Assembly (NCBI GenBank): GCA_002633115.1
Contig: NWBJ01000136.1
Span: 1 to 51,458, forward strand
Length of the DNA: 51,458 nt
Source of the DNA: Muribaculaceae bacterium Zag1
GTDB lineage: Bacteria; Bacteroidota; Bacteroidia; Bacteroidales; Muribaculaceae
Reading direction: 5' to 3'
This document shows, piece after piece, positions 1 through 51,458 of the stretch (position 1 is its first letter; every line of letters starts with the position of its first letter). A program made the translations under genes and the position numbers. The notes under the pieces were generated by a model. The model was not told where the DNA came from and made no database searches. It saw nothing but the letters and a program-made list of their open reading frames with translations.

Positions 1-28
1 TTTTTAAAGCGGACTCATTTTTTCATTT

Positions 29-715
29 TCAGAAGATGGTGGCTTTGATGCCGAAGGAGAGGACCAGGTAGTCTTTGGGGGTGAGATAGTGGTTGTTTAT
101 GGCCTGGATTACATAGAAGTCGCAGGTTGACAGCTCGTAGAAGAGCGTGAACGACTTGAAGCGGTGTCGCCGCTCCTCGGAGGTCAAAAAGGTGAAGCGC
201 TGCCCCAGGAAGACATGGGTGCGCACGCGGGTCGAAAACCAGTAGTAACCCTTGGGATAGCGGTCGGGCTGGCTGGTCCAGAACTCGCCGTTGAATATGA
301 TGTTGAGATAAATGCCGGTCTCCAACGGCTCGAAAGCGAGCCAGTCGCAAAGGCGGATGCTCCAAGGTGTGAAATTCTCCTTGATGGTCATGGTGACCTT
401 GGCCTCATTCGACTGATTGCGGGGTATAATGCCAAACAGCAGGTCGGTCTCCCACTGTCCGCGCTTGCCGTAGTCCCAGCCGATGCCGGCTGAGACAAGG
501 CCCATGTCGCCGTACATTTGCACCTTGAAATGCGTAGGGATCAATGCTCCCCAGGCTCGGCGGTAGCGGTGCACGCGCATGTCATACTTGCTCGGGCTGG
601 GCTCTTGCACCACTATGTTGTCGTCGCCATCATCGGTTGATTCGGCAAAGGCGCAAAGGTGCAAAGGGACAAAGAGGAGGAGTAGGGCCAATAGCTTAGA
701 AATCCACTGCTTCAT
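29..715 (-). CDS. Outer-membrane beta-barrel-like protein
   Basis: About 228 residues. It starts with a basic-hydrophobic signal peptide (MKQWISKLLALLLLF, cleavage near residue 25) and continues with alternating aromatic and polar stretches, ending in Ile-Phe. A terminal aromatic residue is typical of barrels handled by the BAM complex, so an outer-membrane location is inferred. I chose the ATG at 715 because the longer reading adds 33 non-signal-like residues. The start overlaps the last 20 bases of the upstream metallophosphoesterase gene, so the two are probably co-transcribed and translationally coupled. No specific family was recognised and no substrate can be proposed. Confidence 0.6.
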   Translation of the reverse strand: MKQWISKLLALLLLFVPLHLCAFAESTDDGDDNIVVQEPSPSKYDMRVHRYRRAWGALIPTHFKVQMYGDMGLVSAGIGWDYGKRGQWETDLLFGIIPRNQSNEAKVTMTIKENFTPWSIRLCDWLAFEPLETGIYLNIIFNGEFWTSQPDRYPKGYYWFSTRVRTHVFLGQRFTFLTSEERRHRFKSFTLFYELSTCDFYVIQAINNHYLTPKDYLVLSFGIKATIF

Positions 716-1529
716 AGTCGTAGGTGCCATCGGCGTTGAGGGTAAACAGTAAGTAGATTCTCTTGGCGATGTTGGGGCATTGGTAGTAAAGTAGGCCATC
801 GTCAAACAGGTCACTCACCAGCAGCTGGTGCTCGTGGCCGTAGAGGCAGAATTGCAACCCCGGCATCATCTTGATGTAGAGCTGGAATACCTTTTGCACA
901 TTGTTGTTGAATACCAACTCGCCCGGCCTGACGTGCATCAGCACTATGGTGCGCTTCACGCCATTGTCTTCGGCATTCTTTATCTCGTTTTCGATAAAGT
1001 CGAAATCAGGCACTGGCTTTGAGTAATCATATTCCAGGGCATTGGTGTTGAGGCAGAGAAATCGGGTGTCGCCTGCGCTGAAGGCATAGTTGAGTTCGCC
1101 GAACACGCTGAGATAGACATCCTCGCCCGTACCGAGGCAGTCGTGATTACCTATTACGGTAACCCAAGGCATCTCCAGATTGTTGAGTATGTCGCGCTGC
1201 CACAAGAATTCGCGAGTGGCGCCGTAGTCCGACAGGTCGCCCCCATGCACCACAAAGTCGAGGTCGCCTCGGGCATTGAGCGCCTTGACAACATCTTCGG
1301 TCTCGTCATACCATCCCTGAGTGTCGCTGATCATGGCAAAACGCATCTGGTCGCGCCCTGCCATCTGGTCCTCGATGAGCGCGACATTCTTGGCGGTGAG
1401 CCCTCGCTCACCGGTTATTTTCACATCGTAGGGGTGGGATTCGAGCATGTCGCATCCCGAACAGCAGAGGGCGCCAGTTAACAACGCCAATTGTAAATAT
1501 CTCCCCTGGCATGTAATCAGTCTTTTCAT
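696..1529 (-). CDS. Metallophosphoesterase lipoprotein
   Basis: 277 residues of the calcineurin-like metallophosphoesterase family, which hydrolyse phosphate esters with two metal ions. The metal-ligand motifs appear in order: DTQ (replacing DxH) near residue 68, GGDLSD near 98, GNHD near 129, a histidine in LMHVRP and GHEH near 232. A signal peptide ends in SGC at residue 26, so the protein is probably a lipoprotein, though the residue before Ser-Gly is Cys rather than Leu. The ATG at 1529 is preferred over the longer ORF because a full promoter (1535-1566) lies immediately upstream, making the mRNA almost leaderless. First gene of a two-gene operon; the substrate is unknown. Confidence 0.8.
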   Translation of the reverse strand: MKRLITCQGRYLQLALLTGALCCSGCDMLESHPYDVKITGERGLTAKNVALIEDQMAGRDQMRFAMISDTQGWYDETEDVVKALNARGDLDFVVHGGDLSDYGATREFLWQRDILNNLEMPWVTVIGNHDCLGTGEDVYLSVFGELNYAFSAGDTRFLCLNTNALEYDYSKPVPDFDFIENEIKNAEDNGVKRTIVLMHVRPGELVFNNNVQKVFQLYIKMMPGLQFCLYGHEHQLLVSDLFDDGLLYYQCPNIAKRIYLLFTLNADGTYDYEAVDF

Positions 1530-1534
1530 GGCAG

Positions 1535-1566
1535 CAAAGTTACGAATTTTCCCAATTCCCCTCAAA
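1535..1566 (-). promoter_or_regulatory. Bacteroidetes-type promoter of the metallophosphoesterase gene
   Basis: On the minus strand, TAACTTTG (-7 box, 1535-1542) lies 20 bases downstream of TTTG (-33 box, 1563-1566), matching the Bacteroidetes TTTG/TAnnTTTG consensus. The -7 box ends only 5 bases before the ATG, which predicts a leaderless or nearly leaderless transcript. Confidence 0.7.
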
Positions 1567-1761
1567 TCCTAAATTTGTCTAAATTCCCCAATTATTTGCC
1601 AAAAAGTAATTTGAAGATTGTTGAACTGTCGAACGAAGCAAGAGCAGAGGGCAAACTTGTTTGCACTATGCCTTGCAAGGAGGCAGAAGACGAATGCGAC
1701 CCGACAGGGGGTGATTTCACTGCGAAGTTAAGAGGCGGACGGCCTGCGGCAAGGCCGAGCC

Positions 1762-2442
1762 TTGCGGTGGCCAGCGGACAATCTTCCTCTGAGGGAGCGT
1801 ATTCTCTATCGACAATCTCCCTTTGACCTCATTGTGAAAGAGTTGCGCCGACTTGGCTACATCTTGGAATATCAGTGCCTCAACGCCGTCAACTATGGAG
1901 TGCCACAAAATCGTGAGCGTGTTATTGTTGTCGGCCATCGGTCAAAATTCGCCTTCCCGAAGCCACGGTTAACCAAAGTAACGGTAGGTGAGGCGATTGG
2001 AGATACGATGTACACAATACCCGAGGGAAGCCATATTTTGACCCCCCGACAAGACGAGTATATAGCAGCCTACGAGAAAAAATCATCGTGCATTAATCCC
2101 CGGGATTTGTATGAGGACAGACCAGCCCGAACAATCACCTGCCGAAATTTAGCAGGGGCAACCAGCGATATGCAGCGAGTGAGGCTAAAAGATGGGCGCA
2201 GAAGAAGAATTATACATCGAGAGGCGGCTCGTTTGCAAAGTTTCCCGGATTGGTTTGAGTTCTACGGCAACGAAACAGAACGTTTCAATCAGATAGGCAA
2301 TGCCGTGCCGCCACTTTTGGCTTATCAGCTTGCTTGTCAGATAAAGGAAAGTTTGGCAATGCCCCAAATGTCGATGGCCGAGGCTGCCGCATACGGAGAT
2401 CAATTCACGATTAAGACGCTGTTTGAAAGAAGACCTCGTTGA
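1762..2442 (+). pseudogene. 5-methylcytosine DNA methyltransferase, C-terminal remnant
   Basis: This reading frame encodes only the C-terminal half of a C5-cytosine methyltransferase. It keeps the conserved YGVPQNRERV block (motif VIII), a target-recognition stretch ending in ARTITCRN, REAARLQSFPDW (motif IX) and QIGNAVPP (motif X). The SAM-binding FxGxG motif, the catalytic Pro-Cys motif and ENV are all missing; homology begins only near codon 17 (base 1810). A TTG is the sole start available. The upstream 1575-1780 stretch shows no methyltransferase motif. It cannot be active. It is followed directly by pieces of a restriction endonuclease, so this is the residue of a type II restriction-modification system. 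Convergent with the preceding genes. Confidence 0.8.
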
Positions 2443-2623
2443 AATTTACCGGCAATAAAACGCCGCAAGTCAAGAAACTAATAAACGACATCATAGCCAT
2501 TTCAAGTGAGAAGAACATAGTTTTTCTGATTGAGGCTGTACACAGCGCTGGCCCGATATTGCCGATGCTCCCGACCATCTAATTCATTTCAACGGCTATA
2601 AGTTCCTCGAAATTCACAAATAA
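2442..2623 (+). pseudogene. BsuBI/PstI-type restriction endonuclease, decayed fragments
   Basis: Two short out-of-frame pieces are readable. The first (2442-2582) gives KFTGNKTPQVKKLIND and then EKNIVFLIEAVHSAGPI, resembling the central block of BsuBI/PstI-family endonucleases. The second (2555-2623, shifted frame) gives ADAPDHLIHFNG, resembling the conserved C-terminal end of the same family. The stretch expected between them is absent, so there is an internal deletion with a frame change at about 2555. No complete ORF survives. Together with the methyltransferase remnant upstream this marks a former type II system. The family match was made from memory of the motif, not by search. Confidence 0.6.
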
Positions 2624-2654
2624 CATAAGCGTCCCGGAATGAGGTATTTCTGAA

Positions 2655-2686
2655 AAAGCCTCCGACCTTCGGGTCGGGGGTTTTCT
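2655..2686 (+). terminator. Rho-independent terminator after the R-M remnant
   Basis: Stem CTCCGACC / GGTCGGGG closed by a TTCG tetraloop and followed by TTTTCTT. It is still perfect although the genes upstream are destroyed. Confidence 0.8.
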
Positions 2687-2730
2687 TACGTCTTTTCCGG
2701 CCTATATAATGCGGTGTAACTTCGCCATAG

Positions 2731-3129
2731 CTAGGTAGTGTTATTCATCTCGTCTTTCTTTTTCCTCGGGCCAAGCGGACCTTTGGTGCAGCCACGGTTC
2801 AAGTCCAAGTTGGCAAGGTTAAGGATGCGGAACACGCTACAGCGGCTGCAGAAACTGGACTCCTTGAAGATGCCATCTATCGAGAAACCTTGCAGATACA
2901 TGTTCACCACACGATTGTTGCGCTCAATCTTGCTCACGACCTTGGACGAAAGGCTCTCGATGTGCTTCTTCATCCCTGAGATGTGTCGTAAGTGCTTGCA
3001 GATGGCGTTGGTCTCCTTCGGCAGCATCAGGGCAATGACCTCGGCCATGCTCTCCATCTCCGCACGCAGAGTCTGTGCTATCTCGCACTGGCCGCTGGAT
3101 GTGAACCCGTATAGAAACAGTATCTTCAT
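2731..3129 (-). CDS. Small conserved-looking protein of unknown function
   Basis: 132 residues, last gene of a five-gene minus-strand operon. The ATG at 3129 overlaps the stop of tag as ATGA, which fixes the start and suggests translational coupling; the longer ORF is not needed. The N-terminus (MKILFLYGFTSSG) is hydrophobic. The middle is helical and charged, and the C-terminal third (SIDGIFKESSFCSRCSVFRILN) has the look of a helix-turn-helix, ending in a basic GPLGPRKKK tail. That would fit a nucleic-acid-binding protein, but I do not recognise the family. An equally long antisense ORF covers the same bases and is rejected because it lacks operon context. Confidence 0.55.
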   Translation of the reverse strand: MKILFLYGFTSSGQCEIAQTLRAEMESMAEVIALMLPKETNAICKHLRHISGMKKHIESLSSKVVSKIERNNRVVNMYLQGFSIDGIFKESSFCSRCSVFRILNLANLDLNRGCTKGPLGPRKKKDEMNNTT

Positions 3130-3692
3130 CTCTTTTTGCAAAAGCATTCTGCAATATGGTCGTTCACATAGCCAGCCGCTTGCAGGAAAGCGTAACACAT
3201 CGTAGAACCGAAGAACTTGAAACCGCGTCGTTTCATGTCCTTGCTTATGGCATCGCTCACAGCGGATGTTGCTGGTATGTCGGTCAAGGTTTTGGGGCTG
3301 TTCACCATCGGTTTGCCGTCAGGCAGGAACGAGCAGATATAGGCGTGGAACGAGCCGAACTCCTTTTGCACGTCAAGGAACAATCGCGCATTGCTGATGC
3401 TCGCCTCTATCTTGCTGCGGTTCTTGACTATGCCGTCGCAGTGGACCAGTCGCTCCACATCGTCAGCGGTCATCAGTGCCACGCGCTCGGCATCAAAGCC
3501 GCAAAACGCCTCGCGATAACCCTCACGCTTACGCAAAATGGTTATCCAACTCAGTCCAGCCTGTGCGCTTTCGAGTACAAGAAACTCGAATAGCCGCCGC
3601 TCGTCATCGGGCACCAGCCGTCCCCACTCGTTGTCGTGGTAGGCAACATACAGTGGGTCATCGCCGCACCAAGGGCATCTATTCATTTTCAT
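3126..3692 (-). CDS. tag: DNA-3-methyladenine glycosylase I
   Basis: 188 residues, the usual Tag length. Tag starts base-excision repair by removing 3-methyladenine from alkylated DNA. The sequence shows RCPWC near the N-terminus, YHDNEWG near residue 18, the AQAGLSW block, and a C-terminal NDHIAEC. The cysteines and histidine in the first and last blocks are the zinc ligands of the family. The start overlaps the stop of the Nim-like gene as ATGA, and its own stop overlaps the next start in the same way, so the three genes are translationally coupled. Cytoplasmic. Confidence 0.93.
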   Translation of the reverse strand: MKMNRCPWCGDDPLYVAYHDNEWGRLVPDDERRLFEFLVLESAQAGLSWITILRKREGYREAFCGFDAERVALMTADDVERLVHCDGIVKNRSKIEASISNARLFLDVQKEFGSFHAYICSFLPDGKPMVNSPKTLTDIPATSAVSDAISKDMKRRGFKFFGSTMCYAFLQAAGYVNDHIAECFCKKR

Positions 3693-4171
3693 TTCTTCGG
3701 TGCATAGTTTTTTGCAGTCAAATTCTCCACCTCGAGTTTATAGACAGAAGTGCGGGGGATAGCTGCCGTGTTGAAATCGAAGTGGTCTTCCGGATGATAG
3801 CGGTCAGTCAGGAGCGTGAGTGCATGCAACTTCTCAGCCTCGTCGGTGATAAATGAGACGTGTCCACGCCCCATCACACTCTGATAGTGCATCGTGCAGC
3901 GGCCAATCCTTCTGTCGCTATGCAACAGATGTCTGCAATCCATCTCAAAAGCCACATGGCAGTCAGCGGCAAGCAACTCCTGTTTCTTGCCTTCCATCGC
4001 ACTGTGGAAATAGAAGGTTGTCCGTTCTTCCTCGAACTTGTAGCCAAAGTTCAACGGCAATATATAAGGGTAGCCGTCCAAGTCTTTCAGGCCAAGTCGG
4101 CACACATCACACTCGGCTATAATACGCTGTATCTCTTTGAGGTCTGTAACCTCTCTATCTGTTCTTCTCAT
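3689..4171 (-). CDS. Pyridoxamine 5'-phosphate oxidase-fold protein, NimA-like
   Basis: 160 residues of the FMN-binding split-barrel family that includes the Nim nitroimidazole-resistance proteins. Family blocks visible are MRRTDREVTD at the start, CDVCRLGLKDLDGYPYILPL near residues 22-41 and LNFGY, with a GRGHVSF strand later. I chose the ATG at 4171; a GTG at 4177 would add only two residues. Nim proteins reduce the drug nitro group to an amine, but many relatives have other or unknown flavin-dependent roles, so resistance should not be assumed. It lies 14 bases after the FKBP gene and overlaps tag by 4 bases. Confidence 0.8.
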   Translation of the reverse strand: MRRTDREVTDLKEIQRIIAECDVCRLGLKDLDGYPYILPLNFGYKFEEERTTFYFHSAMEGKKQELLAADCHVAFEMDCRHLLHSDRRIGRCTMHYQSVMGRGHVSFITDEAEKLHALTLLTDRYHPEDHFDFNTAAIPRTSVYKLEVENLTAKNYAPKK

Positions 4172-4185
4172 ATTCACGCTATGCC

Positions 4186-4572
4186 CTACAGTTCAACCTC
4201 AAATATCAGTGTGGAGCCGCCGGGAATGCCTGGCTGCGAGAACTTGCCATAGCCCATCTCGACAGGCAAGTAGAGTTCCCACTTGTCACCGACCACCATC
4301 TGCTGCATGGCGATTATCCACCCCTCGATGAGGTCGCTCAGGCGAAAAGCTGGACCCACACCGCCACGGCTGCTGTCGAAAGTCTTGCCGTTGATGGTCT
4401 TGCCTGTGTAATGCACCGTGACGATACTTCGTGGCGTCGGGTGCATTCCATTTTGATCACCCGATGCCAGCACCTTGTAGTAGATGCCTTTAGGGAGAGC
4501 CTTCACGCCCTCCTCCTTGGCTTTATCTGCCAGCCATTGCTTGTTGGCTTGTATGTATTCCTGTCTTGCCAT
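4186..4572 (-). CDS. FKBP-type peptidyl-prolyl cis-trans isomerase
   Basis: 128 residues with a complete FKBP domain: VTVHYTGK near residue 53, GKTFDSS, a hydrophobic IEGWIIAMQQM helix, GDKWELYLPVEMGYG and the terminal IPGGSTLIFEVEL. FKBPs catalyse proline isomerisation during protein folding. There is no signal peptide; a short helical segment of about 28 residues precedes the domain. It starts 5 bases after the DUF1349 lipoprotein gene, in the same operon. Unlike many Bacteroidetes FKBPs it has no lipobox, so a cytoplasmic location is inferred. Confidence 0.9.
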   Translation of the reverse strand: MARQEYIQANKQWLADKAKEEGVKALPKGIYYKVLASGDQNGMHPTPRSIVTVHYTGKTINGKTFDSSRGGVGPAFRLSDLIEGWIIAMQQMVVGDKWELYLPVEMGYGKFSQPGIPGGSTLIFEVEL

Positions 4573-4577
4573 AATTC

Positions 4578-5297
4578 TTATTTTTCTTCGTCTGGCTGCT
4601 GGCCGTCATGCGCTTTCCATTGGCATTCTGTGACAGCCATCTCGGTAAACACAGCAGTAAACGAAGATTCCTCTGGGCTGCAAGCATAGATGCCGAACTT
4701 GATACTGTCGGTGGCAGCATGGAGGTGACATACACGCATCTGACGGAAAGTCTCACCGTCGTCGCTGCACTCTATACAGAAATCGTCCTCGCGGCGGCTT
4801 AGGCGATACCACATAGTCTTTACATCTGCGGGAATCTCCGTTGTAGCCCAATCGGAGTAGCCGTTGTTTGTCACAACGCTGCCAAGATGTTGGAAACGTT
4901 CATTCTCATATTCGATAGAACCCTTCAGCCAGTTCTCGCTGTCGAGATAGATGACCACGCCACACTGGTCAAAGCGATGGTGACTGCTGGAGAAATCTGT
5001 CTTCACAACAAAGGAGAAGAACTTGTCGAAAGTTTCCATTTGCAGCACAGGAGCATTGTCGTTGCGGAAATGATAGTAGGTACGCTGCCACAAATCGGTG
5101 CCAGGAGCTGTGGTAATCGTGATGGAGTCTACCGAAATGGAAAAATCCTTGGGTTGGCGCGTCCATTCGAGTTTGTCGATGTCAAACTTGCATACTTCGC
5201 CAGTAGAGCCGTTGACCTGCATTTCTTTTTGTGCTTTGTTTTGTCCGCACGACGCCTGTAGCATCAATATAGCGGAACAAATGATTAGCTTATTCAT
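4578..5297 (-). CDS. DUF1349-type lipoprotein (concanavalin-like fold)
   Basis: 239 residues, first gene of the operon running to 2731. The signal peptide ends in LQASC (Cys17), predicting a lipoprotein. The mature part resembles the DUF1349 family, a beta-sandwich with a concanavalin-like fold: KLEWTRQPKDFSI near residue 44, a DLWQRTYYHF segment, a FDQCGVVIYLDSENWLK block and WYRLSRREDDF. Related proteins are often called 'regulation of enolase protein 1', but the true role is unclear and may be carbohydrate binding (inference). No clean TAnnTTTG promoter was found upstream. Confidence 0.75.
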   Translation of the reverse strand: MNKLIICSAILMLQASCGQNKAQKEMQVNGSTGEVCKFDIDKLEWTRQPKDFSISVDSITITTAPGTDLWQRTYYHFRNDNAPVLQMETFDKFFSFVVKTDFSSSHHRFDQCGVVIYLDSENWLKGSIEYENERFQHLGSVVTNNGYSDWATTEIPADVKTMWYRLSRREDDFCIECSDDGETFRQMRVCHLHAATDSIKFGIYACSPEESSFTAVFTEMAVTECQWKAHDGQQPDEEK

Positions 5298-5406
5298 ATT
5301 CTTATAACCTGAGTTCGGGATAAAAATTGGTGAAAGATTTGGTAAAATGGGGATAATTTCTTAACTTTAAGGGCTCAAAATCAGAAGTTTAACCAAAACT
5401 ATCCCC

Positions 5407-5520
5407 ATGATTTCAAAGGACAAAGTTACGGAAATTTTTTGTATCTGCGACGATTTCGTCAAAGAATTTTCTGAAGAAATGGCAAAAAGCGCCGTTTCCG
5501 CCCCCAAGCGCCGCGGCTGA
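5407..5520 (+). pseudogene. Transposase N-terminal remnant
   Basis: A 37-codon ORF reading MISKDKVTEIFCICDDF then VKEFSEEMAKS. This resembles the start of DDE transposases common in Bacteroides insertion sequences (IS982/IS4-like, from memory). It ends in TGA at 5518 and nothing similar to the rest of a transposase follows, so only the 5' end of an insertion sequence remains. No terminal repeats or target duplication were recognised. Confidence 0.55.
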
Positions 5521-5678
5521 GGCGCGTCGCTGTGCCGATGCTCTTCTTCATAAAGCTCGCTCTCCTGGGCAAGCTTTAATATATATACGATACAAAATGT
5601 CGTAGAAAAATTAAATAAACGTCAACGGCAAATCCTCTAGATTTGAGGTCATTGGCCTCTGGGACCACTTCCTTAAAA

Positions 5679-5724
5679 ATGAAAAATGGCCATCCGGATC
5701 CAAACCCAGATGGCCATTTTTCAT
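5679..5724. terminator. 16-bp inverted repeat, likely terminator of the GH43 gene
   Basis: Perfect 16-base arms (atgaaaaatggccatc and its complement) around a 14-base loop. T-rich sequence follows in both directions, so it could terminate transcription either way. It lies 22 bases beyond the stop of the minus-strand GH43 gene. Confidence 0.7.
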
Positions 5725-5745
5725 TATTCATTTTTCACTTTTCAT

Positions 5746-6828
5746 TTATTTGTTCCAGTGCTGCTCGAGGCGCTGGGCTTCGGGCTCGGTGATCCAGATT
5801 ACGGAGCCGTGCTTGGGCGAGGTGAAGTTGGTGGTCTTCATCGGACCCTCGTTGAAGCGGCCAAGCGGAGTGAAATTCTGGAAGTCGGAGGTTTCAACGA
5901 AGCCGAAGTTGTGGGGTTGGATGCTGAAGATATCATACATTACTACCCATTTGTCTTCGCCGATACGCTTCCAGGCGTTGGGGGCCTCGCATGCGCCGTC
6001 TTCGCCGTCAATCTGCTGCTCTACGTAGTTGTAGCCACGATTGATCTTGTCAGAGTAAGCGACCTTGATGCCGCCGGGATTCTCTTGTGCCACATAGGTC
6101 ATCATGTAGCGGCCATCAGGCATTGGGCAGATGTCGGCATCAAGCACCTGGATATTGCTGTCGGGATACTCATACAGCAGTTCGGGCTTGGTGGCGAGGG
6201 TGGTAAATTCTGGATTGGCGTAGCTATAGTAGAGGCGAGTTTTGCGGTCGGTGGGATTGCCCTTGTCGAGGCCTTCGCCCACTTTGCGGATGGTGAAGTA
6301 GATCATCATTTGGTCGGTCTCTGGGTCGTAGATTGTCTGGGGGGCCCAGGCGCAGCCGATGTCGGCGTAGTCCTCGGGCCATAGCTCGTCGAGGCGAGCC
6401 TCGTTGTGTGTCCAGTTGATCAGGTCGTCAGATTTCATGAGCACGATGCCACGGTTGTTGCCCCAACCGTATTCGTCGCCGCGCTCCCAGTTGGTGTCGC
6501 GCAGACCGGCTTCCTTGCCGTAGATATGCAGGTCGGTGAGCACCAGATAGTATTTGCCGTCGGGACCGCGATAGATGTGCGGGTCGCGTATGCCGTGCTG
6601 GTCGGCGATGGTGTCGCCAGAGATGATAGGCTGGTTGTCGTTGAGGGCTGTGAATGTGTAGCCGTCGCGGCTGAGAGCGAAGTGGAGGCTGTGGTCAGAA
6701 TCGGAGAAGTAGGCCATCAGGTATGCAGCTGGCTCATCGGCAGCTGGCTCGGCGGCTTTCTGCTTACAGCCGGTGGCCACGGCTCCAATAGCGAGAGCGG
6801 CCAGGGCAAGTGTCATTTTGTAAGTCAT
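5746..6828 (-). CDS. Glycoside hydrolase family 43 lipoprotein
   Basis: 360 residues. The signal peptide ends in VATGC (Cys21), so the enzyme is probably a surface or periplasmic lipoprotein. The five-bladed GH43 pattern is visible, with the three acidic residues in context: Asp in HGIRDPHIYRG near residue 82, Asp in VLDADICP near 234 and Glu in GACEAPNAWKRI near 285. GH43 enzymes remove arabinose or xylose from plant polysaccharides, or galactose in some subfamilies; this reads most like arabinofuranosidase-type members, but specificity is uncertain. It is a single-gene unit with its own promoter (6889-6920) and terminator. No SusC/SusD pair is nearby. Confidence 0.85.
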   Translation of the reverse strand: MTYKMTLALAALAIGAVATGCKQKAAEPAADEPAAYLMAYFSDSDHSLHFALSRDGYTFTALNDNQPIISGDTIADQHGIRDPHIYRGPDGKYYLVLTDLHIYGKEAGLRDTNWERGDEYGWGNNRGIVLMKSDDLINWTHNEARLDELWPEDYADIGCAWAPQTIYDPETDQMMIYFTIRKVGEGLDKGNPTDRKTRLYYSYANPEFTTLATKPELLYEYPDSNIQVLDADICPMPDGRYMMTYVAQENPGGIKVAYSDKINRGYNYVEQQIDGEDGACEAPNAWKRIGEDKWVVMYDIFSIQPHNFGFVETSDFQNFTPLGRFNEGPMKTTNFTSPKHGSVIWITEPEAQRLEQHWNK

Positions 6829-6888
6829 GGTCGTTACTGATTAATGGGTTTGCTAATGATTGGTTTGAAACGTTGAATATTCTGCAGG

Positions 6889-6920
6889 CAAATTTACGAC
6901 TTTTTATCCTAACCACCAAA
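6889..6920 (-). promoter_or_regulatory. Promoter of the GH43 gene
   Basis: On the minus strand, TAAATTTG at 6889-6896 with TTTG at 6917-6920 and a 20-base spacer. It faces away from the ATPase gene at 6991, making a divergent promoter region. Confidence 0.7.
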
Positions 6921-6957
6921 AATCAGCTTGGAATATGGGAAATCGGAGAAAAATTTG

Positions 6958-6965
6958 TAACTTTG
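6958..6965 (+). promoter_or_regulatory. -7 box before the first RPRRFGKS ATPase gene
   Basis: TAACTTTG, 25 bases upstream of the ATG at 6991. No TTG at the proper 19-21 base distance was found; the nearest (6928-6930) is 27 bases away, so the promoter may need an activator or be weak. Confidence 0.5.
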
Positions 6966-6990
6966 CTCTACCCACTAATTACGCTAAGAT

Positions 6991-8574
6991 ATGGCACTGC
7001 TTTACCCCATAGGGATGCAAAATTTCCCCAACATCATCAACCGTGGCTACGCCTATGTTGATAAGACGGCTTTGATCTACCAGCTGACGCATACGTTTGC
7101 GGCTTGCTTTCTGAGCCGGCCGCGCCGCTTCGGCAAGAGCCTGCTCTTGTCGACAATGGAGGCATACTTTAAAGGTCAGCGTGAACTTTTCAAAGGACTG
7201 GCGATTGAGAAATTGGAGAAGGACTGGACTGTGCATCCAGTGATTCATATTGACCTTAATAATGGAGACTTTGGCACTGCTGAAAAACTCACCAATGCCC
7301 TTGAGAATCAAATTTCTGAACTGGAGCAAGAATATGGAATAGTTGAGCCTTATAATGCCATTGGTCAAAGATTTGGCAAAATTATCAAAGTGGCCTGTGA
7401 AACTACGGGGCAGCAGGTAGTCGTGCTTATTGACGAGTATGACAAGCCCACGCTTGAGATTATGACCGATGAAGAGGCGCAAAAGGAATACCGCCAAGTG
7501 CTGAAGCCATTCTATGGCACCCTTAAGGCGAGTGAGCAGTATCTGCGCTTTATATTTATCACTGGCGTAACAAAGTTTGCCAAGCTGAGCGTATTCAGCG
7601 ACCTCAATCAGCTAAAGGACATCTCCTTGCTGCCCGATTACGATACTCTATGCGGCATCACCACACAGGAGATGATGCAATATTTCGGCAGCGGAGTAGA
7701 AGCGTTTGCTCAAGCTAAGGGATGGACAGTAGAGGAGACCGTTGCAAAGTTGGAGCATAAATACGATGGATATCATTTTTCGTCTCGCAAGGTTGGGGTG
7801 CTGAATCCATTCAGCCTGCTCAATGCCTTATCCGATAAGGATTTGGAGGCTTATTGGTTTGCCACTGGCACTCCCACTTTCTTGGCTCGGCTTATGGAGA
7901 GGCATCATACCCCGGCTGATAGTCTGGTGGGATATAAGGCTACGACGGAGCTTTTGACGAGCGTTGAATCGGTGCGCACCAATCCCATTCCAGTGATATA
8001 TCAGAGCGGTTACCTCACAATAAAGGATTATGATGAGGTAACAAGGGAATATACCTTGGGATTCCCGAATGAGGAAGTAGAGCAAGGATTTCTCAACTTC
8101 CTGCTGCCATATTACGCTCATAAGCGAGAGATTAACAGCGGCCTAATGATTAAAGACTTTGTTAAGGATTTCCGCGATGGCAAGGCCGAGGATATGCTCA
8201 AGAGGGTGCAATCGCTGTTCGCTGATGTCAACTTTGAGTTGGTGCTTGACACTGAGGCGCATTACAAGAATGTGCTCTACATCGTGTTCAAGCTAATCGG
8301 ATTGCAGGTCGAGGTGGAGCGCCACACCAGCCAAGGCAGCATCGACATGGTGGTCAAGACTGACCGCTATGTCTACATCATCGAATTCAAATACAAGGGC
8401 ACAGCCAAAAAGGCCATCGATCAAATCATCAACCGTGGCTACGGCCTCCCTTACCAGTGCGACCCCCGCACCGTCCTCCTCATCGGCGCCAGCTTCTCCC
8501 CCCCGCACCCGCACCCTCTCCTCCCGCTGGATCATCCAACCACTGAAATAAAAAGCCACTATTTAATCTTTTAA
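6991..8574 (+). CDS. AAA-ATPase-like / PD-(D/E)XK nuclease protein (PF09820-type), frameshifted tail
   Basis: 527 residues. The N-terminal ATPase domain carries the family's unusual Walker A, SRPRRFGKS (42-50), preceded by YVDKT (22-26), and Walker B VVLIDEYD (144-151). A C-terminal PD-(D/E)XK-type nuclease motif reads SIDMVV then YIIEFKYKGTAKKAIDQI. Such proteins are abundant in gut Bacteroidales; their role is not established. After ASFS the protein runs into a C7 tract (8498-8504) and an odd Pro-rich tail; removing one C restores SPRTRTLSSRWIIQPLK, which aligns with the tail of the paralogue at 12016, ending at 8551. The reading given thus contains a 1-base frameshift. Its 3' end overlaps the convergent ATPase gene by 12 bases. 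Confidence 0.85.
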   Translation: MALLYPIGMQNFPNIINRGYAYVDKTALIYQLTHTFAACFLSRPRRFGKSLLLSTMEAYFKGQRELFKGLAIEKLEKDWTVHPVIHIDLNNGDFGTAEKLTNALENQISELEQEYGIVEPYNAIGQRFGKIIKVACETTGQQVVVLIDEYDKPTLEIMTDEEAQKEYRQVLKPFYGTLKASEQYLRFIFITGVTKFAKLSVFSDLNQLKDISLLPDYDTLCGITTQEMMQYFGSGVEAFAQAKGWTVEETVAKLEHKYDGYHFSSRKVGVLNPFSLLNALSDKDLEAYWFATGTPTFLARLMERHHTPADSLVGYKATTELLTSVESVRTNPIPVIYQSGYLTIKDYDEVTREYTLGFPNEEVEQGFLNFLLPYYAHKREINSGLMIKDFVKDFRDGKAEDMLKRVQSLFADVNFELVLDTEAHYKNVLYIVFKLIGLQVEVERHTSQGSIDMVVKTDRYVYIIEFKYKGTAKKAIDQIINRGYGLPYQCDPRTVLLIGASFSPPHPHPLLPLDHPTTEIKSHYLIF

Positions 8575-9858
8575 TGCCTGATGCAAGGCGTAAAGGGGAA
8601 AATTAGTCAACCAATCTTGTTCTCGGTAATTTGCCATAGAGAATCTCCAAGCTTTAGGCAATTTATATTTATCAGAGAATATCCTTAGGCTTTTGGATTG
8701 GAGATTTTCCTCGGCTTTGGCTTCAATTGGCACTACTTCTCCATCCTTCTGAATAAGAAAATCAATCTCGCCACTCGAGTTCTCAGCCGACCAATAGAAG
8801 ATGTTAGGACCATGCAACGCCCTAATTTGCTGCATGACATACTGCTCTGTCAAGGCTCCCTTAAAAGTAGCAAACAGATGATTGCCTTTTATCAGAGTTT
8901 TGGCTTCCAAGTCGCACATTGCCCCAAGCAGTCCCACATCGAGCATGAACACCTTGAAGGCCCCAGGATCTACCCAGGCATTAAGTGGCAATTCTCCAGC
9001 CTTAACTCTTGATACCTTATAGAAGAGCCCTGCATCGTAAAGCCATTCCAACGCCATTTCGAATTCGCGTGCTCTTGCGCCCTCTTTTATCACACCATAT
9101 AGGAATTTCTTATTTTCCTTGCTCAACTGAGATACTATTGAGTTCCATACCTGCCGAATACGAGGCACCAATTGCGCTGGTGCATGTTTGGAAAAATCGT
9201 TGTCATAAGAAGCAATTAAAGACAACTGCTCTTCCCTTGCTTTATCATATTCTCTTCCATTGAGGAATTGCTTTACCACCTTGGGCATACCCCCTACATA
9301 ATAATATTCCTTGAGTGCGTCTTCAAATTTACTGGTTGTATCTGCTATCAAATCCCAATCTTTTTGCGATAGGGCGTCGGCAAGGAGATCGTTTTGAGTA
9401 GCCCAAAGGAACTCCTCGAAATCCATCGGAAAAATATCCAAAAATCGCACCTTTCCCACGGGAAATGAATCACCTTGATGCATCGCGACCCCAAGCATCG
9501 AACCCGCCACCAACACAGGCATCCCAGGTTTTTGCTCAGCAAAATATTTCAGTGAAGTAATGCCGTGCTTCACTTCTTGCACCTCATCAAGTATGAGCAG
9601 GGTGTTATCGTCAATCTTTACCCCCTTGATTAGAGATAAATGCCGTAGAATTCGGTCAATGTTAAAATCAGAATCGAACAACGTCTGTAATTCTCGGTCA
9701 GACTCGAAATTCACATAAACATTGGGTACACCAAGGCTCGAAGCGAAATCCATCATAAGCCATGTTTTCCCCACCTGTCTTGCACCACGGAGAATCAGAG
9801 GACGCCTGTCCTCATCTTTATACCATTTCTTCAATTGTTCGGTAGCCTTTCTTTTCAT
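8563..9858 (-). CDS. DUF4143-family ATPase with intact C-terminal nuclease motif
   Basis: 431 residues. Walker A is GARQVGKT (25-32) and Walker B is LLILDEVQ (87-94), followed by VAGSMLG (a sensor-like strand). The C-terminal DUF4143 region ends in a PD-(D/E)XK-like motif, GEIDFLIQ then VVPIEAKAEE, with the acidic residues and lysine all present. Function of the family is unknown. The gene opposes the frameshifted ATPase gene tail-to-tail. Its promoter is overlaid by a three-copy 33-bp repeat (9913-10003), and an AAGGAG directly abuts the ATG, too close to be an ordinary ribosome site. Confidence 0.85.
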   Translation of the reverse strand: MKRKATEQLKKWYKDEDRRPLILRGARQVGKTWLMMDFASSLGVPNVYVNFESDRELQTLFDSDFNIDRILRHLSLIKGVKIDDNTLLILDEVQEVKHGITSLKYFAEQKPGMPVLVAGSMLGVAMHQGDSFPVGKVRFLDIFPMDFEEFLWATQNDLLADALSQKDWDLIADTTSKFEDALKEYYYVGGMPKVVKQFLNGREYDKAREEQLSLIASYDNDFSKHAPAQLVPRIRQVWNSIVSQLSKENKKFLYGVIKEGARAREFEMALEWLYDAGLFYKVSRVKAGELPLNAWVDPGAFKVFMLDVGLLGAMCDLEAKTLIKGNHLFATFKGALTEQYVMQQIRALHGPNIFYWSAENSSGEIDFLIQKDGEVVPIEAKAEENLQSKSLRIFSDKYKLPKAWRFSMANYREQDWLTNFPLYALHQALKD

Positions 9859-9886
9859 CTCCTTAGGTTTTATGGGTTTTACTGTG

Positions 9887-9918
9887 CAAAGTTAACAAAA
9901 AATCCATAAATTCACAAA
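9887..9918 (-). promoter_or_regulatory. Promoter of the first DUF4143 ATPase, -33 box inside a repeat
   Basis: On the minus strand, TAACTTTG at 9887-9894 and TTTG at 9915-9918, spacer 20. The -33 box falls within the first unit of the 33-bp tandem repeat, so a protein binding the repeat would compete with or contact RNA polymerase. Confidence 0.7.
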
Positions 9919-10003
9919 ACTCCGACTAAAAATGTGCATATCCTCCACAAAACTCCGACTAAAAATGTGCATATCATCCACAAAACTCCGACTAAAAATG
10001 TGT
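9913..10003. repeat. 33-bp tandem repeat, three copies, upstream of DUF4143 ATPase
   Basis: Units begin at 9913, 9946 and 9979; the first two differ at one base, the third is cut after about 24 bases. The shared core is cacaaaactccgactaaaaa followed by tgtg. It covers the -33 box of the ATPase promoter and extends upstream. No open reading frame. Possible operator array (inference). Confidence 0.85.
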
Positions 10004-10042
10004 AAACTACCTCATCCTATCAATGTAAGCAGCTTTTTATCA

Positions 10043-10090
10043 CAATACTTCGGTAAATTTTTTAATCGGTAAAAATTTACCGAAGTATTG
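10043..10090. repeat. Perfect 20-bp inverted repeat
   Basis: Arms 10043-10062 (caatacttcggtaaattttt) and 10071-10090 are exact complements around an 8-base loop. The T/A-rich part of the stem is next to the loop, unlike a normal terminator. It lies 64 bases beyond the parD stop and between the two DUF4143 loci. It may be an operator left behind by a lost gene, or a terminator of parD. Confidence 0.8.
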
Positions 10091-10153
10091 GTCATAGGGA
10101 TCATAATGAATAATTTACGACTTAGCATAAGATTGGAGGTCTGAGAGGTGGGC

Positions 10154-10357
10154 TTAGAAATCAAAGTCCTCCAAGAAACCGCTTTCTATGCCCTCATTGA
10201 TGGCTTTGCGCAAAGATTCCAGTTTGTTCTCTTCTCTTTCCAGTAAGTGTAATGCGTAGCGAATCATTTCACTAGGGTTGCTAAAGCGGCCTTCTTGTAT
10301 TTTCTGGTCTACATATCTGTCATAATAGGAGCCCAGGGTTATTGTTGTAGTTCTCAT
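10154..10357 (-). CDS. ParD-family antitoxin without a partner toxin
   Basis: 67 residues. TTTITLGSYYDRYVDQKI forms the ribbon of a ribbon-helix-helix DNA-binding domain, followed by GRFSNPSEMIRYALHLLE helices and an acidic C-terminal tail (ESGFLEDFDF) of the kind that wraps the toxin. ParD proteins repress their own operon and neutralise ParE. No ParE-like ORF follows: the 150 bases downstream hold only an inverted repeat and iterated sequence. It is therefore an orphan antitoxin, or a repressor. A palindrome at 10408-10428 is a candidate operator. Confidence 0.8.
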   Translation of the reverse strand: MRTTTITLGSYYDRYVDQKIQEGRFSNPSEMIRYALHLLEREENKLESLRKAINEGIESGFLEDFDF

Positions 10358-10407
10358 TGAAAATTTGTTTCGTCATGGGAAAACATTCCTTATTCTCCCA
10401 GAGTCAA

Positions 10408-10428
10408 TTGTTGCACTTAATGCAACAA
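10408..10428. promoter_or_regulatory. Palindrome upstream of parD
   Basis: TTGTTGCA-cttaa-TGCAACAA, perfect 8-base arms, 51 bases upstream of the ATG at 10357 and 38 bases beyond the stop of the second DUF4143 ATPase. No T-run follows in either direction, which favours an operator over a terminator. Confidence 0.5.
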
Positions 10429-10465
10429 CTGTTGGGGAGGGCCATCGGCCAAGGTAACGCACAGG

Positions 10466-11812
10466 TTATCGCAAACCAGACAGGTCTGGAGGAGCGAGGA
10501 AGGTCTTTGGCTCTTGTGGACGCATGAAAGCTACCATGTAGATGGGAGCATAAAGGATAGTGCCAGTATCTTTGAGATTATCATTATGCAAAACCACTGA
10601 ACGCTGAATCCCATACTCGGGGGTACTCAAGAGATTATTGAGGGCATTATGGCGAAGATAATCCTTGCCAGATTTCACCCCAATCGGCAATACCGCATTA
10701 TCCTGCTCTATAAGGAAATCCACCTCGCCTTGGTGTTTGCTATTGAAGTAATAGAGGGGGTAGCCCTGGGCCAAGAGTTCCTGCGCCACCACATTCTCAT
10801 AGATGCTGCCAAAATTCACTGAAGCGTCTCCCTCCAACACTTGCGGCATCACATTCTGAGAATATTGCGAGGCCAACAACCCCACGTCATTCTGAAATAG
10901 CTTAAAGAGATTGCGGGATTTGGCCAGCAGCAAAGGCAATTTAGGTTCTTCTACATTGTAAGTAGGGATAGCCGCCCCGGCGTTTTTCAGCCAAAGGAAA
11001 TCGTTGACCAATCGAGAGAATTTGGCCTTTTCGTTCAGATTCTTAAGGATAAACCTTTTGTTCTTGGCGTTCAACTCCGATGGAATGAGGTCCAGAATTT
11101 CATCCAAATACAGCTTGTTATCAGGATCATATTGCGCGATATCACGCTTATAGAGACGCAAGATGGCGCGTTGCTCTTGTCTCACCGCTTGCAAATCGTT
11201 GGTCTGAAGATATTTCTTCACAGCCGCCGGCATACCGCCTACCAAAAGATAGATGCGGAAAAGTCGCATTATTTGGGCATGTATGAAATCATCTACTGGC
11301 TTATGTTGGATCCAAGCATTCTCCAAAGCCTTGATCACTCCAACCCCTACACCTACGGCTTTGAAAAATTCATTCAGTGTCAAGGGATACACCTCTTTTA
11401 CATCAATATATCCTACGGGCTCAGAGCGTAAATCTTTGAGCTCTACTCCAAGGAGCGAACCGCTAAGAGCGTATCTGTATCGGCCATCATCAACGAGAAA
11501 TTTGGTGGCAGTCACTATGTCGGGGCATTTCTGCACTTCGTCAAAGAAGATCAGAGTCTCACCAGGCACAAGTTCTTTGTGAGTCAGAGCCGATACCCTC
11601 AGGAGCAAATCATCTAAGCCGTCAGCGTTTTTAAGCAAGTCGACGGCCTCAGGCCTATCTACGAAATTGATCTCCACAAAGCATTTATACCTCTTGCCTA
11701 TGCGTCGTATAGCATAAGTCTTGCCTGTCTGGCGTGCGCCAGTCAGCATCAAAGCCTTGGTATTGTTTTGGTAGAAATCATCTACGAAGGCATCTAATTC
11801 TCTTTCAATCAT
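10466..11812 (-). CDS. DUF4143-family ATPase with a damaged nuclease motif
   Basis: 448 residues from the ATG at 11812; an upstream ATG at 11836 would place the start inside a promoter repeat. Walker A is GARQTGKT (25-32), Walker B LIFFDEVQ (87-94), then ALSGSLLG. The C-terminal motif reads GEVDFLIE then VLPIGVKSGK, where the family normally has PIEVK. A single GAG to GGG change (codon at 10679-10681) would explain the loss, so nuclease function, if any, is probably gone while the ATPase remains intact. Only about 28 per cent alike by eye to its neighbour at 8563. Its promoter is overlaid by three 14-bp repeats at 33-bp spacing. Confidence 0.85.
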   Translation of the reverse strand: MIERELDAFVDDFYQNNTKALMLTGARQTGKTYAIRRIGKRYKCFVEINFVDRPEAVDLLKNADGLDDLLLRVSALTHKELVPGETLIFFDEVQKCPDIVTATKFLVDDGRYRYALSGSLLGVELKDLRSEPVGYIDVKEVYPLTLNEFFKAVGVGVGVIKALENAWIQHKPVDDFIHAQIMRLFRIYLLVGGMPAAVKKYLQTNDLQAVRQEQRAILRLYKRDIAQYDPDNKLYLDEILDLIPSELNAKNKRFILKNLNEKAKFSRLVNDFLWLKNAGAAIPTYNVEEPKLPLLLAKSRNLFKLFQNDVGLLASQYSQNVMPQVLEGDASVNFGSIYENVVAQELLAQGYPLYYFNSKHQGEVDFLIEQDNAVLPIGVKSGKDYLRHNALNNLLSTPEYGIQRSVVLHNDNLKDTGTILYAPIYMVAFMRPQEPKTFLAPPDLSGLR

Positions 11813-11831
11813 AGCGGTAGAGAGTAGAAAT

Positions 11832-11911
11832 GTCATTTTTCCAACGCAAAATTACCACTTTTTTGTCACTTTTCCAACATTATTTCCCCTTAATTGCGTC
11901 ACTTTTCCAAA
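11832..11911. repeat. Three 14-bp repeats at exact 33-bp spacing over the ATPase promoter
   Basis: gtcatttttccaac at 11832-11845, gtcacttttccaac at 11865-11878 and gtcacttttccaaa at 11898-11911. Starts are exactly 33 bases apart but the sequences between are unrelated. The middle copy contains the -33 box and the first sits just downstream of the -7 box. Likely operator sites on one face of the helix (inference). Confidence 0.8.
11847..11877 (-). promoter_or_regulatory. Promoter of the second DUF4143 ATPase
   Basis: On the minus strand, TAATTTTG at 11847-11854 and TTG at 11875-11877 with a 20-base spacer. The TTG belongs to the middle 14-bp repeat. Confidence 0.7.
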
Positions 11912-11959
11912 AATTAAGCAAAGAAGGTAATTTCAGGGTAAATTTTTTATGCCTGGAAA

Positions 11960-11990
11960 TTTGTGGGAAAGGGAAAAATGAGTAATTTTG
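11960..11990 (+). promoter_or_regulatory. Promoter of the second RPRRFGKS ATPase gene
   Basis: TTTG at 11960-11963, 19-base spacer, TAATTTTG at 11983-11990, 25 bases before the ATG at 12016. Confidence 0.7.
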
Positions 11991-12015
11991 CGTTATCATA
12001 AGAAAGCGTTGGATT

Positions 12016-13590
12016 ATGGATAAGCCGTTGAGATACCCGATTGATATACGCTCCTTCCCTACGATCAGGGAGGAGGGGTACGTCTATGTCGATAAGACAG
12101 GATATGTGTATCAATTGGCTAAAAACGGGGCTACATACAACTTCCTCAGCCGTCCTCGCCGATTCGGCAAGAGCATGCTGGTGAGCACTCTCCAGGCTTA
12201 TTTCGAGGGAAAGAAGGAACTATTTACTGGCTTAGCCATCGATGGCCTGGAAAAAGAATGGAAAGTGTATCCGGTGGTGAGCCTGAGCTTGGCATCTTTC
12301 AAGGGCGACCGTATACCGCTGCTGCAAGAATATCTGGAGCTGCAACTTGAAAAAGTTGAGGAGCGATACTCCCTGTCGACCACCAAGAAGGAGCTTGGAG
12401 CCAGATTCTCGCAGATAGTGGGCTTGCTGCATAAGAAATATTCTCAAAAGGTGGTGGTACTGATAGATGAGTATGACACCCCGATACTGAATGTCCTTCA
12501 CGACAAGCCAAAAAAGAAAGAGATACTTGCCTTTATGCAAAGCGTTTACGTCCCTCTGAAAGATCTGGAGGAGCAATTGCGATTTGTGCTTATTACGGGC
12601 ATCACCAAGTTTTCTCAAGTCAGCATCTTCAGCACTCTCAACAACATATCCAATATAAGCATGCGCTCGGAATACGCAGCTGTATGCGGTATCACCCTCG
12701 AGGAGATAAGACGTGAATTGAAGGCAAGCGTTGAGGCTTTGGCGGCGGAATATGGTTGTGATGAAGAGACCACGCTGCAAGAACTCCGCTCCTATTATGA
12801 CGGATATAAATTCAGATGGCCGTCGCCAGATATATTCAATTCCTATAGCCTGATCAATTGCTTTGACTGGAAGGAGATAAAGCCGTTTTGGTTCCAGACT
12901 GGCACCCCGACATTCGTAGTGGAGACATTGAAGAAGAGCAAGGTGCTACCATCGCAACTTGAGCGCATGGAGGCAACGGAGCAGGATTTCGATGCGCCGA
13001 TTGAGAACGTGGTAAAATTAGTGCCTTTGCTTTATCAGAGCGGATACCTTACCATCAAGGGTTACAACAAGGTGACCCATCGGTACACCTTGGAGATACC
13101 CAACAAGGAGGTGCATCTGGGGCTGATGAACTCGTTGGTGCCCAACTACATAAAAGAGCCCATGATGGCCCGCAACATCGTTGCCGATATGATACAATGC
13201 ATAGTCGATGGCGATGTCAACGCAGCGTTGGAGAAGATGAAGGTCTTTTTCAAAACCGTGCCTTATTGCCGTGGCACAAAGACTGAAGGCCATTGGCAAC
13301 AGATGCTCTATGTAATCTTCTCATTGTTTTTGGCCTATGCCGATGTGGAGGTGCATACCAATAATGGCCGCGTCGATATGGCCATGATTTACGATGGCAA
13401 GCTCTACCTATGGGAGGTCAAGCTCGATGGCTCTGCCAAAAAGGCAATCGACCAAATAGAGCTCAAAGAATACACTGACCGCTTCAGCCTCTGCCAGCTC
13501 CCCATCATTAAGATCGGCATCTCCTTCTCCACCAACACCCACACCATCAACGATTGGATAATCAATGCCAATTCCAAGCTCAGAAAATAG
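12016..13590 (+). CDS. AAA-ATPase-like / PD-(D/E)XK nuclease protein (PF09820-type)
   Basis: 524 residues, same architecture as the gene at 6991 and clearly a paralogue. YVDKT (24-28), Walker A SRPRRFGKS (45-53), Walker B VVLIDEYD (147-154), then a FLSRP-linked helical middle and the motif YQSGYLTIKGYN. The C-terminal nuclease motif is VDMAMIYDGKLYLWEVKLDG with the helix KKAIDQIELKEY, all key residues present. Its tail (ISFSTNTHTINDWI) is the intact counterpart of the frameshifted tail at 8551. Own promoter and terminator, so a single-gene unit. The biological role of the family is unknown. Confidence 0.88.
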   Translation: MDKPLRYPIDIRSFPTIREEGYVYVDKTGYVYQLAKNGATYNFLSRPRRFGKSMLVSTLQAYFEGKKELFTGLAIDGLEKEWKVYPVVSLSLASFKGDRIPLLQEYLELQLEKVEERYSLSTTKKELGARFSQIVGLLHKKYSQKVVVLIDEYDTPILNVLHDKPKKKEILAFMQSVYVPLKDLEEQLRFVLITGITKFSQVSIFSTLNNISNISMRSEYAAVCGITLEEIRRELKASVEALAAEYGCDEETTLQELRSYYDGYKFRWPSPDIFNSYSLINCFDWKEIKPFWFQTGTPTFVVETLKKSKVLPSQLERMEATEQDFDAPIENVVKLVPLLYQSGYLTIKGYNKVTHRYTLEIPNKEVHLGLMNSLVPNYIKEPMMARNIVADMIQCIVDGDVNAALEKMKVFFKTVPYCRGTKTEGHWQQMLYVIFSLFLAYADVEVHTNNGRVDMAMIYDGKLYLWEVKLDGSAKKAIDQIELKEYTDRFSLCQLPIIKIGISFSTNTHTINDWIINANSKLRK

Positions 13591-13614
13591 TCATCCTCTG
13601 ACTCAGAATAAACA

Positions 13615-13648
13615 GGTTGGCTCTTGGGGTGGAGCCAACCTTTATTTT
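13615..13648 (+). terminator. Rho-independent terminator
   Basis: GGTTGGCTC (13615-13623) pairs with GAGCCAACC (13632-13640), followed by TTTATTTT. It ends the ATPase gene at 13590. Confidence 0.85.
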
Positions 13649-13684
13649 CATAATTTATTGATATAAACCATAAATTATGATTTC

Positions 13685-13722
13685 CATATTCTCAAACTCT
13701 GGAGGTGGGTATTGAGAATATG
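13685..13722. repeat. 11-bp inverted repeat over the promoter of the third ATPase gene
   Basis: catattctcaa (13685-13695) and its exact complement ttgagaatatg (13712-13722), centres 27 bases apart. The right arm begins with the TTG -33 box of the promoter, so occupancy by a dimeric regulator would block it (inference). Confidence 0.75.
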
Positions 13723-13742
13723 AAAGTTTTTGTGTAACTTTG
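13712..13742 (+). promoter_or_regulatory. Promoter of the third RPRRFGKS ATPase gene
   Basis: TTG at 13712-13714, 20-base spacer, TAACTTTG at 13735-13742, 41 bases before the ATG at 13784. Confidence 0.7.
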
Positions 13743-13783
13743 CGGAAGAGAAATTTCGGTGGAATAATTAAGAAGCTTTTAAG

Positions 13784-15520
13784 ATGAAACGACTACCCTA
13801 CGGCATATCAGACTTCAAGCGCATCAAGCGTGATGACTTGTATTACGTAGACAAAACCATGTATCTGTCTCTGCTTGAAGATGAAAACAGCTACTTGCTT
13901 ATGATTCGTCCGCGCCGTTTCGGCAAGAGCCTTTTCCTGAGCATGGTGGAGGCTTATTACGATGTGAATATGAAGGACAGGTTTCAAGAGCTGTTCTCAG
14001 GCCTGTGGGTTGGCAGCCATCCGACACCCTTAGCAAATAAGTTCCAGGTAATGCGCTTCGATTTCTCTAAGGCCGGTGGGGATTTGGACCATCTGGAAGA
14101 GAAATTCAATAGATACTGCTGCAGTCAACTTGATGCCTTCATTTACAAATATAAGGATTTTTATGAAGATTGGGTAGTTAAGGCTGTTTTGGCTACCAAC
14201 AGGGCAGAGGACAAATTGAATATTATAACCATCACTGCAAGAACAAAAGAGCTTTCTCTATATCTTATCGTAGATGAGTACGACAACTTTACCAACGATG
14301 TTCTCGCTCACCATGGCAAGGAAAAATTTGAAGCTCTGACCCACGCCGAAGGTTTCTATCGTCAATTCTTCAAGCTCTTCAAGGACTCCTTTGAGCGCAT
14401 ACTCATGTTTGGCGTGTCACCAGTCACTCTCGACGACCTCACCAGCGGATACAATATTGACTGGAACATCTCCAACCTCCCCGACTTCAATTCCATGCTG
14501 GGCTTCGAAGAGAAGGATGTGCGTCAAATGCTCGCATATTACAAAGAGAATGCCAATGTCAGAGGCGATATCGATGATATTATCGAGGACATGAAGCCCT
14601 GGTATGACAACTACTGCTTTGCCCTAAAAAGTTTCGGTCGAGAAACGGTCTACAACTGCGACATGGTCCTCTATTACCTCAATCCCTTGCTCAAGACGGG
14701 GGAGCCGCCTGAGAACCTTATCGATAAGAACATCAAGATGGATGCCTCTAAGCTGCAGATGCTGGTCAGCCTCGACCGGGGTGCCAAGCGGGAAGACCGC
14801 ATCTCCTCAATCGAGAACATCGCTAACCGCGGCTACGTTGATATGCGCCTTGAGACCTCCTTCCCGGCCAAGGAACTGCTTGACCGCAACAACTTCCTGT
14901 CGCTGATGTACTACTACGGCATGCTCACAGTCGGAGGGGGCGATCCTGGCCTCTACCACATGATCATTCCCAACGAATGCGTGCGGCAGCAGTATTGGCG
15001 CTTCATGATCAACATATATGAGGATTGGTGTCCCCAGCCCATCAAGCCAGACCAGGATGCATACCGCGAGATGGTGTACAACGGAGTTTGGGAACCGGTG
15101 ATATCCAACATCGGTAAGGCCTTTTTAGAGCTTTCATCTGTGAGGGATTCTATCGGAGGCGAACATAATGTGCAGGGCTTCTTCAAGGCGTGGCTCGGCG
15201 TGTGCGACTACTCGATCCTATGCCCAGAGATGGAGCTCAACTATGGGTATAGCGACTTCGTGATGCTGCCGCTGCGCAACCACCATCCCCAAGCAAAGCA
15301 CTGTTACATTTTTGAGATCAAGTATGTTAAGCAGAGCGCTCCGGCTGAAGAGGCCAATGCCAAGTACGTCGAAGCGGAAGCCCAAATAAAACAATACGCT
15401 ACAACCCCTCGGCTACTCAAGGCCATCCATGGCTGCACCCTCCACGGCATCACAGTCCTCTTCCGCGGCCCCCACATGGAGCCGCCGCGCCCCATTCTCA
15501 AATTTGAGGTTTATGGCTAA
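13784..15520 (+). CDS. AAA-ATPase-like / nuclease-fold protein, divergent subfamily
   Basis: 578 residues. It shares YVDKT (21-25), Walker A IRPRRFGKS (41-49) and Walker B LIVDEYDN (161-168) with the other paralogues but differs elsewhere: the region after Walker A is longer, and the block FGVSPVTLDDLTSGYNI replaces the usual ITGVTKF. The C-terminus has a FEIKYVK motif followed by KYVEAEAQIKQYA, the PD-(D/E)XK E-x-K and its helix. This corresponds to a second large branch of the family common in Bacteroidales. The stop overlaps the start of the DUF1232 gene by 8 bases (ATGGCTAA), so the two are coupled. Function unknown. Confidence 0.85.
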   Translation: MKRLPYGISDFKRIKRDDLYYVDKTMYLSLLEDENSYLLMIRPRRFGKSLFLSMVEAYYDVNMKDRFQELFSGLWVGSHPTPLANKFQVMRFDFSKAGGDLDHLEEKFNRYCCSQLDAFIYKYKDFYEDWVVKAVLATNRAEDKLNIITITARTKELSLYLIVDEYDNFTNDVLAHHGKEKFEALTHAEGFYRQFFKLFKDSFERILMFGVSPVTLDDLTSGYNIDWNISNLPDFNSMLGFEEKDVRQMLAYYKENANVRGDIDDIIEDMKPWYDNYCFALKSFGRETVYNCDMVLYYLNPLLKTGEPPENLIDKNIKMDASKLQMLVSLDRGAKREDRISSIENIANRGYVDMRLETSFPAKELLDRNNFLSLMYYYGMLTVGGGDPGLYHMIIPNECVRQQYWRFMINIYEDWCPQPIKPDQDAYREMVYNGVWEPVISNIGKAFLELSSVRDSIGGEHNVQGFFKAWLGVCDYSILCPEMELNYGYSDFVMLPLRNHHPQAKHCYIFEIKYVKQSAPAEEANAKYVEAEAQIKQYATTPRLLKAIHGCTLHGITVLFRGPHMEPPRPILKFEVYG

Positions 15521-15875
15521 GGTACCGGATAATTTGACATCGTATAGGCGATACTTCAGTTCTGAGGAGTTTTGGAGATTGCTTAAGAATAAGGCTAAGG
15601 TGATTGGCAAGGCGACGGTGAAGCCGGCGCTGTGCCTGTATTATATGTACAAGGATGGACTTAGCACCAAGGACCAGATTCTGGTGCTTGGCGCATTAGG
15701 GTATCTAATCTTTCCGATGGACCTTGTGCCCGACTGGATTCTTGGCCTCGGTTGGACAGACGATGCCGCGGCCCTCGCCTTCGTCTGGAATCGCCTCAAG
15801 GACAAATGCACCCCCGAAATCCTCAACAAAGCCAATTCCAAACTCAAAGAATGGTTCACTACAGACCCAGATTAA
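15513..15875 (+). CDS. DUF1232 (YkvA-like) small membrane-associated protein
   Basis: 120 residues from the ATG at 15513. The diagnostic DUF1232 core is present: a short hydrophobic segment ILVLGALGYLIFPMDLVPDW (about residues 51-70), then GWTDDAAALAFVWN. The Pro-x-Asp-x-x-Pro-Asp block is the family hallmark. The role of DUF1232 proteins is not well established; they are thought to be membrane-associated. It is coupled to the upstream ATPase gene by an 8-base overlap and shares a bidirectional terminator with xylA. Pairing with an ATPase-nuclease may be accidental. Confidence 0.85.
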   Translation: MAKVPDNLTSYRRYFSSEEFWRLLKNKAKVIGKATVKPALCLYYMYKDGLSTKDQILVLGALGYLIFPMDLVPDWILGLGWTDDAAALAFVWNRLKDKCTPEILNKANSKLKEWFTTDPD

Positions 15876-15906
15876 AAAGGCTGGCTCCGGGGTGGGGCCA
15901 GCCTTT
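15876..15906. terminator. Bidirectional terminator between DUF1232 gene and xylA
   Basis: AAAGGCTGGC (15876-15885) and GCCAGCCTTT (15897-15906) with an 11-base loop; T-rich ends both ways, serving two convergent genes. Confidence 0.8.
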
Positions 15907-15927
15907 GATATTGGGAAGACAGGGGGA

Positions 15928-17244
15928 TTAGACGTACATGTTGACGATGGCTTCGTAGAGCTCTTGCTTGCCCGAGGTTTGCTTGGGCTCGCCTACGGTC
16001 TTAGCGTAGTCGACCACGTCGGTGAGGGTGAGCTTGCCCTCCTCAAACTCCTTGCCCTTGCCAGAGTCGAACGAAGCGTAGCGCTCCTCGACCATCTTCT
16101 TGTAGGGACTCTTCTCGAGGATGGCAGCGGCGCTGAGCAGAGCGCGAGCCATGGCATCCATGCCGGCGATGTGGGCGATGAAGATGTCCTCGAGGTCGGT
16201 GCTGTTGCGGCGAGTCTTGGCGTCGAAGTTGGTGCCGCCATTGCCGAGGCCATCGTTGCGGATGATCTGCATCATAGCCTGGGTCAGCTCATAGTTGTCG
16301 ATGGGGAACTGGTCAGTGTCCCAGCCATTCTGGTAGTCGCCACGGTTGGCGTCGATGCTGCCAAGCATGTGGTTGTCAACAGCCACGCAGAGCTCATGCT
16401 CAAAGGTGTGGCCAGCCAGGGTAGCGTGGTTAACCTCGATGTTGAGCTTGAAGTCCTTGTCGAGGTCGTGAGCCTTGAGGAAGCCGATCACAGTCTCGCT
16501 GTCGACATCGTACTGGTGCTTTGAGGGCTCCATGGGCTTGGGCTCGATCAGGAAAGTGCCGGTGAAACCTTGGCTGCGAGCATAGTCGCGAGCCAGGCGC
16601 AGCATCTGGGCCAGATGCTCCTTCTCACGCTTCTGGTCGGTGTTGAGCAGGCTCATATAGCCTTCGCGGCCACCCCAGAACACATAGTTGCTGCCGCCGA
16701 GAGCCACAGTGGCGTCGATGGCATTCTTGATCTGCACGGCAGCGCGAGCCACAACGTCGAAGTCGGGGTTAGTAGCGGCGCCATTCATATAGCGCTTGTT
16801 GCCGAATACGTTGGCAGTGCCCCAGAGGTTCTTGATGCCGGTTTTGGCTTGCTTCTCCTTGATGTAAGCCACGATCTCCTTCATGCGAGCCTCGTATTCC
16901 TCGATTGTGCCGCCTTCGTCGACGAGGTCGACATCGTGGAAGCAGAAGTATTCGATGCCCATCTTCTCCATGAACTCGAATCCAGCGTCAGCCTTGTCCT
17001 TGGCGCGCTGCACTGGGTCGGCAGCTGCGTTCCAGGGGAAGGTCTTTGTGCCACCGCCGAACTGGTCGCCGCCCTCAGCGCAGAGAGTGTGCCACCAGGC
17101 CATGGCGAATTTGAACCAGTCCTTCATCTTTTTGCCGAGCACCACGCGGTCGGCGTCATAGTAGCGGTAAGCCAGAGGGTTGTAGCTGTCAGTGCCCTCA
17201 AATTTGATTTTCCCAATGCCAGGGAAGTACTCTTTTTGTGCCAT
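15928..17244 (-). CDS. xylA: Xylose isomerase
   Basis: 438 residues, the usual length of the long (class II) xylose isomerases. It converts D-xylose to D-xylulose using two divalent metal ions. Family blocks: [24 protein letters not shown] (catalytic histidine and aspartate), [31 protein letters not shown], and the metal-binding [18 protein letters not shown] with GSIDANRGD. All expected residues look intact. It is the last gene of the xyl operon, 167 bases after xylB, with a repeat region between. Cytoplasmic. Related Bacteroides xylose isomerases are functional enzymes, and nothing here suggests otherwise. Confidence 0.97.
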
Positions 17245-17326
17245 GATTGATATATTGGTTTTTTAGGTTTTGGTTTTTTTTGATTTTATTGCACGCTGCG
17301 AAGCAGCGCGCCACAGAACCGGGTAT

Positions 17327-17417
17327 CGGCGCCAGCCATATTGGCCATAGGCCATATTGGCGATAGCCTATCGGCGCCAGCCATATTGCCATAGGCCTTT
17401 TTGGCGATAGCCTATTG
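17327..17417. repeat. 45-bp imperfect tandem duplication between xylB and xylA
   Basis: Two copies starting at 17327 and 17372, each beginning cggcgccagccatattg and ending near ggcgatagcctat. The second copy reaches into the last codons of xylB. Each unit contains near-palindromic ggccataggcc elements and could fold. A GCTGC-gaa-GCAGC hairpin lies just beyond at 17294-17306. Confidence 0.75.
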
Positions 17418-18899
17418 GCCAAGGGCCATATTGAGGTATCTCTTCCAGCGGGCGTAGGCCTCGAGGTAGGGGGTGCGGTCGGCGGCGGGGTGGATCTCCT
17501 CGATCACCTTGAGGGTGCCGAAGGCCTCGTTGTTGTCTTTGTAGATGCCGGCTCCCATGCCTGCGCCCTTGGCTGCGCCCACAGCGCCGTCGGTGTCAAC
17601 GAGCTGGATAATAGCACCAGAAACGCTGGCGAGAGTGTCGCGGAAGATGGGGCTGAGGAACATATTGGCGTGGCCGGCATGGATAGTCTCAATCTTCATG
17701 CCGATGCTCTCCATAATCTCCATGCCGTAGTAGAATGAGAACACGATGCCCTCCTGAGCGGCGCGCAGCAGATGGTGGCGATTGTGGATGTTGAAGTTGA
17801 TGCCGTGGAATGAGCAACCGATTTGGCGATTCTCAAGCACGCGCTCTGCACCGTTGCCGAAAGGCAGGATCGACACGCCAGCGCTGCCAATGGGGGCTTG
17901 GGCGGCGAGTTCGTTCATCTCAGCATAGCTGATGCCCTCGGGAGCCACGTTGCGCTTCATCCACGAGTTGAGGATGCCCGTGCCGCTGATGCAGGTCATC
18001 ACGCCAATGCGGGTAAGGTCTGCGCTATGATTGACATGGGCGAAATTGTTGACGCGCGAGCGCGGGTCATAATCGACGGTGCCGTTGATGCCATAGACCA
18101 CGCCCGATGTGCCAGCCGTTGAGGCCACCTCGCCGGGATTGAATACGTTGAGCGACAACGCATTGTTGGGTTGGTCGCCAGCGCGGTAAGTCACTGGGGT
18201 GCCCGGCTCGAGTCCAAGCTCCTTAGCAGCCTCGGGGGTGAGGCGACCTTGCTCGCAGAATGTGGTCTTGACTTCGGGCAGGATTGAGCGGTCATAGCCG
18301 AAATACTCCATCAGGAATCCAGCAGGGGCATTCTCCTTGAAATCCCACAGCATATACTCAGACAGGCCCTCGGGATTGGTGTACAATTCGCCGGTGAGGC
18401 GCCAAGCGATGTAGTCGCCGGGCAGCATAATCTTGTCAATCTTATCAAATAGGGCTGGTTCGTGCTCCTTGACCCAAGCGAGCTTGGTAGCGGTGAAGTT
18501 GCCCGGCTGGTTGAGCAGGTGGCTAAGGCATTTCTCCTCGCCGATTTCGCGCAGAGCCTTCTCGCCGTAAGGCACACCGCGAGAGTCGCACCAGATGATG
18601 GCGTCGCGCAGCACGCGGCCCTCCTTGTCGACGGCCACCAAGCCATGCATCTGATAGCTGATGCCGATGGCCTTGATGTCGGCGGGATTGACGCGCGATT
18701 TCTCGAGTATCGACTTGGTAGCCATCTTGAGGTATAGCCACCAGTTGTCGGGAGTTTGTTCGGCCCAGCCGTCCTTGAGGGCTTTGATTGGGGCCTCGGT
18801 CTTAGGGTAGAAGTCAGAGGCAACGCAAGCGCCAGTCTCGGCATCCACCAGAGCAGCCTTGACCGAGGAGCTGCCTATGTCGTAACCTAACAGATACAT
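17412..18899 (-). CDS. xylB: Xylulokinase
   Basis: 495 residues of the FGGY carbohydrate kinase family. It phosphorylates D-xylulose to xylulose 5-phosphate, feeding the pentose phosphate pathway. The N-terminal phosphate-binding loop is GYDIGSSSVKAAL (5-17); other family blocks are GWAEQTPDNWW, GISYQMHGLV, IIWCDSRG, LPGDYIAWRLTGE and the second phosphate motif TAGTSGVVYGING. A C-terminal HAGHANMFLSP and AAKGAGMGAG complete the fold. It precedes xylA in the operon and follows the remnant of a sugar transporter. The last codons overlap a 45-bp duplication, which may have altered the extreme C-terminus. Confidence 0.96.
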   Translation of the reverse strand: MYLLGYDIGSSSVKAALVDAETGACVASDFYPKTEAPIKALKDGWAEQTPDNWWLYLKMATKSILEKSRVNPADIKAIGISYQMHGLVAVDKEGRVLRDAIIWCDSRGVPYGEKALREIGEEKCLSHLLNQPGNFTATKLAWVKEHEPALFDKIDKIMLPGDYIAWRLTGELYTNPEGLSEYMLWDFKENAPAGFLMEYFGYDRSILPEVKTTFCEQGRLTPEAAKELGLEPGTPVTYRAGDQPNNALSLNVFNPGEVASTAGTSGVVYGINGTVDYDPRSRVNNFAHVNHSADLTRIGVMTCISGTGILNSWMKRNVAPEGISYAEMNELAAQAPIGSAGVSILPFGNGAERVLENRQIGCSFHGINFNIHNRHHLLRAAQEGIVFSFYYGMEIMESIGMKIETIHAGHANMFLSPIFRDTLASVSGAIIQLVDTDGAVGAAKGAGMGAGIYKDNNEAFGTLKVIEEIHPAADRTPYLEAYARWKRYLNMALGQ

Positions 18900-18997
18900 A
18901 TCTTGAGAATTAAAAATTTAAAATTAAAAATGAAAAATGAGAAATCACCTTATCACTTATAGTTTATACCTTATCATTTATAGTTTATACCTTATCC

Positions 18998-19210
18998 TTA
19001 ACTCTTGTGGCGCTTCTCGATTTCGCGATTGATGCGGTCGATGACCTCATCGGTGAGCTCATAGCGCGAGATGAACCACATAGCCAGGGCTAGGAGCATA
19101 GCGGGTATCGCAGCTACAAGCCAGAGGATACCCTCCTGGGCGAGGGGTGTCGGGTTGGGTTTACCGGATGTCTGGCCGGGGCCTTGGGGCCCTCGGTTTT
19201 GACACCACAA
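18998..19210 (-). pseudogene. C-terminal remnant of a GPH/MFS sugar transporter
   Basis: 70 codons are open, but only about the last 48 look like protein: GILWLVAAIPAMLLALAMWF is a final membrane helix, followed by ISRYELTDEVIDRINREIE, typical of the cytoplasmic end of glycoside-pentoside-hexuronide symporters. The first 22 codons are Gly/Pro-rich and unlike a transporter. The ATG at 19208-19210 overlaps the promoter -7 box and is probably upstream of the transcription start. I infer a deletion that joined the xyl promoter to the transporter's 3' end. A xylose or xyloside symporter would be expected here. Confidence 0.6.
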
Positions 19211-19215
19211 AGTTA
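19208..19215 (-). promoter_or_regulatory. -7 box of the xyl operon
   Basis: TAACTTTG on the minus strand. No TTG at the correct distance upstream, so it may depend on an activator. Candidate operators lie at 19248-19317. Confidence 0.5.
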
Positions 19216-19247
19216 CGAAATTTTAGGCTGAAAGGACTTATCTTATG

Positions 19248-19317
19248 TTACACAAGTTTTATTAAAAAGTGTAATCAAGGGTGTAAAATGTAACATTTAT
19301 ACCCTTAAATGTTACAT
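19248..19317. promoter_or_regulatory. Inverted repeats between the xyl operon and rubrerythrin
   Basis: Two symmetric elements: TTACAC (19248-19253) facing GTGTAA (19269-19274), and a perfect 12-bp pair atgtaacattta / taaatgttacat (19288-19299 and 19306-19317). Both lie upstream of the xyl -7 box and about 110-180 bases upstream of the rubrerythrin ATG. They could be operators for a sugar regulator or for oxidative-stress control of rubrerythrin; the sequence does not decide which. Confidence 0.55.
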
Positions 19318-19429
19318 CGATGGTTTTTAACACACAGTTACCCCTATTTTGCTCAACATTACCCCTCGGTCGGGTGTTTCTTATTATGAGAGAAGAACAA
19401 TACTCATAACCCTAAAACATCTATATACA

Positions 19430-20020
19430 ATGTCAGCATCAGAAAAATCAATCCGTGGCACTCGCACCGAAAAAAACATTCTCGCTGCCTACCTGAGCGA
19501 GTCTTCAGCCTATACGCGCTACACCTTCTTTGCCCAGCAGGCTGTGAAGGAGAGCTATTATCCGGTACAGGAGATCTTCAACGCCACGGCGCAGAACGAG
19601 CTTCATCACGCCAAGGTATTCTTCAGAATGCTGCAAGGCGGACAAGTAGAGGTGCCTATCGAGACTGATGCCGGAGTGATCGGCGACACGGCCTACAACC
19701 TGGGCATCGCTGTCGAAGAAGAACAGACTGAGGGAGTGGACCAATACACCGCAGCAGCCGCTGTGGCTACCGAGGAGGGCTTCCCCGAGATTGCCTCGCA
19801 TTTCACGGCCATCGCCTCGATCGAGGCGCGCCACAAAAAGCGCTTCCAGAAGTATCTGGACATGGTCAAGAATGGCACTCTGTGGAAACGCGCCGAGCCA
19901 GTGACCTGGCAGTGCCTCGTATGCGGATATCAGTACGTAGGCACCGAGCCGCCAAAGGTATGCCCGGCCTGCGACCATCCCTATCAGCATTACATCGCTC
20001 TTGGCGATGATCTAATCTAA
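19430..20020 (+). CDS. rbr: Rubrerythrin
   Basis: 196 residues. Rubrerythrin reduces hydrogen peroxide to water with electrons from a rubredoxin-like donor and protects anaerobes from oxygen. The N-terminal four-helix domain carries the di-iron ligands in ESSAYTRYTFF, QNELHHAKVF and EEGFPEIASHF / EARHKKRF. The C-terminal rubredoxin-like domain has CLVCGYQY and CPACDHPYQHY, two CxxC pairs for one iron. I chose the ATG at 19430 since upstream codons are not rubrerythrin-like. Single gene with its own terminator at 20046-20075. Cytoplasmic. Confidence 0.95.
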   Translation: MSASEKSIRGTRTEKNILAAYLSESSAYTRYTFFAQQAVKESYYPVQEIFNATAQNELHHAKVFFRMLQGGQVEVPIETDAGVIGDTAYNLGIAVEEEQTEGVDQYTAAAAVATEEGFPEIASHFTAIASIEARHKKRFQKYLDMVKNGTLWKRAEPVTWQCLVCGYQYVGTEPPKVCPACDHPYQHYIALGDDLI

Positions 20021-20045
20021 TAAGTATAGAAAACACATCTATAAT

Positions 20046-20075
20046 AAAAGCCGCCACGCGAAGTGACGGCTTTTC
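20046..20075 (+). terminator. Terminator of rubrerythrin
   Basis: AAAAGCCGCCAC (20046-20057) pairs, with one G-C/G-T style mismatch, with GTGACGGCTTTT (20063-20074). T-rich on the plus side; convergent ilvC ends at 20094 and may share it. Confidence 0.8.
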
Positions 20076-20093
20076 TTGTGAATAGTGGATTGC

Positions 20094-21137
20094 TTAGGCG
20101 TTTTCGGGGCGAAGCTTGCGCACGGTGATGGCTGCTTGCCAGAGCTCGCTCTCGCGCAGATTCTTCAGCTCCTCTTCGAGCTTCTCGCGATAGTCGGGCT
20201 GAGAGTTGCGGTCAATCGAGATTTGAGCCTCCTTGCCGCTCTTCACGCTGTCGTAGAGCTGCTGCATCACGGGCTTGATGGCATCGTGGAATGGGGTCAT
20301 CCAGTCGAGAGCACCGCGCTGAGCGGTGGTCGAGCAGTTGGCGTACATCCAGTCCATGCCGTTCTTGGCTACCAGTGGCATCAGGCTCTGGGTGAGCTCC
20401 TCGACTGTCTCGTTGAATGCCTCTGAGGGGGTATGGCCGTTCTCGCGCAGCACCTCGTACTGAGCCAGGAAGAGGCCCTGGATTGCGCCCATCAGCGAAC
20501 CGCGTTCGCCGGTGAGGTCGCTGGTAGCCTCGCGCTGGAATGTGGTCTCGAACAGATAGCCCGAGCCTATGCCGATGCCGAGAGCGAGAGTGCGCTCAAG
20601 GGCGCGGCCGGTATAGTCTTGGTAAACGGCGAACGATGAGTTGATGCCGCGACCCTCGAGGTAGAGCGAACGCACGGTTGCGCCCGAGCCCTTGGGGGCT
20701 ACCATGATCACGTCGATGTCGGCTGGAGGCACCACGCCGGTGCGGTCGCTCCAGGTGATAGCGAAGCCGTGTGAGAAATACAGAGCCTTGCCGGCTGTGA
20801 GATGCTTCTTGATGGTGGGCCATTGGCTGATCACGGCTGCGTCGCTGAGCAGGCACATGATGATGGTGCCGCGCTCGCAAGCCTCCTCGATTGAGAAGAG
20901 GGTCTCGCCGGGCACCCAGCCGTCGGCTACTGCCTTGTCGTAGGTTTTGCCCTGGCGCTGGCCAACGATTACGTTGAAGCCGTTGTCGCGGAGGTTGAGG
21001 CTCTGGCCCGGGCCTTGCACTCCGTAACCGATTACAGCGAGGGTTTCGTCCTTGAGTACCTCAAGGGCTTTGGAGAGTGGGAATTCTTGGCGGGTTACTA
21101 CTGTCTCTTCGACACCGCCGAAATTAAGCTTTGCCAT
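20094..21137 (-). CDS. ilvC: Ketol-acid reductoisomerase
   Basis: 347 residues. It converts acetolactate or acetohydroxybutyrate to the dihydroxy acids of valine and isoleucine synthesis with NAD(P)H. The Rossmann motif is VIGYGVQGPGQSLNLRDNG (35-53), followed by VGQRQGKTYDKA, where the arginine/lysine-rich loop suggests NADPH. YFSHGFAI, VAPKGSG and the C-terminal TSDLTGERGSLMG (metal-binding Asp/Glu) are present. Last gene of the ilv operon, 141 bases after the thioesterase gene, with a hairpin (21193-21213) in the gap. Confidence 0.96.
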   Translation of the reverse strand: MAKLNFGGVEETVVTRQEFPLSKALEVLKDETLAVIGYGVQGPGQSLNLRDNGFNVIVGQRQGKTYDKAVADGWVPGETLFSIEEACERGTIIMCLLSDAAVISQWPTIKKHLTAGKALYFSHGFAITWSDRTGVVPPADIDVIMVAPKGSGATVRSLYLEGRGINSSFAVYQDYTGRALERTLALGIGIGSGYLFETTFQREATSDLTGERGSLMGAIQGLFLAQYEVLRENGHTPSEAFNETVEELTQSLMPLVAKNGMDWMYANCSTTAQRGALDWMTPFHDAIKPVMQQLYDSVKSGKEAQISIDRNSQPDYREKLEEELKNLRESELWQAAITVRKLRPENA

Positions 21138-21192
21138 AATATTTATTATTTGGTCTTTTGGTGATATATCAATTTATAACTCGCCGCTTTAT

Positions 21193-21213
21193 CCTCGCCG
21201 CCAAACGGCGAGG
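21193..21213. other. Hairpin and repeat-rich gap between thioesterase gene and ilvC
   Basis: CCTCGCCG-ccaaa-CGGCGAGG forms a strong stem-loop. No T-run follows on the minus strand, so it is more likely an mRNA processing or stability element than a terminator. The neighbouring 21230-21299 stretch is made of repeated 'attactta' / 'attactc' words. Confidence 0.5.
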
Positions 21214-21278
21214 CACCGTGGCGCCTTACTTATTACGCATTACTTATTACTTATTACTTTAATGATTGGCCTTACTTA

Positions 21279-22022
21279 TTACTCATTACTTATTACTTTT
21301 AATGAGGCCGCTACGGCTCTGGTGCCGTCAGATTTGACGATCTCGCAGCGGGCCTCGGGGCCATCCTCGTTCACCTTGACAGCCACGGTGTCGGCATAAT
21401 GGCACTCTTGATGGAAGGCCATGTCGAAATGCGTGATCCGATGAGTGTCAAAGAATTGCATCGACCATTGGTTGAGGATTACGCGCACATACTGCACTGT
21501 ATTGACGTGGCGGTTAAAGTCGATGTCGGTGTAGCGGAATGTGTACTCCGTCTCCTTAGGGTCGGTGAGCGGTGGCAGCTTGCGCGGCTTTGGCCCCGGG
21601 CAGCGCCGGTCAGAGATGGGAAATCGCGACAGGTCGAGTACAGTCAGGTCGGCTGCAGTGCGCTGCTCCATGTCGATAGCTATCCACATCGAGCGTATAT
21701 GGCCGATGGCATGGCCCTCGGCATCGCACAGCTCAAAGCAACGGTCGCTGTACAGGCGGTTCAGGCCCTCGATCCAGGTGGTGAGGCTGTAGCGCTCGTT
21801 GATTTTGGGATAGCGCTGCATCTCAACCGAGATGCGAGCCAGCACCCAACCGATGCCATGCTCCTTGAGGGCATCGTAACCGATGCCAAGGATATTGGCA
21901 TGCTCGGTGGCTGCCTCGATGCAGCGAGCTATGATCAGGGTCATAGGCATCAGCCCCTGAGCATCGGTCTCGCCAGCGGTCAGGAAATAGTGAGCGGTAT
22001 GGTGGTCAGGGAGTTCAAACAT
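21279..22022 (-). CDS. Acyl-ACP thioesterase
   Basis: 247 residues, a double hot-dog thioesterase of the FatA/FatB type that releases fatty acids from acyl carrier protein. Visible blocks are the N-terminal GLMPMTLIIARCIEAATEH, GIGWVLARISVEMQRYP, the WIEGLNRLYSDRCFEL strand pair, and the second domain VRYTDIDFNRHVN-type sequence (YRYTDIDFNRHVNTVQYV read here as FRYTDIDFNRHVN), which carries the catalytic Asp, Asn and His. It sits between ilvN and ilvC, an order known in Bacteroidales, where a link between branched-chain precursors and branched fatty acids is plausible. Overlaps ilvN by 8 bases. Confidence 0.88.
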   Translation of the reverse strand: MFELPDHHTAHYFLTAGETDAQGLMPMTLIIARCIEAATEHANILGIGYDALKEHGIGWVLARISVEMQRYPKINERYSLTTWIEGLNRLYSDRCFELCDAEGHAIGHIRSMWIAIDMEQRTAADLTVLDLSRFPISDRRCPGPKPRKLPPLTDPKETEYTFRYTDIDFNRHVNTVQYVRVILNQWSMQFFDTHRITHFDMAFHQECHYADTVAVKVNEDGPEARCEIVKSDGTRAVAASLKVISNE

Positions 22023-22584
22023 TTGATTCGGGATTTAAGAAGGTTGCTTGTTGGCGCAGCATCTGCTCCTCGAGGTACATGTTGAGCTTCTCGACGGGCG
22101 ACTTGGTGACGCATACGCGGCCCGAGCGCACAAACTGGCGCACGCCGTAGGGCTTGAGTTGCTCGAGCAGGGCCTCGGTTTCCCAAGGCTGCCCAGCCTT
22201 CTCCAGCACCGTAAACTCGGGGGTGATGTCGAGTATGCGGGCACCGTGATGGCGGATTAGACTCTCGAGATATTGCTCGCGCAGCAAGGCGGCAGTGTCG
22301 ACCTTGTAGAGGGCAATTTCTTGATAGATAATGTCATCGTCGGTGTATAGGAATGCCTTGAGCACATCGATGCGTTTCTCGATCTGCTTAACCACTTTCT
22401 CCATGGTCTCGCGGTCGCTCCACACGGTGATGGTGAGGCGGTGGATACCCTCGATGGTGGTGCGCGATGCCGAGACGTCCTCGATGTTGAGGCAGCGGCG
22501 CGTGAATATGATTGACACCTGGTTGAGCAAGCCTACGCAATGCTCTGAGTACACGGTGAGCGTGAATAATTGTTGAGCGGGCAT
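22015..22584 (-). CDS. ilvN: Acetolactate synthase small (regulatory) subunit
   Basis: 189 residues. The regulatory subunit binds valine and stimulates the catalytic subunit. The N-terminal ACT domain reads LFTLTVYSEHCVGLLNQVSIIFTRR then LNIEDVSASRTTIEGIHRLTI, the signature of the family, and a second domain follows with VDTAALL and ILDITPEFTVLEKAG. It begins 6 bases after ilvB and overlaps the thioesterase gene by 8 bases, so it is translationally coupled on both sides. Cytoplasmic; forms a complex with IlvB. Confidence 0.93.
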   Translation of the reverse strand: MPAQQLFTLTVYSEHCVGLLNQVSIIFTRRCLNIEDVSASRTTIEGIHRLTITVWSDRETMEKVVKQIEKRIDVLKAFLYTDDDIIYQEIALYKVDTAALLREQYLESLIRHHGARILDITPEFTVLEKAGQPWETEALLEQLKPYGVRQFVRSGRVCVTKSPVEKLNMYLEEQMLRQQATFLNPESNV

Positions 22585-22590
22585 AGCAGC

Positions 22591-24300
22591 TTAGTCTTCT
22601 GGATAGGTGAATTTTTCGGTTTTGTTGAGCAATATCTCCTCGACGCTGGCCCCGATGGGAATCATCGGGAACACATTGTCCATCTCCTCGATGGCGACCA
22701 CCAACAGGTAGGGGCCGTCGTGGCTGAGCATGCGGCTGATGGCCGCGGGCAGGAAGGCGCGCTCCTCAACTCGTTCGCCGGGTATGCCGTATGCCTTGGC
22801 CACGGCCACAAAGTCGGGATTGAGCAGAGGAGTCTGAGAGTAGCGGCCGTTGAAGAACAGCTCTTGCCACTGCCTGACATTGCCGAGGTAGCTATTGTCG
22901 AGCACCACCATCTTGACAGCGGTGCCGTACTGCATGATTGTGCCCAGCTCCTCGATAGTCATCTGGAAACCGCCATCGCCGCCAAAGTAGACAACAGTGC
23001 GCTCGGGAGCGCCCATCTTGGCACCGATGGCAGCCGGTAGGCCGAATCCCATGGTGCCGCTGCCGCCCGAGGTGATGATGCTGCGAGGCATGGTGTAGCG
23101 GAAATAGCGCGCCCCCATCATCTGGTTTTGGCCCACGTCGGTGACAAGCACCGCTTGGTTGTTGGTAGCCTCGGCCAGGCTGGCGGCTACCTCGCCCATG
23201 GTGATTTTGCCATCGTGGCGCAGCTCGGCTCGCATCACGGTGTCGCGCTCGACCTGGTTGCAACGGTCAAATTGCTCGTTCCACTTGGTATGCTTTGCTG
23301 GTTCGATCAGCGGGGTGAGTGCCAACAGGGCATCGCGGGCGTCGCCGTGGATGGTGGCATCGACACGGACATTGCGGTTGAACTCTGACGAGTCGATATC
23401 TATATGTATAATAGTAGCATTGGGCGCGTAACGGTCGATGTCGCAAGTCACGCGGTCGTCAAATCGCATGCCCACGGCCAGGATTACATCAGCCTTATTA
23501 GTCTGGAAGTTAGGACCGATGTTGCCATGCATGCCAAGCATGCCCTTGTTGAGGGGATGGTCCGACGGTATTGTCGAGAGGCCGAGCAGGGTGGTAGCCA
23601 CTGGTATGTCAGCCTTTTGGGCCAGAGCCAGCAGTTCTTTTTCGGCTCCAGATATCATCACGCCGTGGCCAGCCAGAATCATGGGACGCTGAGCTGCGTT
23701 GATGATGTGGGCGGCGTGCACGATGTCGGCCGGCGATATCTTGGGGCGCGGATTGTAGCTGCGGATAAAGCGCAGCTTCTCATGCTTCCATTCCAATTCG
23801 CCAGTCTGGGCATCCTTGGCGATGTCGAGCACCACGGGGCCGGGGCGACCGGTCGAAGCGATATAGAATGCTCGGGCCACGGCAGCCGGTATGTCGGCGG
23901 CGCGTCGCACCTGCAGTGCCCACTTGGTGATGGGCTGGGTGATGCCCACCACGTCAGTCTCCTGGAATGCGTCGCTGCCGAGAAATTTAGAGTTTACTTG
24001 GCCAGAGATGACCACCACGGGAGTGCTGTCCATCATGGCGTCGCTCAGGCCGGTGATTACGTTGGCTACGCCGGGCCCTGAGGTCACGATCACCACGCCG
24101 GGGCGGTTGGTGATGCGAGCGTAACCCTCGGCGGCATGGATTGCTCCCTGCTCATGGCGCACCAGTATATGGCGCAGCTGCGAGGTGTAGTCGTAGAGTT
24201 TGTCGTAGACGGGCATAATGGCGCCCCCGGGGTATCCAAAAACCAGGTCAACGCCTTCTGCTATGAGTGAGCGCACCAGCGCTTCTGCTCCTGTTATCAT
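22591..24300 (-). CDS. ilvB: Acetolactate synthase large (catalytic) subunit
   Basis: 569 residues. It condenses two pyruvates, or pyruvate with 2-oxobutyrate, using thiamine diphosphate and FAD. Visible are GAEALVRSLIAEGVDLVFGYPGG with the catalytic glutamate in RHEQGAIHAAEGYAR, the TSGPGVANVITGL block, the VPVATTLLG and the thiamine-binding FGGDGGFQMTIEEL...NNSYLG-type motif (GDGGFQMT and DNSYLGNVRQWQ). Full length with no damage. It lies 118 bases after ilvD, a gap holding a small CTCGG/CCGAG hairpin and repeat words, and 6 bases before ilvN. Confidence 0.96.
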   Translation of the reverse strand: MITGAEALVRSLIAEGVDLVFGYPGGAIMPVYDKLYDYTSQLRHILVRHEQGAIHAAEGYARITNRPGVVIVTSGPGVANVITGLSDAMMDSTPVVVISGQVNSKFLGSDAFQETDVVGITQPITKWALQVRRAADIPAAVARAFYIASTGRPGPVVLDIAKDAQTGELEWKHEKLRFIRSYNPRPKISPADIVHAAHIINAAQRPMILAGHGVMISGAEKELLALAQKADIPVATTLLGLSTIPSDHPLNKGMLGMHGNIGPNFQTNKADVILAVGMRFDDRVTCDIDRYAPNATIIHIDIDSSEFNRNVRVDATIHGDARDALLALTPLIEPAKHTKWNEQFDRCNQVERDTVMRAELRHDGKITMGEVAASLAEATNNQAVLVTDVGQNQMMGARYFRYTMPRSIITSGGSGTMGFGLPAAIGAKMGAPERTVVYFGGDGGFQMTIEELGTIMQYGTAVKMVVLDNSYLGNVRQWQELFFNGRYSQTPLLNPDFVAVAKAYGIPGERVEERAFLPAAISRMLSHDGPYLLVVAIEEMDNVFPMIPIGASVEEILLNKTEKFTYPED

Positions 24301-24418
24301 TGATTTTTTATATTAGTCGAGAATATATGGCTCGGCACACAGAGGCCGAGAACGGTAGCCGCCATACGGATGGGCCGGCTGATTACTCATTACTTATTAT
24401 TCATTTCTTAACAGCGCC

Positions 24419-26242
24419 TTATTTGCGCACGCCGCCACGGTCGGCTGAGGTGACCATTTGGGCGTAAGAGCGCAGGGCCTTGGAGATCTGGCGCTGGCGC
24501 TGGCGCGGGGTGAAAGCCTCCGAGCCTCGGGCTTCCTCCTCGGCGCGGCGCTCGGCGAGCTGCTCGTCGGTGAGGCGCACGTTGATGGTGCGGGCCGGGA
24601 TGTCGATGTCGATGATGTCGCCATCCCGAACCAGTCCGATCGGACCTCCGGCAGCGGCCTCGGGCGAGGCGTGGCCAATCGACAGGCCGGACGTGCCGCC
24701 TGAGAATCGTCCATCGGTCACCAGGGCGCAAACCTTGCCCAGGTGCTTTGACTTGAGGTAGCTGGTGGGGTAAAGCATCTCTTGCATGCCGGGGCCTCCC
24801 TTGGGACCCTCGTAGGTGATGACCACCACATCGCCAGGCTTGATTTCGTCGCCGAGGATGGCATCGACTGTATCTTCTTGGCTTTCAAACACACGCGCCG
24901 GGCCGGAGAATTTGAAAATCGACGGATCTACGCCAGCAGTCTTGACCACGCAGCCATCGGGGGCAATGTTGCCGCGCAGCACGGCCAGGCCGCCATCCTT
25001 GACGTAGGCGTGCTCGGCATCGCGGATGCAGCCAGTGGCGCGGTCGGCGTCGAGGGTGGGGTATTCGTGGCTCTGCGAGCCCATCTTGGTGGTGCGCACA
25101 CCGCCGGGGGCGCAGCGCCACAGCCTCTCGGCTTGCGGACCGAAGTCGCGGCCCTCGATGGCGTACTCCTCGACCATCTCCTTGAGCGTGAGGCCGTCGA
25201 CACGCTTGGCCGAACCGTCGATCAGGCCAGCGTCCAACAGCTGCTTGAGGATCGAGGGAATGCCGCCGGCGCGGTTGACGTCTTGTATATGATAGTGGTG
25301 GTTGGGGGCTACCTTGCACAGCACGCCAATGTGGCGCGACAGCTCGTCGATGTCGGCCATGGTGAAGTCGGCTCCCGCCTCGTTGGCTACTGCCAACAGG
25401 TGCAGCACGGTGTTGGTGCTGCCGCCCATGGCTATGTCGAGTGACATGGCGTTGAGCATGGCTTGGCGCGTAGCTATCGAGCGCGGCAGCACACTCTGGT
25501 CGCCATCATTATAATATGCGTAGGCATTCTTCACGATCTGGCGAGCTGCGCGGCGGAACAGCTCAATCCTTTGAGCGTGGGTGGCCACGATGGTGCCGTT
25601 GCCGGGCAGCGCCAGGCCGATGGCCTCGGTGAGCGAGTTCATTGAGTTGGCGGTGAACATGCCCGAGCAAGAGCCGCAGGTAGGGCAGCCCTTCTCCTCG
25701 AGGTCGGTGATTTGCTCATCGGCCACGCCGGGGTCGGCGCTCTCGATCATGATGTCGATCAGGTCGACATCCTTGCCGGCCACATGGCCGGCCTCCATGG
25801 GTCCGCCGCTGACGAATATTGTGGGTATGTTGAGACGCATAGCGGCCATGAGCATTCCCGGGGTGACTTTGTCGCAGTTGCTGATGCACACCATAGCGTC
25901 GGCCTTGTGGGCATTGACCATGTACTCGACCGAATCGGCAATCAGGTCGCGCGAGGGCAGCGAGTAGAGCATGCCGTCGTGGCCCATGGCGATGCCGTCA
26001 TCGATGGCGATGGTGTTGAACTCGGCGGCAAAGCATCCGCGCTTCTCGATTTCCTCCTTTACAATCTGGCCAATTTCATGCAGATGGGTGTGGCCGGGCA
26101 CGAACTGTGTGAATGAGTTGACGATGGCGATCACGGGCTTGCCCAGTTGCTCGGGCTTCATGCCGTTGGCGCGCCACAGGGCACGGGCACCGGCCATACG
26201 GCGCCCCTCAGTGCTTATTTTGCTCCTTAGTGGAATGCTCAT
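24419..26242 (-). CDS. ilvD: Dihydroxy-acid dehydratase
   Basis: 607 residues. It dehydrates dihydroxy acids to the 2-keto acids of valine and isoleucine, using an iron-sulfur cluster and magnesium. The cluster cysteines are seen in [11 protein letters not shown] near residue 124 and [15 protein letters not shown] near 196; the [23 protein letters not shown] block and the C-terminal [22 protein letters not shown] loop are present. First gene of the operon ilvD-ilvB-ilvN-thioesterase-ilvC, read from a promoter at 26293-26324. No attenuator leader peptide was seen between promoter and start. Confidence 0.97.
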
Positions 26243-26292
26243 AATTTGCGATTATAAATTATGTTTTAAAGCCTATTTACCTATTGTGGCTG

Positions 26293-26324
26293 CAAAATTA
26301 AACATTTTTCCACCTTTAACCAAA
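26293..26324 (-). promoter_or_regulatory. Promoter of the ilv operon
   Basis: On the minus strand, TAATTTTG at 26293-26300 and TTTG at 26321-26324 with a 20-base spacer, giving a leader of about 45 bases before ilvD. Confidence 0.75.
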
Positions 26325-26393
26325 TAATTCTTCAATATTTCGGCCATTGGCGAAAAAATTCGCTGAAAAAGGCTGAAAAAACCATATAAAGAT

Positions 26394-26423
26394 AGAGGCG
26401 CGCCCCCGTGGGGACGCGCCTCT
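26394..26423 (-). terminator. GC-rich hairpin after the outer-membrane protein gene
   Basis: AGAGGCGCGCCCC / GGGGACGCGCCTCT with one bulged A. On the minus strand it follows the stop at 26451 and is trailed by TTTATATGG-like A/T sequence. Confidence 0.65.
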
Positions 26424-26450
26424 GGCGTATATTGGTTTTGTTAAGGTGGA

Positions 26451-26969
26451 TCAGAAGTTGTATGCCACGCCTAGGCTGATGTTGGCGGGATTGATCGAGA
26501 ATCCGGTGGCGTTGTTGTCGCCCTTGTAGTGGCTGTACGAGAAGAATGTCATCTTGGCCAGCAGCTGCCAGTTGTCGGTGACCATGTAGCTGATACCCGG
26601 GCGCACGAGCACTCCCAGACCGCTCACTCCGTCAAAGTCCTTGACTTTGGTGTAGCTGTAGTACACTTCGGCCTCGCCAAAGGCGCTGAATGCTCCGCTG
26701 TGGTAGAATGAATAGCGGATGTACGGGCCGATGTCGACGGTGTTGACATGTGAGCCTCCCGACTTAGCGAACTGCTCGTTGAGCTCGACGCCTACGGCGA
26801 ATGCGTCGCTGATGGTGTACCCGATGGTGGGTGCGAAGCTGAATGTGGTATAGCGAGGCGAGTTGGTCTGCTTTTCGGTGCTGACACCGAGTGTGCCCCC
26901 TACGAACACTTGTGCGTTGCAAGCTATCGCGGCGATAGCGCAGATGAGGGCGAGTAATGTCTTTTTCAT
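26451..26969 (-). CDS. Outer-membrane beta-barrel protein (OmpX/OmpA-barrel-like)
   Basis: 172 residues. A classic signal peptide (MKKTLLALICAIAAIACNAQ, cleavage after ACNA near residue 19) is followed by about eight alternating strands, for example FAPTIGYTISDAFAVGVEL, YIRYSFYHSGAFSAFGEAEV and the final ISLGVAYNF, which ends in the terminal Phe recognised by BAM. Typical of small porin-family proteins of Bacteroidetes ('outer membrane beta-barrel domain'). Function unknown; many act in envelope stability or adhesion. It is transcribed alone with a long structured leader (26970-27130). Confidence 0.8.
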   Translation of the reverse strand: MKKTLLALICAIAAIACNAQVFVGGTLGVSTEKQTNSPRYTTFSFAPTIGYTISDAFAVGVELNEQFAKSGGSHVNTVDIGPYIRYSFYHSGAFSAFGEAEVYYSYTKVKDFDGVSGLGVLVRPGISYMVTDNWQLLAKMTFFSYSHYKGDNNATGFSINPANISLGVAYNF

Positions 26970-27003
26970 AAATAAATAGAAGTTAAAAAGTTATGATATG
27001 TTA

Positions 27004-27070
27004 CCTTAGAAAATACACCTAAAGGCTGCCGGGGAGACTGGCCCGCGGGGGCACCCGCTCCGTATCCGGC
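27004..27070 (-). ncRNA. Candidate structured leader RNA of the outer-membrane protein gene
   Basis: A compact nested structure can be drawn: outer stem GCCGG/CCGGC (27028-27032 with 27066-27070), inner stem GCGGG/CCCGC (27045-27049 with 27054-27058) closed by a ggca loop, unequal internal loops between them, and a flanking CCTTAG/CTAAAGG hairpin (27004-27025). It is far more G+C-rich than the spacer around it. It lies upstream of the thrS promoter, so it most likely belongs to the minus-strand leader of the gene starting at 26969. It does not match a riboswitch I recognise. Confidence 0.35.
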
Positions 27071-27135
27071 GGTCATAATTAAAACACTTAAAATCGCCCG
27101 TTGGCTCATACAGGCCAATAAAATTATTTATGGTG

Positions 27136-27143
27136 CAAAAATA
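27136..27143 (-). promoter_or_regulatory. Possible -7 box of the outer-membrane protein gene
   Basis: TATTTTTG on the minus strand, 166 bases before the ATG at 26969; no matching -33 box was found, so this is tentative. Confidence 0.35.
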
Positions 27144-27155
27144 GTGGGGCGACGA

Positions 27156-27188
27156 TTGCGATTATTCCAGAAAAAATTCGTACCTTTG
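27156..27188 (+). promoter_or_regulatory. Promoter of the thrS operon
   Basis: TTG at 27156-27158, a 22-base spacer, and TACCTTTG at 27181-27188, leaving a leader of about 55 bases before thrS. The spacer is a little longer than the usual 19-21. No T-box element is seen. Confidence 0.55.
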
Positions 27189-27250
27189 CGGGAAATTTGT
27201 TTGGTTGCCACGTTGTAGGTGGCAATTTGTGGTAAAACTATAACTAACCA

Positions 27251-29188
27251 ATGATTAACGTTACATTTCCTGACCGTACGGTCAAACAGTTTGAGGAGGG
27301 CGTGACCCCCCTGCAAATCGCAGAGAGCATCAGCGCCGGTCTGGCGCGCGACGTACTCGCTGCCACAGTAAATGAGGAAGAGTGGGACCTGTCCCGCCCT
27401 ATCCATGAGGATGCCGAAGTGAAATTCTTCAAGTGGGACGACCCTGAGGGCAAGCACGCCTTCTGGCACAGCTCGGCCCACCTGCTTGCCGAGGCTCTCC
27501 AGGAATTGTACCCTGGGGTGAAATTCGGCATTGGCCCGGCCATTGAGAATGGTTTCTACTACGACATCGATCCTGGCGAGCATCAGATTACAGCCGCCGA
27601 CTTCCCCAAGATTGAAAAGAAGATGCTCGAGCTCGCCCAAGAGAAGCAAGAAATCAAGCGAGCCGACATCAGCAAGGCCGATGCCCTCAAGCTATTCGGC
27701 GACCGAGGCGAGCAATACAAATGCGAGCTGATCTCAGAGCTTGAAGACGGCCATATCACAACATATACCCAGGGCTCGTTCACCGACCTGTGCCGCGGCC
27801 CGCACATCCCCAACACAGCCCCCATCAAGGCTGTCAAGGTGACCTCGCTCGCCGGCGCTTACTGGCGCGGCGATGAGAAGCGCAACCAGCTGCTGCGCGT
27901 CTACGGCATCACCTTCCCCAAGAAGAAGATGCTCGACGAGTATCTGGTCTTGCTTGAAGAGGCCAAGAAGCGCGACCACCGCAAACTCGGCAAGGAGATG
28001 GAGCTCTTCGCCTTCTCGCAGAATGTCGGCGCCGGCCTGCCCCTGTGGCTGCCCAAGGGCACTGCCCTGCGCGACCGACTGGAGCAATTCCTGCGCAAGA
28101 TACAGAAGCAATACGGCTATCTGCAGGTGATAACCCCGCATATCGGCAACAAGATGCTGTATGTGACCTCAGGCCACTACGCCAAATACGGCAAGGATTC
28201 GTTCCAGCCCATTCACACACCCGAGGAGGGCGAGGAATACCTGCTCAAGCCGATGAACTGCCCCCACCACTGCGAGATATTCAAGGCATTCCCCCGCAGC
28301 TATCGCGAGCTGCCTCTGCGCCTGGCCGAATTCGGCACTGTCTACCGCTATGAGCAGAGCGGCGAGCTGCACGGCCTGACCCGCGTGCGCGGCTTCACGC
28401 AGGATGATGCCCACATCTTCTGCGCCCCCGAGCAGATCAAGGATGAGTTCCTCAAAGTGATGGACATCATCTTCTACATCTTCAAGGCCCTCAAATTTGA
28501 CAACTTCGAGGCCCAAATCTCGCTTCGCGACCCCAAGAACAAGGAGAAATACATCGGCAGCGACGAGAATTGGCACCTGGCCGAATCGGCCATCATCGAG
28601 GCTTGCGAGGAGAAAGGCCTCAAGGCTCGCAAAGAGCTGGGCGAAGCCGCCTTCTATGGGCCCAAGCTCGACTTCATGGTCAAGGATGCCATCGGTCGCC
28701 GCTGGCAGCTCGGCACCATCCAAGTCGACTACAACCTGCCCGAGCGATTCCAGCTCGAATACACCGGAGCCGACAACCAGAAACATCGCCCGGTGATGAT
28801 ACACCGCGCCCCCTTCGGCTCGATGGAGCGATTTGTGGCTGTGCTGCTTGAGCACACCGCCGGCAAATTCCCACTGTGGCTGGCCCCCGACCAAGCCGTG
28901 GTGCTCCCCATCAGCGAGAAATACAACGACTACGCCTACCAGGTAGCCAAGGAGCTCAACGCCGCCGACGTGCGCACCATCGTCGACGACCGCAATGAGA
29001 AGATTGGCAAGAAAATCCGCGACAATGAGCTCAAACGCATACCCTATTTGCTCATCGTGGGCGAAAAAGAAGCGGAAAATGGTGAAGTTTCTGTAAGAAA
29101 ACAGGGCGAAGGTGATAAAGGTATCGTAAAAATTGCTACCTTTGCAGAAAATTTGACTCAAGAGGTCAACAATATGATTAATCAATAA
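27251..29188 (+). CDS. thrS: Threonine-tRNA ligase
   Basis: 645 residues, full length. It charges tRNA-Thr. Domain order: N-terminal TGS domain ([20 protein letters not shown], 1-62), editing domain with [11 protein letters not shown] (His-x-x-x-His, about 77-87), then the class II catalytic core with [10 protein letters not shown] (zinc cysteine and histidine), [14 protein letters not shown] (motif 2) and [11 protein letters not shown] (motif 3), and the anticodon-binding C-terminus ending in VNNMINQ. First gene of the operon thrS-infC-rpmI-rplT. Confidence 0.98.
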
Positions 29189-29197
29189 CCCCACTGA

Positions 29198-29791
29198 ATG
29201 GAGAAAAAGCCCTACAACCCCGGTCCGCGCCCGCCGCGGCCACAGCAGCCCCAGCGCCGCCCACAACCCAACTCTAACAAAGACCCCAATGCTATCAACG
29301 AGCATATACGCGCCAAAGAGGTGCGTCTCGTGGGCGACAATGTAGAGCCAGGCATATATTCCATTCACGACGCCCTGAAGAAGGCCGAAGAGCTGGAACT
29401 CGACTTGGTGGAAATCTCGGCAACGGCCAACCCGCCGGTGTGCAAGATTCTCGACTACCAGAAATACCTGTACCAACAAAAAAAGAAGCTCAAGGAGCAG
29501 AAAGCCAAGTCGGTCAAGGTAGTCATCAAGGAGATCCGCTTCGGTCCCCAGACCGATGAGCACGACTACAACTTCAAGCTCAAGCACGCCATGGGATTCC
29601 TGCAGGAGGGCTCGAAGGTCAAAGCCTACGTGTTCTTCAAAGGCCGCTCAATCCTCTTCAAGGAGCAAGGCGAGGTGCTGCTATTGCGCTTTGCCAACGA
29701 CCTGGAGGAATACGGCAAGGTCGAGCAGATGCCCGTGCTCGAGGGCAAGCGCATGATCATCATGCTCTCGCCTAAGAAGAAGCAGTCGTAA
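29198..29791 (+). CDS. infC: Translation initiation factor IF-3
   Basis: 197 residues. IF-3 binds the 30S subunit, prevents early 50S joining and checks the start codon. Blocks [48 protein letters not shown] and [21 protein letters not shown] are all present, followed by [18 protein letters not shown] proline- and asparagine-rich extension of about 25 residues precedes the domain. It starts at ATG 29198, 9 bases after thrS; in many bacteria infC uses AUU, but here the start is ATG. Confidence 0.97.
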
Positions 29792-29854
29792 CTCCATCCC
29801 CCGGAAAGATCGCATACACGATTATATAAACACGAATAACAAACAACAAACAGA

Positions 29855-30052
29855 ATGCCCAAGATTAAGACTAACGCCGGTGCCAAAAAGAGGTTCGCCC
29901 TTACCGGCTCAGGAAAGATCAAGAGAAAGCACGCTTACCACAGCCACATTCTCACCAAGAAGACAAAGAAGCAAAAACGCAACCTCACCCACTCGGGCCT
30001 CGTGTCGAGTGCCGATACCAAGAGCGTACGCTCTCTGCTCGGTATGCGTTAA
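29855..30052 (+). CDS. rpmI: 50S ribosomal protein L35
   Basis: 65 residues, highly basic. [20 protein letters not shown] at the start and [14 protein letters not shown] in the middle are the L35 hallmarks. Part of the conserved infC-rpmI-rplT cluster, 63 bases after infC. Confidence 0.97.
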
Positions 30053-30113
30053 TCACCGCTTGGTAGATCTTTAACACCGACTTCGTGATTTTATAATTCA
30101 TTTATTAACCGAA

Positions 30114-30153
30114 CGGCCAGCCCTAAAGAGCCGACCCGACACCCGGGAGGCCG
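30114..30153 (+). other. Possible folded element between rpmI and rplT
   Basis: CGGCC (30114-30118) can pair with GGCCG (30149-30153), with CCCG / CGGG inside. The gap between the two genes is 126 bases, long for this operon, and could hold a ribosomal-protein regulatory structure. No family recognised. Confidence 0.3.
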
Positions 30154-30178
30154 CTGCCGATCACAACAAGCAACTAAA

Positions 30179-30529
30179 ATGCCAAGATCAGTCAATCACG
30201 TTGCGTCGCGCGAGCGTCGTAAGAAAATTCTGAAACTCACACGCGGCTACTTCGGATGCCGCCGAAACGTGTGGACCGTAGCCAAGAACACTTGGGAGAA
30301 AGGTCTCACCTACGCTTATCGCGACCGCAAGGACAAGAAGCACAACTTCCGCGCACTGTGGATTCAGCGTATCAACGCTGCCGCACGCCAGGATGGCCTC
30401 AACTATTCTCAGCTCATGGGCCTTATCCACAAGGCTGGCATCGAGATGAACCGCAAGGTCCTCGCCGACCTCGCTCTCAACAATCCCGAGGCTTTCAAGG
30501 CAGTGGTGGCTAAAGTGAAGAACGCTTGA
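30179..30529 (+). CDS. rplT: 50S ribosomal protein L20
   Basis: 116 residues. [25 protein letters not shown]-type sequence ([21 protein letters not shown]) and the C-terminal globular part [19 protein letters not shown] match L20. L20 helps early 50S assembly and in other bacteria represses its own operon by binding mRNA; the 126-base gap upstream may serve that role (inference). Confidence 0.97.
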
Positions 30530-30597
30530 TTTTGCAGTCTCCACGCCACACAATAGTCAACAAGATTCAGTAACACCTAACACCAGGATCAAAGCAA

Positions 30598-30789
30598 ATG
30601 ATTATCGTACAAGTTAAAGAAGGTGAGAATATCGAAAGAGCATTGAAGAAATTCAAGCGCAAATTCGAAAAGACTGGCATCATCAAAGAGCTACGCGCTC
30701 GCCAGGCCTTCCAGAAGCCCTCAGTCACCAACCGCAAGAAGATGATGAAGGCTATCTACGTGCAGAAGCTCCGCAACGTGGAAGAGTAA
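30598..30789 (+). CDS. rpsU: 30S ribosomal protein S21
   Basis: 63 residues. MIIVQVKEGENIERALKKFK and then KTGIIKELRARQAF match bS21, including the basic C-terminal half. S21 helps mRNA and IF contacts on the 30S subunit and, in Bacteroidetes, takes part in hiding the anti-Shine-Dalgarno end of 16S rRNA. It is followed by a strong terminator at 30846. Confidence 0.96.
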   Translation: MIIVQVKEGENIERALKKFKRKFEKTGIIKELRARQAFQKPSVTNRKKMMKAIYVQKLRNVEE

Positions 30790-30845
30790 CCCCCAAGACA
30801 ACCCTCCTCGCCCCGGTCATGTATGGGATCGGAGGCGGATACATC

Positions 30846-30888
30846 AATGACAAAGACCCCAAAAGTGGGGCCTTTGTCATTTTTTTTG
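30846..30888 (+). terminator. Strong terminator after rpsU
   Basis: AATGACAAAGACCCC / GGGGCCTTTGTCATT with one mismatch, followed by eight T. One of the clearest terminators in the window. Confidence 0.93.
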
Positions 30889-30906
30889 CGTTTTTTGATG
30901 AAAATA

Positions 30907-30938
30907 TTTGGAGAATTGAGGATTTTGGCTTAACTTTG
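30907..30938 (+). promoter_or_regulatory. Promoter of xer-hpf
   Basis: TTTG at 30907-30910, 20-base spacer, TAACTTTG at 30931-30938, 33 bases before the ATG at 30972. A textbook Bacteroidetes promoter. Confidence 0.8.
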
Positions 30939-30971
30939 GTTGTTACTTAACAAACACCTCGAATCACGCGT

Positions 30972-31886
30972 ATGCTTATCGATGATTTCATACAATATCT
31001 GCGGTGCGAGCTGGCCCTGTCAGCCCTCACTGCTAAGGCGTATGAGAGCGACTTGCGCCAATGGGAGCACTTCGCCACCGGCGGTGGCAAGCACCCTCTG
31101 GTGGTGGAGGATACCACCACCGCTGACTTGCGCCAATGGGTGGCGCAGCTCAGCATCGATGGCGTATCGGCCCGGTCGATCAAGCGCAAAGCTTCGGCCC
31201 TGGCTGCCTTTTTCCGCTTCATGATGAAGCGGCACGGCATGGCGCAGAATCCGGCAGCTGACCTGCAGCTGGCGCGGCCGCGCAAAGCTCTGCCGGTGGT
31301 GGTCAGCCCGGCGCAGATGCAGGGGGTGCTCGCCGATGCTCCCGCCGAGGACGACTTCATGGCGGTGCGCAACCATCTGATCGTGGATATGCTCTATCAG
31401 ACTGGGGTGCGTGCCTCTGAGCTCGCCACCCTCGAGGATGCCAATGTTAATCTCTCGGCTCGCACCATCAGGGTGCTCGGCAAGCGCAACAAGGAGCGAG
31501 TCATCCCCTTTGGCGAGGGGCTTGCCGCATCGATTGAACAGTATCGCGAGCTGAGGGATGCGGTGGCGGCTCCGCTCCTGGGCAAGGGTTTCTTTGTGGG
31601 GCGACATGGGCGTGACATTGATTATCAGACTGTGCGTGCTGCGGTGCATGAGGCACTCGACGGCAGGGTCACTGCCCAGAAGCGCAGCCCCCACGTGTTG
31701 CGCCACACCTTTGCCACCGACATGCTCAATGGCGGTGCCGACCTCAACTCGGTCAAGCAACTGCTTGGCCACCAATCTTTGGAAACTACACAGATATACA
31801 CTCATATATCTCTGAGCGAACTAAAACAAAATTACGAACTCGCACACCCGCGTGCACTTAAAAAAGGAGGACATTATGGAAGTTAG
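30972..31886 (+). CDS. Tyrosine recombinase of the XerC/XerD family
   Basis: 304 residues. The N-terminal SAM-like domain (1-105) grips DNA; the catalytic domain carries the conserved residues in TGVRASEL (Arg), LGKRNKER (Lys), HVLRHTFAT (His-x-x-Arg), LLGHQSLETTQIYTH (His and the Tyr nucleophile). XerC/XerD resolve chromosome dimers at dif. In Bacteroidales this gene lies beside rpsU and hpf, as here, and is thought to be the housekeeping enzyme; whether it is XerC or XerD cannot be told. Its last 11 bases overlap the hpf start. Confidence 0.93.
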   Translation: MLIDDFIQYLRCELALSALTAKAYESDLRQWEHFATGGGKHPLVVEDTTTADLRQWVAQLSIDGVSARSIKRKASALAAFFRFMMKRHGMAQNPAADLQLARPRKALPVVVSPAQMQGVLADAPAEDDFMAVRNHLIVDMLYQTGVRASELATLEDANVNLSARTIRVLGKRNKERVIPFGEGLAASIEQYRELRDAVAAPLLGKGFFVGRHGRDIDYQTVRAAVHEALDGRVTAQKRSPHVLRHTFATDMLNGGADLNSVKQLLGHQSLETTQIYTHISLSELKQNYELAHPRALKKGGHYGS

Positions 31887-32175
31887 AATCCAAGCCATCC
31901 ATTTTGATGCAAGTGAAAAGCTCGTCGCCTTCATCAACAAGAAGGCTGACCGCTTGGCTCGCCACAACACCGCTATCTCGGTGGTGGACGTCACTCTCAA
32001 GGTTGTCAAGCCTGAGACTGCAATGAACAAGGAAGCTATAATCAAGGTAAGCAACCCAGCCCACGAGGACCTCGTGGCCTCGAAGGTGGCCGATACCTTC
32101 GAGGAGGCCGTAGACCTCGCCATCGAAGCCATCGACAAGCAACTCGCCAAAAAGAAAGACCAACAGCGCAAATAA
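31876..32175 (+). CDS. hpf: Ribosome hibernation-promoting factor
   Basis: 99 residues. MEVRIQAIHFDASEKLVAFI, then KKADRLARHN and ASKVADTFEEAVDLAIEAID, match the short HPF/YfiA family that binds idle 70S or 100S ribosomes. The ATG at 31876 is preferred to a longer ORF. A strong Shine-Dalgarno AAAGGAGG (31863-31870) precedes it, rare in this phylum; it is at the same time coding sequence for the end of xer, which overlaps hpf by 11 bases. Followed by a terminator at 32204. Confidence 0.92.
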   Translation: MEVRIQAIHFDASEKLVAFINKKADRLARHNTAISVVDVTLKVVKPETAMNKEAIIKVSNPAHEDLVASKVADTFEEAVDLAIEAIDKQLAKKKDQQRK

Positions 32176-32203
32176 TCCAGCCAGAGAAAAATTCTCCCCT
32201 CAT

Positions 32204-32234
32204 AATCAGCCCGCAGAGCGGGCTGATTTCTTTT
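32204..32234 (+). terminator. Terminator after hpf
   Basis: AATCAGCCCGC-aga-GCGGGCTGATT followed by TCTTTTCC. It marks the left edge of the accessory module. Confidence 0.9.
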
Positions 32235-32290
32235 CCTTATATTGACTTTATAATTTTTATCAAGATGATGAGAAATCTAAGGATTTTTTG

Positions 32291-32298
32291 TAAATTTG
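32291..32298 (+). promoter_or_regulatory. -7 box before the DUF3791/DUF3990 module
   Basis: TAAATTTG, 70 bases before the first DUF3791 start. No -33 TTG at the right distance. A 14-codon ORF (32323-32367) lies between and may be a leader peptide. Confidence 0.45.
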
Positions 32299-32368
32299 CA
32301 TGTGGATTAAAGAGAAGCAATTATGGACAGCAAATTAATCGATAGAGTGGAATCTAAAGAGATATAGA

Positions 32369-32626
32369 ATGAAACAGAAAGAAAAGGATATTATAGAATA
32401 TATAGTATGTTGTATCAGCGAATTTGGAAATGTACACAAAATCGCTATGCACCAAGCTTATGAATACTTGAGTAAATTTGGTGGTTTGGATTTCTTGCGC
32501 AAATTTTACAATGTAGAGCACACATTCTCTGTAGAAGATGCTATAGAAGACATAACCATGATATGTCATAGAAACGGAGGTGAATTTGATGAAAGTACTT
32601 TACCATGGAAGCAATGTCTCGATTGA
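32369..32626 (+). CDS. DUF3791-family protein, first copy
   Basis: 85 residues. KDIIEYIVCCISEFGNVHKI, then AYEYLSKFGGLDFLRKFYNV and HTFSVEDAIEDITMI match the DUF3791 pattern (a YI..-Y-LH-T..-EDI helical protein). Such small proteins are regularly encoded beside DUF3990 genes and may be antitoxins or partner subunits (inference). It overlaps the DUF3990 gene by 38 bases, so translation is coupled. The base composition is noticeably A+T-rich. Function unproven. Confidence 0.7.
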   Translation: MKQKEKDIIEYIVCCISEFGNVHKIAMHQAYEYLSKFGGLDFLRKFYNVEHTFSVEDAIEDITMICHRNGGEFDESTLPWKQCLD

Positions 32627-33074
32627 GAGAATAGATTTATCTAAATCTCACGTTGCTAAAGATTTCGGATGTGGCTTTTATTTGACCGAGGATAAGAAAC
32701 AGGCTCTCGATCAAGCTAAGAATACTGTTTCTCGTAATCTATGGGGTGAACCTACAGTTACGGCTTTTTTGTTTGATGAGAATCTACTCACCAATGGTGA
32801 ATTGTTGGTTAAGGTATTTGAGGACTATACGGAAGAATGGGCAAGATTTATCATTGATAATCGTAATAATAGGAAACGTAAACTCATTCATAAATATGAT
32901 GTCGTATACGGTCCAATAGCAGATGATAAAGTAGGTCTACAATTACGTAGATTTCTTGAAAATTATATTGACTTGAAGACTCTCATTGAAGAATTGAGGT
33001 ACAAGCGCAAAACTTTTCAATATTTTTTTGGAACTCAAAAAGGCATATCTAAATTGAGACTTCTTAATAATTGA
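32589..33074 (+). CDS. DUF3990-family protein, putative ADP-ribosyltransferase-fold effector
   Basis: 161 residues from the ATG at 32589, which has a strong Shine-Dalgarno (GGAGG, 32576-32580); a GTG at 32580 would add three residues. VLYHGSNVSIERIDLSKSH, then DFGCGFYLTEDKKQALDQA matches the DUF3990 start: the H-G-S and G-x-G-F-Y-x-T blocks resemble the NAD-binding core of ADP-ribosyltransferases. Later blocks are YDVVYGPIADDK and LQLRRFLENYIDL. The family is suspected of modifying proteins, RNA or other targets, but this is inference. It is sandwiched between two DUF3791 genes. Confidence 0.75.
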   Translation: MKVLYHGSNVSIERIDLSKSHVAKDFGCGFYLTEDKKQALDQAKNTVSRNLWGEPTVTAFLFDENLLTNGELLVKVFEDYTEEWARFIIDNRNNRKRKLIHKYDVVYGPIADDKVGLQLRRFLENYIDLKTLIEELRYKRKTFQYFFGTQKGISKLRLLNN

Positions 33075-33078
33075 CGTT

Positions 33079-33300
33079 ATGAGTACGGAAATGAGATTTA
33101 TGATAGAGTGTATGGCTCGGGATATTGTAATCTTTATAATGAAAGATTACAAGCTCACCCAAGCAGAGGCCATGGATTTATTGTATACCTCTAAAACCTT
33201 TAAAATCCTTGAAAACCCTGAATCGGGACTATATTATCAAAGCTCCCTGTATGTGTATGATTTTCTACAAGAGGAAATGCAAGGTATGAAACGAGGATAA
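33079..33300 (+). CDS. DUF3791-family protein, second copy
   Basis: 73 residues. ARDIVIFIMKDYKLTQAEAM, then LLYTSKTFKILENPESGLYY and SSLYVYDFLQEE match the second type of DUF3791 protein (MDLLYTSKTF...LYYQS is the signature). It begins 4 bases after the DUF3990 stop and precedes the fourth ATPase-nuclease gene by 25 bases. It is only loosely alike to the first copy, so the two may bind different partners or regulate different steps. Confidence 0.75.
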   Translation: MSTEMRFMIECMARDIVIFIMKDYKLTQAEAMDLLYTSKTFKILENPESGLYYQSSLYVYDFLQEEMQGMKRG

Positions 33301-33325
33301 CTGTATAGAGAAATAGACAAGGATT

Positions 33326-34960
33326 ATGTTTGAATTTGACGATATGCCGGTACGGTATCCTATCGGTGAACATAATTTTAGAGATTTGCGTGAGCGAGGC
33401 TGTCTGTATGTCGACAAGACTCAGCTTGTGGCCCGATTATTGATGCAAGGTAAATTCATTTTTCTATCTCGGCCTCGCAGATTTGGCAAGAGCCTGTTGC
33501 TGTCTACCATTGAAAGTTATTTTAAGGGGGAAAAAGAGCTTTTTGAGGGCACATGGATTGGCGAAAGAGAAAAGAATTGGAAAAAATACCCTGTGTTGCA
33601 TTTTGATATGAGTGGATGCAGTGGTAAAAATGCTGATACTATAGAAAAGTTCTTGAACGACAGGATTGCCCGATATGAAACCAGCTATGGAGTGCCTAAT
33701 AAAGAACACCTTGACGACGTGGGCTCTCGATTTAATTCATTAATCCTCAATATTTACGCTGATACGGGATGTAGAGTGGTCGTTCTGATTGATGAATATG
33801 ACAAGGGTATTCTGGAAACATTGGATGAACCAGAGAATAAAAAGATGAATGATGTATTGCGAGCTTTCTACTCCCAGCCAAAAGCCGCTACTGAAGCCGT
33901 GCAGTTCTGCATGGTCACAGGGGTAGCGAGATTTGGAAGTTATACCTTATTCTCGGGCCCCAATAACTACTATGATATTTCAATGAATACTCTGTATGCT
34001 TCGATTTGTGGCATTACGCAATCAGAACTGCTGGGTAACTTCAGTGATGGGATTAAGCTCCTTTCGGAAAAGCGTAAGGAGACTCAAGAAGACATCATAG
34101 AGGCATTGCGACAGAAATATGATAGTTATCGCTTTACTGAATCTGAGGAAAAAGTATATAATCCATTCAGTGTGCTTTGCGCCTTCGCAGAGCAAAGGAT
34201 GGATAATTTCTGGATTAAATCAGGAATCAGTAAGGTGTTCGTAAAGTATCTCTCTCAATCTGAATTTGATCTGATCGAACTCCAAAACCTATGGGTGACT
34301 CGAGATCGAATGGAGAAGAAATATTCAAAGGAAGACTCTATTCCATTGCTTTTTCAGACCGGCTACCTCACCATAAAAGATGTAGAGGATTCGAGGCTCT
34401 ATCGCCTTGGCATCCCCAATGGGGAAGTGCGCAGCGCCTTAGTAGATCAATTGATCCCCCTCTATACAGGCATCCCTGAGAATGATTTCCCCCTCCGCCT
34501 AAAGAGATTACAAGACAAGGTAAAGGACGGGGATGTGACTGGGTGGATTGAGGACGTGCGATCCGTTATTAGTCGAATTCCTTATAGGCTTTTTGGCCCT
34601 ACAGATAGCAATAAAGAGAAAGAAGATGAGAGGCAGGACGCTAAGGTCAAGGCTATAGCCAATTATGAGCGTACATATCATCTATTGGTGCATATCATAT
34701 TCCAAATGCTCGATTTAGAGTCCCAAAGCGAAATCGAGATTGCCGGTGGAAGAATCGATATGGTGGTGAAAACAAAGAAATTCATCTATGTAATAGAGTT
34801 TAAGCTTGATGGAACGACCTCAGAAGCCTTGGCTCAGATTGACGAAAAGGGATATCTCCTCCCTTGGAAAGCTGATGGACGCAAGGTGTACAAGATAGGA
34901 ATTGTTTTTTCATCTAAAGATCATAATATAAAAGATTACGAGTTTTTACCTAAAGACTAA
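33326..34960 (+). CDS. AAA-ATPase-like / PD-(D/E)XK nuclease protein (PF09820-type), fourth copy
   Basis: 544 residues, same architecture as the copies at 6991 and 12016. YVDKT (28-32), Walker A SRPRRFGKS (48-56), Walker B VVLIDEYDK (152-160), a TGVARFGSYTLFSG block, FQTGYLTIKDVE, and the C-terminal nuclease motif RIDMVVKTKKFIYVIEFKLDG with the helix SEALAQIDEKGY. All key residues present. It is A+T-richer than its core neighbours and directly follows the second DUF3791 gene, so it may be transcribed with the DUF3990 module. Shares a bidirectional terminator with the convergent hydrolase. Function unknown. Confidence 0.85.
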   Translation: MFEFDDMPVRYPIGEHNFRDLRERGCLYVDKTQLVARLLMQGKFIFLSRPRRFGKSLLLSTIESYFKGEKELFEGTWIGEREKNWKKYPVLHFDMSGCSGKNADTIEKFLNDRIARYETSYGVPNKEHLDDVGSRFNSLILNIYADTGCRVVVLIDEYDKGILETLDEPENKKMNDVLRAFYSQPKAATEAVQFCMVTGVARFGSYTLFSGPNNYYDISMNTLYASICGITQSELLGNFSDGIKLLSEKRKETQEDIIEALRQKYDSYRFTESEEKVYNPFSVLCAFAEQRMDNFWIKSGISKVFVKYLSQSEFDLIELQNLWVTRDRMEKKYSKEDSIPLLFQTGYLTIKDVEDSRLYRLGIPNGEVRSALVDQLIPLYTGIPENDFPLRLKRLQDKVKDGDVTGWIEDVRSVISRIPYRLFGPTDSNKEKEDERQDAKVKAIANYERTYHLLVHIIFQMLDLESQSEIEIAGGRIDMVVKTKKFIYVIEFKLDGTTSEALAQIDEKGYLLPWKADGRKVYKIGIVFSSKDHNIKDYEFLPKD

Positions 34961-35000
34961 TAAAACGCCCTCCAAGTCTTTGGCCTGGAGGGCGTTTTAT
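34961..35000. terminator. Bidirectional terminator
   Basis: AAAACGCCCTCCA pairs with TGGAGGGCGTTTT across an 11-base loop; A and T runs on both sides serve the two convergent genes. Confidence 0.9.
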
Positions 35001-35009
35001 GGGGAGGGG

Positions 35010-36089
35010 TTAGTTGGAGTACATGGGGGTGAAGGGTGGGACTTTCTCCATTTGGGCGGTGATGTCGCCTACGGCTTCGGGGTGGGCGGTGGTGTCCCAG
35101 TATAGGACAGAGGCGCCGGGATTGAGGTCGCATTTGGAGAGGTCGACATAGACAAGGCCCAAGTTGGTGACCACGTCAAAATAGTAGAGGCGGTCGCGCA
35201 GGTTGGAGAAGCTGCGCCATTGAGTCGAGCTGACATTCGGGTCGCTATCGACAGTGTAGAGGTAGGGCACTGACACATTGGCTAAGATTGAGCGGACAAT
35301 GGCCAAGGCCACATTGCGGTCAGAGACATGCTGCACATTGTGGTCGAAGAAATAGCCGCGCACAAAGCGGTCGGGGCTCTTGACAGTGCCGGGGAGCATG
35401 TTGGCTCCGCCAACCTTTTGCCAATAGTCGTTGATGGCATTCATCTGCGGCCAGGTGGGGTCGTTGGTCAGCACCGGCATGTCAAATCCCTGATAGATGT
35501 TGAGCTGCCCATCATGGAACTCAAGCAGGGCAGTGTCGCCCGACGGGTCGGTTACGCCCCAGTGGAGGGTAGAGACAGTGCCGCCATCGAAAGTAGCCCC
35601 AGTGATATGGAAATCTTGAGCCTTGACCAGGTCGATGACCTCTTGAGTGGTGGCGCACTGGTCGAGCATCCATGCCACGAATACCGCGAGCGACATATAG
35701 GGCTTGTCGGCCTGCCGCTCGCTGTTGTAGACCGTGCCCTTGCAGAATAGGCCGTTGATGGAGAGGCCCTTCTCGTTTAATCCTTCGGTGATACCGCTGT
35801 TGTAGCTCACGGCATAGACCGAGCCGTATTTTGATGTCCATTCAATACACTTGCCCTTGTCGTTGCTTTTCTTCTTCATACCGCGAGGGTAGACAAAGAG
35901 GTTGGTAGGAATGGGGGTCTTCCAGTCGAGGGAGCGGCCCACGATGCGCAGGGCATTGGGGGTCTGGGGCGTGTTAGGCACCTCGGTCTCGGTGGTGTCG
36001 CCCTCGTACACCACTCGCGAACAGGCGTCAGCCTTTTGTATGGCGAAAAATCCGGCGATAGCCAAAGCCAATACGAGCAATCGTTTCAT
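35010..36089 (-). CDS. Choloylglycine hydrolase-family protein (bile salt hydrolase / penicillin acylase-like)
   Basis: 359 residues. A signal peptide ends at Ala22, exposing Cys23 (ADA|CSRVVY), the N-terminal nucleophile of this Ntn-hydrolase family. Further family features: GRSLDW with the active-site Asp near 54, YNSGITEGLNEKGLSINGLF, an Asn in YQGFDMPVLTNDP, and an Arg in SPDRFVRGYFF. The family cleaves amide bonds in conjugated bile acids or in penicillins and acyl-homoserine lactones. In gut Bacteroidales such periplasmic enzymes are often bile salt hydrolases, but the substrate is inferred only. Confidence 0.85.
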   Translation of the reverse strand: MKRLLVLALAIAGFFAIQKADACSRVVYEGDTTETEVPNTPQTPNALRIVGRSLDWKTPIPTNLFVYPRGMKKKSNDKGKCIEWTSKYGSVYAVSYNSGITEGLNEKGLSINGLFCKGTVYNSERQADKPYMSLAVFVAWMLDQCATTQEVIDLVKAQDFHITGATFDGGTVSTLHWGVTDPSGDTALLEFHDGQLNIYQGFDMPVLTNDPTWPQMNAINDYWQKVGGANMLPGTVKSPDRFVRGYFFDHNVQHVSDRNVALAIVRSILANVSVPYLYTVDSDPNVSSTQWRSFSNLRDRLYYFDVVTNLGLVYVDLSKCDLNPGASVLYWDTTAHPEAVGDITAQMEKVPPFTPMYSN

Positions 36090-36299
36090 AGTGAGATGTG
36101 TTTGTGATTAATAAGAAACGCGTTTTAAAGAAGAACGTTTATGGGGGCTGGTAGGTTCGTTGTGAAGTCTCTCCGAGGCTCAAAGCTTAATTAAATTGGC
36201 CCTTTACTTACTTGCTTAATCTTACTTAAAAGAGAAACATTATTATAGGCTCCATTGTTAATATTACAAATGCAACGAAACCAATACAAAACATTTACG

Positions 36300-36755
36300 A
36301 TGAAAAAATTATTCGCAATGGCCCTTGTGGCCGTAATGGCTCTCTTTGGCGCCAATCGAGCAGCGGCTGACCAGTGGATCAGTCCAGAAGAAGTACCCGC
36401 CACACTGAAGACTTTCGTAACTCAGAATTTCGGTAAGGATGTGACGATTGTGAAGGCCAGCAAGGATCGCAAGGCTGGAGCGTTTGAATACGATGTTACG
36501 CTGTCAAACGGCGTTGAAATAGACTATGGAGTAGATCAGCAGTGGACTGAAATCGACGGCGAAGACGCCGGAGTTGACATCCCTGCGGCCATAGTGGGCG
36601 AAACCATAGTCAGCGACATAAATGTAAGGTACCCTGGTGCCAAAGTGCGCAAGATCGAACGCAAATACCGAGGCTACGAAGTTACGCTCAATAATGGGCG
36701 CGAATTGAAGTACGACAAAAACGGTAAGCTTACGAGAGACAAGCGCGATGATTAA
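36300..36755 (+). CDS. PepSY-like periplasmic protein (DUF2874-type)
   Basis: 151 residues. Signal peptide MKKLFAMALVAVMALFGANR with cleavage near residue 24. Two tandem repeats of about 60 residues follow, each containing the DUF2874 pattern: FVTQNFGKDVTIVKASKDRK then FEYDVTLSNGVEIDY, and INVRYPGAKVRKIERKYRG then YEVTLNNGRELKYDKNG. The fold resembles PepSY and beta-lactamase inhibitor-like domains; the function is unclear, possibly protein or peptide binding in the periplasm. I chose the ATG at 36300. It converges on the next gene with overlapping stop codons. Confidence 0.8.
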   Translation: MKKLFAMALVAVMALFGANRAAADQWISPEEVPATLKTFVTQNFGKDVTIVKASKDRKAGAFEYDVTLSNGVEIDYGVDQQWTEIDGEDAGVDIPAAIVGETIVSDINVRYPGAKVRKIERKYRGYEVTLNNGRELKYDKNGKLTRDKRDD

Positions 36756-37555
36756 TCATCGGTTGCTCCCGAGCGTAGAATCCAGGCGTTGAGGCTGTCC
36801 CTCAGCGCCTGGTTGCGCTTGTTGACAGCCCAGGATTGGAATTGGGTGAAGGATACCGGAGTGGAGATGTCGATGTTGGGATAGTCGGGAGCCAATTCCT
36901 GGGCTATGCGCTCGTTGATGACAGCCTGCTTGACAACGCCAGTGGCGACAAGCATGAAGAGATGCTCGGCCGAACAGTCGGGAACCGCCTCGATGATAAT
37001 CGAATCGCCAATCTCGCGCGACAGATTGCGGATGCGCGAGGCGATAGGCGAGTTGGCCGTAATCCATACCGTGTCGCCCCCGAGCTGAATCTGAGACTGT
37101 ATCGGGCCATGACCCGATGTGTCGGCGCGTTGCACCAATATTTCTCGGTCTAGATATACCGGCTCGGTGGTGAGAAAATACTCCTTGAGGCGAGCAGTAA
37201 CGGGGATGGCGGCAACTACCACATCATATAGGCCGCTGTCGAGATATTCCATGGCGTGGGTCAGAGGCACAAAGGGGTGAAACTTCATAGGCACGCCCTC
37301 CTTCTCGCTGATGCGCCGCAATATCTCATAGTCGCGTCCCGATGCGCTGTCACCTTTGACCGAGTAAATCGAGGGGTTGAGCTGGATGGCAATGTCAAGA
37401 GTGTCGCCATCGGCCTTGCTGTATGGGCGTGCAAATGGCGAGTTGACCACCGGATGGGTGCTCTGATACAGCACCACCATAATGGCCACCACTACGAGCA
37501 ACAGCGCTCCCAGCGCCCTGAGCTGCGTATATTTGGGTTTTAAAGGCTGCTTCAA
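36752..37555 (-). CDS. Periplasmic solute-binding protein-like, membrane anchored
   Basis: 267 residues. An N-terminal basic stretch and one membrane helix (ALGALLLVVVAIMVVL) are followed by a family 3 solute-binding fold: LDIAIQLNPSIYSVKG, GRDYEILRRISEKEGV, MEYLDSGLYDVVVAAIPVT and EYFLTTEPVYLDREIL. Such domains also occur in lytic transglycosylases like MltF, but no transglycosylase domain follows here. A TTG (37553-37555) is the best start because an in-frame stop lies just upstream and no ATG precedes the helix. The 3' end overlaps the convergent gene by 4 bases. Confidence 0.7.
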   Translation of the reverse strand: MKQPLKPKYTQLRALGALLLVVVAIMVVLYQSTHPVVNSPFARPYSKADGDTLDIAIQLNPSIYSVKGDSASGRDYEILRRISEKEGVPMKFHPFVPLTHAMEYLDSGLYDVVVAAIPVTARLKEYFLTTEPVYLDREILVQRADTSGHGPIQSQIQLGGDTVWITANSPIASRIRNLSREIGDSIIIEAVPDCSAEHLFMLVATGVVKQAVINERIAQELAPDYPNIDISTPVSFTQFQSWAVNKRNQALRDSLNAWILRSGATDD

Positions 37556-37783
37556 GAGTAGTTATGAGTTATGAGTTATGAGTTATGAGTTATTAAGTAT
37601 CGCCTATTTTATGGGTATGGGGACCGCCGAGGCGAAGCCTCGTGGCACTCGACTGCCTTACGGGTTTTATGCTTAAGCCCTCAGGTATCTTATGGCCTTA
37701 TCTTATGTCCTTATGTATCTTGTGTCCTTGCGGTTTTATGTCCTTACGGTTTTATGGTCTCACTATGCCGCCAGGCATGGTGC
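37556..37783. repeat. Low-complexity spacer between the solute-binding gene and porin gene
   Basis: No ORF. The left part is a 10-bp tandem repeat (gagttatgag, 37560-37592); the rest repeats words such as 'cttatgtcc' and 'cggttttatg' several times (37680-37760). It resembles the other short-period spacer repeats in this window. Confidence 0.65.
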
Positions 37784-39799
37784 TTAGTTTTGGAAGTCTA
37801 CGGAGAGGCCGAGCTGGAAGCGGCGGGGATTGAGGGGATAGTGGGGTATGGAGAAATAATTGTCGCCACCGATCATGCCTTGGTTGACATGCGTCATCAT
37901 CACGTAGAATCGCGTGCGCCCAAGCTTCATATTGGCATAAGCCGTCATGAAAGGGTAGTTGCCCACCTTCATCTCGCGCTGATTGTAGAATGTAGCTGTG
38001 GCCGGCTGATAGCCCGGCGCGTAGTAGCTGGTGTAATAGTCGCAATCAATGCCAAACTGCAGATGCAGAGTGGCTATGCGACAAAGCAGATACAGATTGG
38101 AATAGACCGCCAGCTTGGGCAGAGGCATCACCGACTCTTCGGTCGACGTCTGGTAGGTGATCTTGTTGTCCCAGTGCAAGATGCCTACGTGCAGATTCTG
38201 GTACAGGTTGGCTGAGAACACTTGCACAGCCCCAGAATGTTGCTGCGGCAGAGCCGACTCGTTGAAATATATGAGATTCTTGAGCGTCTCAGTGGCTATG
38301 TCGATAGTGGTGTGGCTCCAGGGGATAGTAATCTGTCCGCCAAGACGTAGGCGCTGCTCCTTGCCGAAATTGTTTTGCCAAACAAAATGGTTTGACTTGT
38401 ATTCTTGCAGCAGATAGGGAGCCGTAGTATTGTTGAGATACCCATAGAGATTGATATCCACAGTGTCGCGCAGCAACGGGATGCGAGTGTCAATCTCGCC
38501 CTTGATTTTGACTTCGCCGATGGCATCGCCGAGGATGCCGATTTCGCCGCGAGCCTTGTAGTGCAGTATCGAGCCTTGTTGCTTGGTCAGTTCGCCTCCC
38601 ACCCAAGCCAGATTCTGGGTCTTGCGATCCAGGATGGTGGTGATATTCGCGGGCAGCGCGTCGAGGTTGATATCCTCAGGCACCGAGCGGTCCAGGGTGT
38701 CGACTGCCTGCTTGAATTTGCGCGTCTCAAAGGTGACGAAAGCGGCGAGGCCGAACTTGGCGTATTTGTTGAAACCCTCGAGCAGAGCCACGCCCACAGT
38801 GTTGGTGAAGGCCGAATAGGAGGTGCGGTCATCGGTCAGGTCAGGGTTGAGGTAGGTATGCTCAAAGAAATTGCGCATCTCAGTCTTGGAGTTGTCGATA
38901 AACGAGTGGCGCGCATTCTTGTACTGCAAGGTCCAGATAAACGATGTCACCGGTATGTACTCGCTATATAATACTGAATCGGGATTCTCCTCATCATGGA
39001 TATCGCGCCAGTAACCCACCTTGTAACGATTGTTGAGGAACAGCTCGCCGCCAACGATGCGGGTGTGGGCGCTGGTCAGGTTGGTGGGTATTGACTTAGG
39101 ACTGATGGTCGACACGCCGCCTTGCAACACAGCTGGGTCGGTGATATAGAGGTCGTCGGTGATGCCGCCATTCTCCTTGTTGAGCAGGTTGTAGTGGTTC
39201 CAAGCCCCTTGGAACTCATATCTGTCGCCGAGATACGAACCGTTGAGTCCCCAAGTCAGGCCCTTGGTGGCTTGGTATTCGTAGCTACCCTTTGAGTAGA
39301 TGTAATCAAGATTGGCCCCGAATTGAGTGCGCTTGTTGAAATTGCCCGAGAAAATGGTGGTTAGGCGCTCTTGGGCGTTGTCGCGACCGCCGCCGGCGTC
39401 ATAGCTCACCAGGGTCATAGGTATGCGCGTGTTGTAGAAGCGCTGCTTGGCTTGGGTGGGAGTCCAAGCCATCTGAGCGTCTTGGAGAAAGAAGTTGCTG
39501 ATCGGGGCTTGCTCCAGGAATAGCATGTTCTTGCCCTCGGCACCGAGATTGCCGGTGCACGCATAAGCATAGCTCACCTCCGAAGGGATGGCATGCTGGA
39601 AATAGTTGTACTCGAGCGTGTCCATGGGCATGGGCTCAATCAAGCCCAGGGGCGCGGTGGCGCGCCAGCAATAGGCTTGCTGCACGATTTCGGGCTTTTT
39701 CTGCGAGCCCTCGGTGGCTTTTTGCCGCCCTTGCCCCCAAGCGCAGACAGCGCACGAGGCAATCATGATTAATATGTTGAGAAATGACAGTCGATTCAT
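37784..39799 (-). CDS. Putative porin (DUF4289/Porin_10-like)
   Basis: 671 residues. A signal peptide (cleavage after CAWG near residue 22) is followed by a long run of alternating strands without plug or TonB box. The N-terminal region has the block NTRIPMTLVSYDAGGG, which with DAQMAWTPTQAKQRFYN is typical of the Bacteroidetes 'putative porin' family, and the chain ends QLGLSVDFQN. It likely forms a large outer-membrane channel for unknown solutes. A -7 box TAAATTTG lies at 39810-39817, 10 bases before the start, implying a very short leader. Confidence 0.75.
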   Translation of the reverse strand: MNRLSFLNILIMIASCAVCAWGQGRQKATEGSQKKPEIVQQAYCWRATAPLGLIEPMPMDTLEYNYFQHAIPSEVSYAYACTGNLGAEGKNMLFLEQAPISNFFLQDAQMAWTPTQAKQRFYNTRIPMTLVSYDAGGGRDNAQERLTTIFSGNFNKRTQFGANLDYIYSKGSYEYQATKGLTWGLNGSYLGDRYEFQGAWNHYNLLNKENGGITDDLYITDPAVLQGGVSTISPKSIPTNLTSAHTRIVGGELFLNNRYKVGYWRDIHDEENPDSVLYSEYIPVTSFIWTLQYKNARHSFIDNSKTEMRNFFEHTYLNPDLTDDRTSYSAFTNTVGVALLEGFNKYAKFGLAAFVTFETRKFKQAVDTLDRSVPEDINLDALPANITTILDRKTQNLAWVGGELTKQQGSILHYKARGEIGILGDAIGEVKIKGEIDTRIPLLRDTVDINLYGYLNNTTAPYLLQEYKSNHFVWQNNFGKEQRLRLGGQITIPWSHTTIDIATETLKNLIYFNESALPQQHSGAVQVFSANLYQNLHVGILHWDNKITYQTSTEESVMPLPKLAVYSNLYLLCRIATLHLQFGIDCDYYTSYYAPGYQPATATFYNQREMKVGNYPFMTAYANMKLGRTRFYVMMTHVNQGMIGGDNYFSIPHYPLNPRRFQLGLSVDFQN

Positions 39800-39914
39800 A
39801 ATCTGACTGCAAATTTACACATAAATATTGAAATATAGAGAAAAAGTAGTAGCTTACAATAGCCAAAACATCATATTTTCGCCAAAAAATAGGGCGTATG
39901 TGGAGAAAAATCAG

Positions 39915-39922
39915 TAATTTTG
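39915..39922 (+). promoter_or_regulatory. -7 box of the DUF805 gene
   Basis: TAATTTTG, 43 bases before the ATG at 39966. No convincing -33 box. Confidence 0.5.
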
Positions 39923-39965
39923 TGACCGAAAACTCTAATCACTCACTAAAATCACATTTTAGACG

Positions 39966-40367
39966 ATGGAACAAAACAATTTTACCGCACCTCCGCAGTA
40001 CAAAGAGACTGTCAGAGAGCAACGTCAAGTAAGCATTGACGAGGCCATCAAGCGCGGCTTCCAAAACTACATAAACTTCAACGGCCGTGCCAGCCGCTCA
40101 GAATACTGGTGGTGGGCCCTCTTCTCGTTTGCCGTAGGCATCGTAGCCGGATGGCTCGGCGAGGTGGTAGCCGGAATCGCTACTCTGGCTCTGCTTCTGC
40201 CCGGTCTGGCTGTGGCTGTGCGCCGTCTGCACGACATCGGCAAGGGCGGTGGCTATATCTTCATGGCCCTTATCCCAGTCGTGGGTGCCATCATCCTGCT
40301 GCTTTGGTACTGCAAACCCAGCGAGGAGGGCAACAACCGCTTTGGCGCTGAGCCCAACATGGCGTAA
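39966..40367 (+). CDS. DUF805 inner-membrane protein
   Basis: 133 residues. After a cytoplasmic tail of about 25 residues comes the DUF805 hallmark FQNYINFNGRASRSEYWWWALF, then two or three hydrophobic helices (FAVGIVAGWLGEVVAGIATLALLL), the second hallmark AVRRLHDIGKGGGY and a final helix IFMALIPVVGAIILLLWYC. Inner-membrane protein of unknown function, widespread. A single gene converging on the M16 peptidase gene with no gap. Confidence 0.9.
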   Translation: MEQNNFTAPPQYKETVREQRQVSIDEAIKRGFQNYINFNGRASRSEYWWWALFSFAVGIVAGWLGEVVAGIATLALLLPGLAVAVRRLHDIGKGGGYIFMALIPVVGAIILLLWYCKPSEEGNNRFGAEPNMA

Positions 40368-43262
40368 CTATTCTGCATCCATGATCAATGCTACCCTTAC
40401 GGGGGCGTTGGTCAGGTCGCGAGCCAGTTGCTGAATCGCCTGGGGTGTGACGCTCTCAAGAGCCTGGCACCGCTGCGCGTAATGATCATCGCCATAGAGA
40501 TAGCGATGAGTGAAATAAGCCATCGGATAGCTCTGCTGCAACGTGGCAGAGTATTCATCTTGAAGCATATAGGCGTGGAGAGCTTCGAATAGCGAGGCAT
40601 CCACGCCTTTTTCGGCTATGTCCTCAATCGCTTGGCGAGCGGCATTGAGCAGCGATTCTGCCATGTCGGAGTTGGTGTCAAAGGATATGAAGAGGCTGTG
40701 GAAACCGTCGACCTCGCCCGAGGCCGAATTGACAGTGGCCCCGTAGGTGCCTTGCGCATCAGTGCGCAGGGTCTGGATGTATATCTTTTGCAATATGCCG
40801 CTCAGCAGGGTGATGGCCAACTCATCTTCAAGCGTATAGGGTCGATGCAACTCGTAGGCGATGTAGACTTTTGACTTGGCCGCCGGCATGGGGTAGGAGA
40901 AACGCAGAGTGCGTTCGCCCGGCACAGCCAGACGGTCGATGCGATGGAACGGCGCTCTCTCGGCATTGCCATCCCCGGGGAGGGAAGCGATGTAGCGCTC
41001 AATCAGAGGCTCGATGCTGTCGAGGTCGATATTGCCCATGATGATGAAGTCGAACGCGGCCGGATTGGCCATGCGCTGCCGAAACAGCTCAAGGCTGTGA
41101 GTGCACGACAGCGTGTCAAGGTCGCCTTGGTTGACGCGCCTAAGGTAGGGATGCGCTGGGCCGTAGAGGAGGGTGCGTATTGAGTCGGAAAATACCTTGT
41201 CGGGGTCGGCTTGCACATCCACCAGATGGGCGCGAGCAGTCTTGAGCCAGTTGCGAAATGCGGTAGTGTCCTCGCGCGCCGTGGTCATGCGCAGATACAG
41301 CAGTTGCATTAGGATGTCGAGTTCGCACACTCGGCTCTCGCCCACGATCAGCTCGGAGTATGGTGCATAGTTGGTCTCGATTGAGGCTTGCAGTCCGTTG
41401 AGCTTGCGGTGGAGCTGCAGGGCTGAGAAATCGCCAAGTCCGCCGATGTCGGCCATGACATCGACATACGAGCCATCGACAAAACCGCTGTCGAGCACTG
41501 CCGACAGGCCGCCGCGCTGCACGGCGCGAATGTCAATCTGGTCGTTGCGCACAGTCTGGCGGCAAGCGGTGACGCGAGCACCGTTGCTGAGCCGATAGTG
41601 GCGAGCATCAAATACTGTGTCACGCTCCACGCTAATGATCTTGCCGGGCACGGGCTCTTGGCTGAGCAGCGGGCGCCGATATGTGGTATCGACCTCAGTC
41701 TTCTCAACCGGGATTGCCTGCCACAGGCTATCGATTCGCTGCTTGAATTGCTCCGAGGTCCAGACCGTGGGATTGTCCTTCTCGACCATTATGGCGGTGA
41801 GATTGTGAGGCTGGATGATAGTGTTGAGGTATTGATTGATGATGTCGACGGTGATGACATTGACGAAATCGCGATATAGGGCTTGCTCAACCTCCATCGA
41901 TGGCACGGCATTGGTGTTGGTAATCATCTGAGACAAGCGGGCGAAATGGTCGTCATTGTTCTTTTCGTCAAAGGCTGCTGGCAGGGCATCAGCCAGACTC
42001 AGCATAGCCTCGCAAGCCATATCGAGTTCGGCTTGGTCGATACCGAGTTCTGAGGCTCGCTTCGCCTCGCTGATCAGCATCTCCAGGGCCTCGTCGCGGC
42101 GCGAGCGGTCGTAGAGCGAGTAAAGCCGAAACACATCCTGATCCTCGACCATGTAGAAACTCGACAAGTCAGCCTTAGCGTTGCTCCAAGGCGAATCCTC
42201 TTGATACAGGCGGTCGAGCATGCGCTGGCTGAGTATGCGTTGTGCCATCCAGCCCACGTAGCTCTCAAAGAAATAGCGCATCGATTGGCGAGCAAGCCCG
42301 CGCTCAGGAGTGGGGACGCGAAACCAGAAGTCAATTTGGCTGCCGGGAAATTCGGGGTCAGTGATGACCTCGGCTGTCAATTGGCGTGGATTCCAGATTG
42401 TGGCCTGGTAGCGTACGGCCTCGTTCTTGGGTTTCTTTTCTTTTTTCCAGAGCTTTTTGATTTGCTTCTCAACCTGCTTGGGATCGACATGGCCGATGAC
42501 GAACAGTGTCTGATGCGAGGGGGTGTACCATTTGGCATAGAAATCTCGGAGAGCTTGCGGCTCAAAAGTCTTTAGCACCTCGGGATCGCCAATCGGTGGA
42601 TTGCAATAGCGGCTGCGGGGATGGAACAGCACTGGAAACATCTTTTCAGACAAGCGCGTGTACATGCCCTGGCCAGTGCGCCATTCCTCGAGGATGATGG
42701 GCCGCTCGGCCTCGATGGCTTCATCGGCGAGGGTGAGGTCCATGGCTATGTCCTTGAGTATCATCAAGCAGGTGTCGACCATGGCATCCCCATCAATCAT
42801 ATCAGCATTGCGGATGTAGAACATCGTCTGGTCATACGAGGTCGAGGCGTTGAAATCATACCCAAACTGCATGCCATGGCGCTCAAGCGTCTCGGTCATG
42901 CCCTCGCCGGGGAAATTCTTAGACCCGTGAAATGCCAGATGCTCTATAAAATGGGCCATGCCTCGTTGGGTACTGTCCTCGACTACTGAGCCTATGTTTT
43001 CGATTAGATAGAAATTGGCTCGGTAGGCTGGCCGTTGGTTTGGGTAGATGATGTAGAGCAGCCCGCACGGCAGATACTCATAAGTCATTTTTGAATCGTC
43101 AGGCACGATTTGTTCCTCATCGTCATTGCCAGAACTAAGGGCCAAAGCGGCTCCGGCATTGAATAGGGTTTGGAACAGCAGGTCGAAAACCAGAGGATAT
43201 GCCGAGGCGGGGGCCGTCAGGGCGATGGCCGCAACCAGAGTGATGATATGGAGGCGTCTCAT
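40368..43262 (-). CDS. M16 family zinc peptidase, two-domain
   Basis: 964 residues from the ATG at 43262, which has a signal peptide (MRRLHIITLVAAIALTAP). The inverted zinc motif HFIEH lies at 104-108 (AHFIEHLAFHGSKNFPG), with the downstream glutamate in a helix near residue 185. A second, catalytically silent M16 half occupies the C-terminal part, as in pitrilysin and the periplasmic peptidases of Bacteroidetes. The start overlaps the stop of the glycosyltransferase gene as ATGA, so the two are coupled. Probably periplasmic; substrates unknown. Confidence 0.88.
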   Translation of the reverse strand: MRRLHIITLVAAIALTAPASAYPLVFDLLFQTLFNAGAALALSSGNDDEEQIVPDDSKMTYEYLPCGLLYIIYPNQRPAYRANFYLIENIGSVVEDSTQRGMAHFIEHLAFHGSKNFPGEGMTETLERHGMQFGYDFNASTSYDQTMFYIRNADMIDGDAMVDTCLMILKDIAMDLTLADEAIEAERPIILEEWRTGQGMYTRLSEKMFPVLFHPRSRYCNPPIGDPEVLKTFEPQALRDFYAKWYTPSHQTLFVIGHVDPKQVEKQIKKLWKKEKKPKNEAVRYQATIWNPRQLTAEVITDPEFPGSQIDFWFRVPTPERGLARQSMRYFFESYVGWMAQRILSQRMLDRLYQEDSPWSNAKADLSSFYMVEDQDVFRLYSLYDRSRRDEALEMLISEAKRASELGIDQAELDMACEAMLSLADALPAAFDEKNNDDHFARLSQMITNTNAVPSMEVEQALYRDFVNVITVDIINQYLNTIIQPHNLTAIMVEKDNPTVWTSEQFKQRIDSLWQAIPVEKTEVDTTYRRPLLSQEPVPGKIISVERDTVFDARHYRLSNGARVTACRQTVRNDQIDIRAVQRGGLSAVLDSGFVDGSYVDVMADIGGLGDFSALQLHRKLNGLQASIETNYAPYSELIVGESRVCELDILMQLLYLRMTTAREDTTAFRNWLKTARAHLVDVQADPDKVFSDSIRTLLYGPAHPYLRRVNQGDLDTLSCTHSLELFRQRMANPAAFDFIIMGNIDLDSIEPLIERYIASLPGDGNAERAPFHRIDRLAVPGERTLRFSYPMPAAKSKVYIAYELHRPYTLEDELAITLLSGILQKIYIQTLRTDAQGTYGATVNSASGEVDGFHSLFISFDTNSDMAESLLNAARQAIEDIAEKGVDASLFEALHAYMLQDEYSATLQQSYPMAYFTHRYLYGDDHYAQRCQALESVTPQAIQQLARDLTNAPVRVALIMDAE

Positions 43263-44902
43263 TGATTGGTGCGATGGAATCGCGACAGCACTATTGGCCG
43301 GTGGGTGTCGCATGAGTGCTCGAGCAGATGGGTGGTGTCGGCAGCAAAGTCGGGATGCTGTAGAGCCACGGCTTGGAAATCCTCGGGCGAGGTCAGCAAC
43401 ACAAAACGCGAGAGTGTATCGGTGTTGGCCTGTTGGATGCGTCGCAGTTTGTCGTTAAGGTAGAAATTCAGGGTATAGTATCCCCTCAGCGAATCAGGGG
43501 TGTAGGTAAATACCGGGCCGTGGTCGCGCGAGGCGAGTTCGACCTTGACCACTCCCTTGAGGTCGCTCCGGGCGTTGAGAAACATCGGCATGAATGCCGA
43601 ACCAGCGGCCAAGAACATCAACAGGGTAGTGATCATCAAGTTGCGTATGGGGAATTTCTTTTCGTGGAACCATAGCCAAGCCCCCAGCAGCGGTATCAAT
43701 GCCAAGGGGTATCGCCATAGCGGCATGGATTCGACTGACACATTCTCGAACGGCACCCACTGCAGAATCACACCGATAATCGGAGCTATCACTGCCAGAC
43801 CAAAGATGATGTAGCAATACAGCTTGAGCGACCCTTGGCGCTGCATGTGGCCAATCAGTTCGGCCACGCCGTAGGCCAGGAAGGGACACAAGGGCAGCAA
43901 GTACGAGCTGTGCTTTCCGGCTGGCAGGCAATAGAATAGGAATATCACTGATGAGACGGTGACGGCAAATGTCGTGGGCTCGCTCCAAGCTTTGCGGTTT
44001 TTGAGGGCTTTGCCCAACACGCCGTTGAAACATGAGGCTATAAACACCATCAGCAACAGCAATGTCCAGGGGAGCAATCCAATGGCCATCGTCCATAGGT
44101 TATACCACCAAGGGGTAAGGTGCACATCGTAGGTGAATGGCCCGTTGACATGCTGTACATTCTCCTGTAGGGCGAGATTGAGAAAATCTTGTCCCCCTTG
44201 CTGATAGGCTTGCCAGTACCATAGCGAGGGAAGTAAGAACGACAGGATGCAAACGACTCCAAGCCATATCAGGGTACGGAAGAAGTTGTCGCCCCTGACC
44301 AGACAGAACACTCCCATAGCCAGGCAGGGGAGCAGCGACCCGATAGGACCCTTGGATAGCACTGCGCCGCTTAGCAGCAGAGCAATCCACAACAGGCGCG
44401 TCAGGCTGCGGCCCGGAGTCTGGGCGTGGGTGTCGCGGTATTGTCGCCAGCGATACATCTCAAACAGGGCTATGACCATGAATGCTGTCAGCAACATATC
44501 GACGCGGCAAGTGACGGCCGCGCGGTAGACCTCAAACGATGTGATTGTCACCACCGACATGATTACGGCCGAACGCCTCCAGGTGACCCTCAGCGCCCAG
44601 CTGTAGCCAGTCATCACCATAGCGATTGCGGCTATGGCCGACGGCAAGCGAGATGTGAATTCGTTGACAACCCCGCCATTGAATAGCCACGATGCTAGGG
44701 CTATGAGCCATGCCAGCAGCGGGGGCTTGTAGGGCATGTCGGCCCCATAAGAAACGGGGAGTATCCAATTGCCAGATTCGAGCATTGACATAGCTACAAT
44801 GGCCTCGCGTGGCTCGCCCTTGGCGCTGAACAGGGTTTCGCCCAGCCAAGGCAAGAGCAGCACGATGAGTGCGAAAAGCAGCAGCCAACGCGTCTGTTTC
44901 AT
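43259..44902 (-). CDS. ArnT/PMT-like membrane glycosyltransferase (GT39/83-like)
   Basis: 547 residues with about a dozen hydrophobic helices. The N-terminal loop has GEPREAIVAMSMLESGNWILP, in which the E-x-R-E-A block is typical of ArnT-type glycosyltransferases, followed by YKPPLLAWLIALASW. A large soluble C-terminal part follows the last helix near residue 430. Such enzymes move sugars from polyprenyl-phosphate carriers to lipid A or proteins on the outer face of the inner membrane. Coupled to the small membrane gene upstream and the M16 gene downstream by ATGA overlaps. Confidence 0.85.
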   Translation of the reverse strand: MKQTRWLLLFALIVLLLPWLGETLFSAKGEPREAIVAMSMLESGNWILPVSYGADMPYKPPLLAWLIALASWLFNGGVVNEFTSRLPSAIAAIAMVMTGYSWALRVTWRRSAVIMSVVTITSFEVYRAAVTCRVDMLLTAFMVIALFEMYRWRQYRDTHAQTPGRSLTRLLWIALLLSGAVLSKGPIGSLLPCLAMGVFCLVRGDNFFRTLIWLGVVCILSFLLPSLWYWQAYQQGGQDFLNLALQENVQHVNGPFTYDVHLTPWWYNLWTMAIGLLPWTLLLLMVFIASCFNGVLGKALKNRKAWSEPTTFAVTVSSVIFLFYCLPAGKHSSYLLPLCPFLAYGVAELIGHMQRQGSLKLYCYIIFGLAVIAPIIGVILQWVPFENVSVESMPLWRYPLALIPLLGAWLWFHEKKFPIRNLMITTLLMFLAAGSAFMPMFLNARSDLKGVVKVELASRDHGPVFTYTPDSLRGYYTLNFYLNDKLRRIQQANTDTLSRFVLLTSPEDFQAVALQHPDFAADTTHLLEHSCDTHRPIVLSRFHRTNQ

Positions 44903-45264
44903 TTCTCAGATGATTTATTGATCTGGATTGGAATCATTATTGAGGTGTAGATCTGTATGGCGCCTCCGGCCAGGGTGAATGCGAGCACATCGCGCATATT
45001 GTTGCCCGGAGGGTAGAACAGGAAAAACGCGGCTACGCAGAAGAATACGGCGCTCCAGGCCTCGATGCGGTAGAGGCGGCGCAAGCGCATATTCTTGCCC
45101 TCGTAGGGGGTGAAGATGCGGCCGATGATGAGCAATAGGGCTCCGGCGCTGTAGAGGATTTTGTAAAGCCATCCGTCTACACCGTTGAAGAGGGGAATTA
45201 TAATTCCAGCCACAATCAGCAGCATGCCGATCGTAATCAGGGCGAGCATAATCTTCTGTTTCAT
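44899..45264 (-). CDS. Small four-helix membrane protein, unknown function
   Basis: 121 residues with four hydrophobic segments (about 7-26, 34-53, 70-86 and 92-112), separated by short polar loops such as PYEGKNMRLRRLYRIEAW. No known family recognised. It overlaps the ArnT-like gene by 4 bases (ATGA), so it is the first member of a three-gene unit and may assist the glycosyltransferase. Confidence 0.7.
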   Translation of the reverse strand: MKQKIMLALITIGMLLIVAGIIIPLFNGVDGWLYKILYSAGALLLIIGRIFTPYEGKNMRLRRLYRIEAWSAVFFCVAAFFLFYPPGNNMRDVLAFTLAGGAIQIYTSIMIPIQINKSSEK

Positions 45265-45297
45265 AACAATTGGATAACAATTGGGGGTGAGTATTGT

Positions 45298-45588
45298 TTA
45301 GTCGAAGACGTAGACATCCTCGCCGTCGCGCACCATGTTGTAGCGCTCGCGCACTACCTTCTCCATCAGTTCTGGGTCGGTAGATAGCAGCGAGTTGAGG
45401 TGGCGGTAATAAATCATGGTGTCGGTGGCATGCTTGATCTCAACATTTAGGCTGTCGATTGTGCGCGAGTACTCGACATAGCGGAATATCGAATTGTCTT
45501 GCACAAACAGGGTATAGACCACAAATGCAATGACCAAGATGCTCATTGCGGATATGTATCGTCGGCACCAACGGAAAAAAGGCTTCAT
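45298..45588 (-). CDS. FtsB/DivIC-type septum formation initiator
   Basis: 96 residues from ATG 45588. A short cytoplasmic tail (MKPFFRWCRRY), one membrane helix (AMSILVIAFVVYTLFV) and a coiled-coil segment (SRTIDSLNVEIKHATDTMIYY) ending in VVRERYNMVRDGEDVYVFD match the FtsB/DivIC family. These proteins join FtsL and FtsQ in the divisome. The start overlaps the stop of the U32 peptidase gene (ATGA). That overlap exists only because the peptidase frame runs through simple repeats. Confidence 0.85.
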   Translation of the reverse strand: MKPFFRWCRRYISAMSILVIAFVVYTLFVQDNSIFRYVEYSRTIDSLNVEIKHATDTMIYYRHLNSLLSTDPELMEKVVRERYNMVRDGEDVYVFD

Positions 45589-46988
45589 AATAAGGATAAA
45601 GTATAAGGGATAAGGGATAAGGGATAAGTGATAAGTGATAAGTGATAACGTGGAAGGAGACAAGCGGGGACACGCGTCAGCCTACTTTTGACTTTTGACT
45701 TTTGACTTTTGACTTTTGACTTTTGACTTTTTACTTTTGACTTTTGACTCGGTACTTCCTCCCACAGGTACATGCGGTCGCTGGGGCGGATTTTGCCGGG
45801 CACCTTGATTGAGAAGGCTTCGCCCTTGACAGTCTTGTCGACTGGGTGGCAGTCGACCTGGATCTCCTCGATTTTGAGGAATACGGCTCCGGTGGTTGGC
45901 CCGGTGATGATTACCTCATCGCCAACCTTGAGTTCGCCAGCCTCCATCAGGAATTCGGCCACTCCGAGTTTTGAGTAGGTCTTGACGCCCTTGGCGATGT
46001 ATTTCTTGACACGCGTGGCCGATGAGCCGTACTTTGACGACCATTCGCCCAAGCGTTGGCCCAGGTAGTAGCCATCCCAGAATCCTCGGTTGAACACTTT
46101 GGAGAGCTGCTCCTCCCAGCCCTTGATCAGGTCGGGCGAATATGTGCCGTCGACTATCGCTTGCAACGCCTCGCTGTAGGCGCGCACTGTCGAGTAGACA
46201 TACTCGGGCCCGCGGGCGCGGCCCTCGATCTTGAACACTCTGACTCCGGCATCGACCATGCGGTCCAGGAAATGTATGGTTTTCAGATCCTTGGGCGACA
46301 TGATGTATTGGTTGTCAATCTCGAGCTGTTCGCCGGTTTCGTTGTCGGTGGCTGTGTAGCTGCGGCGGCAAATCTGGGTGCAAGCCCCACGGTTGGCGCT
46401 GCTGTTCATCTGGTGCAGGCTCATATAGCACTTGCCCGACACGGCCATGCACAGGGCCCCGTGGCAGAACATCTCGATGCGCACCAGTTCGCCATGGGGT
46501 CCGCGTATCTGTTCGCGCTCGATGGCTTGGCAGATGTCTTTTACTTGGTCCATATTCAGCTCGCGGGCGAGCACGGCCACATCGGCCCATTGCGCATAGA
46601 AACGCAGAGCTAGCAGATTGGTGATGTTGCACTGAGTGGAGATGTGCACCTCGATGCCTCGGGCGCGAGCGTGGGTTATGGCGGCAATGTCGCTGGCGAT
46701 AATGGCAGAGATGCCGCTTTGGGCCACCGCGTCAAGGATCTGGTCGGCGTATTCCAGGTCGGAATCGTATAGCACGGTGTTGAGGGTGAGATAGCTTTTC
46801 ACGCCAGCCTCGCGGCAAATCTCGGAGATTTGCCTCAAGTCATCGAGCGAGAAATTGGCACTCGACTTTGAGCGCATATTCAGGCCCTGTACGCCAAAGT
46901 ATATCGCATCGGCGCCGGCATCGATTGCGGCGTGGAGTGATTCATACGAGCCCACTGGGGCCATTATTTCAAAATCAGATCTCTGCAT
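45585..46988 (-). CDS. U32-family peptidase / tRNA hydroxylation-type protein (TrhP-like)
   Basis: 467 residues. MAPVGSYESLHAAIDAGADA at the N-terminus, then CHGALCMAVSGKCYMS and ANRGACTQICRR with four conserved cysteines, and RVFKIEGRARGPEYV match the U32 family. Members such as TrhP install hydroxyuridine in tRNA rather than cleaving proteins, so the exact role is uncertain. Homology ends near residue 409 (MYLWEEV). The last 55-60 codons are encoded by 7-bp and 10-bp tandem repeats and give KSQKSKVKSQKSKV and Ser-Leu-rich stretches, so the natural stop seems to have been lost. The ORF then reaches divIC. Confidence 0.85.
   Translation of the reverse strand: MQRSDFEIMAPVGSYESLHAAIDAGADAIYFGVQGLNMRSKSSANFSLDDLRQISEICREAGVKSYLTLNTVLYDSDLEYADQILDAVAQSGISAIIASDIAAITHARARGIEVHISTQCNITNLLALRFYAQWADVAVLARELNMDQVKDICQAIEREQIRGPHGELVRIEMFCHGALCMAVSGKCYMSLHQMNSSANRGACTQICRRSYTATDNETGEQLEIDNQYIMSPKDLKTIHFLDRMVDAGVRVFKIEGRARGPEYVYSTVRAYSEALQAIVDGTYSPDLIKGWEEQLSKVFNRGFWDGYYLGQRLGEWSSKYGSSATRVKKYIAKGVKTYSKLGVAEFLMEAGELKVGDEVIITGPTTGAVFLKIEEIQVDCHPVDKTVKGEAFSIKVPGKIRPSDRMYLWEEVPSQKSKVKSQKSKVKSQKSKVKSRLTRVPACLLPRYHLSLITYPLSLIPYTLSLL
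45594..45749. repeat. 10-bp and 7-bp tandem repeats inside the U32 gene tail
   Basis: Two arrays: 'gggataaggg' / 'gataagt' words at 45594-45650 and about nine copies of 7-bp cttttga at 45683-45749. They encode the low-complexity C-terminus of the peptidase on the minus strand. Confidence 0.85.
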
Positions 46989-47071
46989 GGGGTGGTAAAC
47001 GTAAGCACGTAAGATTTCGTAAGCACATTGACCGTAAGTGGCTGTCCTATAGATATAGGTAAGAATCTATA

Positions 47072-47094
47072 CAAAACAACCCCGGGGACCGGGG
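47072..47094 (-). terminator. Terminator of secG
   Basis: On the minus strand CCCCGG-tcc-CCGGGG followed by TTGTTTTG. It lies about 86 bases after the secG stop; the gap also holds attattcattttt-type repeats (47118-47180). Confidence 0.7.
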
Positions 47095-47180
47095 CTGTCT
47101 GTAGGGGATAATGAAGAATGAAAAATGAAGAATTAATAATGAAGAATATTTTTCATTTTTCATTATTCATTTTTCATTAT

Positions 47181-47558
47181 TTATTCTTTGCCATTGCTGG
47201 GGGGAAGCACGGGAGCCTCGCCAGTGGGCACGGTCACCTCGCCGGGGGTGGGGAGGGTGTTGGTGTCATATTGATTTGCGCCGGGCAGGGGAGCGGTCTG
47301 CTCTTGCTGGGTGCGCAGCTGCTCATTGTTGCCGTTGGGCACAGTGTAGGCCGAAGCGATTGAGAGCACAACCAGGAGGCCAGCGAGCCACCATGTGCCC
47401 TTCTCAAGGAATGAATTGGTCTGGCGCACGCCCATCATAGCCGAAGCGTTGCCGAATTGAGATGAAAGGCCACCGCCTTTAGATTTTTGGATCAGCACGA
47501 TGCCGATCAAGAGCACCGCGATAATTACAGAAACGATAATGATAAAAAGATAAAGCAT
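47181..47558 (-). CDS. secG: Preprotein translocase subunit SecG
   Basis: 125 residues. Two membrane helices (LFIIIVSVIIAVLLIGIVLI at 4-23 and WLAGLLVVLSIASAY) flank the hallmark loop QKSKGGGLSSQFG. This matches SecG, the accessory subunit of SecYEG. The C-terminal 45 residues are a Pro/Gln-rich tail (PLPGANQYDTN). It lies in the order sigma-54 activator, lptE, TPR protein, secG, which is known from Bacteroides. Confidence 0.93.
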   Translation of the reverse strand: MLYLFIIIVSVIIAVLLIGIVLIQKSKGGGLSSQFGNASAMMGVRQTNSFLEKGTWWLAGLLVVLSIASAYTVPNGNNEQLRTQQEQTAPLPGANQYDTNTLPTPGEVTVPTGEAPVLPPSNGKE

Positions 47559-47587
47559 AGCTTTGTTATGATTTGTTTATTTGTTTT

Positions 47588-48451
47588 TTATTCTTTTTGG
47601 GCTGCCTCCAGGCTCTGTTGGGCCTTTGCGGCTTCGGCTTTGCGCTGCTGAAAGCGCTGATTGAGTATCAGTTTTCTGAGAAAGCGCAATTGGTCTGCAA
47701 AGTAAGCACTTTTTTCTGGATTTTTCAAACTTAAATTACTAATAATTTCAAAGGCACGCTCGTATCGACGCTGTTTTATGAAAATTTTTGCTAAACTCTC
47801 CATTAACAGCGGCTCTTCCTTAGGTTTGCTGGGCTCGACCTCGCTGGATTCGGCCTGATTCTCGTGGGTTTCTGCCGCTTTGCGGGCCGAGGCCGATTTG
47901 GTCTTATGCGCGGCGGGAGCCGGGGCTGGAGTTTCGACCGCCGGCTCTGGTTCGACAATCTCCTCGATGATGGTATCTTGGGTTTCTTCGCGTTTCGAGG
48001 GGTCTAGTTCGGGAGGCAAAGCCAAGGGATTGGAGGGGTCGACTGGCTCGTTGAGGCCTTGGAAATAGTCAGGGGCGACTGGATTGAAGATCAGGCGCTC
48101 GAGCAGGGCATCATCGTTAGGGGTGCCTCGGCCATAAGTGTCAAGAAATTTGTCGATGGTCGATTCGGTCGAGGGCGCGGCTTGCTCCGGGGCTGGGGGA
48201 TAGAAGTTGGCCCAGTCGCTGCCCGACAGGTCGGCCAGGTCGGCCATGGCAGCCGGGTCGGCGCATCCGAGCATCACGGCTGCTTGCAGGCGCTGGCGCA
48301 ACTCGGCACTGAGGTCATCGGGTCGTCGGGCCAGCAGGCGAGCAATAGGCACTACGCAAGTGGGGTGGGCCTCAACGAGGCTCACTGCCTGCTCAGCGCT
48401 CATCTCCTGCGAGCCATTGAGCCATGATAATATGTCGCTATCCCTTTCCAT
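47588..48451 (-). CDS. TPR-like cytoplasmic protein of the lptE-secG locus
   Basis: 287 residues, no signal peptide. The N-terminal part (1-80) is helical, the middle (about 90-200) is Pro/Glu-rich and probably disordered (EEIVEPEPAVETPAPAP), and the C-terminal part (205-260) reads SLAKIFIKQRRYERAFEIIS, a single TPR-like motif. Proteins of this layout occupy the same place between lptE and secG in other Bacteroidales. Function unknown; a scaffold role is plausible. Confidence 0.7.
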   Translation of the reverse strand: MERDSDILSWLNGSQEMSAEQAVSLVEAHPTCVVPIARLLARRPDDLSAELRQRLQAAVMLGCADPAAMADLADLSGSDWANFYPPAPEQAAPSTESTIDKFLDTYGRGTPNDDALLERLIFNPVAPDYFQGLNEPVDPSNPLALPPELDPSKREETQDTIIEEIVEPEPAVETPAPAPAAHKTKSASARKAAETHENQAESSEVEPSKPKEEPLLMESLAKIFIKQRRYERAFEIISNLSLKNPEKSAYFADQLRFLRKLILNQRFQQRKAEAAKAQQSLEAAQKE

Positions 48452-48478
48452 GGTTTCTATCTTGAGGCCCTTTAACTT

Positions 48479-48529
48479 CTGACTTTTACCTTCTGACTTT
48501 TGACTTCTGACTTTTGACTTTTGACTTTC
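48479..48529. repeat. 7-bp cttttga-type repeat between the TPR gene and lptE
   Basis: Words 'gacttttgac' and 'gacttctgac' repeat six times. It is the same motif as in the tail of the U32 gene, here between stop and start without coding effect. Confidence 0.7.
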
Positions 48530-49064
48530 CTACCAGTTGCCGAGGGTGGCGTTGAATATTAGGTCGACGAGTTCGGTGCATATCTGTTGGCACAGTTCGT
48601 CCTGCACGTCGGTGAGGAGCTCAGATGCGTCAAAGTCGCGATATGCGCTGAATGTCTGGTCGGTGCTGTTGGTGTCTTGCAGATTGTCGATGTATTTGAG
48701 GCGCACGGTGATGGTGAGGCGCGTCTGCGAGGCGTAGGCGTTGTCAGTCACAGCCTGGGGCGTGAGCTGGTAGCCGGTGATTTCGCCTTCCATCTGCAGG
48801 TCCGACGAGCCGTCGACGATCTGCAACCTTGTATTGCGGGTGATGTAGTCGAGCAGCTCGTTCTCAAACATCTGCTGCAGTGGCGGATATACGAGGGCGG
48901 CGCGTATCGGGAACTCCGACACGTGGATGGTCTTGTAGACATTGTAGTCGAGGGCGGCACCGTTGAACTTGTAACTGATCGTACACGCCTGAAAACAGCA
49001 CAGGGCCAGCGCCACCGCGCACAGGCGCAGTGCCGCTATGGCTTTCGCCCCGGTCGATATGCGG

Positions 49065-49078
<14 letters not shown>
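48530..49078 (-). CDS. lptE: LPS-assembly lipoprotein LptE
   Basis: 182 residues. The signal peptide ends in FQAC (Cys32), making it an outer-membrane lipoprotein. ISYKFNGAALDYNVYKTIHV, then FENELLDYITRNTRLQIVDG and EGEITGYQLTPQAV match LptE of Bacteroidetes. LptE plugs the LptD barrel that inserts LPS into the outer membrane. The first 14 bases overlap the end of the sigma-54 activator gene, so both are co-translated. The long N-terminus before the helix (AWIDRISTGAKA) is somewhat unusual. Confidence 0.88.
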
Positions 49079-50288
<1,210 letters not shown>

Positions 50289-50310
50289 TCGTAATTACTG
50301 AATTATAATG

Positions 50311-50342
50311 CAAATTTACGAATTTTCCCCCAATATACCAAA
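50311..50342 (-). promoter_or_regulatory. Promoter of the sigma-54 activator operon
   Basis: On the minus strand TAAATTTG at 50311-50318 and TTTG at 50339-50342, spacer 20. It gives a leader of about 20 bases before ATG 50288. Confidence 0.75.
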
Positions 50343-50463
50343 TTTTCCCTGCTCTATCCGCATCGCATCGCGCTAAATTGCATGAGCAATAGGCGGTTAA
50401 CGCATATCCCCAGGATGAACCTTAGACTCTCAAGCAGAGTTTATAAAGAAACTGATAACCATT

Positions 50464-51441
50464 ATGAAAGAAGATTTTTTGGATACCCCTCGGGGCAGAG
50501 AGGCTATGGAGCTTTGGACTGTGGCGCAAAGCGGTAGGGAGGACGACTTGCAGAGAGTCCTTGATGCGTATCCGCTTATTATTGAGCCTCGAGGCCGGAA
50601 AGACCACATCCATTTGGGGATTGCCATAAAGGCGGTAATGGAGTACAGGCCTGAGCCAAAGGGACCTGCTGGTGGCGACTGGTTTATGGGCCTGTGCGAG
50701 TTTATGCTCAGCCGAGGGTATGTTGGCTCTTGGAGGGATGTCGACGAGTTTGTGCCGGTGGTTTCGCTGGCGCTCTATACCAAATACCCCGACAGCGGCT
50801 TCGCGCCTATGCTGTATCAAGACCGCTACTACCTGTTGGGACAAGTGGCCGAAGGTCTTGGATTGGCTTTGCCCCCGATTCCTCCGCAACACAAAATGCC
50901 TGAGCGAGCTCAATTGTATCCGGCGCTTTGCCGCTGTATCAATGATTACGGCGAGGAGCATCGCTTATCGCGAGTCCAGTTGGCCGCATTGATCCATAAT
51001 TATCCACTGCCGGTCTTTCTTGGCGACAATGAGATGCCAGCGCCGGCAAATGTATGGCTCGCCATGGGTAATGACGGCGAGTATCAGCGCATTATGCAGC
51101 GCGAGCAAGCCACCTGGCCGGCCAACAAGGATGCTCGCCGTGGCGACCTGATAGTGGTATATGCCCGTTCGCCTCAGGCTTATCTCCACTCGGTGTGGCA
51201 GGTTGAGGACAAAGCCTTCCCTAATCCCTTTAACCGCTATTATTTCCGCGTCGATTCTCGCCGTGTGGCTGTCACTCCGCCAGTATCTATACGCATGCTG
51301 CAAGCCGACCCAGTACTCGGCCAGCTCAACGTGGTGCGCCGCAACCTCCAAGGCATGAATGGCGAGCGTCTCCCTCGTCCCGCCTTCGATGCCCTCCTCG
51401 CCATCTGGCGCTCCCGAGGCTACGATTTCCCCTCCCTATAA
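50464..51441 (+). CDS. Protein with a possible EVE/PUA-like C-terminal domain
   Basis: 325 residues, no signal peptide. The first half is helical (REAMELWTVAQSGREDDLQRVLDA, ELFS-like blocks) and not recognised. The C-terminal half has NVWLAMGNDGEYQRIM, ARRGDLIVVYARSPQAYLHSV, RYYFRVDSRRVAVTPPVSIR and PVLGQLNVVRRNLQGM. The 'GD..VVY', 'ADPVL' and 'VRRNLQG' arrangement resembles EVE/PUA-like domains that bind modified bases, but this is by memory only. It is divergent from the sigma-54 gene, with 175 bases between them. No partner gene is visible before the window ends. Confidence 0.6.
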   Translation: MKEDFLDTPRGREAMELWTVAQSGREDDLQRVLDAYPLIIEPRGRKDHIHLGIAIKAVMEYRPEPKGPAGGDWFMGLCEFMLSRGYVGSWRDVDEFVPVVSLALYTKYPDSGFAPMLYQDRYYLLGQVAEGLGLALPPIPPQHKMPERAQLYPALCRCINDYGEEHRLSRVQLAALIHNYPLPVFLGDNEMPAPANVWLAMGNDGEYQRIMQREQATWPANKDARRGDLIVVYARSPQAYLHSVWQVEDKAFPNPFNRYYFRVDSRRVAVTPPVSIRMLQADPVLGQLNVVRRNLQGMNGERLPRPAFDALLAIWRSRGYDFPSL

Positions 51442-51458
51442 TCCCCTAAAAACCAACT

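Follow-up and report, generated by a model that had tools for sequence, protein, structure and literature searches.

Two neighbouring ATPase genes in a 51,458-nucleotide stretch of DNA (the window) each carry a promoter array of repeats spaced 33 bp apart, and this arrangement is general beyond the window. We propose, with a probability of about 0.7, that main-clade ATPases of the PDC-S01 type bind their own array as an oligomer and autorepress their promoter, a reading drawn from comparison of sequences. Both proteins were assigned by profile search. The first (P0001, 431 aa, positions 8563-9858, minus strand) matches Pfam AAA_14 (3.2e-26) and DUF4143 (3.5e-35) and the PADLOC system PDC-S01 (model PDLC04786, 1e-169); the second (P0002, 10466-11812, minus strand) matches AAA_14 (2.6e-24), DUF4143 (1.3e-28) and PDC-S01 (PDLC04792, 1.7e-183). 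Other array-bearing members that were checked also match PDC-S01/AAA_14 and DUF4143, two of them only below the DUF4143 cut-off. The P0002 reading frame is open up to 11836, where an ATG falls inside the third unit of its array (11831-11845). The start at 11812, already chosen in an earlier reading of the DNA made from its letters alone (the sequence-only reading), is the preferred prediction, as it gives the better match to relatives.

Array 1, on the minus strand upstream of P0001, consists of units starting at 9913, 9946 and 9979, in two steps of 33 bp. The gene-proximal unit (9913-9936) is a 24-bp quasi-palindrome, CACATTTTTAGTCGGAGTTTTGTG, which holds the -33 TTTG (9915-9918) of the P0001 promoter; the -7 box of that promoter, TAACTTTG, is of the TAnnTTTG type and lies at 9887-9894 on the same strand. 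The middle (9946-9969) and distal (9979-10002) units are 97% and 82% identical to the first, and conservation in the third is limited to the first 24 bp. TRF describes the array as 2.7 copies with 98% matches. Array 2, on the minus strand upstream of P0002, is built of 15-nt cores at 11831, 11864 and 11897, again in two steps of 33 bp. One core (11831-11845) lies downstream of the -7 box TAATTTTG (11847-11854, minus strand, also TAnnTTTG), one (11864-11878) covers the -33 TTG (11875-11877) and one (11897-11911) is distal. The cores are identical at 12-13 of 14 positions and the 19-nt spacers at 1-7 of 19, showing that spacing and core have been kept and the spacer has not. The sequence-only reading had described both three-unit arrays with their 33-bp spacing, the placement of each -33 element inside a unit and the retention of only the cores in array 2, and each of these descriptions held. 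Its statement that the two repeats are unrelated was too strong: the unit sequences mostly differ, but both contain an AAA-N-GTG half-site. In array 1 the half-site appears as CACATTT, and in array 2 as AAAAGTG in two units, the remaining unit having AAAAATG; CACATTT and AAAAGTG are the two strands of AAA-N-GTG.

We scored the 260 bp upstream of each gene by its best ungapped self-match at lags of 12-90 (match +1, mismatch -2), counting a score of at least 11 as a clear repeat and a lag of 32-34 or its double (64-68) as the period class. The survey covered 243 DUF4143 genes, drawn from the genome to which the window belongs, from other genomes of the genus, from the order (with a single genome for each family) and from a set of P0001-like genes that spans eight phyla. 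Start codons were picked by position relative to the P-loop or profile and independently of the repeats. A clear repeat was found at 160 of the 243 genes, and 135 of these 160 repeats lay at 32-34 bp or double, giving the 33-bp peak that the sequence-only reading had proposed to look for by autocorrelation; regardless of score, the best lag was 32-34 in 144/243. In the own genome, 23 of 26 genes had a repeat and 18 had it at the period. Other genomes of the genus gave 34 genes, 32 with a repeat and all 32 at the period, and the order gave 57 repeats, 38 at the period, among 105 genes, a non-random sample drawn from 110 loci (30 by search, one of them from the own genome, and 80 chosen along the listing) in which many stretches stop at the domain end and so yield cut proteins. 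Among 78 P0001-like genes, used from the best 80 of at least 585 hits, 48 had a repeat and 47 had it at the period. The remaining 83 of the 243 genes were without a clear array (3 own, 2 genus, 48 order and 30 P0001-like, 23 of these last being from Bacillota). At scores of at least 10, the lags 32 (73 genes), 33 (76), 64 (30), 66 (45), 23 (15) and 46 (10) stood out, all remaining lags being found in at most 9 genes each. The own genome holds 29 DUF4143 matches, two of them without a P-loop. The other 27 could be given a usable start; 24 of them reach a score of 11 and 19 are at the period. Leaving out a 154-aa fragment on C115 (lag 32, score 62) gives the 26 of the clean count. The units of these genes, judged by eye, differ from gene to gene.

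Absence of a 33-bp enrichment at other DUF4143 genes had been named as grounds for abandoning the idea. The period was instead found upstream of 135/243 genes against 4/228 in the adjacent upstream stretch of the same loci (19 with a repeat), 0/243 inside the gene (5 with a repeat) and 6/160 downstream of the stop (23 with a repeat), and the ten control hits at the period possibly include arrays of neighbouring genes. Among 280 dinucleotide shuffles of own-genome and genus upstreams, 14 scored at least 11 and none fell at 32-34 or 64-68. The period was also found across phyla, as assigned from record titles, mostly of metagenome bins. Among P0001-like genes it accounts for 21/21 repeats in Bacillota (44 genes) and 20/21 in Bacteroidota (26 genes), and it occurs in one member each of Chlorobiota, Chloroflexota, Cyanobacteriota, Verrucomicrobiota, Lentisphaerota and Actinomycetota, four of these six single members scoring only 11-13. 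A cultured strain, Segatella copri DSM 18205, carries a DUF4143 gene with a 33-bp array on a plasmid.

Tandem duplication without function, in a genome rich in repeats, could produce arrays of this kind. Repeats also precede 73 of 297 other genes of the own genome, and across 33 bp the units of array 1 hardly differ. However, only 3 of the 297 control upstreams have their repeat at 32-34 bp or double, the others scattering over different periods with 14 foremost, and at the arrays it is the spacers that drift while the cores are kept. Together, the same period across phyla, the pooled counts and the contrast between core and spacer refute plain duplication as a general account, and we give it practically no credence.

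To place the period on the protein family we built a FastTree tree of 165 DUF4143 proteins, with long branches flagged. Period labels were clustered on this tree: period 33 requires 27 changes compared to 55.0 with shuffled labels, and period 23 requires 5 compared to 12.7. In the main clade 60/68 rows are at 32-34 bp or double. A fully supported clade of 13 rows (support 100) has a 23-bp period in 11; its own-genome members are the genes C79, for which the best PADLOC model is PDLC04790, C12 and C116:69404. Elsewhere on the tree the period is patchy, and one clade of 41 rows has an array in only 16. The restriction of the 23-bp period to one DUF4143 clade indicates that the period follows the protein clade. 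The claim of a shared 33-bp geometry thus stood for the main clade and for eight phyla, but not for the clade that uses 23 bp.

Related ATPase families differ in this respect. The window also contains PF09820/PF08011 AAA-ATPase_like genes with PDDEXK_9 (6991-8574 and 12016-13590), a family that resembles DUF4143 in its domain plan and in its high copy number, with 55 PF09820 matches in the own genome. In contrast to the DUF4143 genes, the period was seen in only 2 of 30 PF09820 upstreams tested. One of these, L108, lies next to P0002 in divergent orientation, so that array 2 falls within its upstream stretch. The other, L123, has two units of the type found at the DUF4143 gene C116:81039, from which it lies about 7 kb apart; the view that the L123 repeat is simply a neighbour's array was dropped after the C116:81039 unit was matched genome-wide. 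The sister family DUF234/ATPase_2 was sampled at 28 loci, 23 of them usable. Two of these, L340 and L344, are DUF4143 genes, with lags of 33 and 32. Among the 21 true DUF234 loci of the order, 7 score at least 11 and none is at the 33-bp period. Three of the 21 show a lag of 52-53.

We then considered the position of the arrays relative to the promoter. A TAnnTTTG box is present in 63 of 64 DUF4143 upstreams of the own genome and genus (a count whose rows contain own-genome duplicates) compared to 84 of 193 control intergenic upstreams. For 101 period-33 and period-23 genes (own genome, genus and order) the array was placed relative to this box, taking the one nearest the array where several were present, a choice that favours overlap; 77 of the 101 arrays overlap the core promoter. 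Of the other arrays, 14 lie upstream only, 2 lie downstream of the box and 8 have no TAnnTTTG. The overlap argues for repression, and for the 14 arrays wholly upstream of the -33 region activation or looping fits as well. Some genes have units spanning the -7 box to the start codon, as would be expected if the repeats worked as RNA in the 5' leader. Most of the 93 genes with a box nevertheless have at least some units upstream of it, and no Rfam family reached its gathering score within 9800-12050; we consider an RNA role extremely unlikely. In CRISPR arrays, repeats of roughly 23-37 nt alternate with unique spacers, and cas genes are linked. The present arrays have 2-7 units, mostly 2-3, lie on promoters and have no conserved linked gene, and a CRISPR assignment was rejected.

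Comparison of orthologues showed how the repeats are maintained. Between the C76 gene, with three units, and its orthologue in another genome, with four, 0 of 45 core positions differ compared to 14 of 51 spacer positions (Fisher p 6e-5). For P0002 and an orthologue of 97% identity, close conservation begins at about the distal unit (11897-11911): 10 of 134 columns differ from this first unit onward, and the sequence before it is barely alignable (79/180 identical). Loss of the repeats in close orthologues, which the sequence-only reading had named as evidence against itself, was thus not observed in either aligned pair. For P0001, no orthologue above 56% identity was found in the searches made. 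These comparisons suggest that the arrays are candidate operators rather than idle repeats.

The start of close conservation at the first P0002 unit could also be taken to mean that the ATPase-nuclease recognises the array as one end of a mobile or homing unit and acts on it in cis to move or keep its gene. PD-(D/E)XK nucleases have the catalytic signature D...(D/E)xK. Residues D366, E379 and K381 (P0001 numbering) are invariant or nearly so across 67 aligned members and can be read as this motif, which would make them putative nuclease residues. The PDC-S01 fold is given in the available part of one source as an ATPase fused to PD-(D/E)XK (PMC12988326). In a PDB search the DUF4143 ATPase had no clear relative outside the AAA core; 3fov, a UPF0102 protein, was hit weakly by residues 332-397 (E 0.26). 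The conserved residues and the occurrence of relatives on plasmids and in phage-labelled contigs both fit a mobile unit. However, the period is found upstream in 135/243 and downstream in only 6/160, the array lies mostly on the promoter, and P0002 reads PIGVK, with G in place of the nearly invariant E379. We regard a mobile or homing unit as very unlikely.

The sequence-only reading had further held that each ATPase, or a partner, has a private operator array. Searches with five units across the own genome gave a mixed answer on privacy. The array 1 unit (up to 3 mismatches) was found only at its own three sites, and a 20-nt stretch taken from that array had no exact counterpart in viral contigs. 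The C76 unit (up to 2 mismatches) was confined to its own array, as three copies and an adjoining inverted one, and the C136:52504 unit (up to 1 mismatch) was likewise confined. The short P0002 core (up to 1 mismatch) gave 18 sites, 4 of them exact, compared to 4 for a control pattern; these are its own three, one lone exact match elsewhere and 14 with one mismatch. Besides three sites within its array, the C116:81039 unit recurs at five places elsewhere on its contig. One pair, with a 32-bp step, precedes the DUF4143 gene C116:68321, whose own array is a different one; a second pair with this step precedes a PF09820 gene, and the fifth copy stands alone. The upstream region of C116:81039 also contains a unit of the C116:69404 type (23-bp period). 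In 592 kb of own-genome stretches, with one mismatch allowed and one piece taken per array, no site outside the home array was found for 19 of 23 unit cores, and the remaining four have 1-3 further sites each; the piece used here for C116:81039 differs from that of the genome-wide search. Most tested units are therefore nearly private, and strict privacy was rejected as a general rule, with three of the five genome-wide units confined and C116:81039 recurring. Possession of an array of its own is general among the ATPase genes, but its privacy fails for C116:81039, and 83/243 genes have none. Some ATPases of the C116 cluster may act on neighbouring promoters. The recurrence of C116 units at such promoters fits a regulator and not strict privacy; it weakens the case for privacy but is what a DNA-reading regulator could show, and it leaves the odds of our main reading unchanged.

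As for a partner, no conserved gene was found next to the 78 P0001-like loci within flanks of up to 1.5 kb, the commonest neighbour family occurring in only 4 of them. We therefore asked whether the units vary with the ATPase itself. Among 43 full-length proteins, unit similarity rises with protein identity: a shared unit (score of at least 9) is found in 1-2% of pairs at 25-35% identity, 18% at 50-60% and 59% at 60-80%. Within the protein, unit similarity correlates best with residues 301-385 of P0001 (partial correlation 0.27, a value reached in 0 of 2000 permutations) and also, less strongly, with residues 156-219 (0.20, 4 of 2000), after removal of overall protein identity and with permutations that leave some shared descent. 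The P-loop half gives a negative partial correlation. Residues 220-300 show no co-variation (-0.009); this is the region of weak helix-turn-helix matches, which lie under their cut-offs at about 205-240 of a 376-aa member. The best co-varying segment, which contains D366, E379 and K381, is the C-terminal half of DUF4143. From this co-variation, the ATPase most likely binds its own array, with recognition of the unit falling most likely to the C-terminal half of DUF4143. Within genomes we saw no clear sign of orthogonality, as 84 same-genome pairs and 819 different-genome pairs had similar unit similarity at equal identity.

The units themselves share features across genes. AAA-N-GTG, on either strand, is present in 25 of 59 main-clade unit consensuses (shuffled mean 0.6, maximum 4). 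The 25 include array 1 but not array 2, since the consensus of the latter is masked at the variable base. Palindromic symmetry reached p < 0.05 by shuffling in only 9 of 42 units with enough conserved positions, and a dimer on a palindrome was rejected as a general rule.

The arrays could instead be operators of separate, unlinked host regulators, the ATPase remaining unbound. Binding by the ATPase is deduced from sequence comparison, one unit type also precedes a PF09820 gene, and small dedicated repressors can read such arrays. The available text on RptR of enteropathogenic E. coli describes one, a defence-island autorepressor acting on three direct repeats over its promoter (PMC12255303). 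However, the period goes with the ATPase clade in different phyla even though the units vary by gene, the units co-vary with the ATPase sequence, and there is no conserved neighbour within 1.5 kb. We judge separate regulators rather unlikely. A small linked repressor of the RptR type was rejected on the same lack of a conserved neighbour at the 78 P0001-like loci. RptR is a separate 79-aa protein that reads one kind of 6-bp palindrome, as far as the source describes it (PMC12255303); at DUF4143 genes no separate regulator was found, the unit differs for most genes and the units are phased at 33 bp. A nuclease can be its own repressor, as the I-TevI homing endonuclease indicates: according to the portion of the source available, it occupies an operator that overlies its own promoter, with very little cutting there (PMC2988022). 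I-TevI differs from the DUF4143 ATPases in having a single operator, a GIY-YIG fold and a phage intron setting, with no ATPase or phased array in that account (PMC2988022).

Our preferred reading, autorepression by the ATPase, would work as follows. Most main-clade AAA_14-DUF4143 genes would have an autoregulatory array of their own, usually of 2-4 units of about 13-24 bp, placed over or adjoining the promoter at intervals of three helical turns (32-34 bp), or of about two turns (23 bp) in a single clade. The ATPase would assemble on it as a head-to-tail oligomer along one face of the DNA, the oligomer setting the period between units and the bound protein holding its gene off or low. ATP turnover, a phage signal or some other change of state would then free both protein and promoter. 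The main spacing is about three turns, and 23, 46 and 66 are near whole turns, which would put the sites roughly on one face, although 23 bp is not an exact number of helical turns. We infer binding, repression, the oligomer and the trigger alike.

PDC-S01 is a candidate single-gene phage defence in PADLOC, matched by P0001 and P0002, and its trait of a single gene without a conserved partner is also found at the 78 P0001-like loci. It is reported to rank fourth in frequency among defences and defence candidates of prokaryotes, most PDCs still awaiting validation (PMC12988326), and its anti-phage role is only suspected. The parts of the PDC-S01 papers available describe prevalence and fold and make no mention of promoter arrays (PMC12988326, PMC13356809). 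In the literature searched, which excluded subscription papers and preprints, we found no report of phased repeats or autoregulation in the DUF4143/PDC-S01 family and no mechanism for PDC-S01. Should PDC-S01 prove to be a defence, it would make sense for the effector to repress itself and to be released on attack, a scheme of the kind put forward for RptR in the accessible part of that work (PMC12255303).

More tentatively, and in our view somewhat improbably, the DUF4143 ATPases could be a large set of self-reading regulators, with a diversified PD-(D/E)XK-type domain as sequence reader and about two dozen specificities in one genome, the array acting as bait. Each specificity would pair with the array on its own promoter, and sometimes with a few nearby promoters, as in the C116 cluster; the ATPase oligomer would fix the unit spacing. 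An attack that removed the ATPase from the array, or damaged the array, would then turn the defence on.

The arrays give each ATPase gene a defined candidate DNA target, an assay (own versus foreign array) and a candidate reading domain. The many diverged, putative protein-operator pairs would be useful for learning how a fold gains sequence specificity.

Between the two minus-strand AAA_14-DUF4143 ATPase genes of the window, P0001 and P0002, we found a gene for a ParD-type antitoxin of 67 aa (10154-10357, minus strand; PF03693 profile match, 2.3e-20), which is preceded by an inverted repeat at 10405-10431; a ParE partner was not noticed. A second inverted repeat, a perfect one of 20 nt (CAATACTTCGGTAAATTTTT) with an 8-nt loop that may be a terminator or an operator, lies at 10043-10090, and array 1, the 33-bp-phased repeats upstream of P0001, sits directly downstream of it.

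The window also encodes two PF09820 ATPases (6991-8574 and 12016-13590), members of a family with 55 matches in this one 4.46-Mb genome. The divergent promoters of P0002 and of the PF09820 gene at 12016 contain inverted copies of a 21-nt stretch (11843-11863 and 11974-11994, 86% identical), a likeness that takes in both -7 boxes. Phased arrays were nearly absent upstream of the PF09820 ATPases (30 tested of the 55 matches). Repeats 52-53 bp apart, or about five helical turns, were seen upstream of three genes of the sister family DUF234/ATPase_2 (L339, L343, L351), too few to judge. Heptad tandem repeats are numerous in the window (37560-37593, 45590-45648, 45684-45749, 47110-47185 and 48471-48528), for example ACTTTTG x 9.4.

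Elsewhere in the genome, three DUF4143 genes are clustered on contig C116 at about 67.4-80.5 kb (loci L010 and L001), and their repeat units are cross-placed. Pairs of the C116:81039 unit, 32 bp apart, also occur upstream of another DUF4143 gene and of a PF09820 gene, and a unit of the C116:69404 type lies upstream of C116:81039. The cluster could possibly form a small regulon. In P0002, around PIGVK, Gly replaces the nearly invariant Glu (E379 in P0001) of the PD-(D/E)XK-like motif, and because of this substitution the P0002 copy may bind without cutting.
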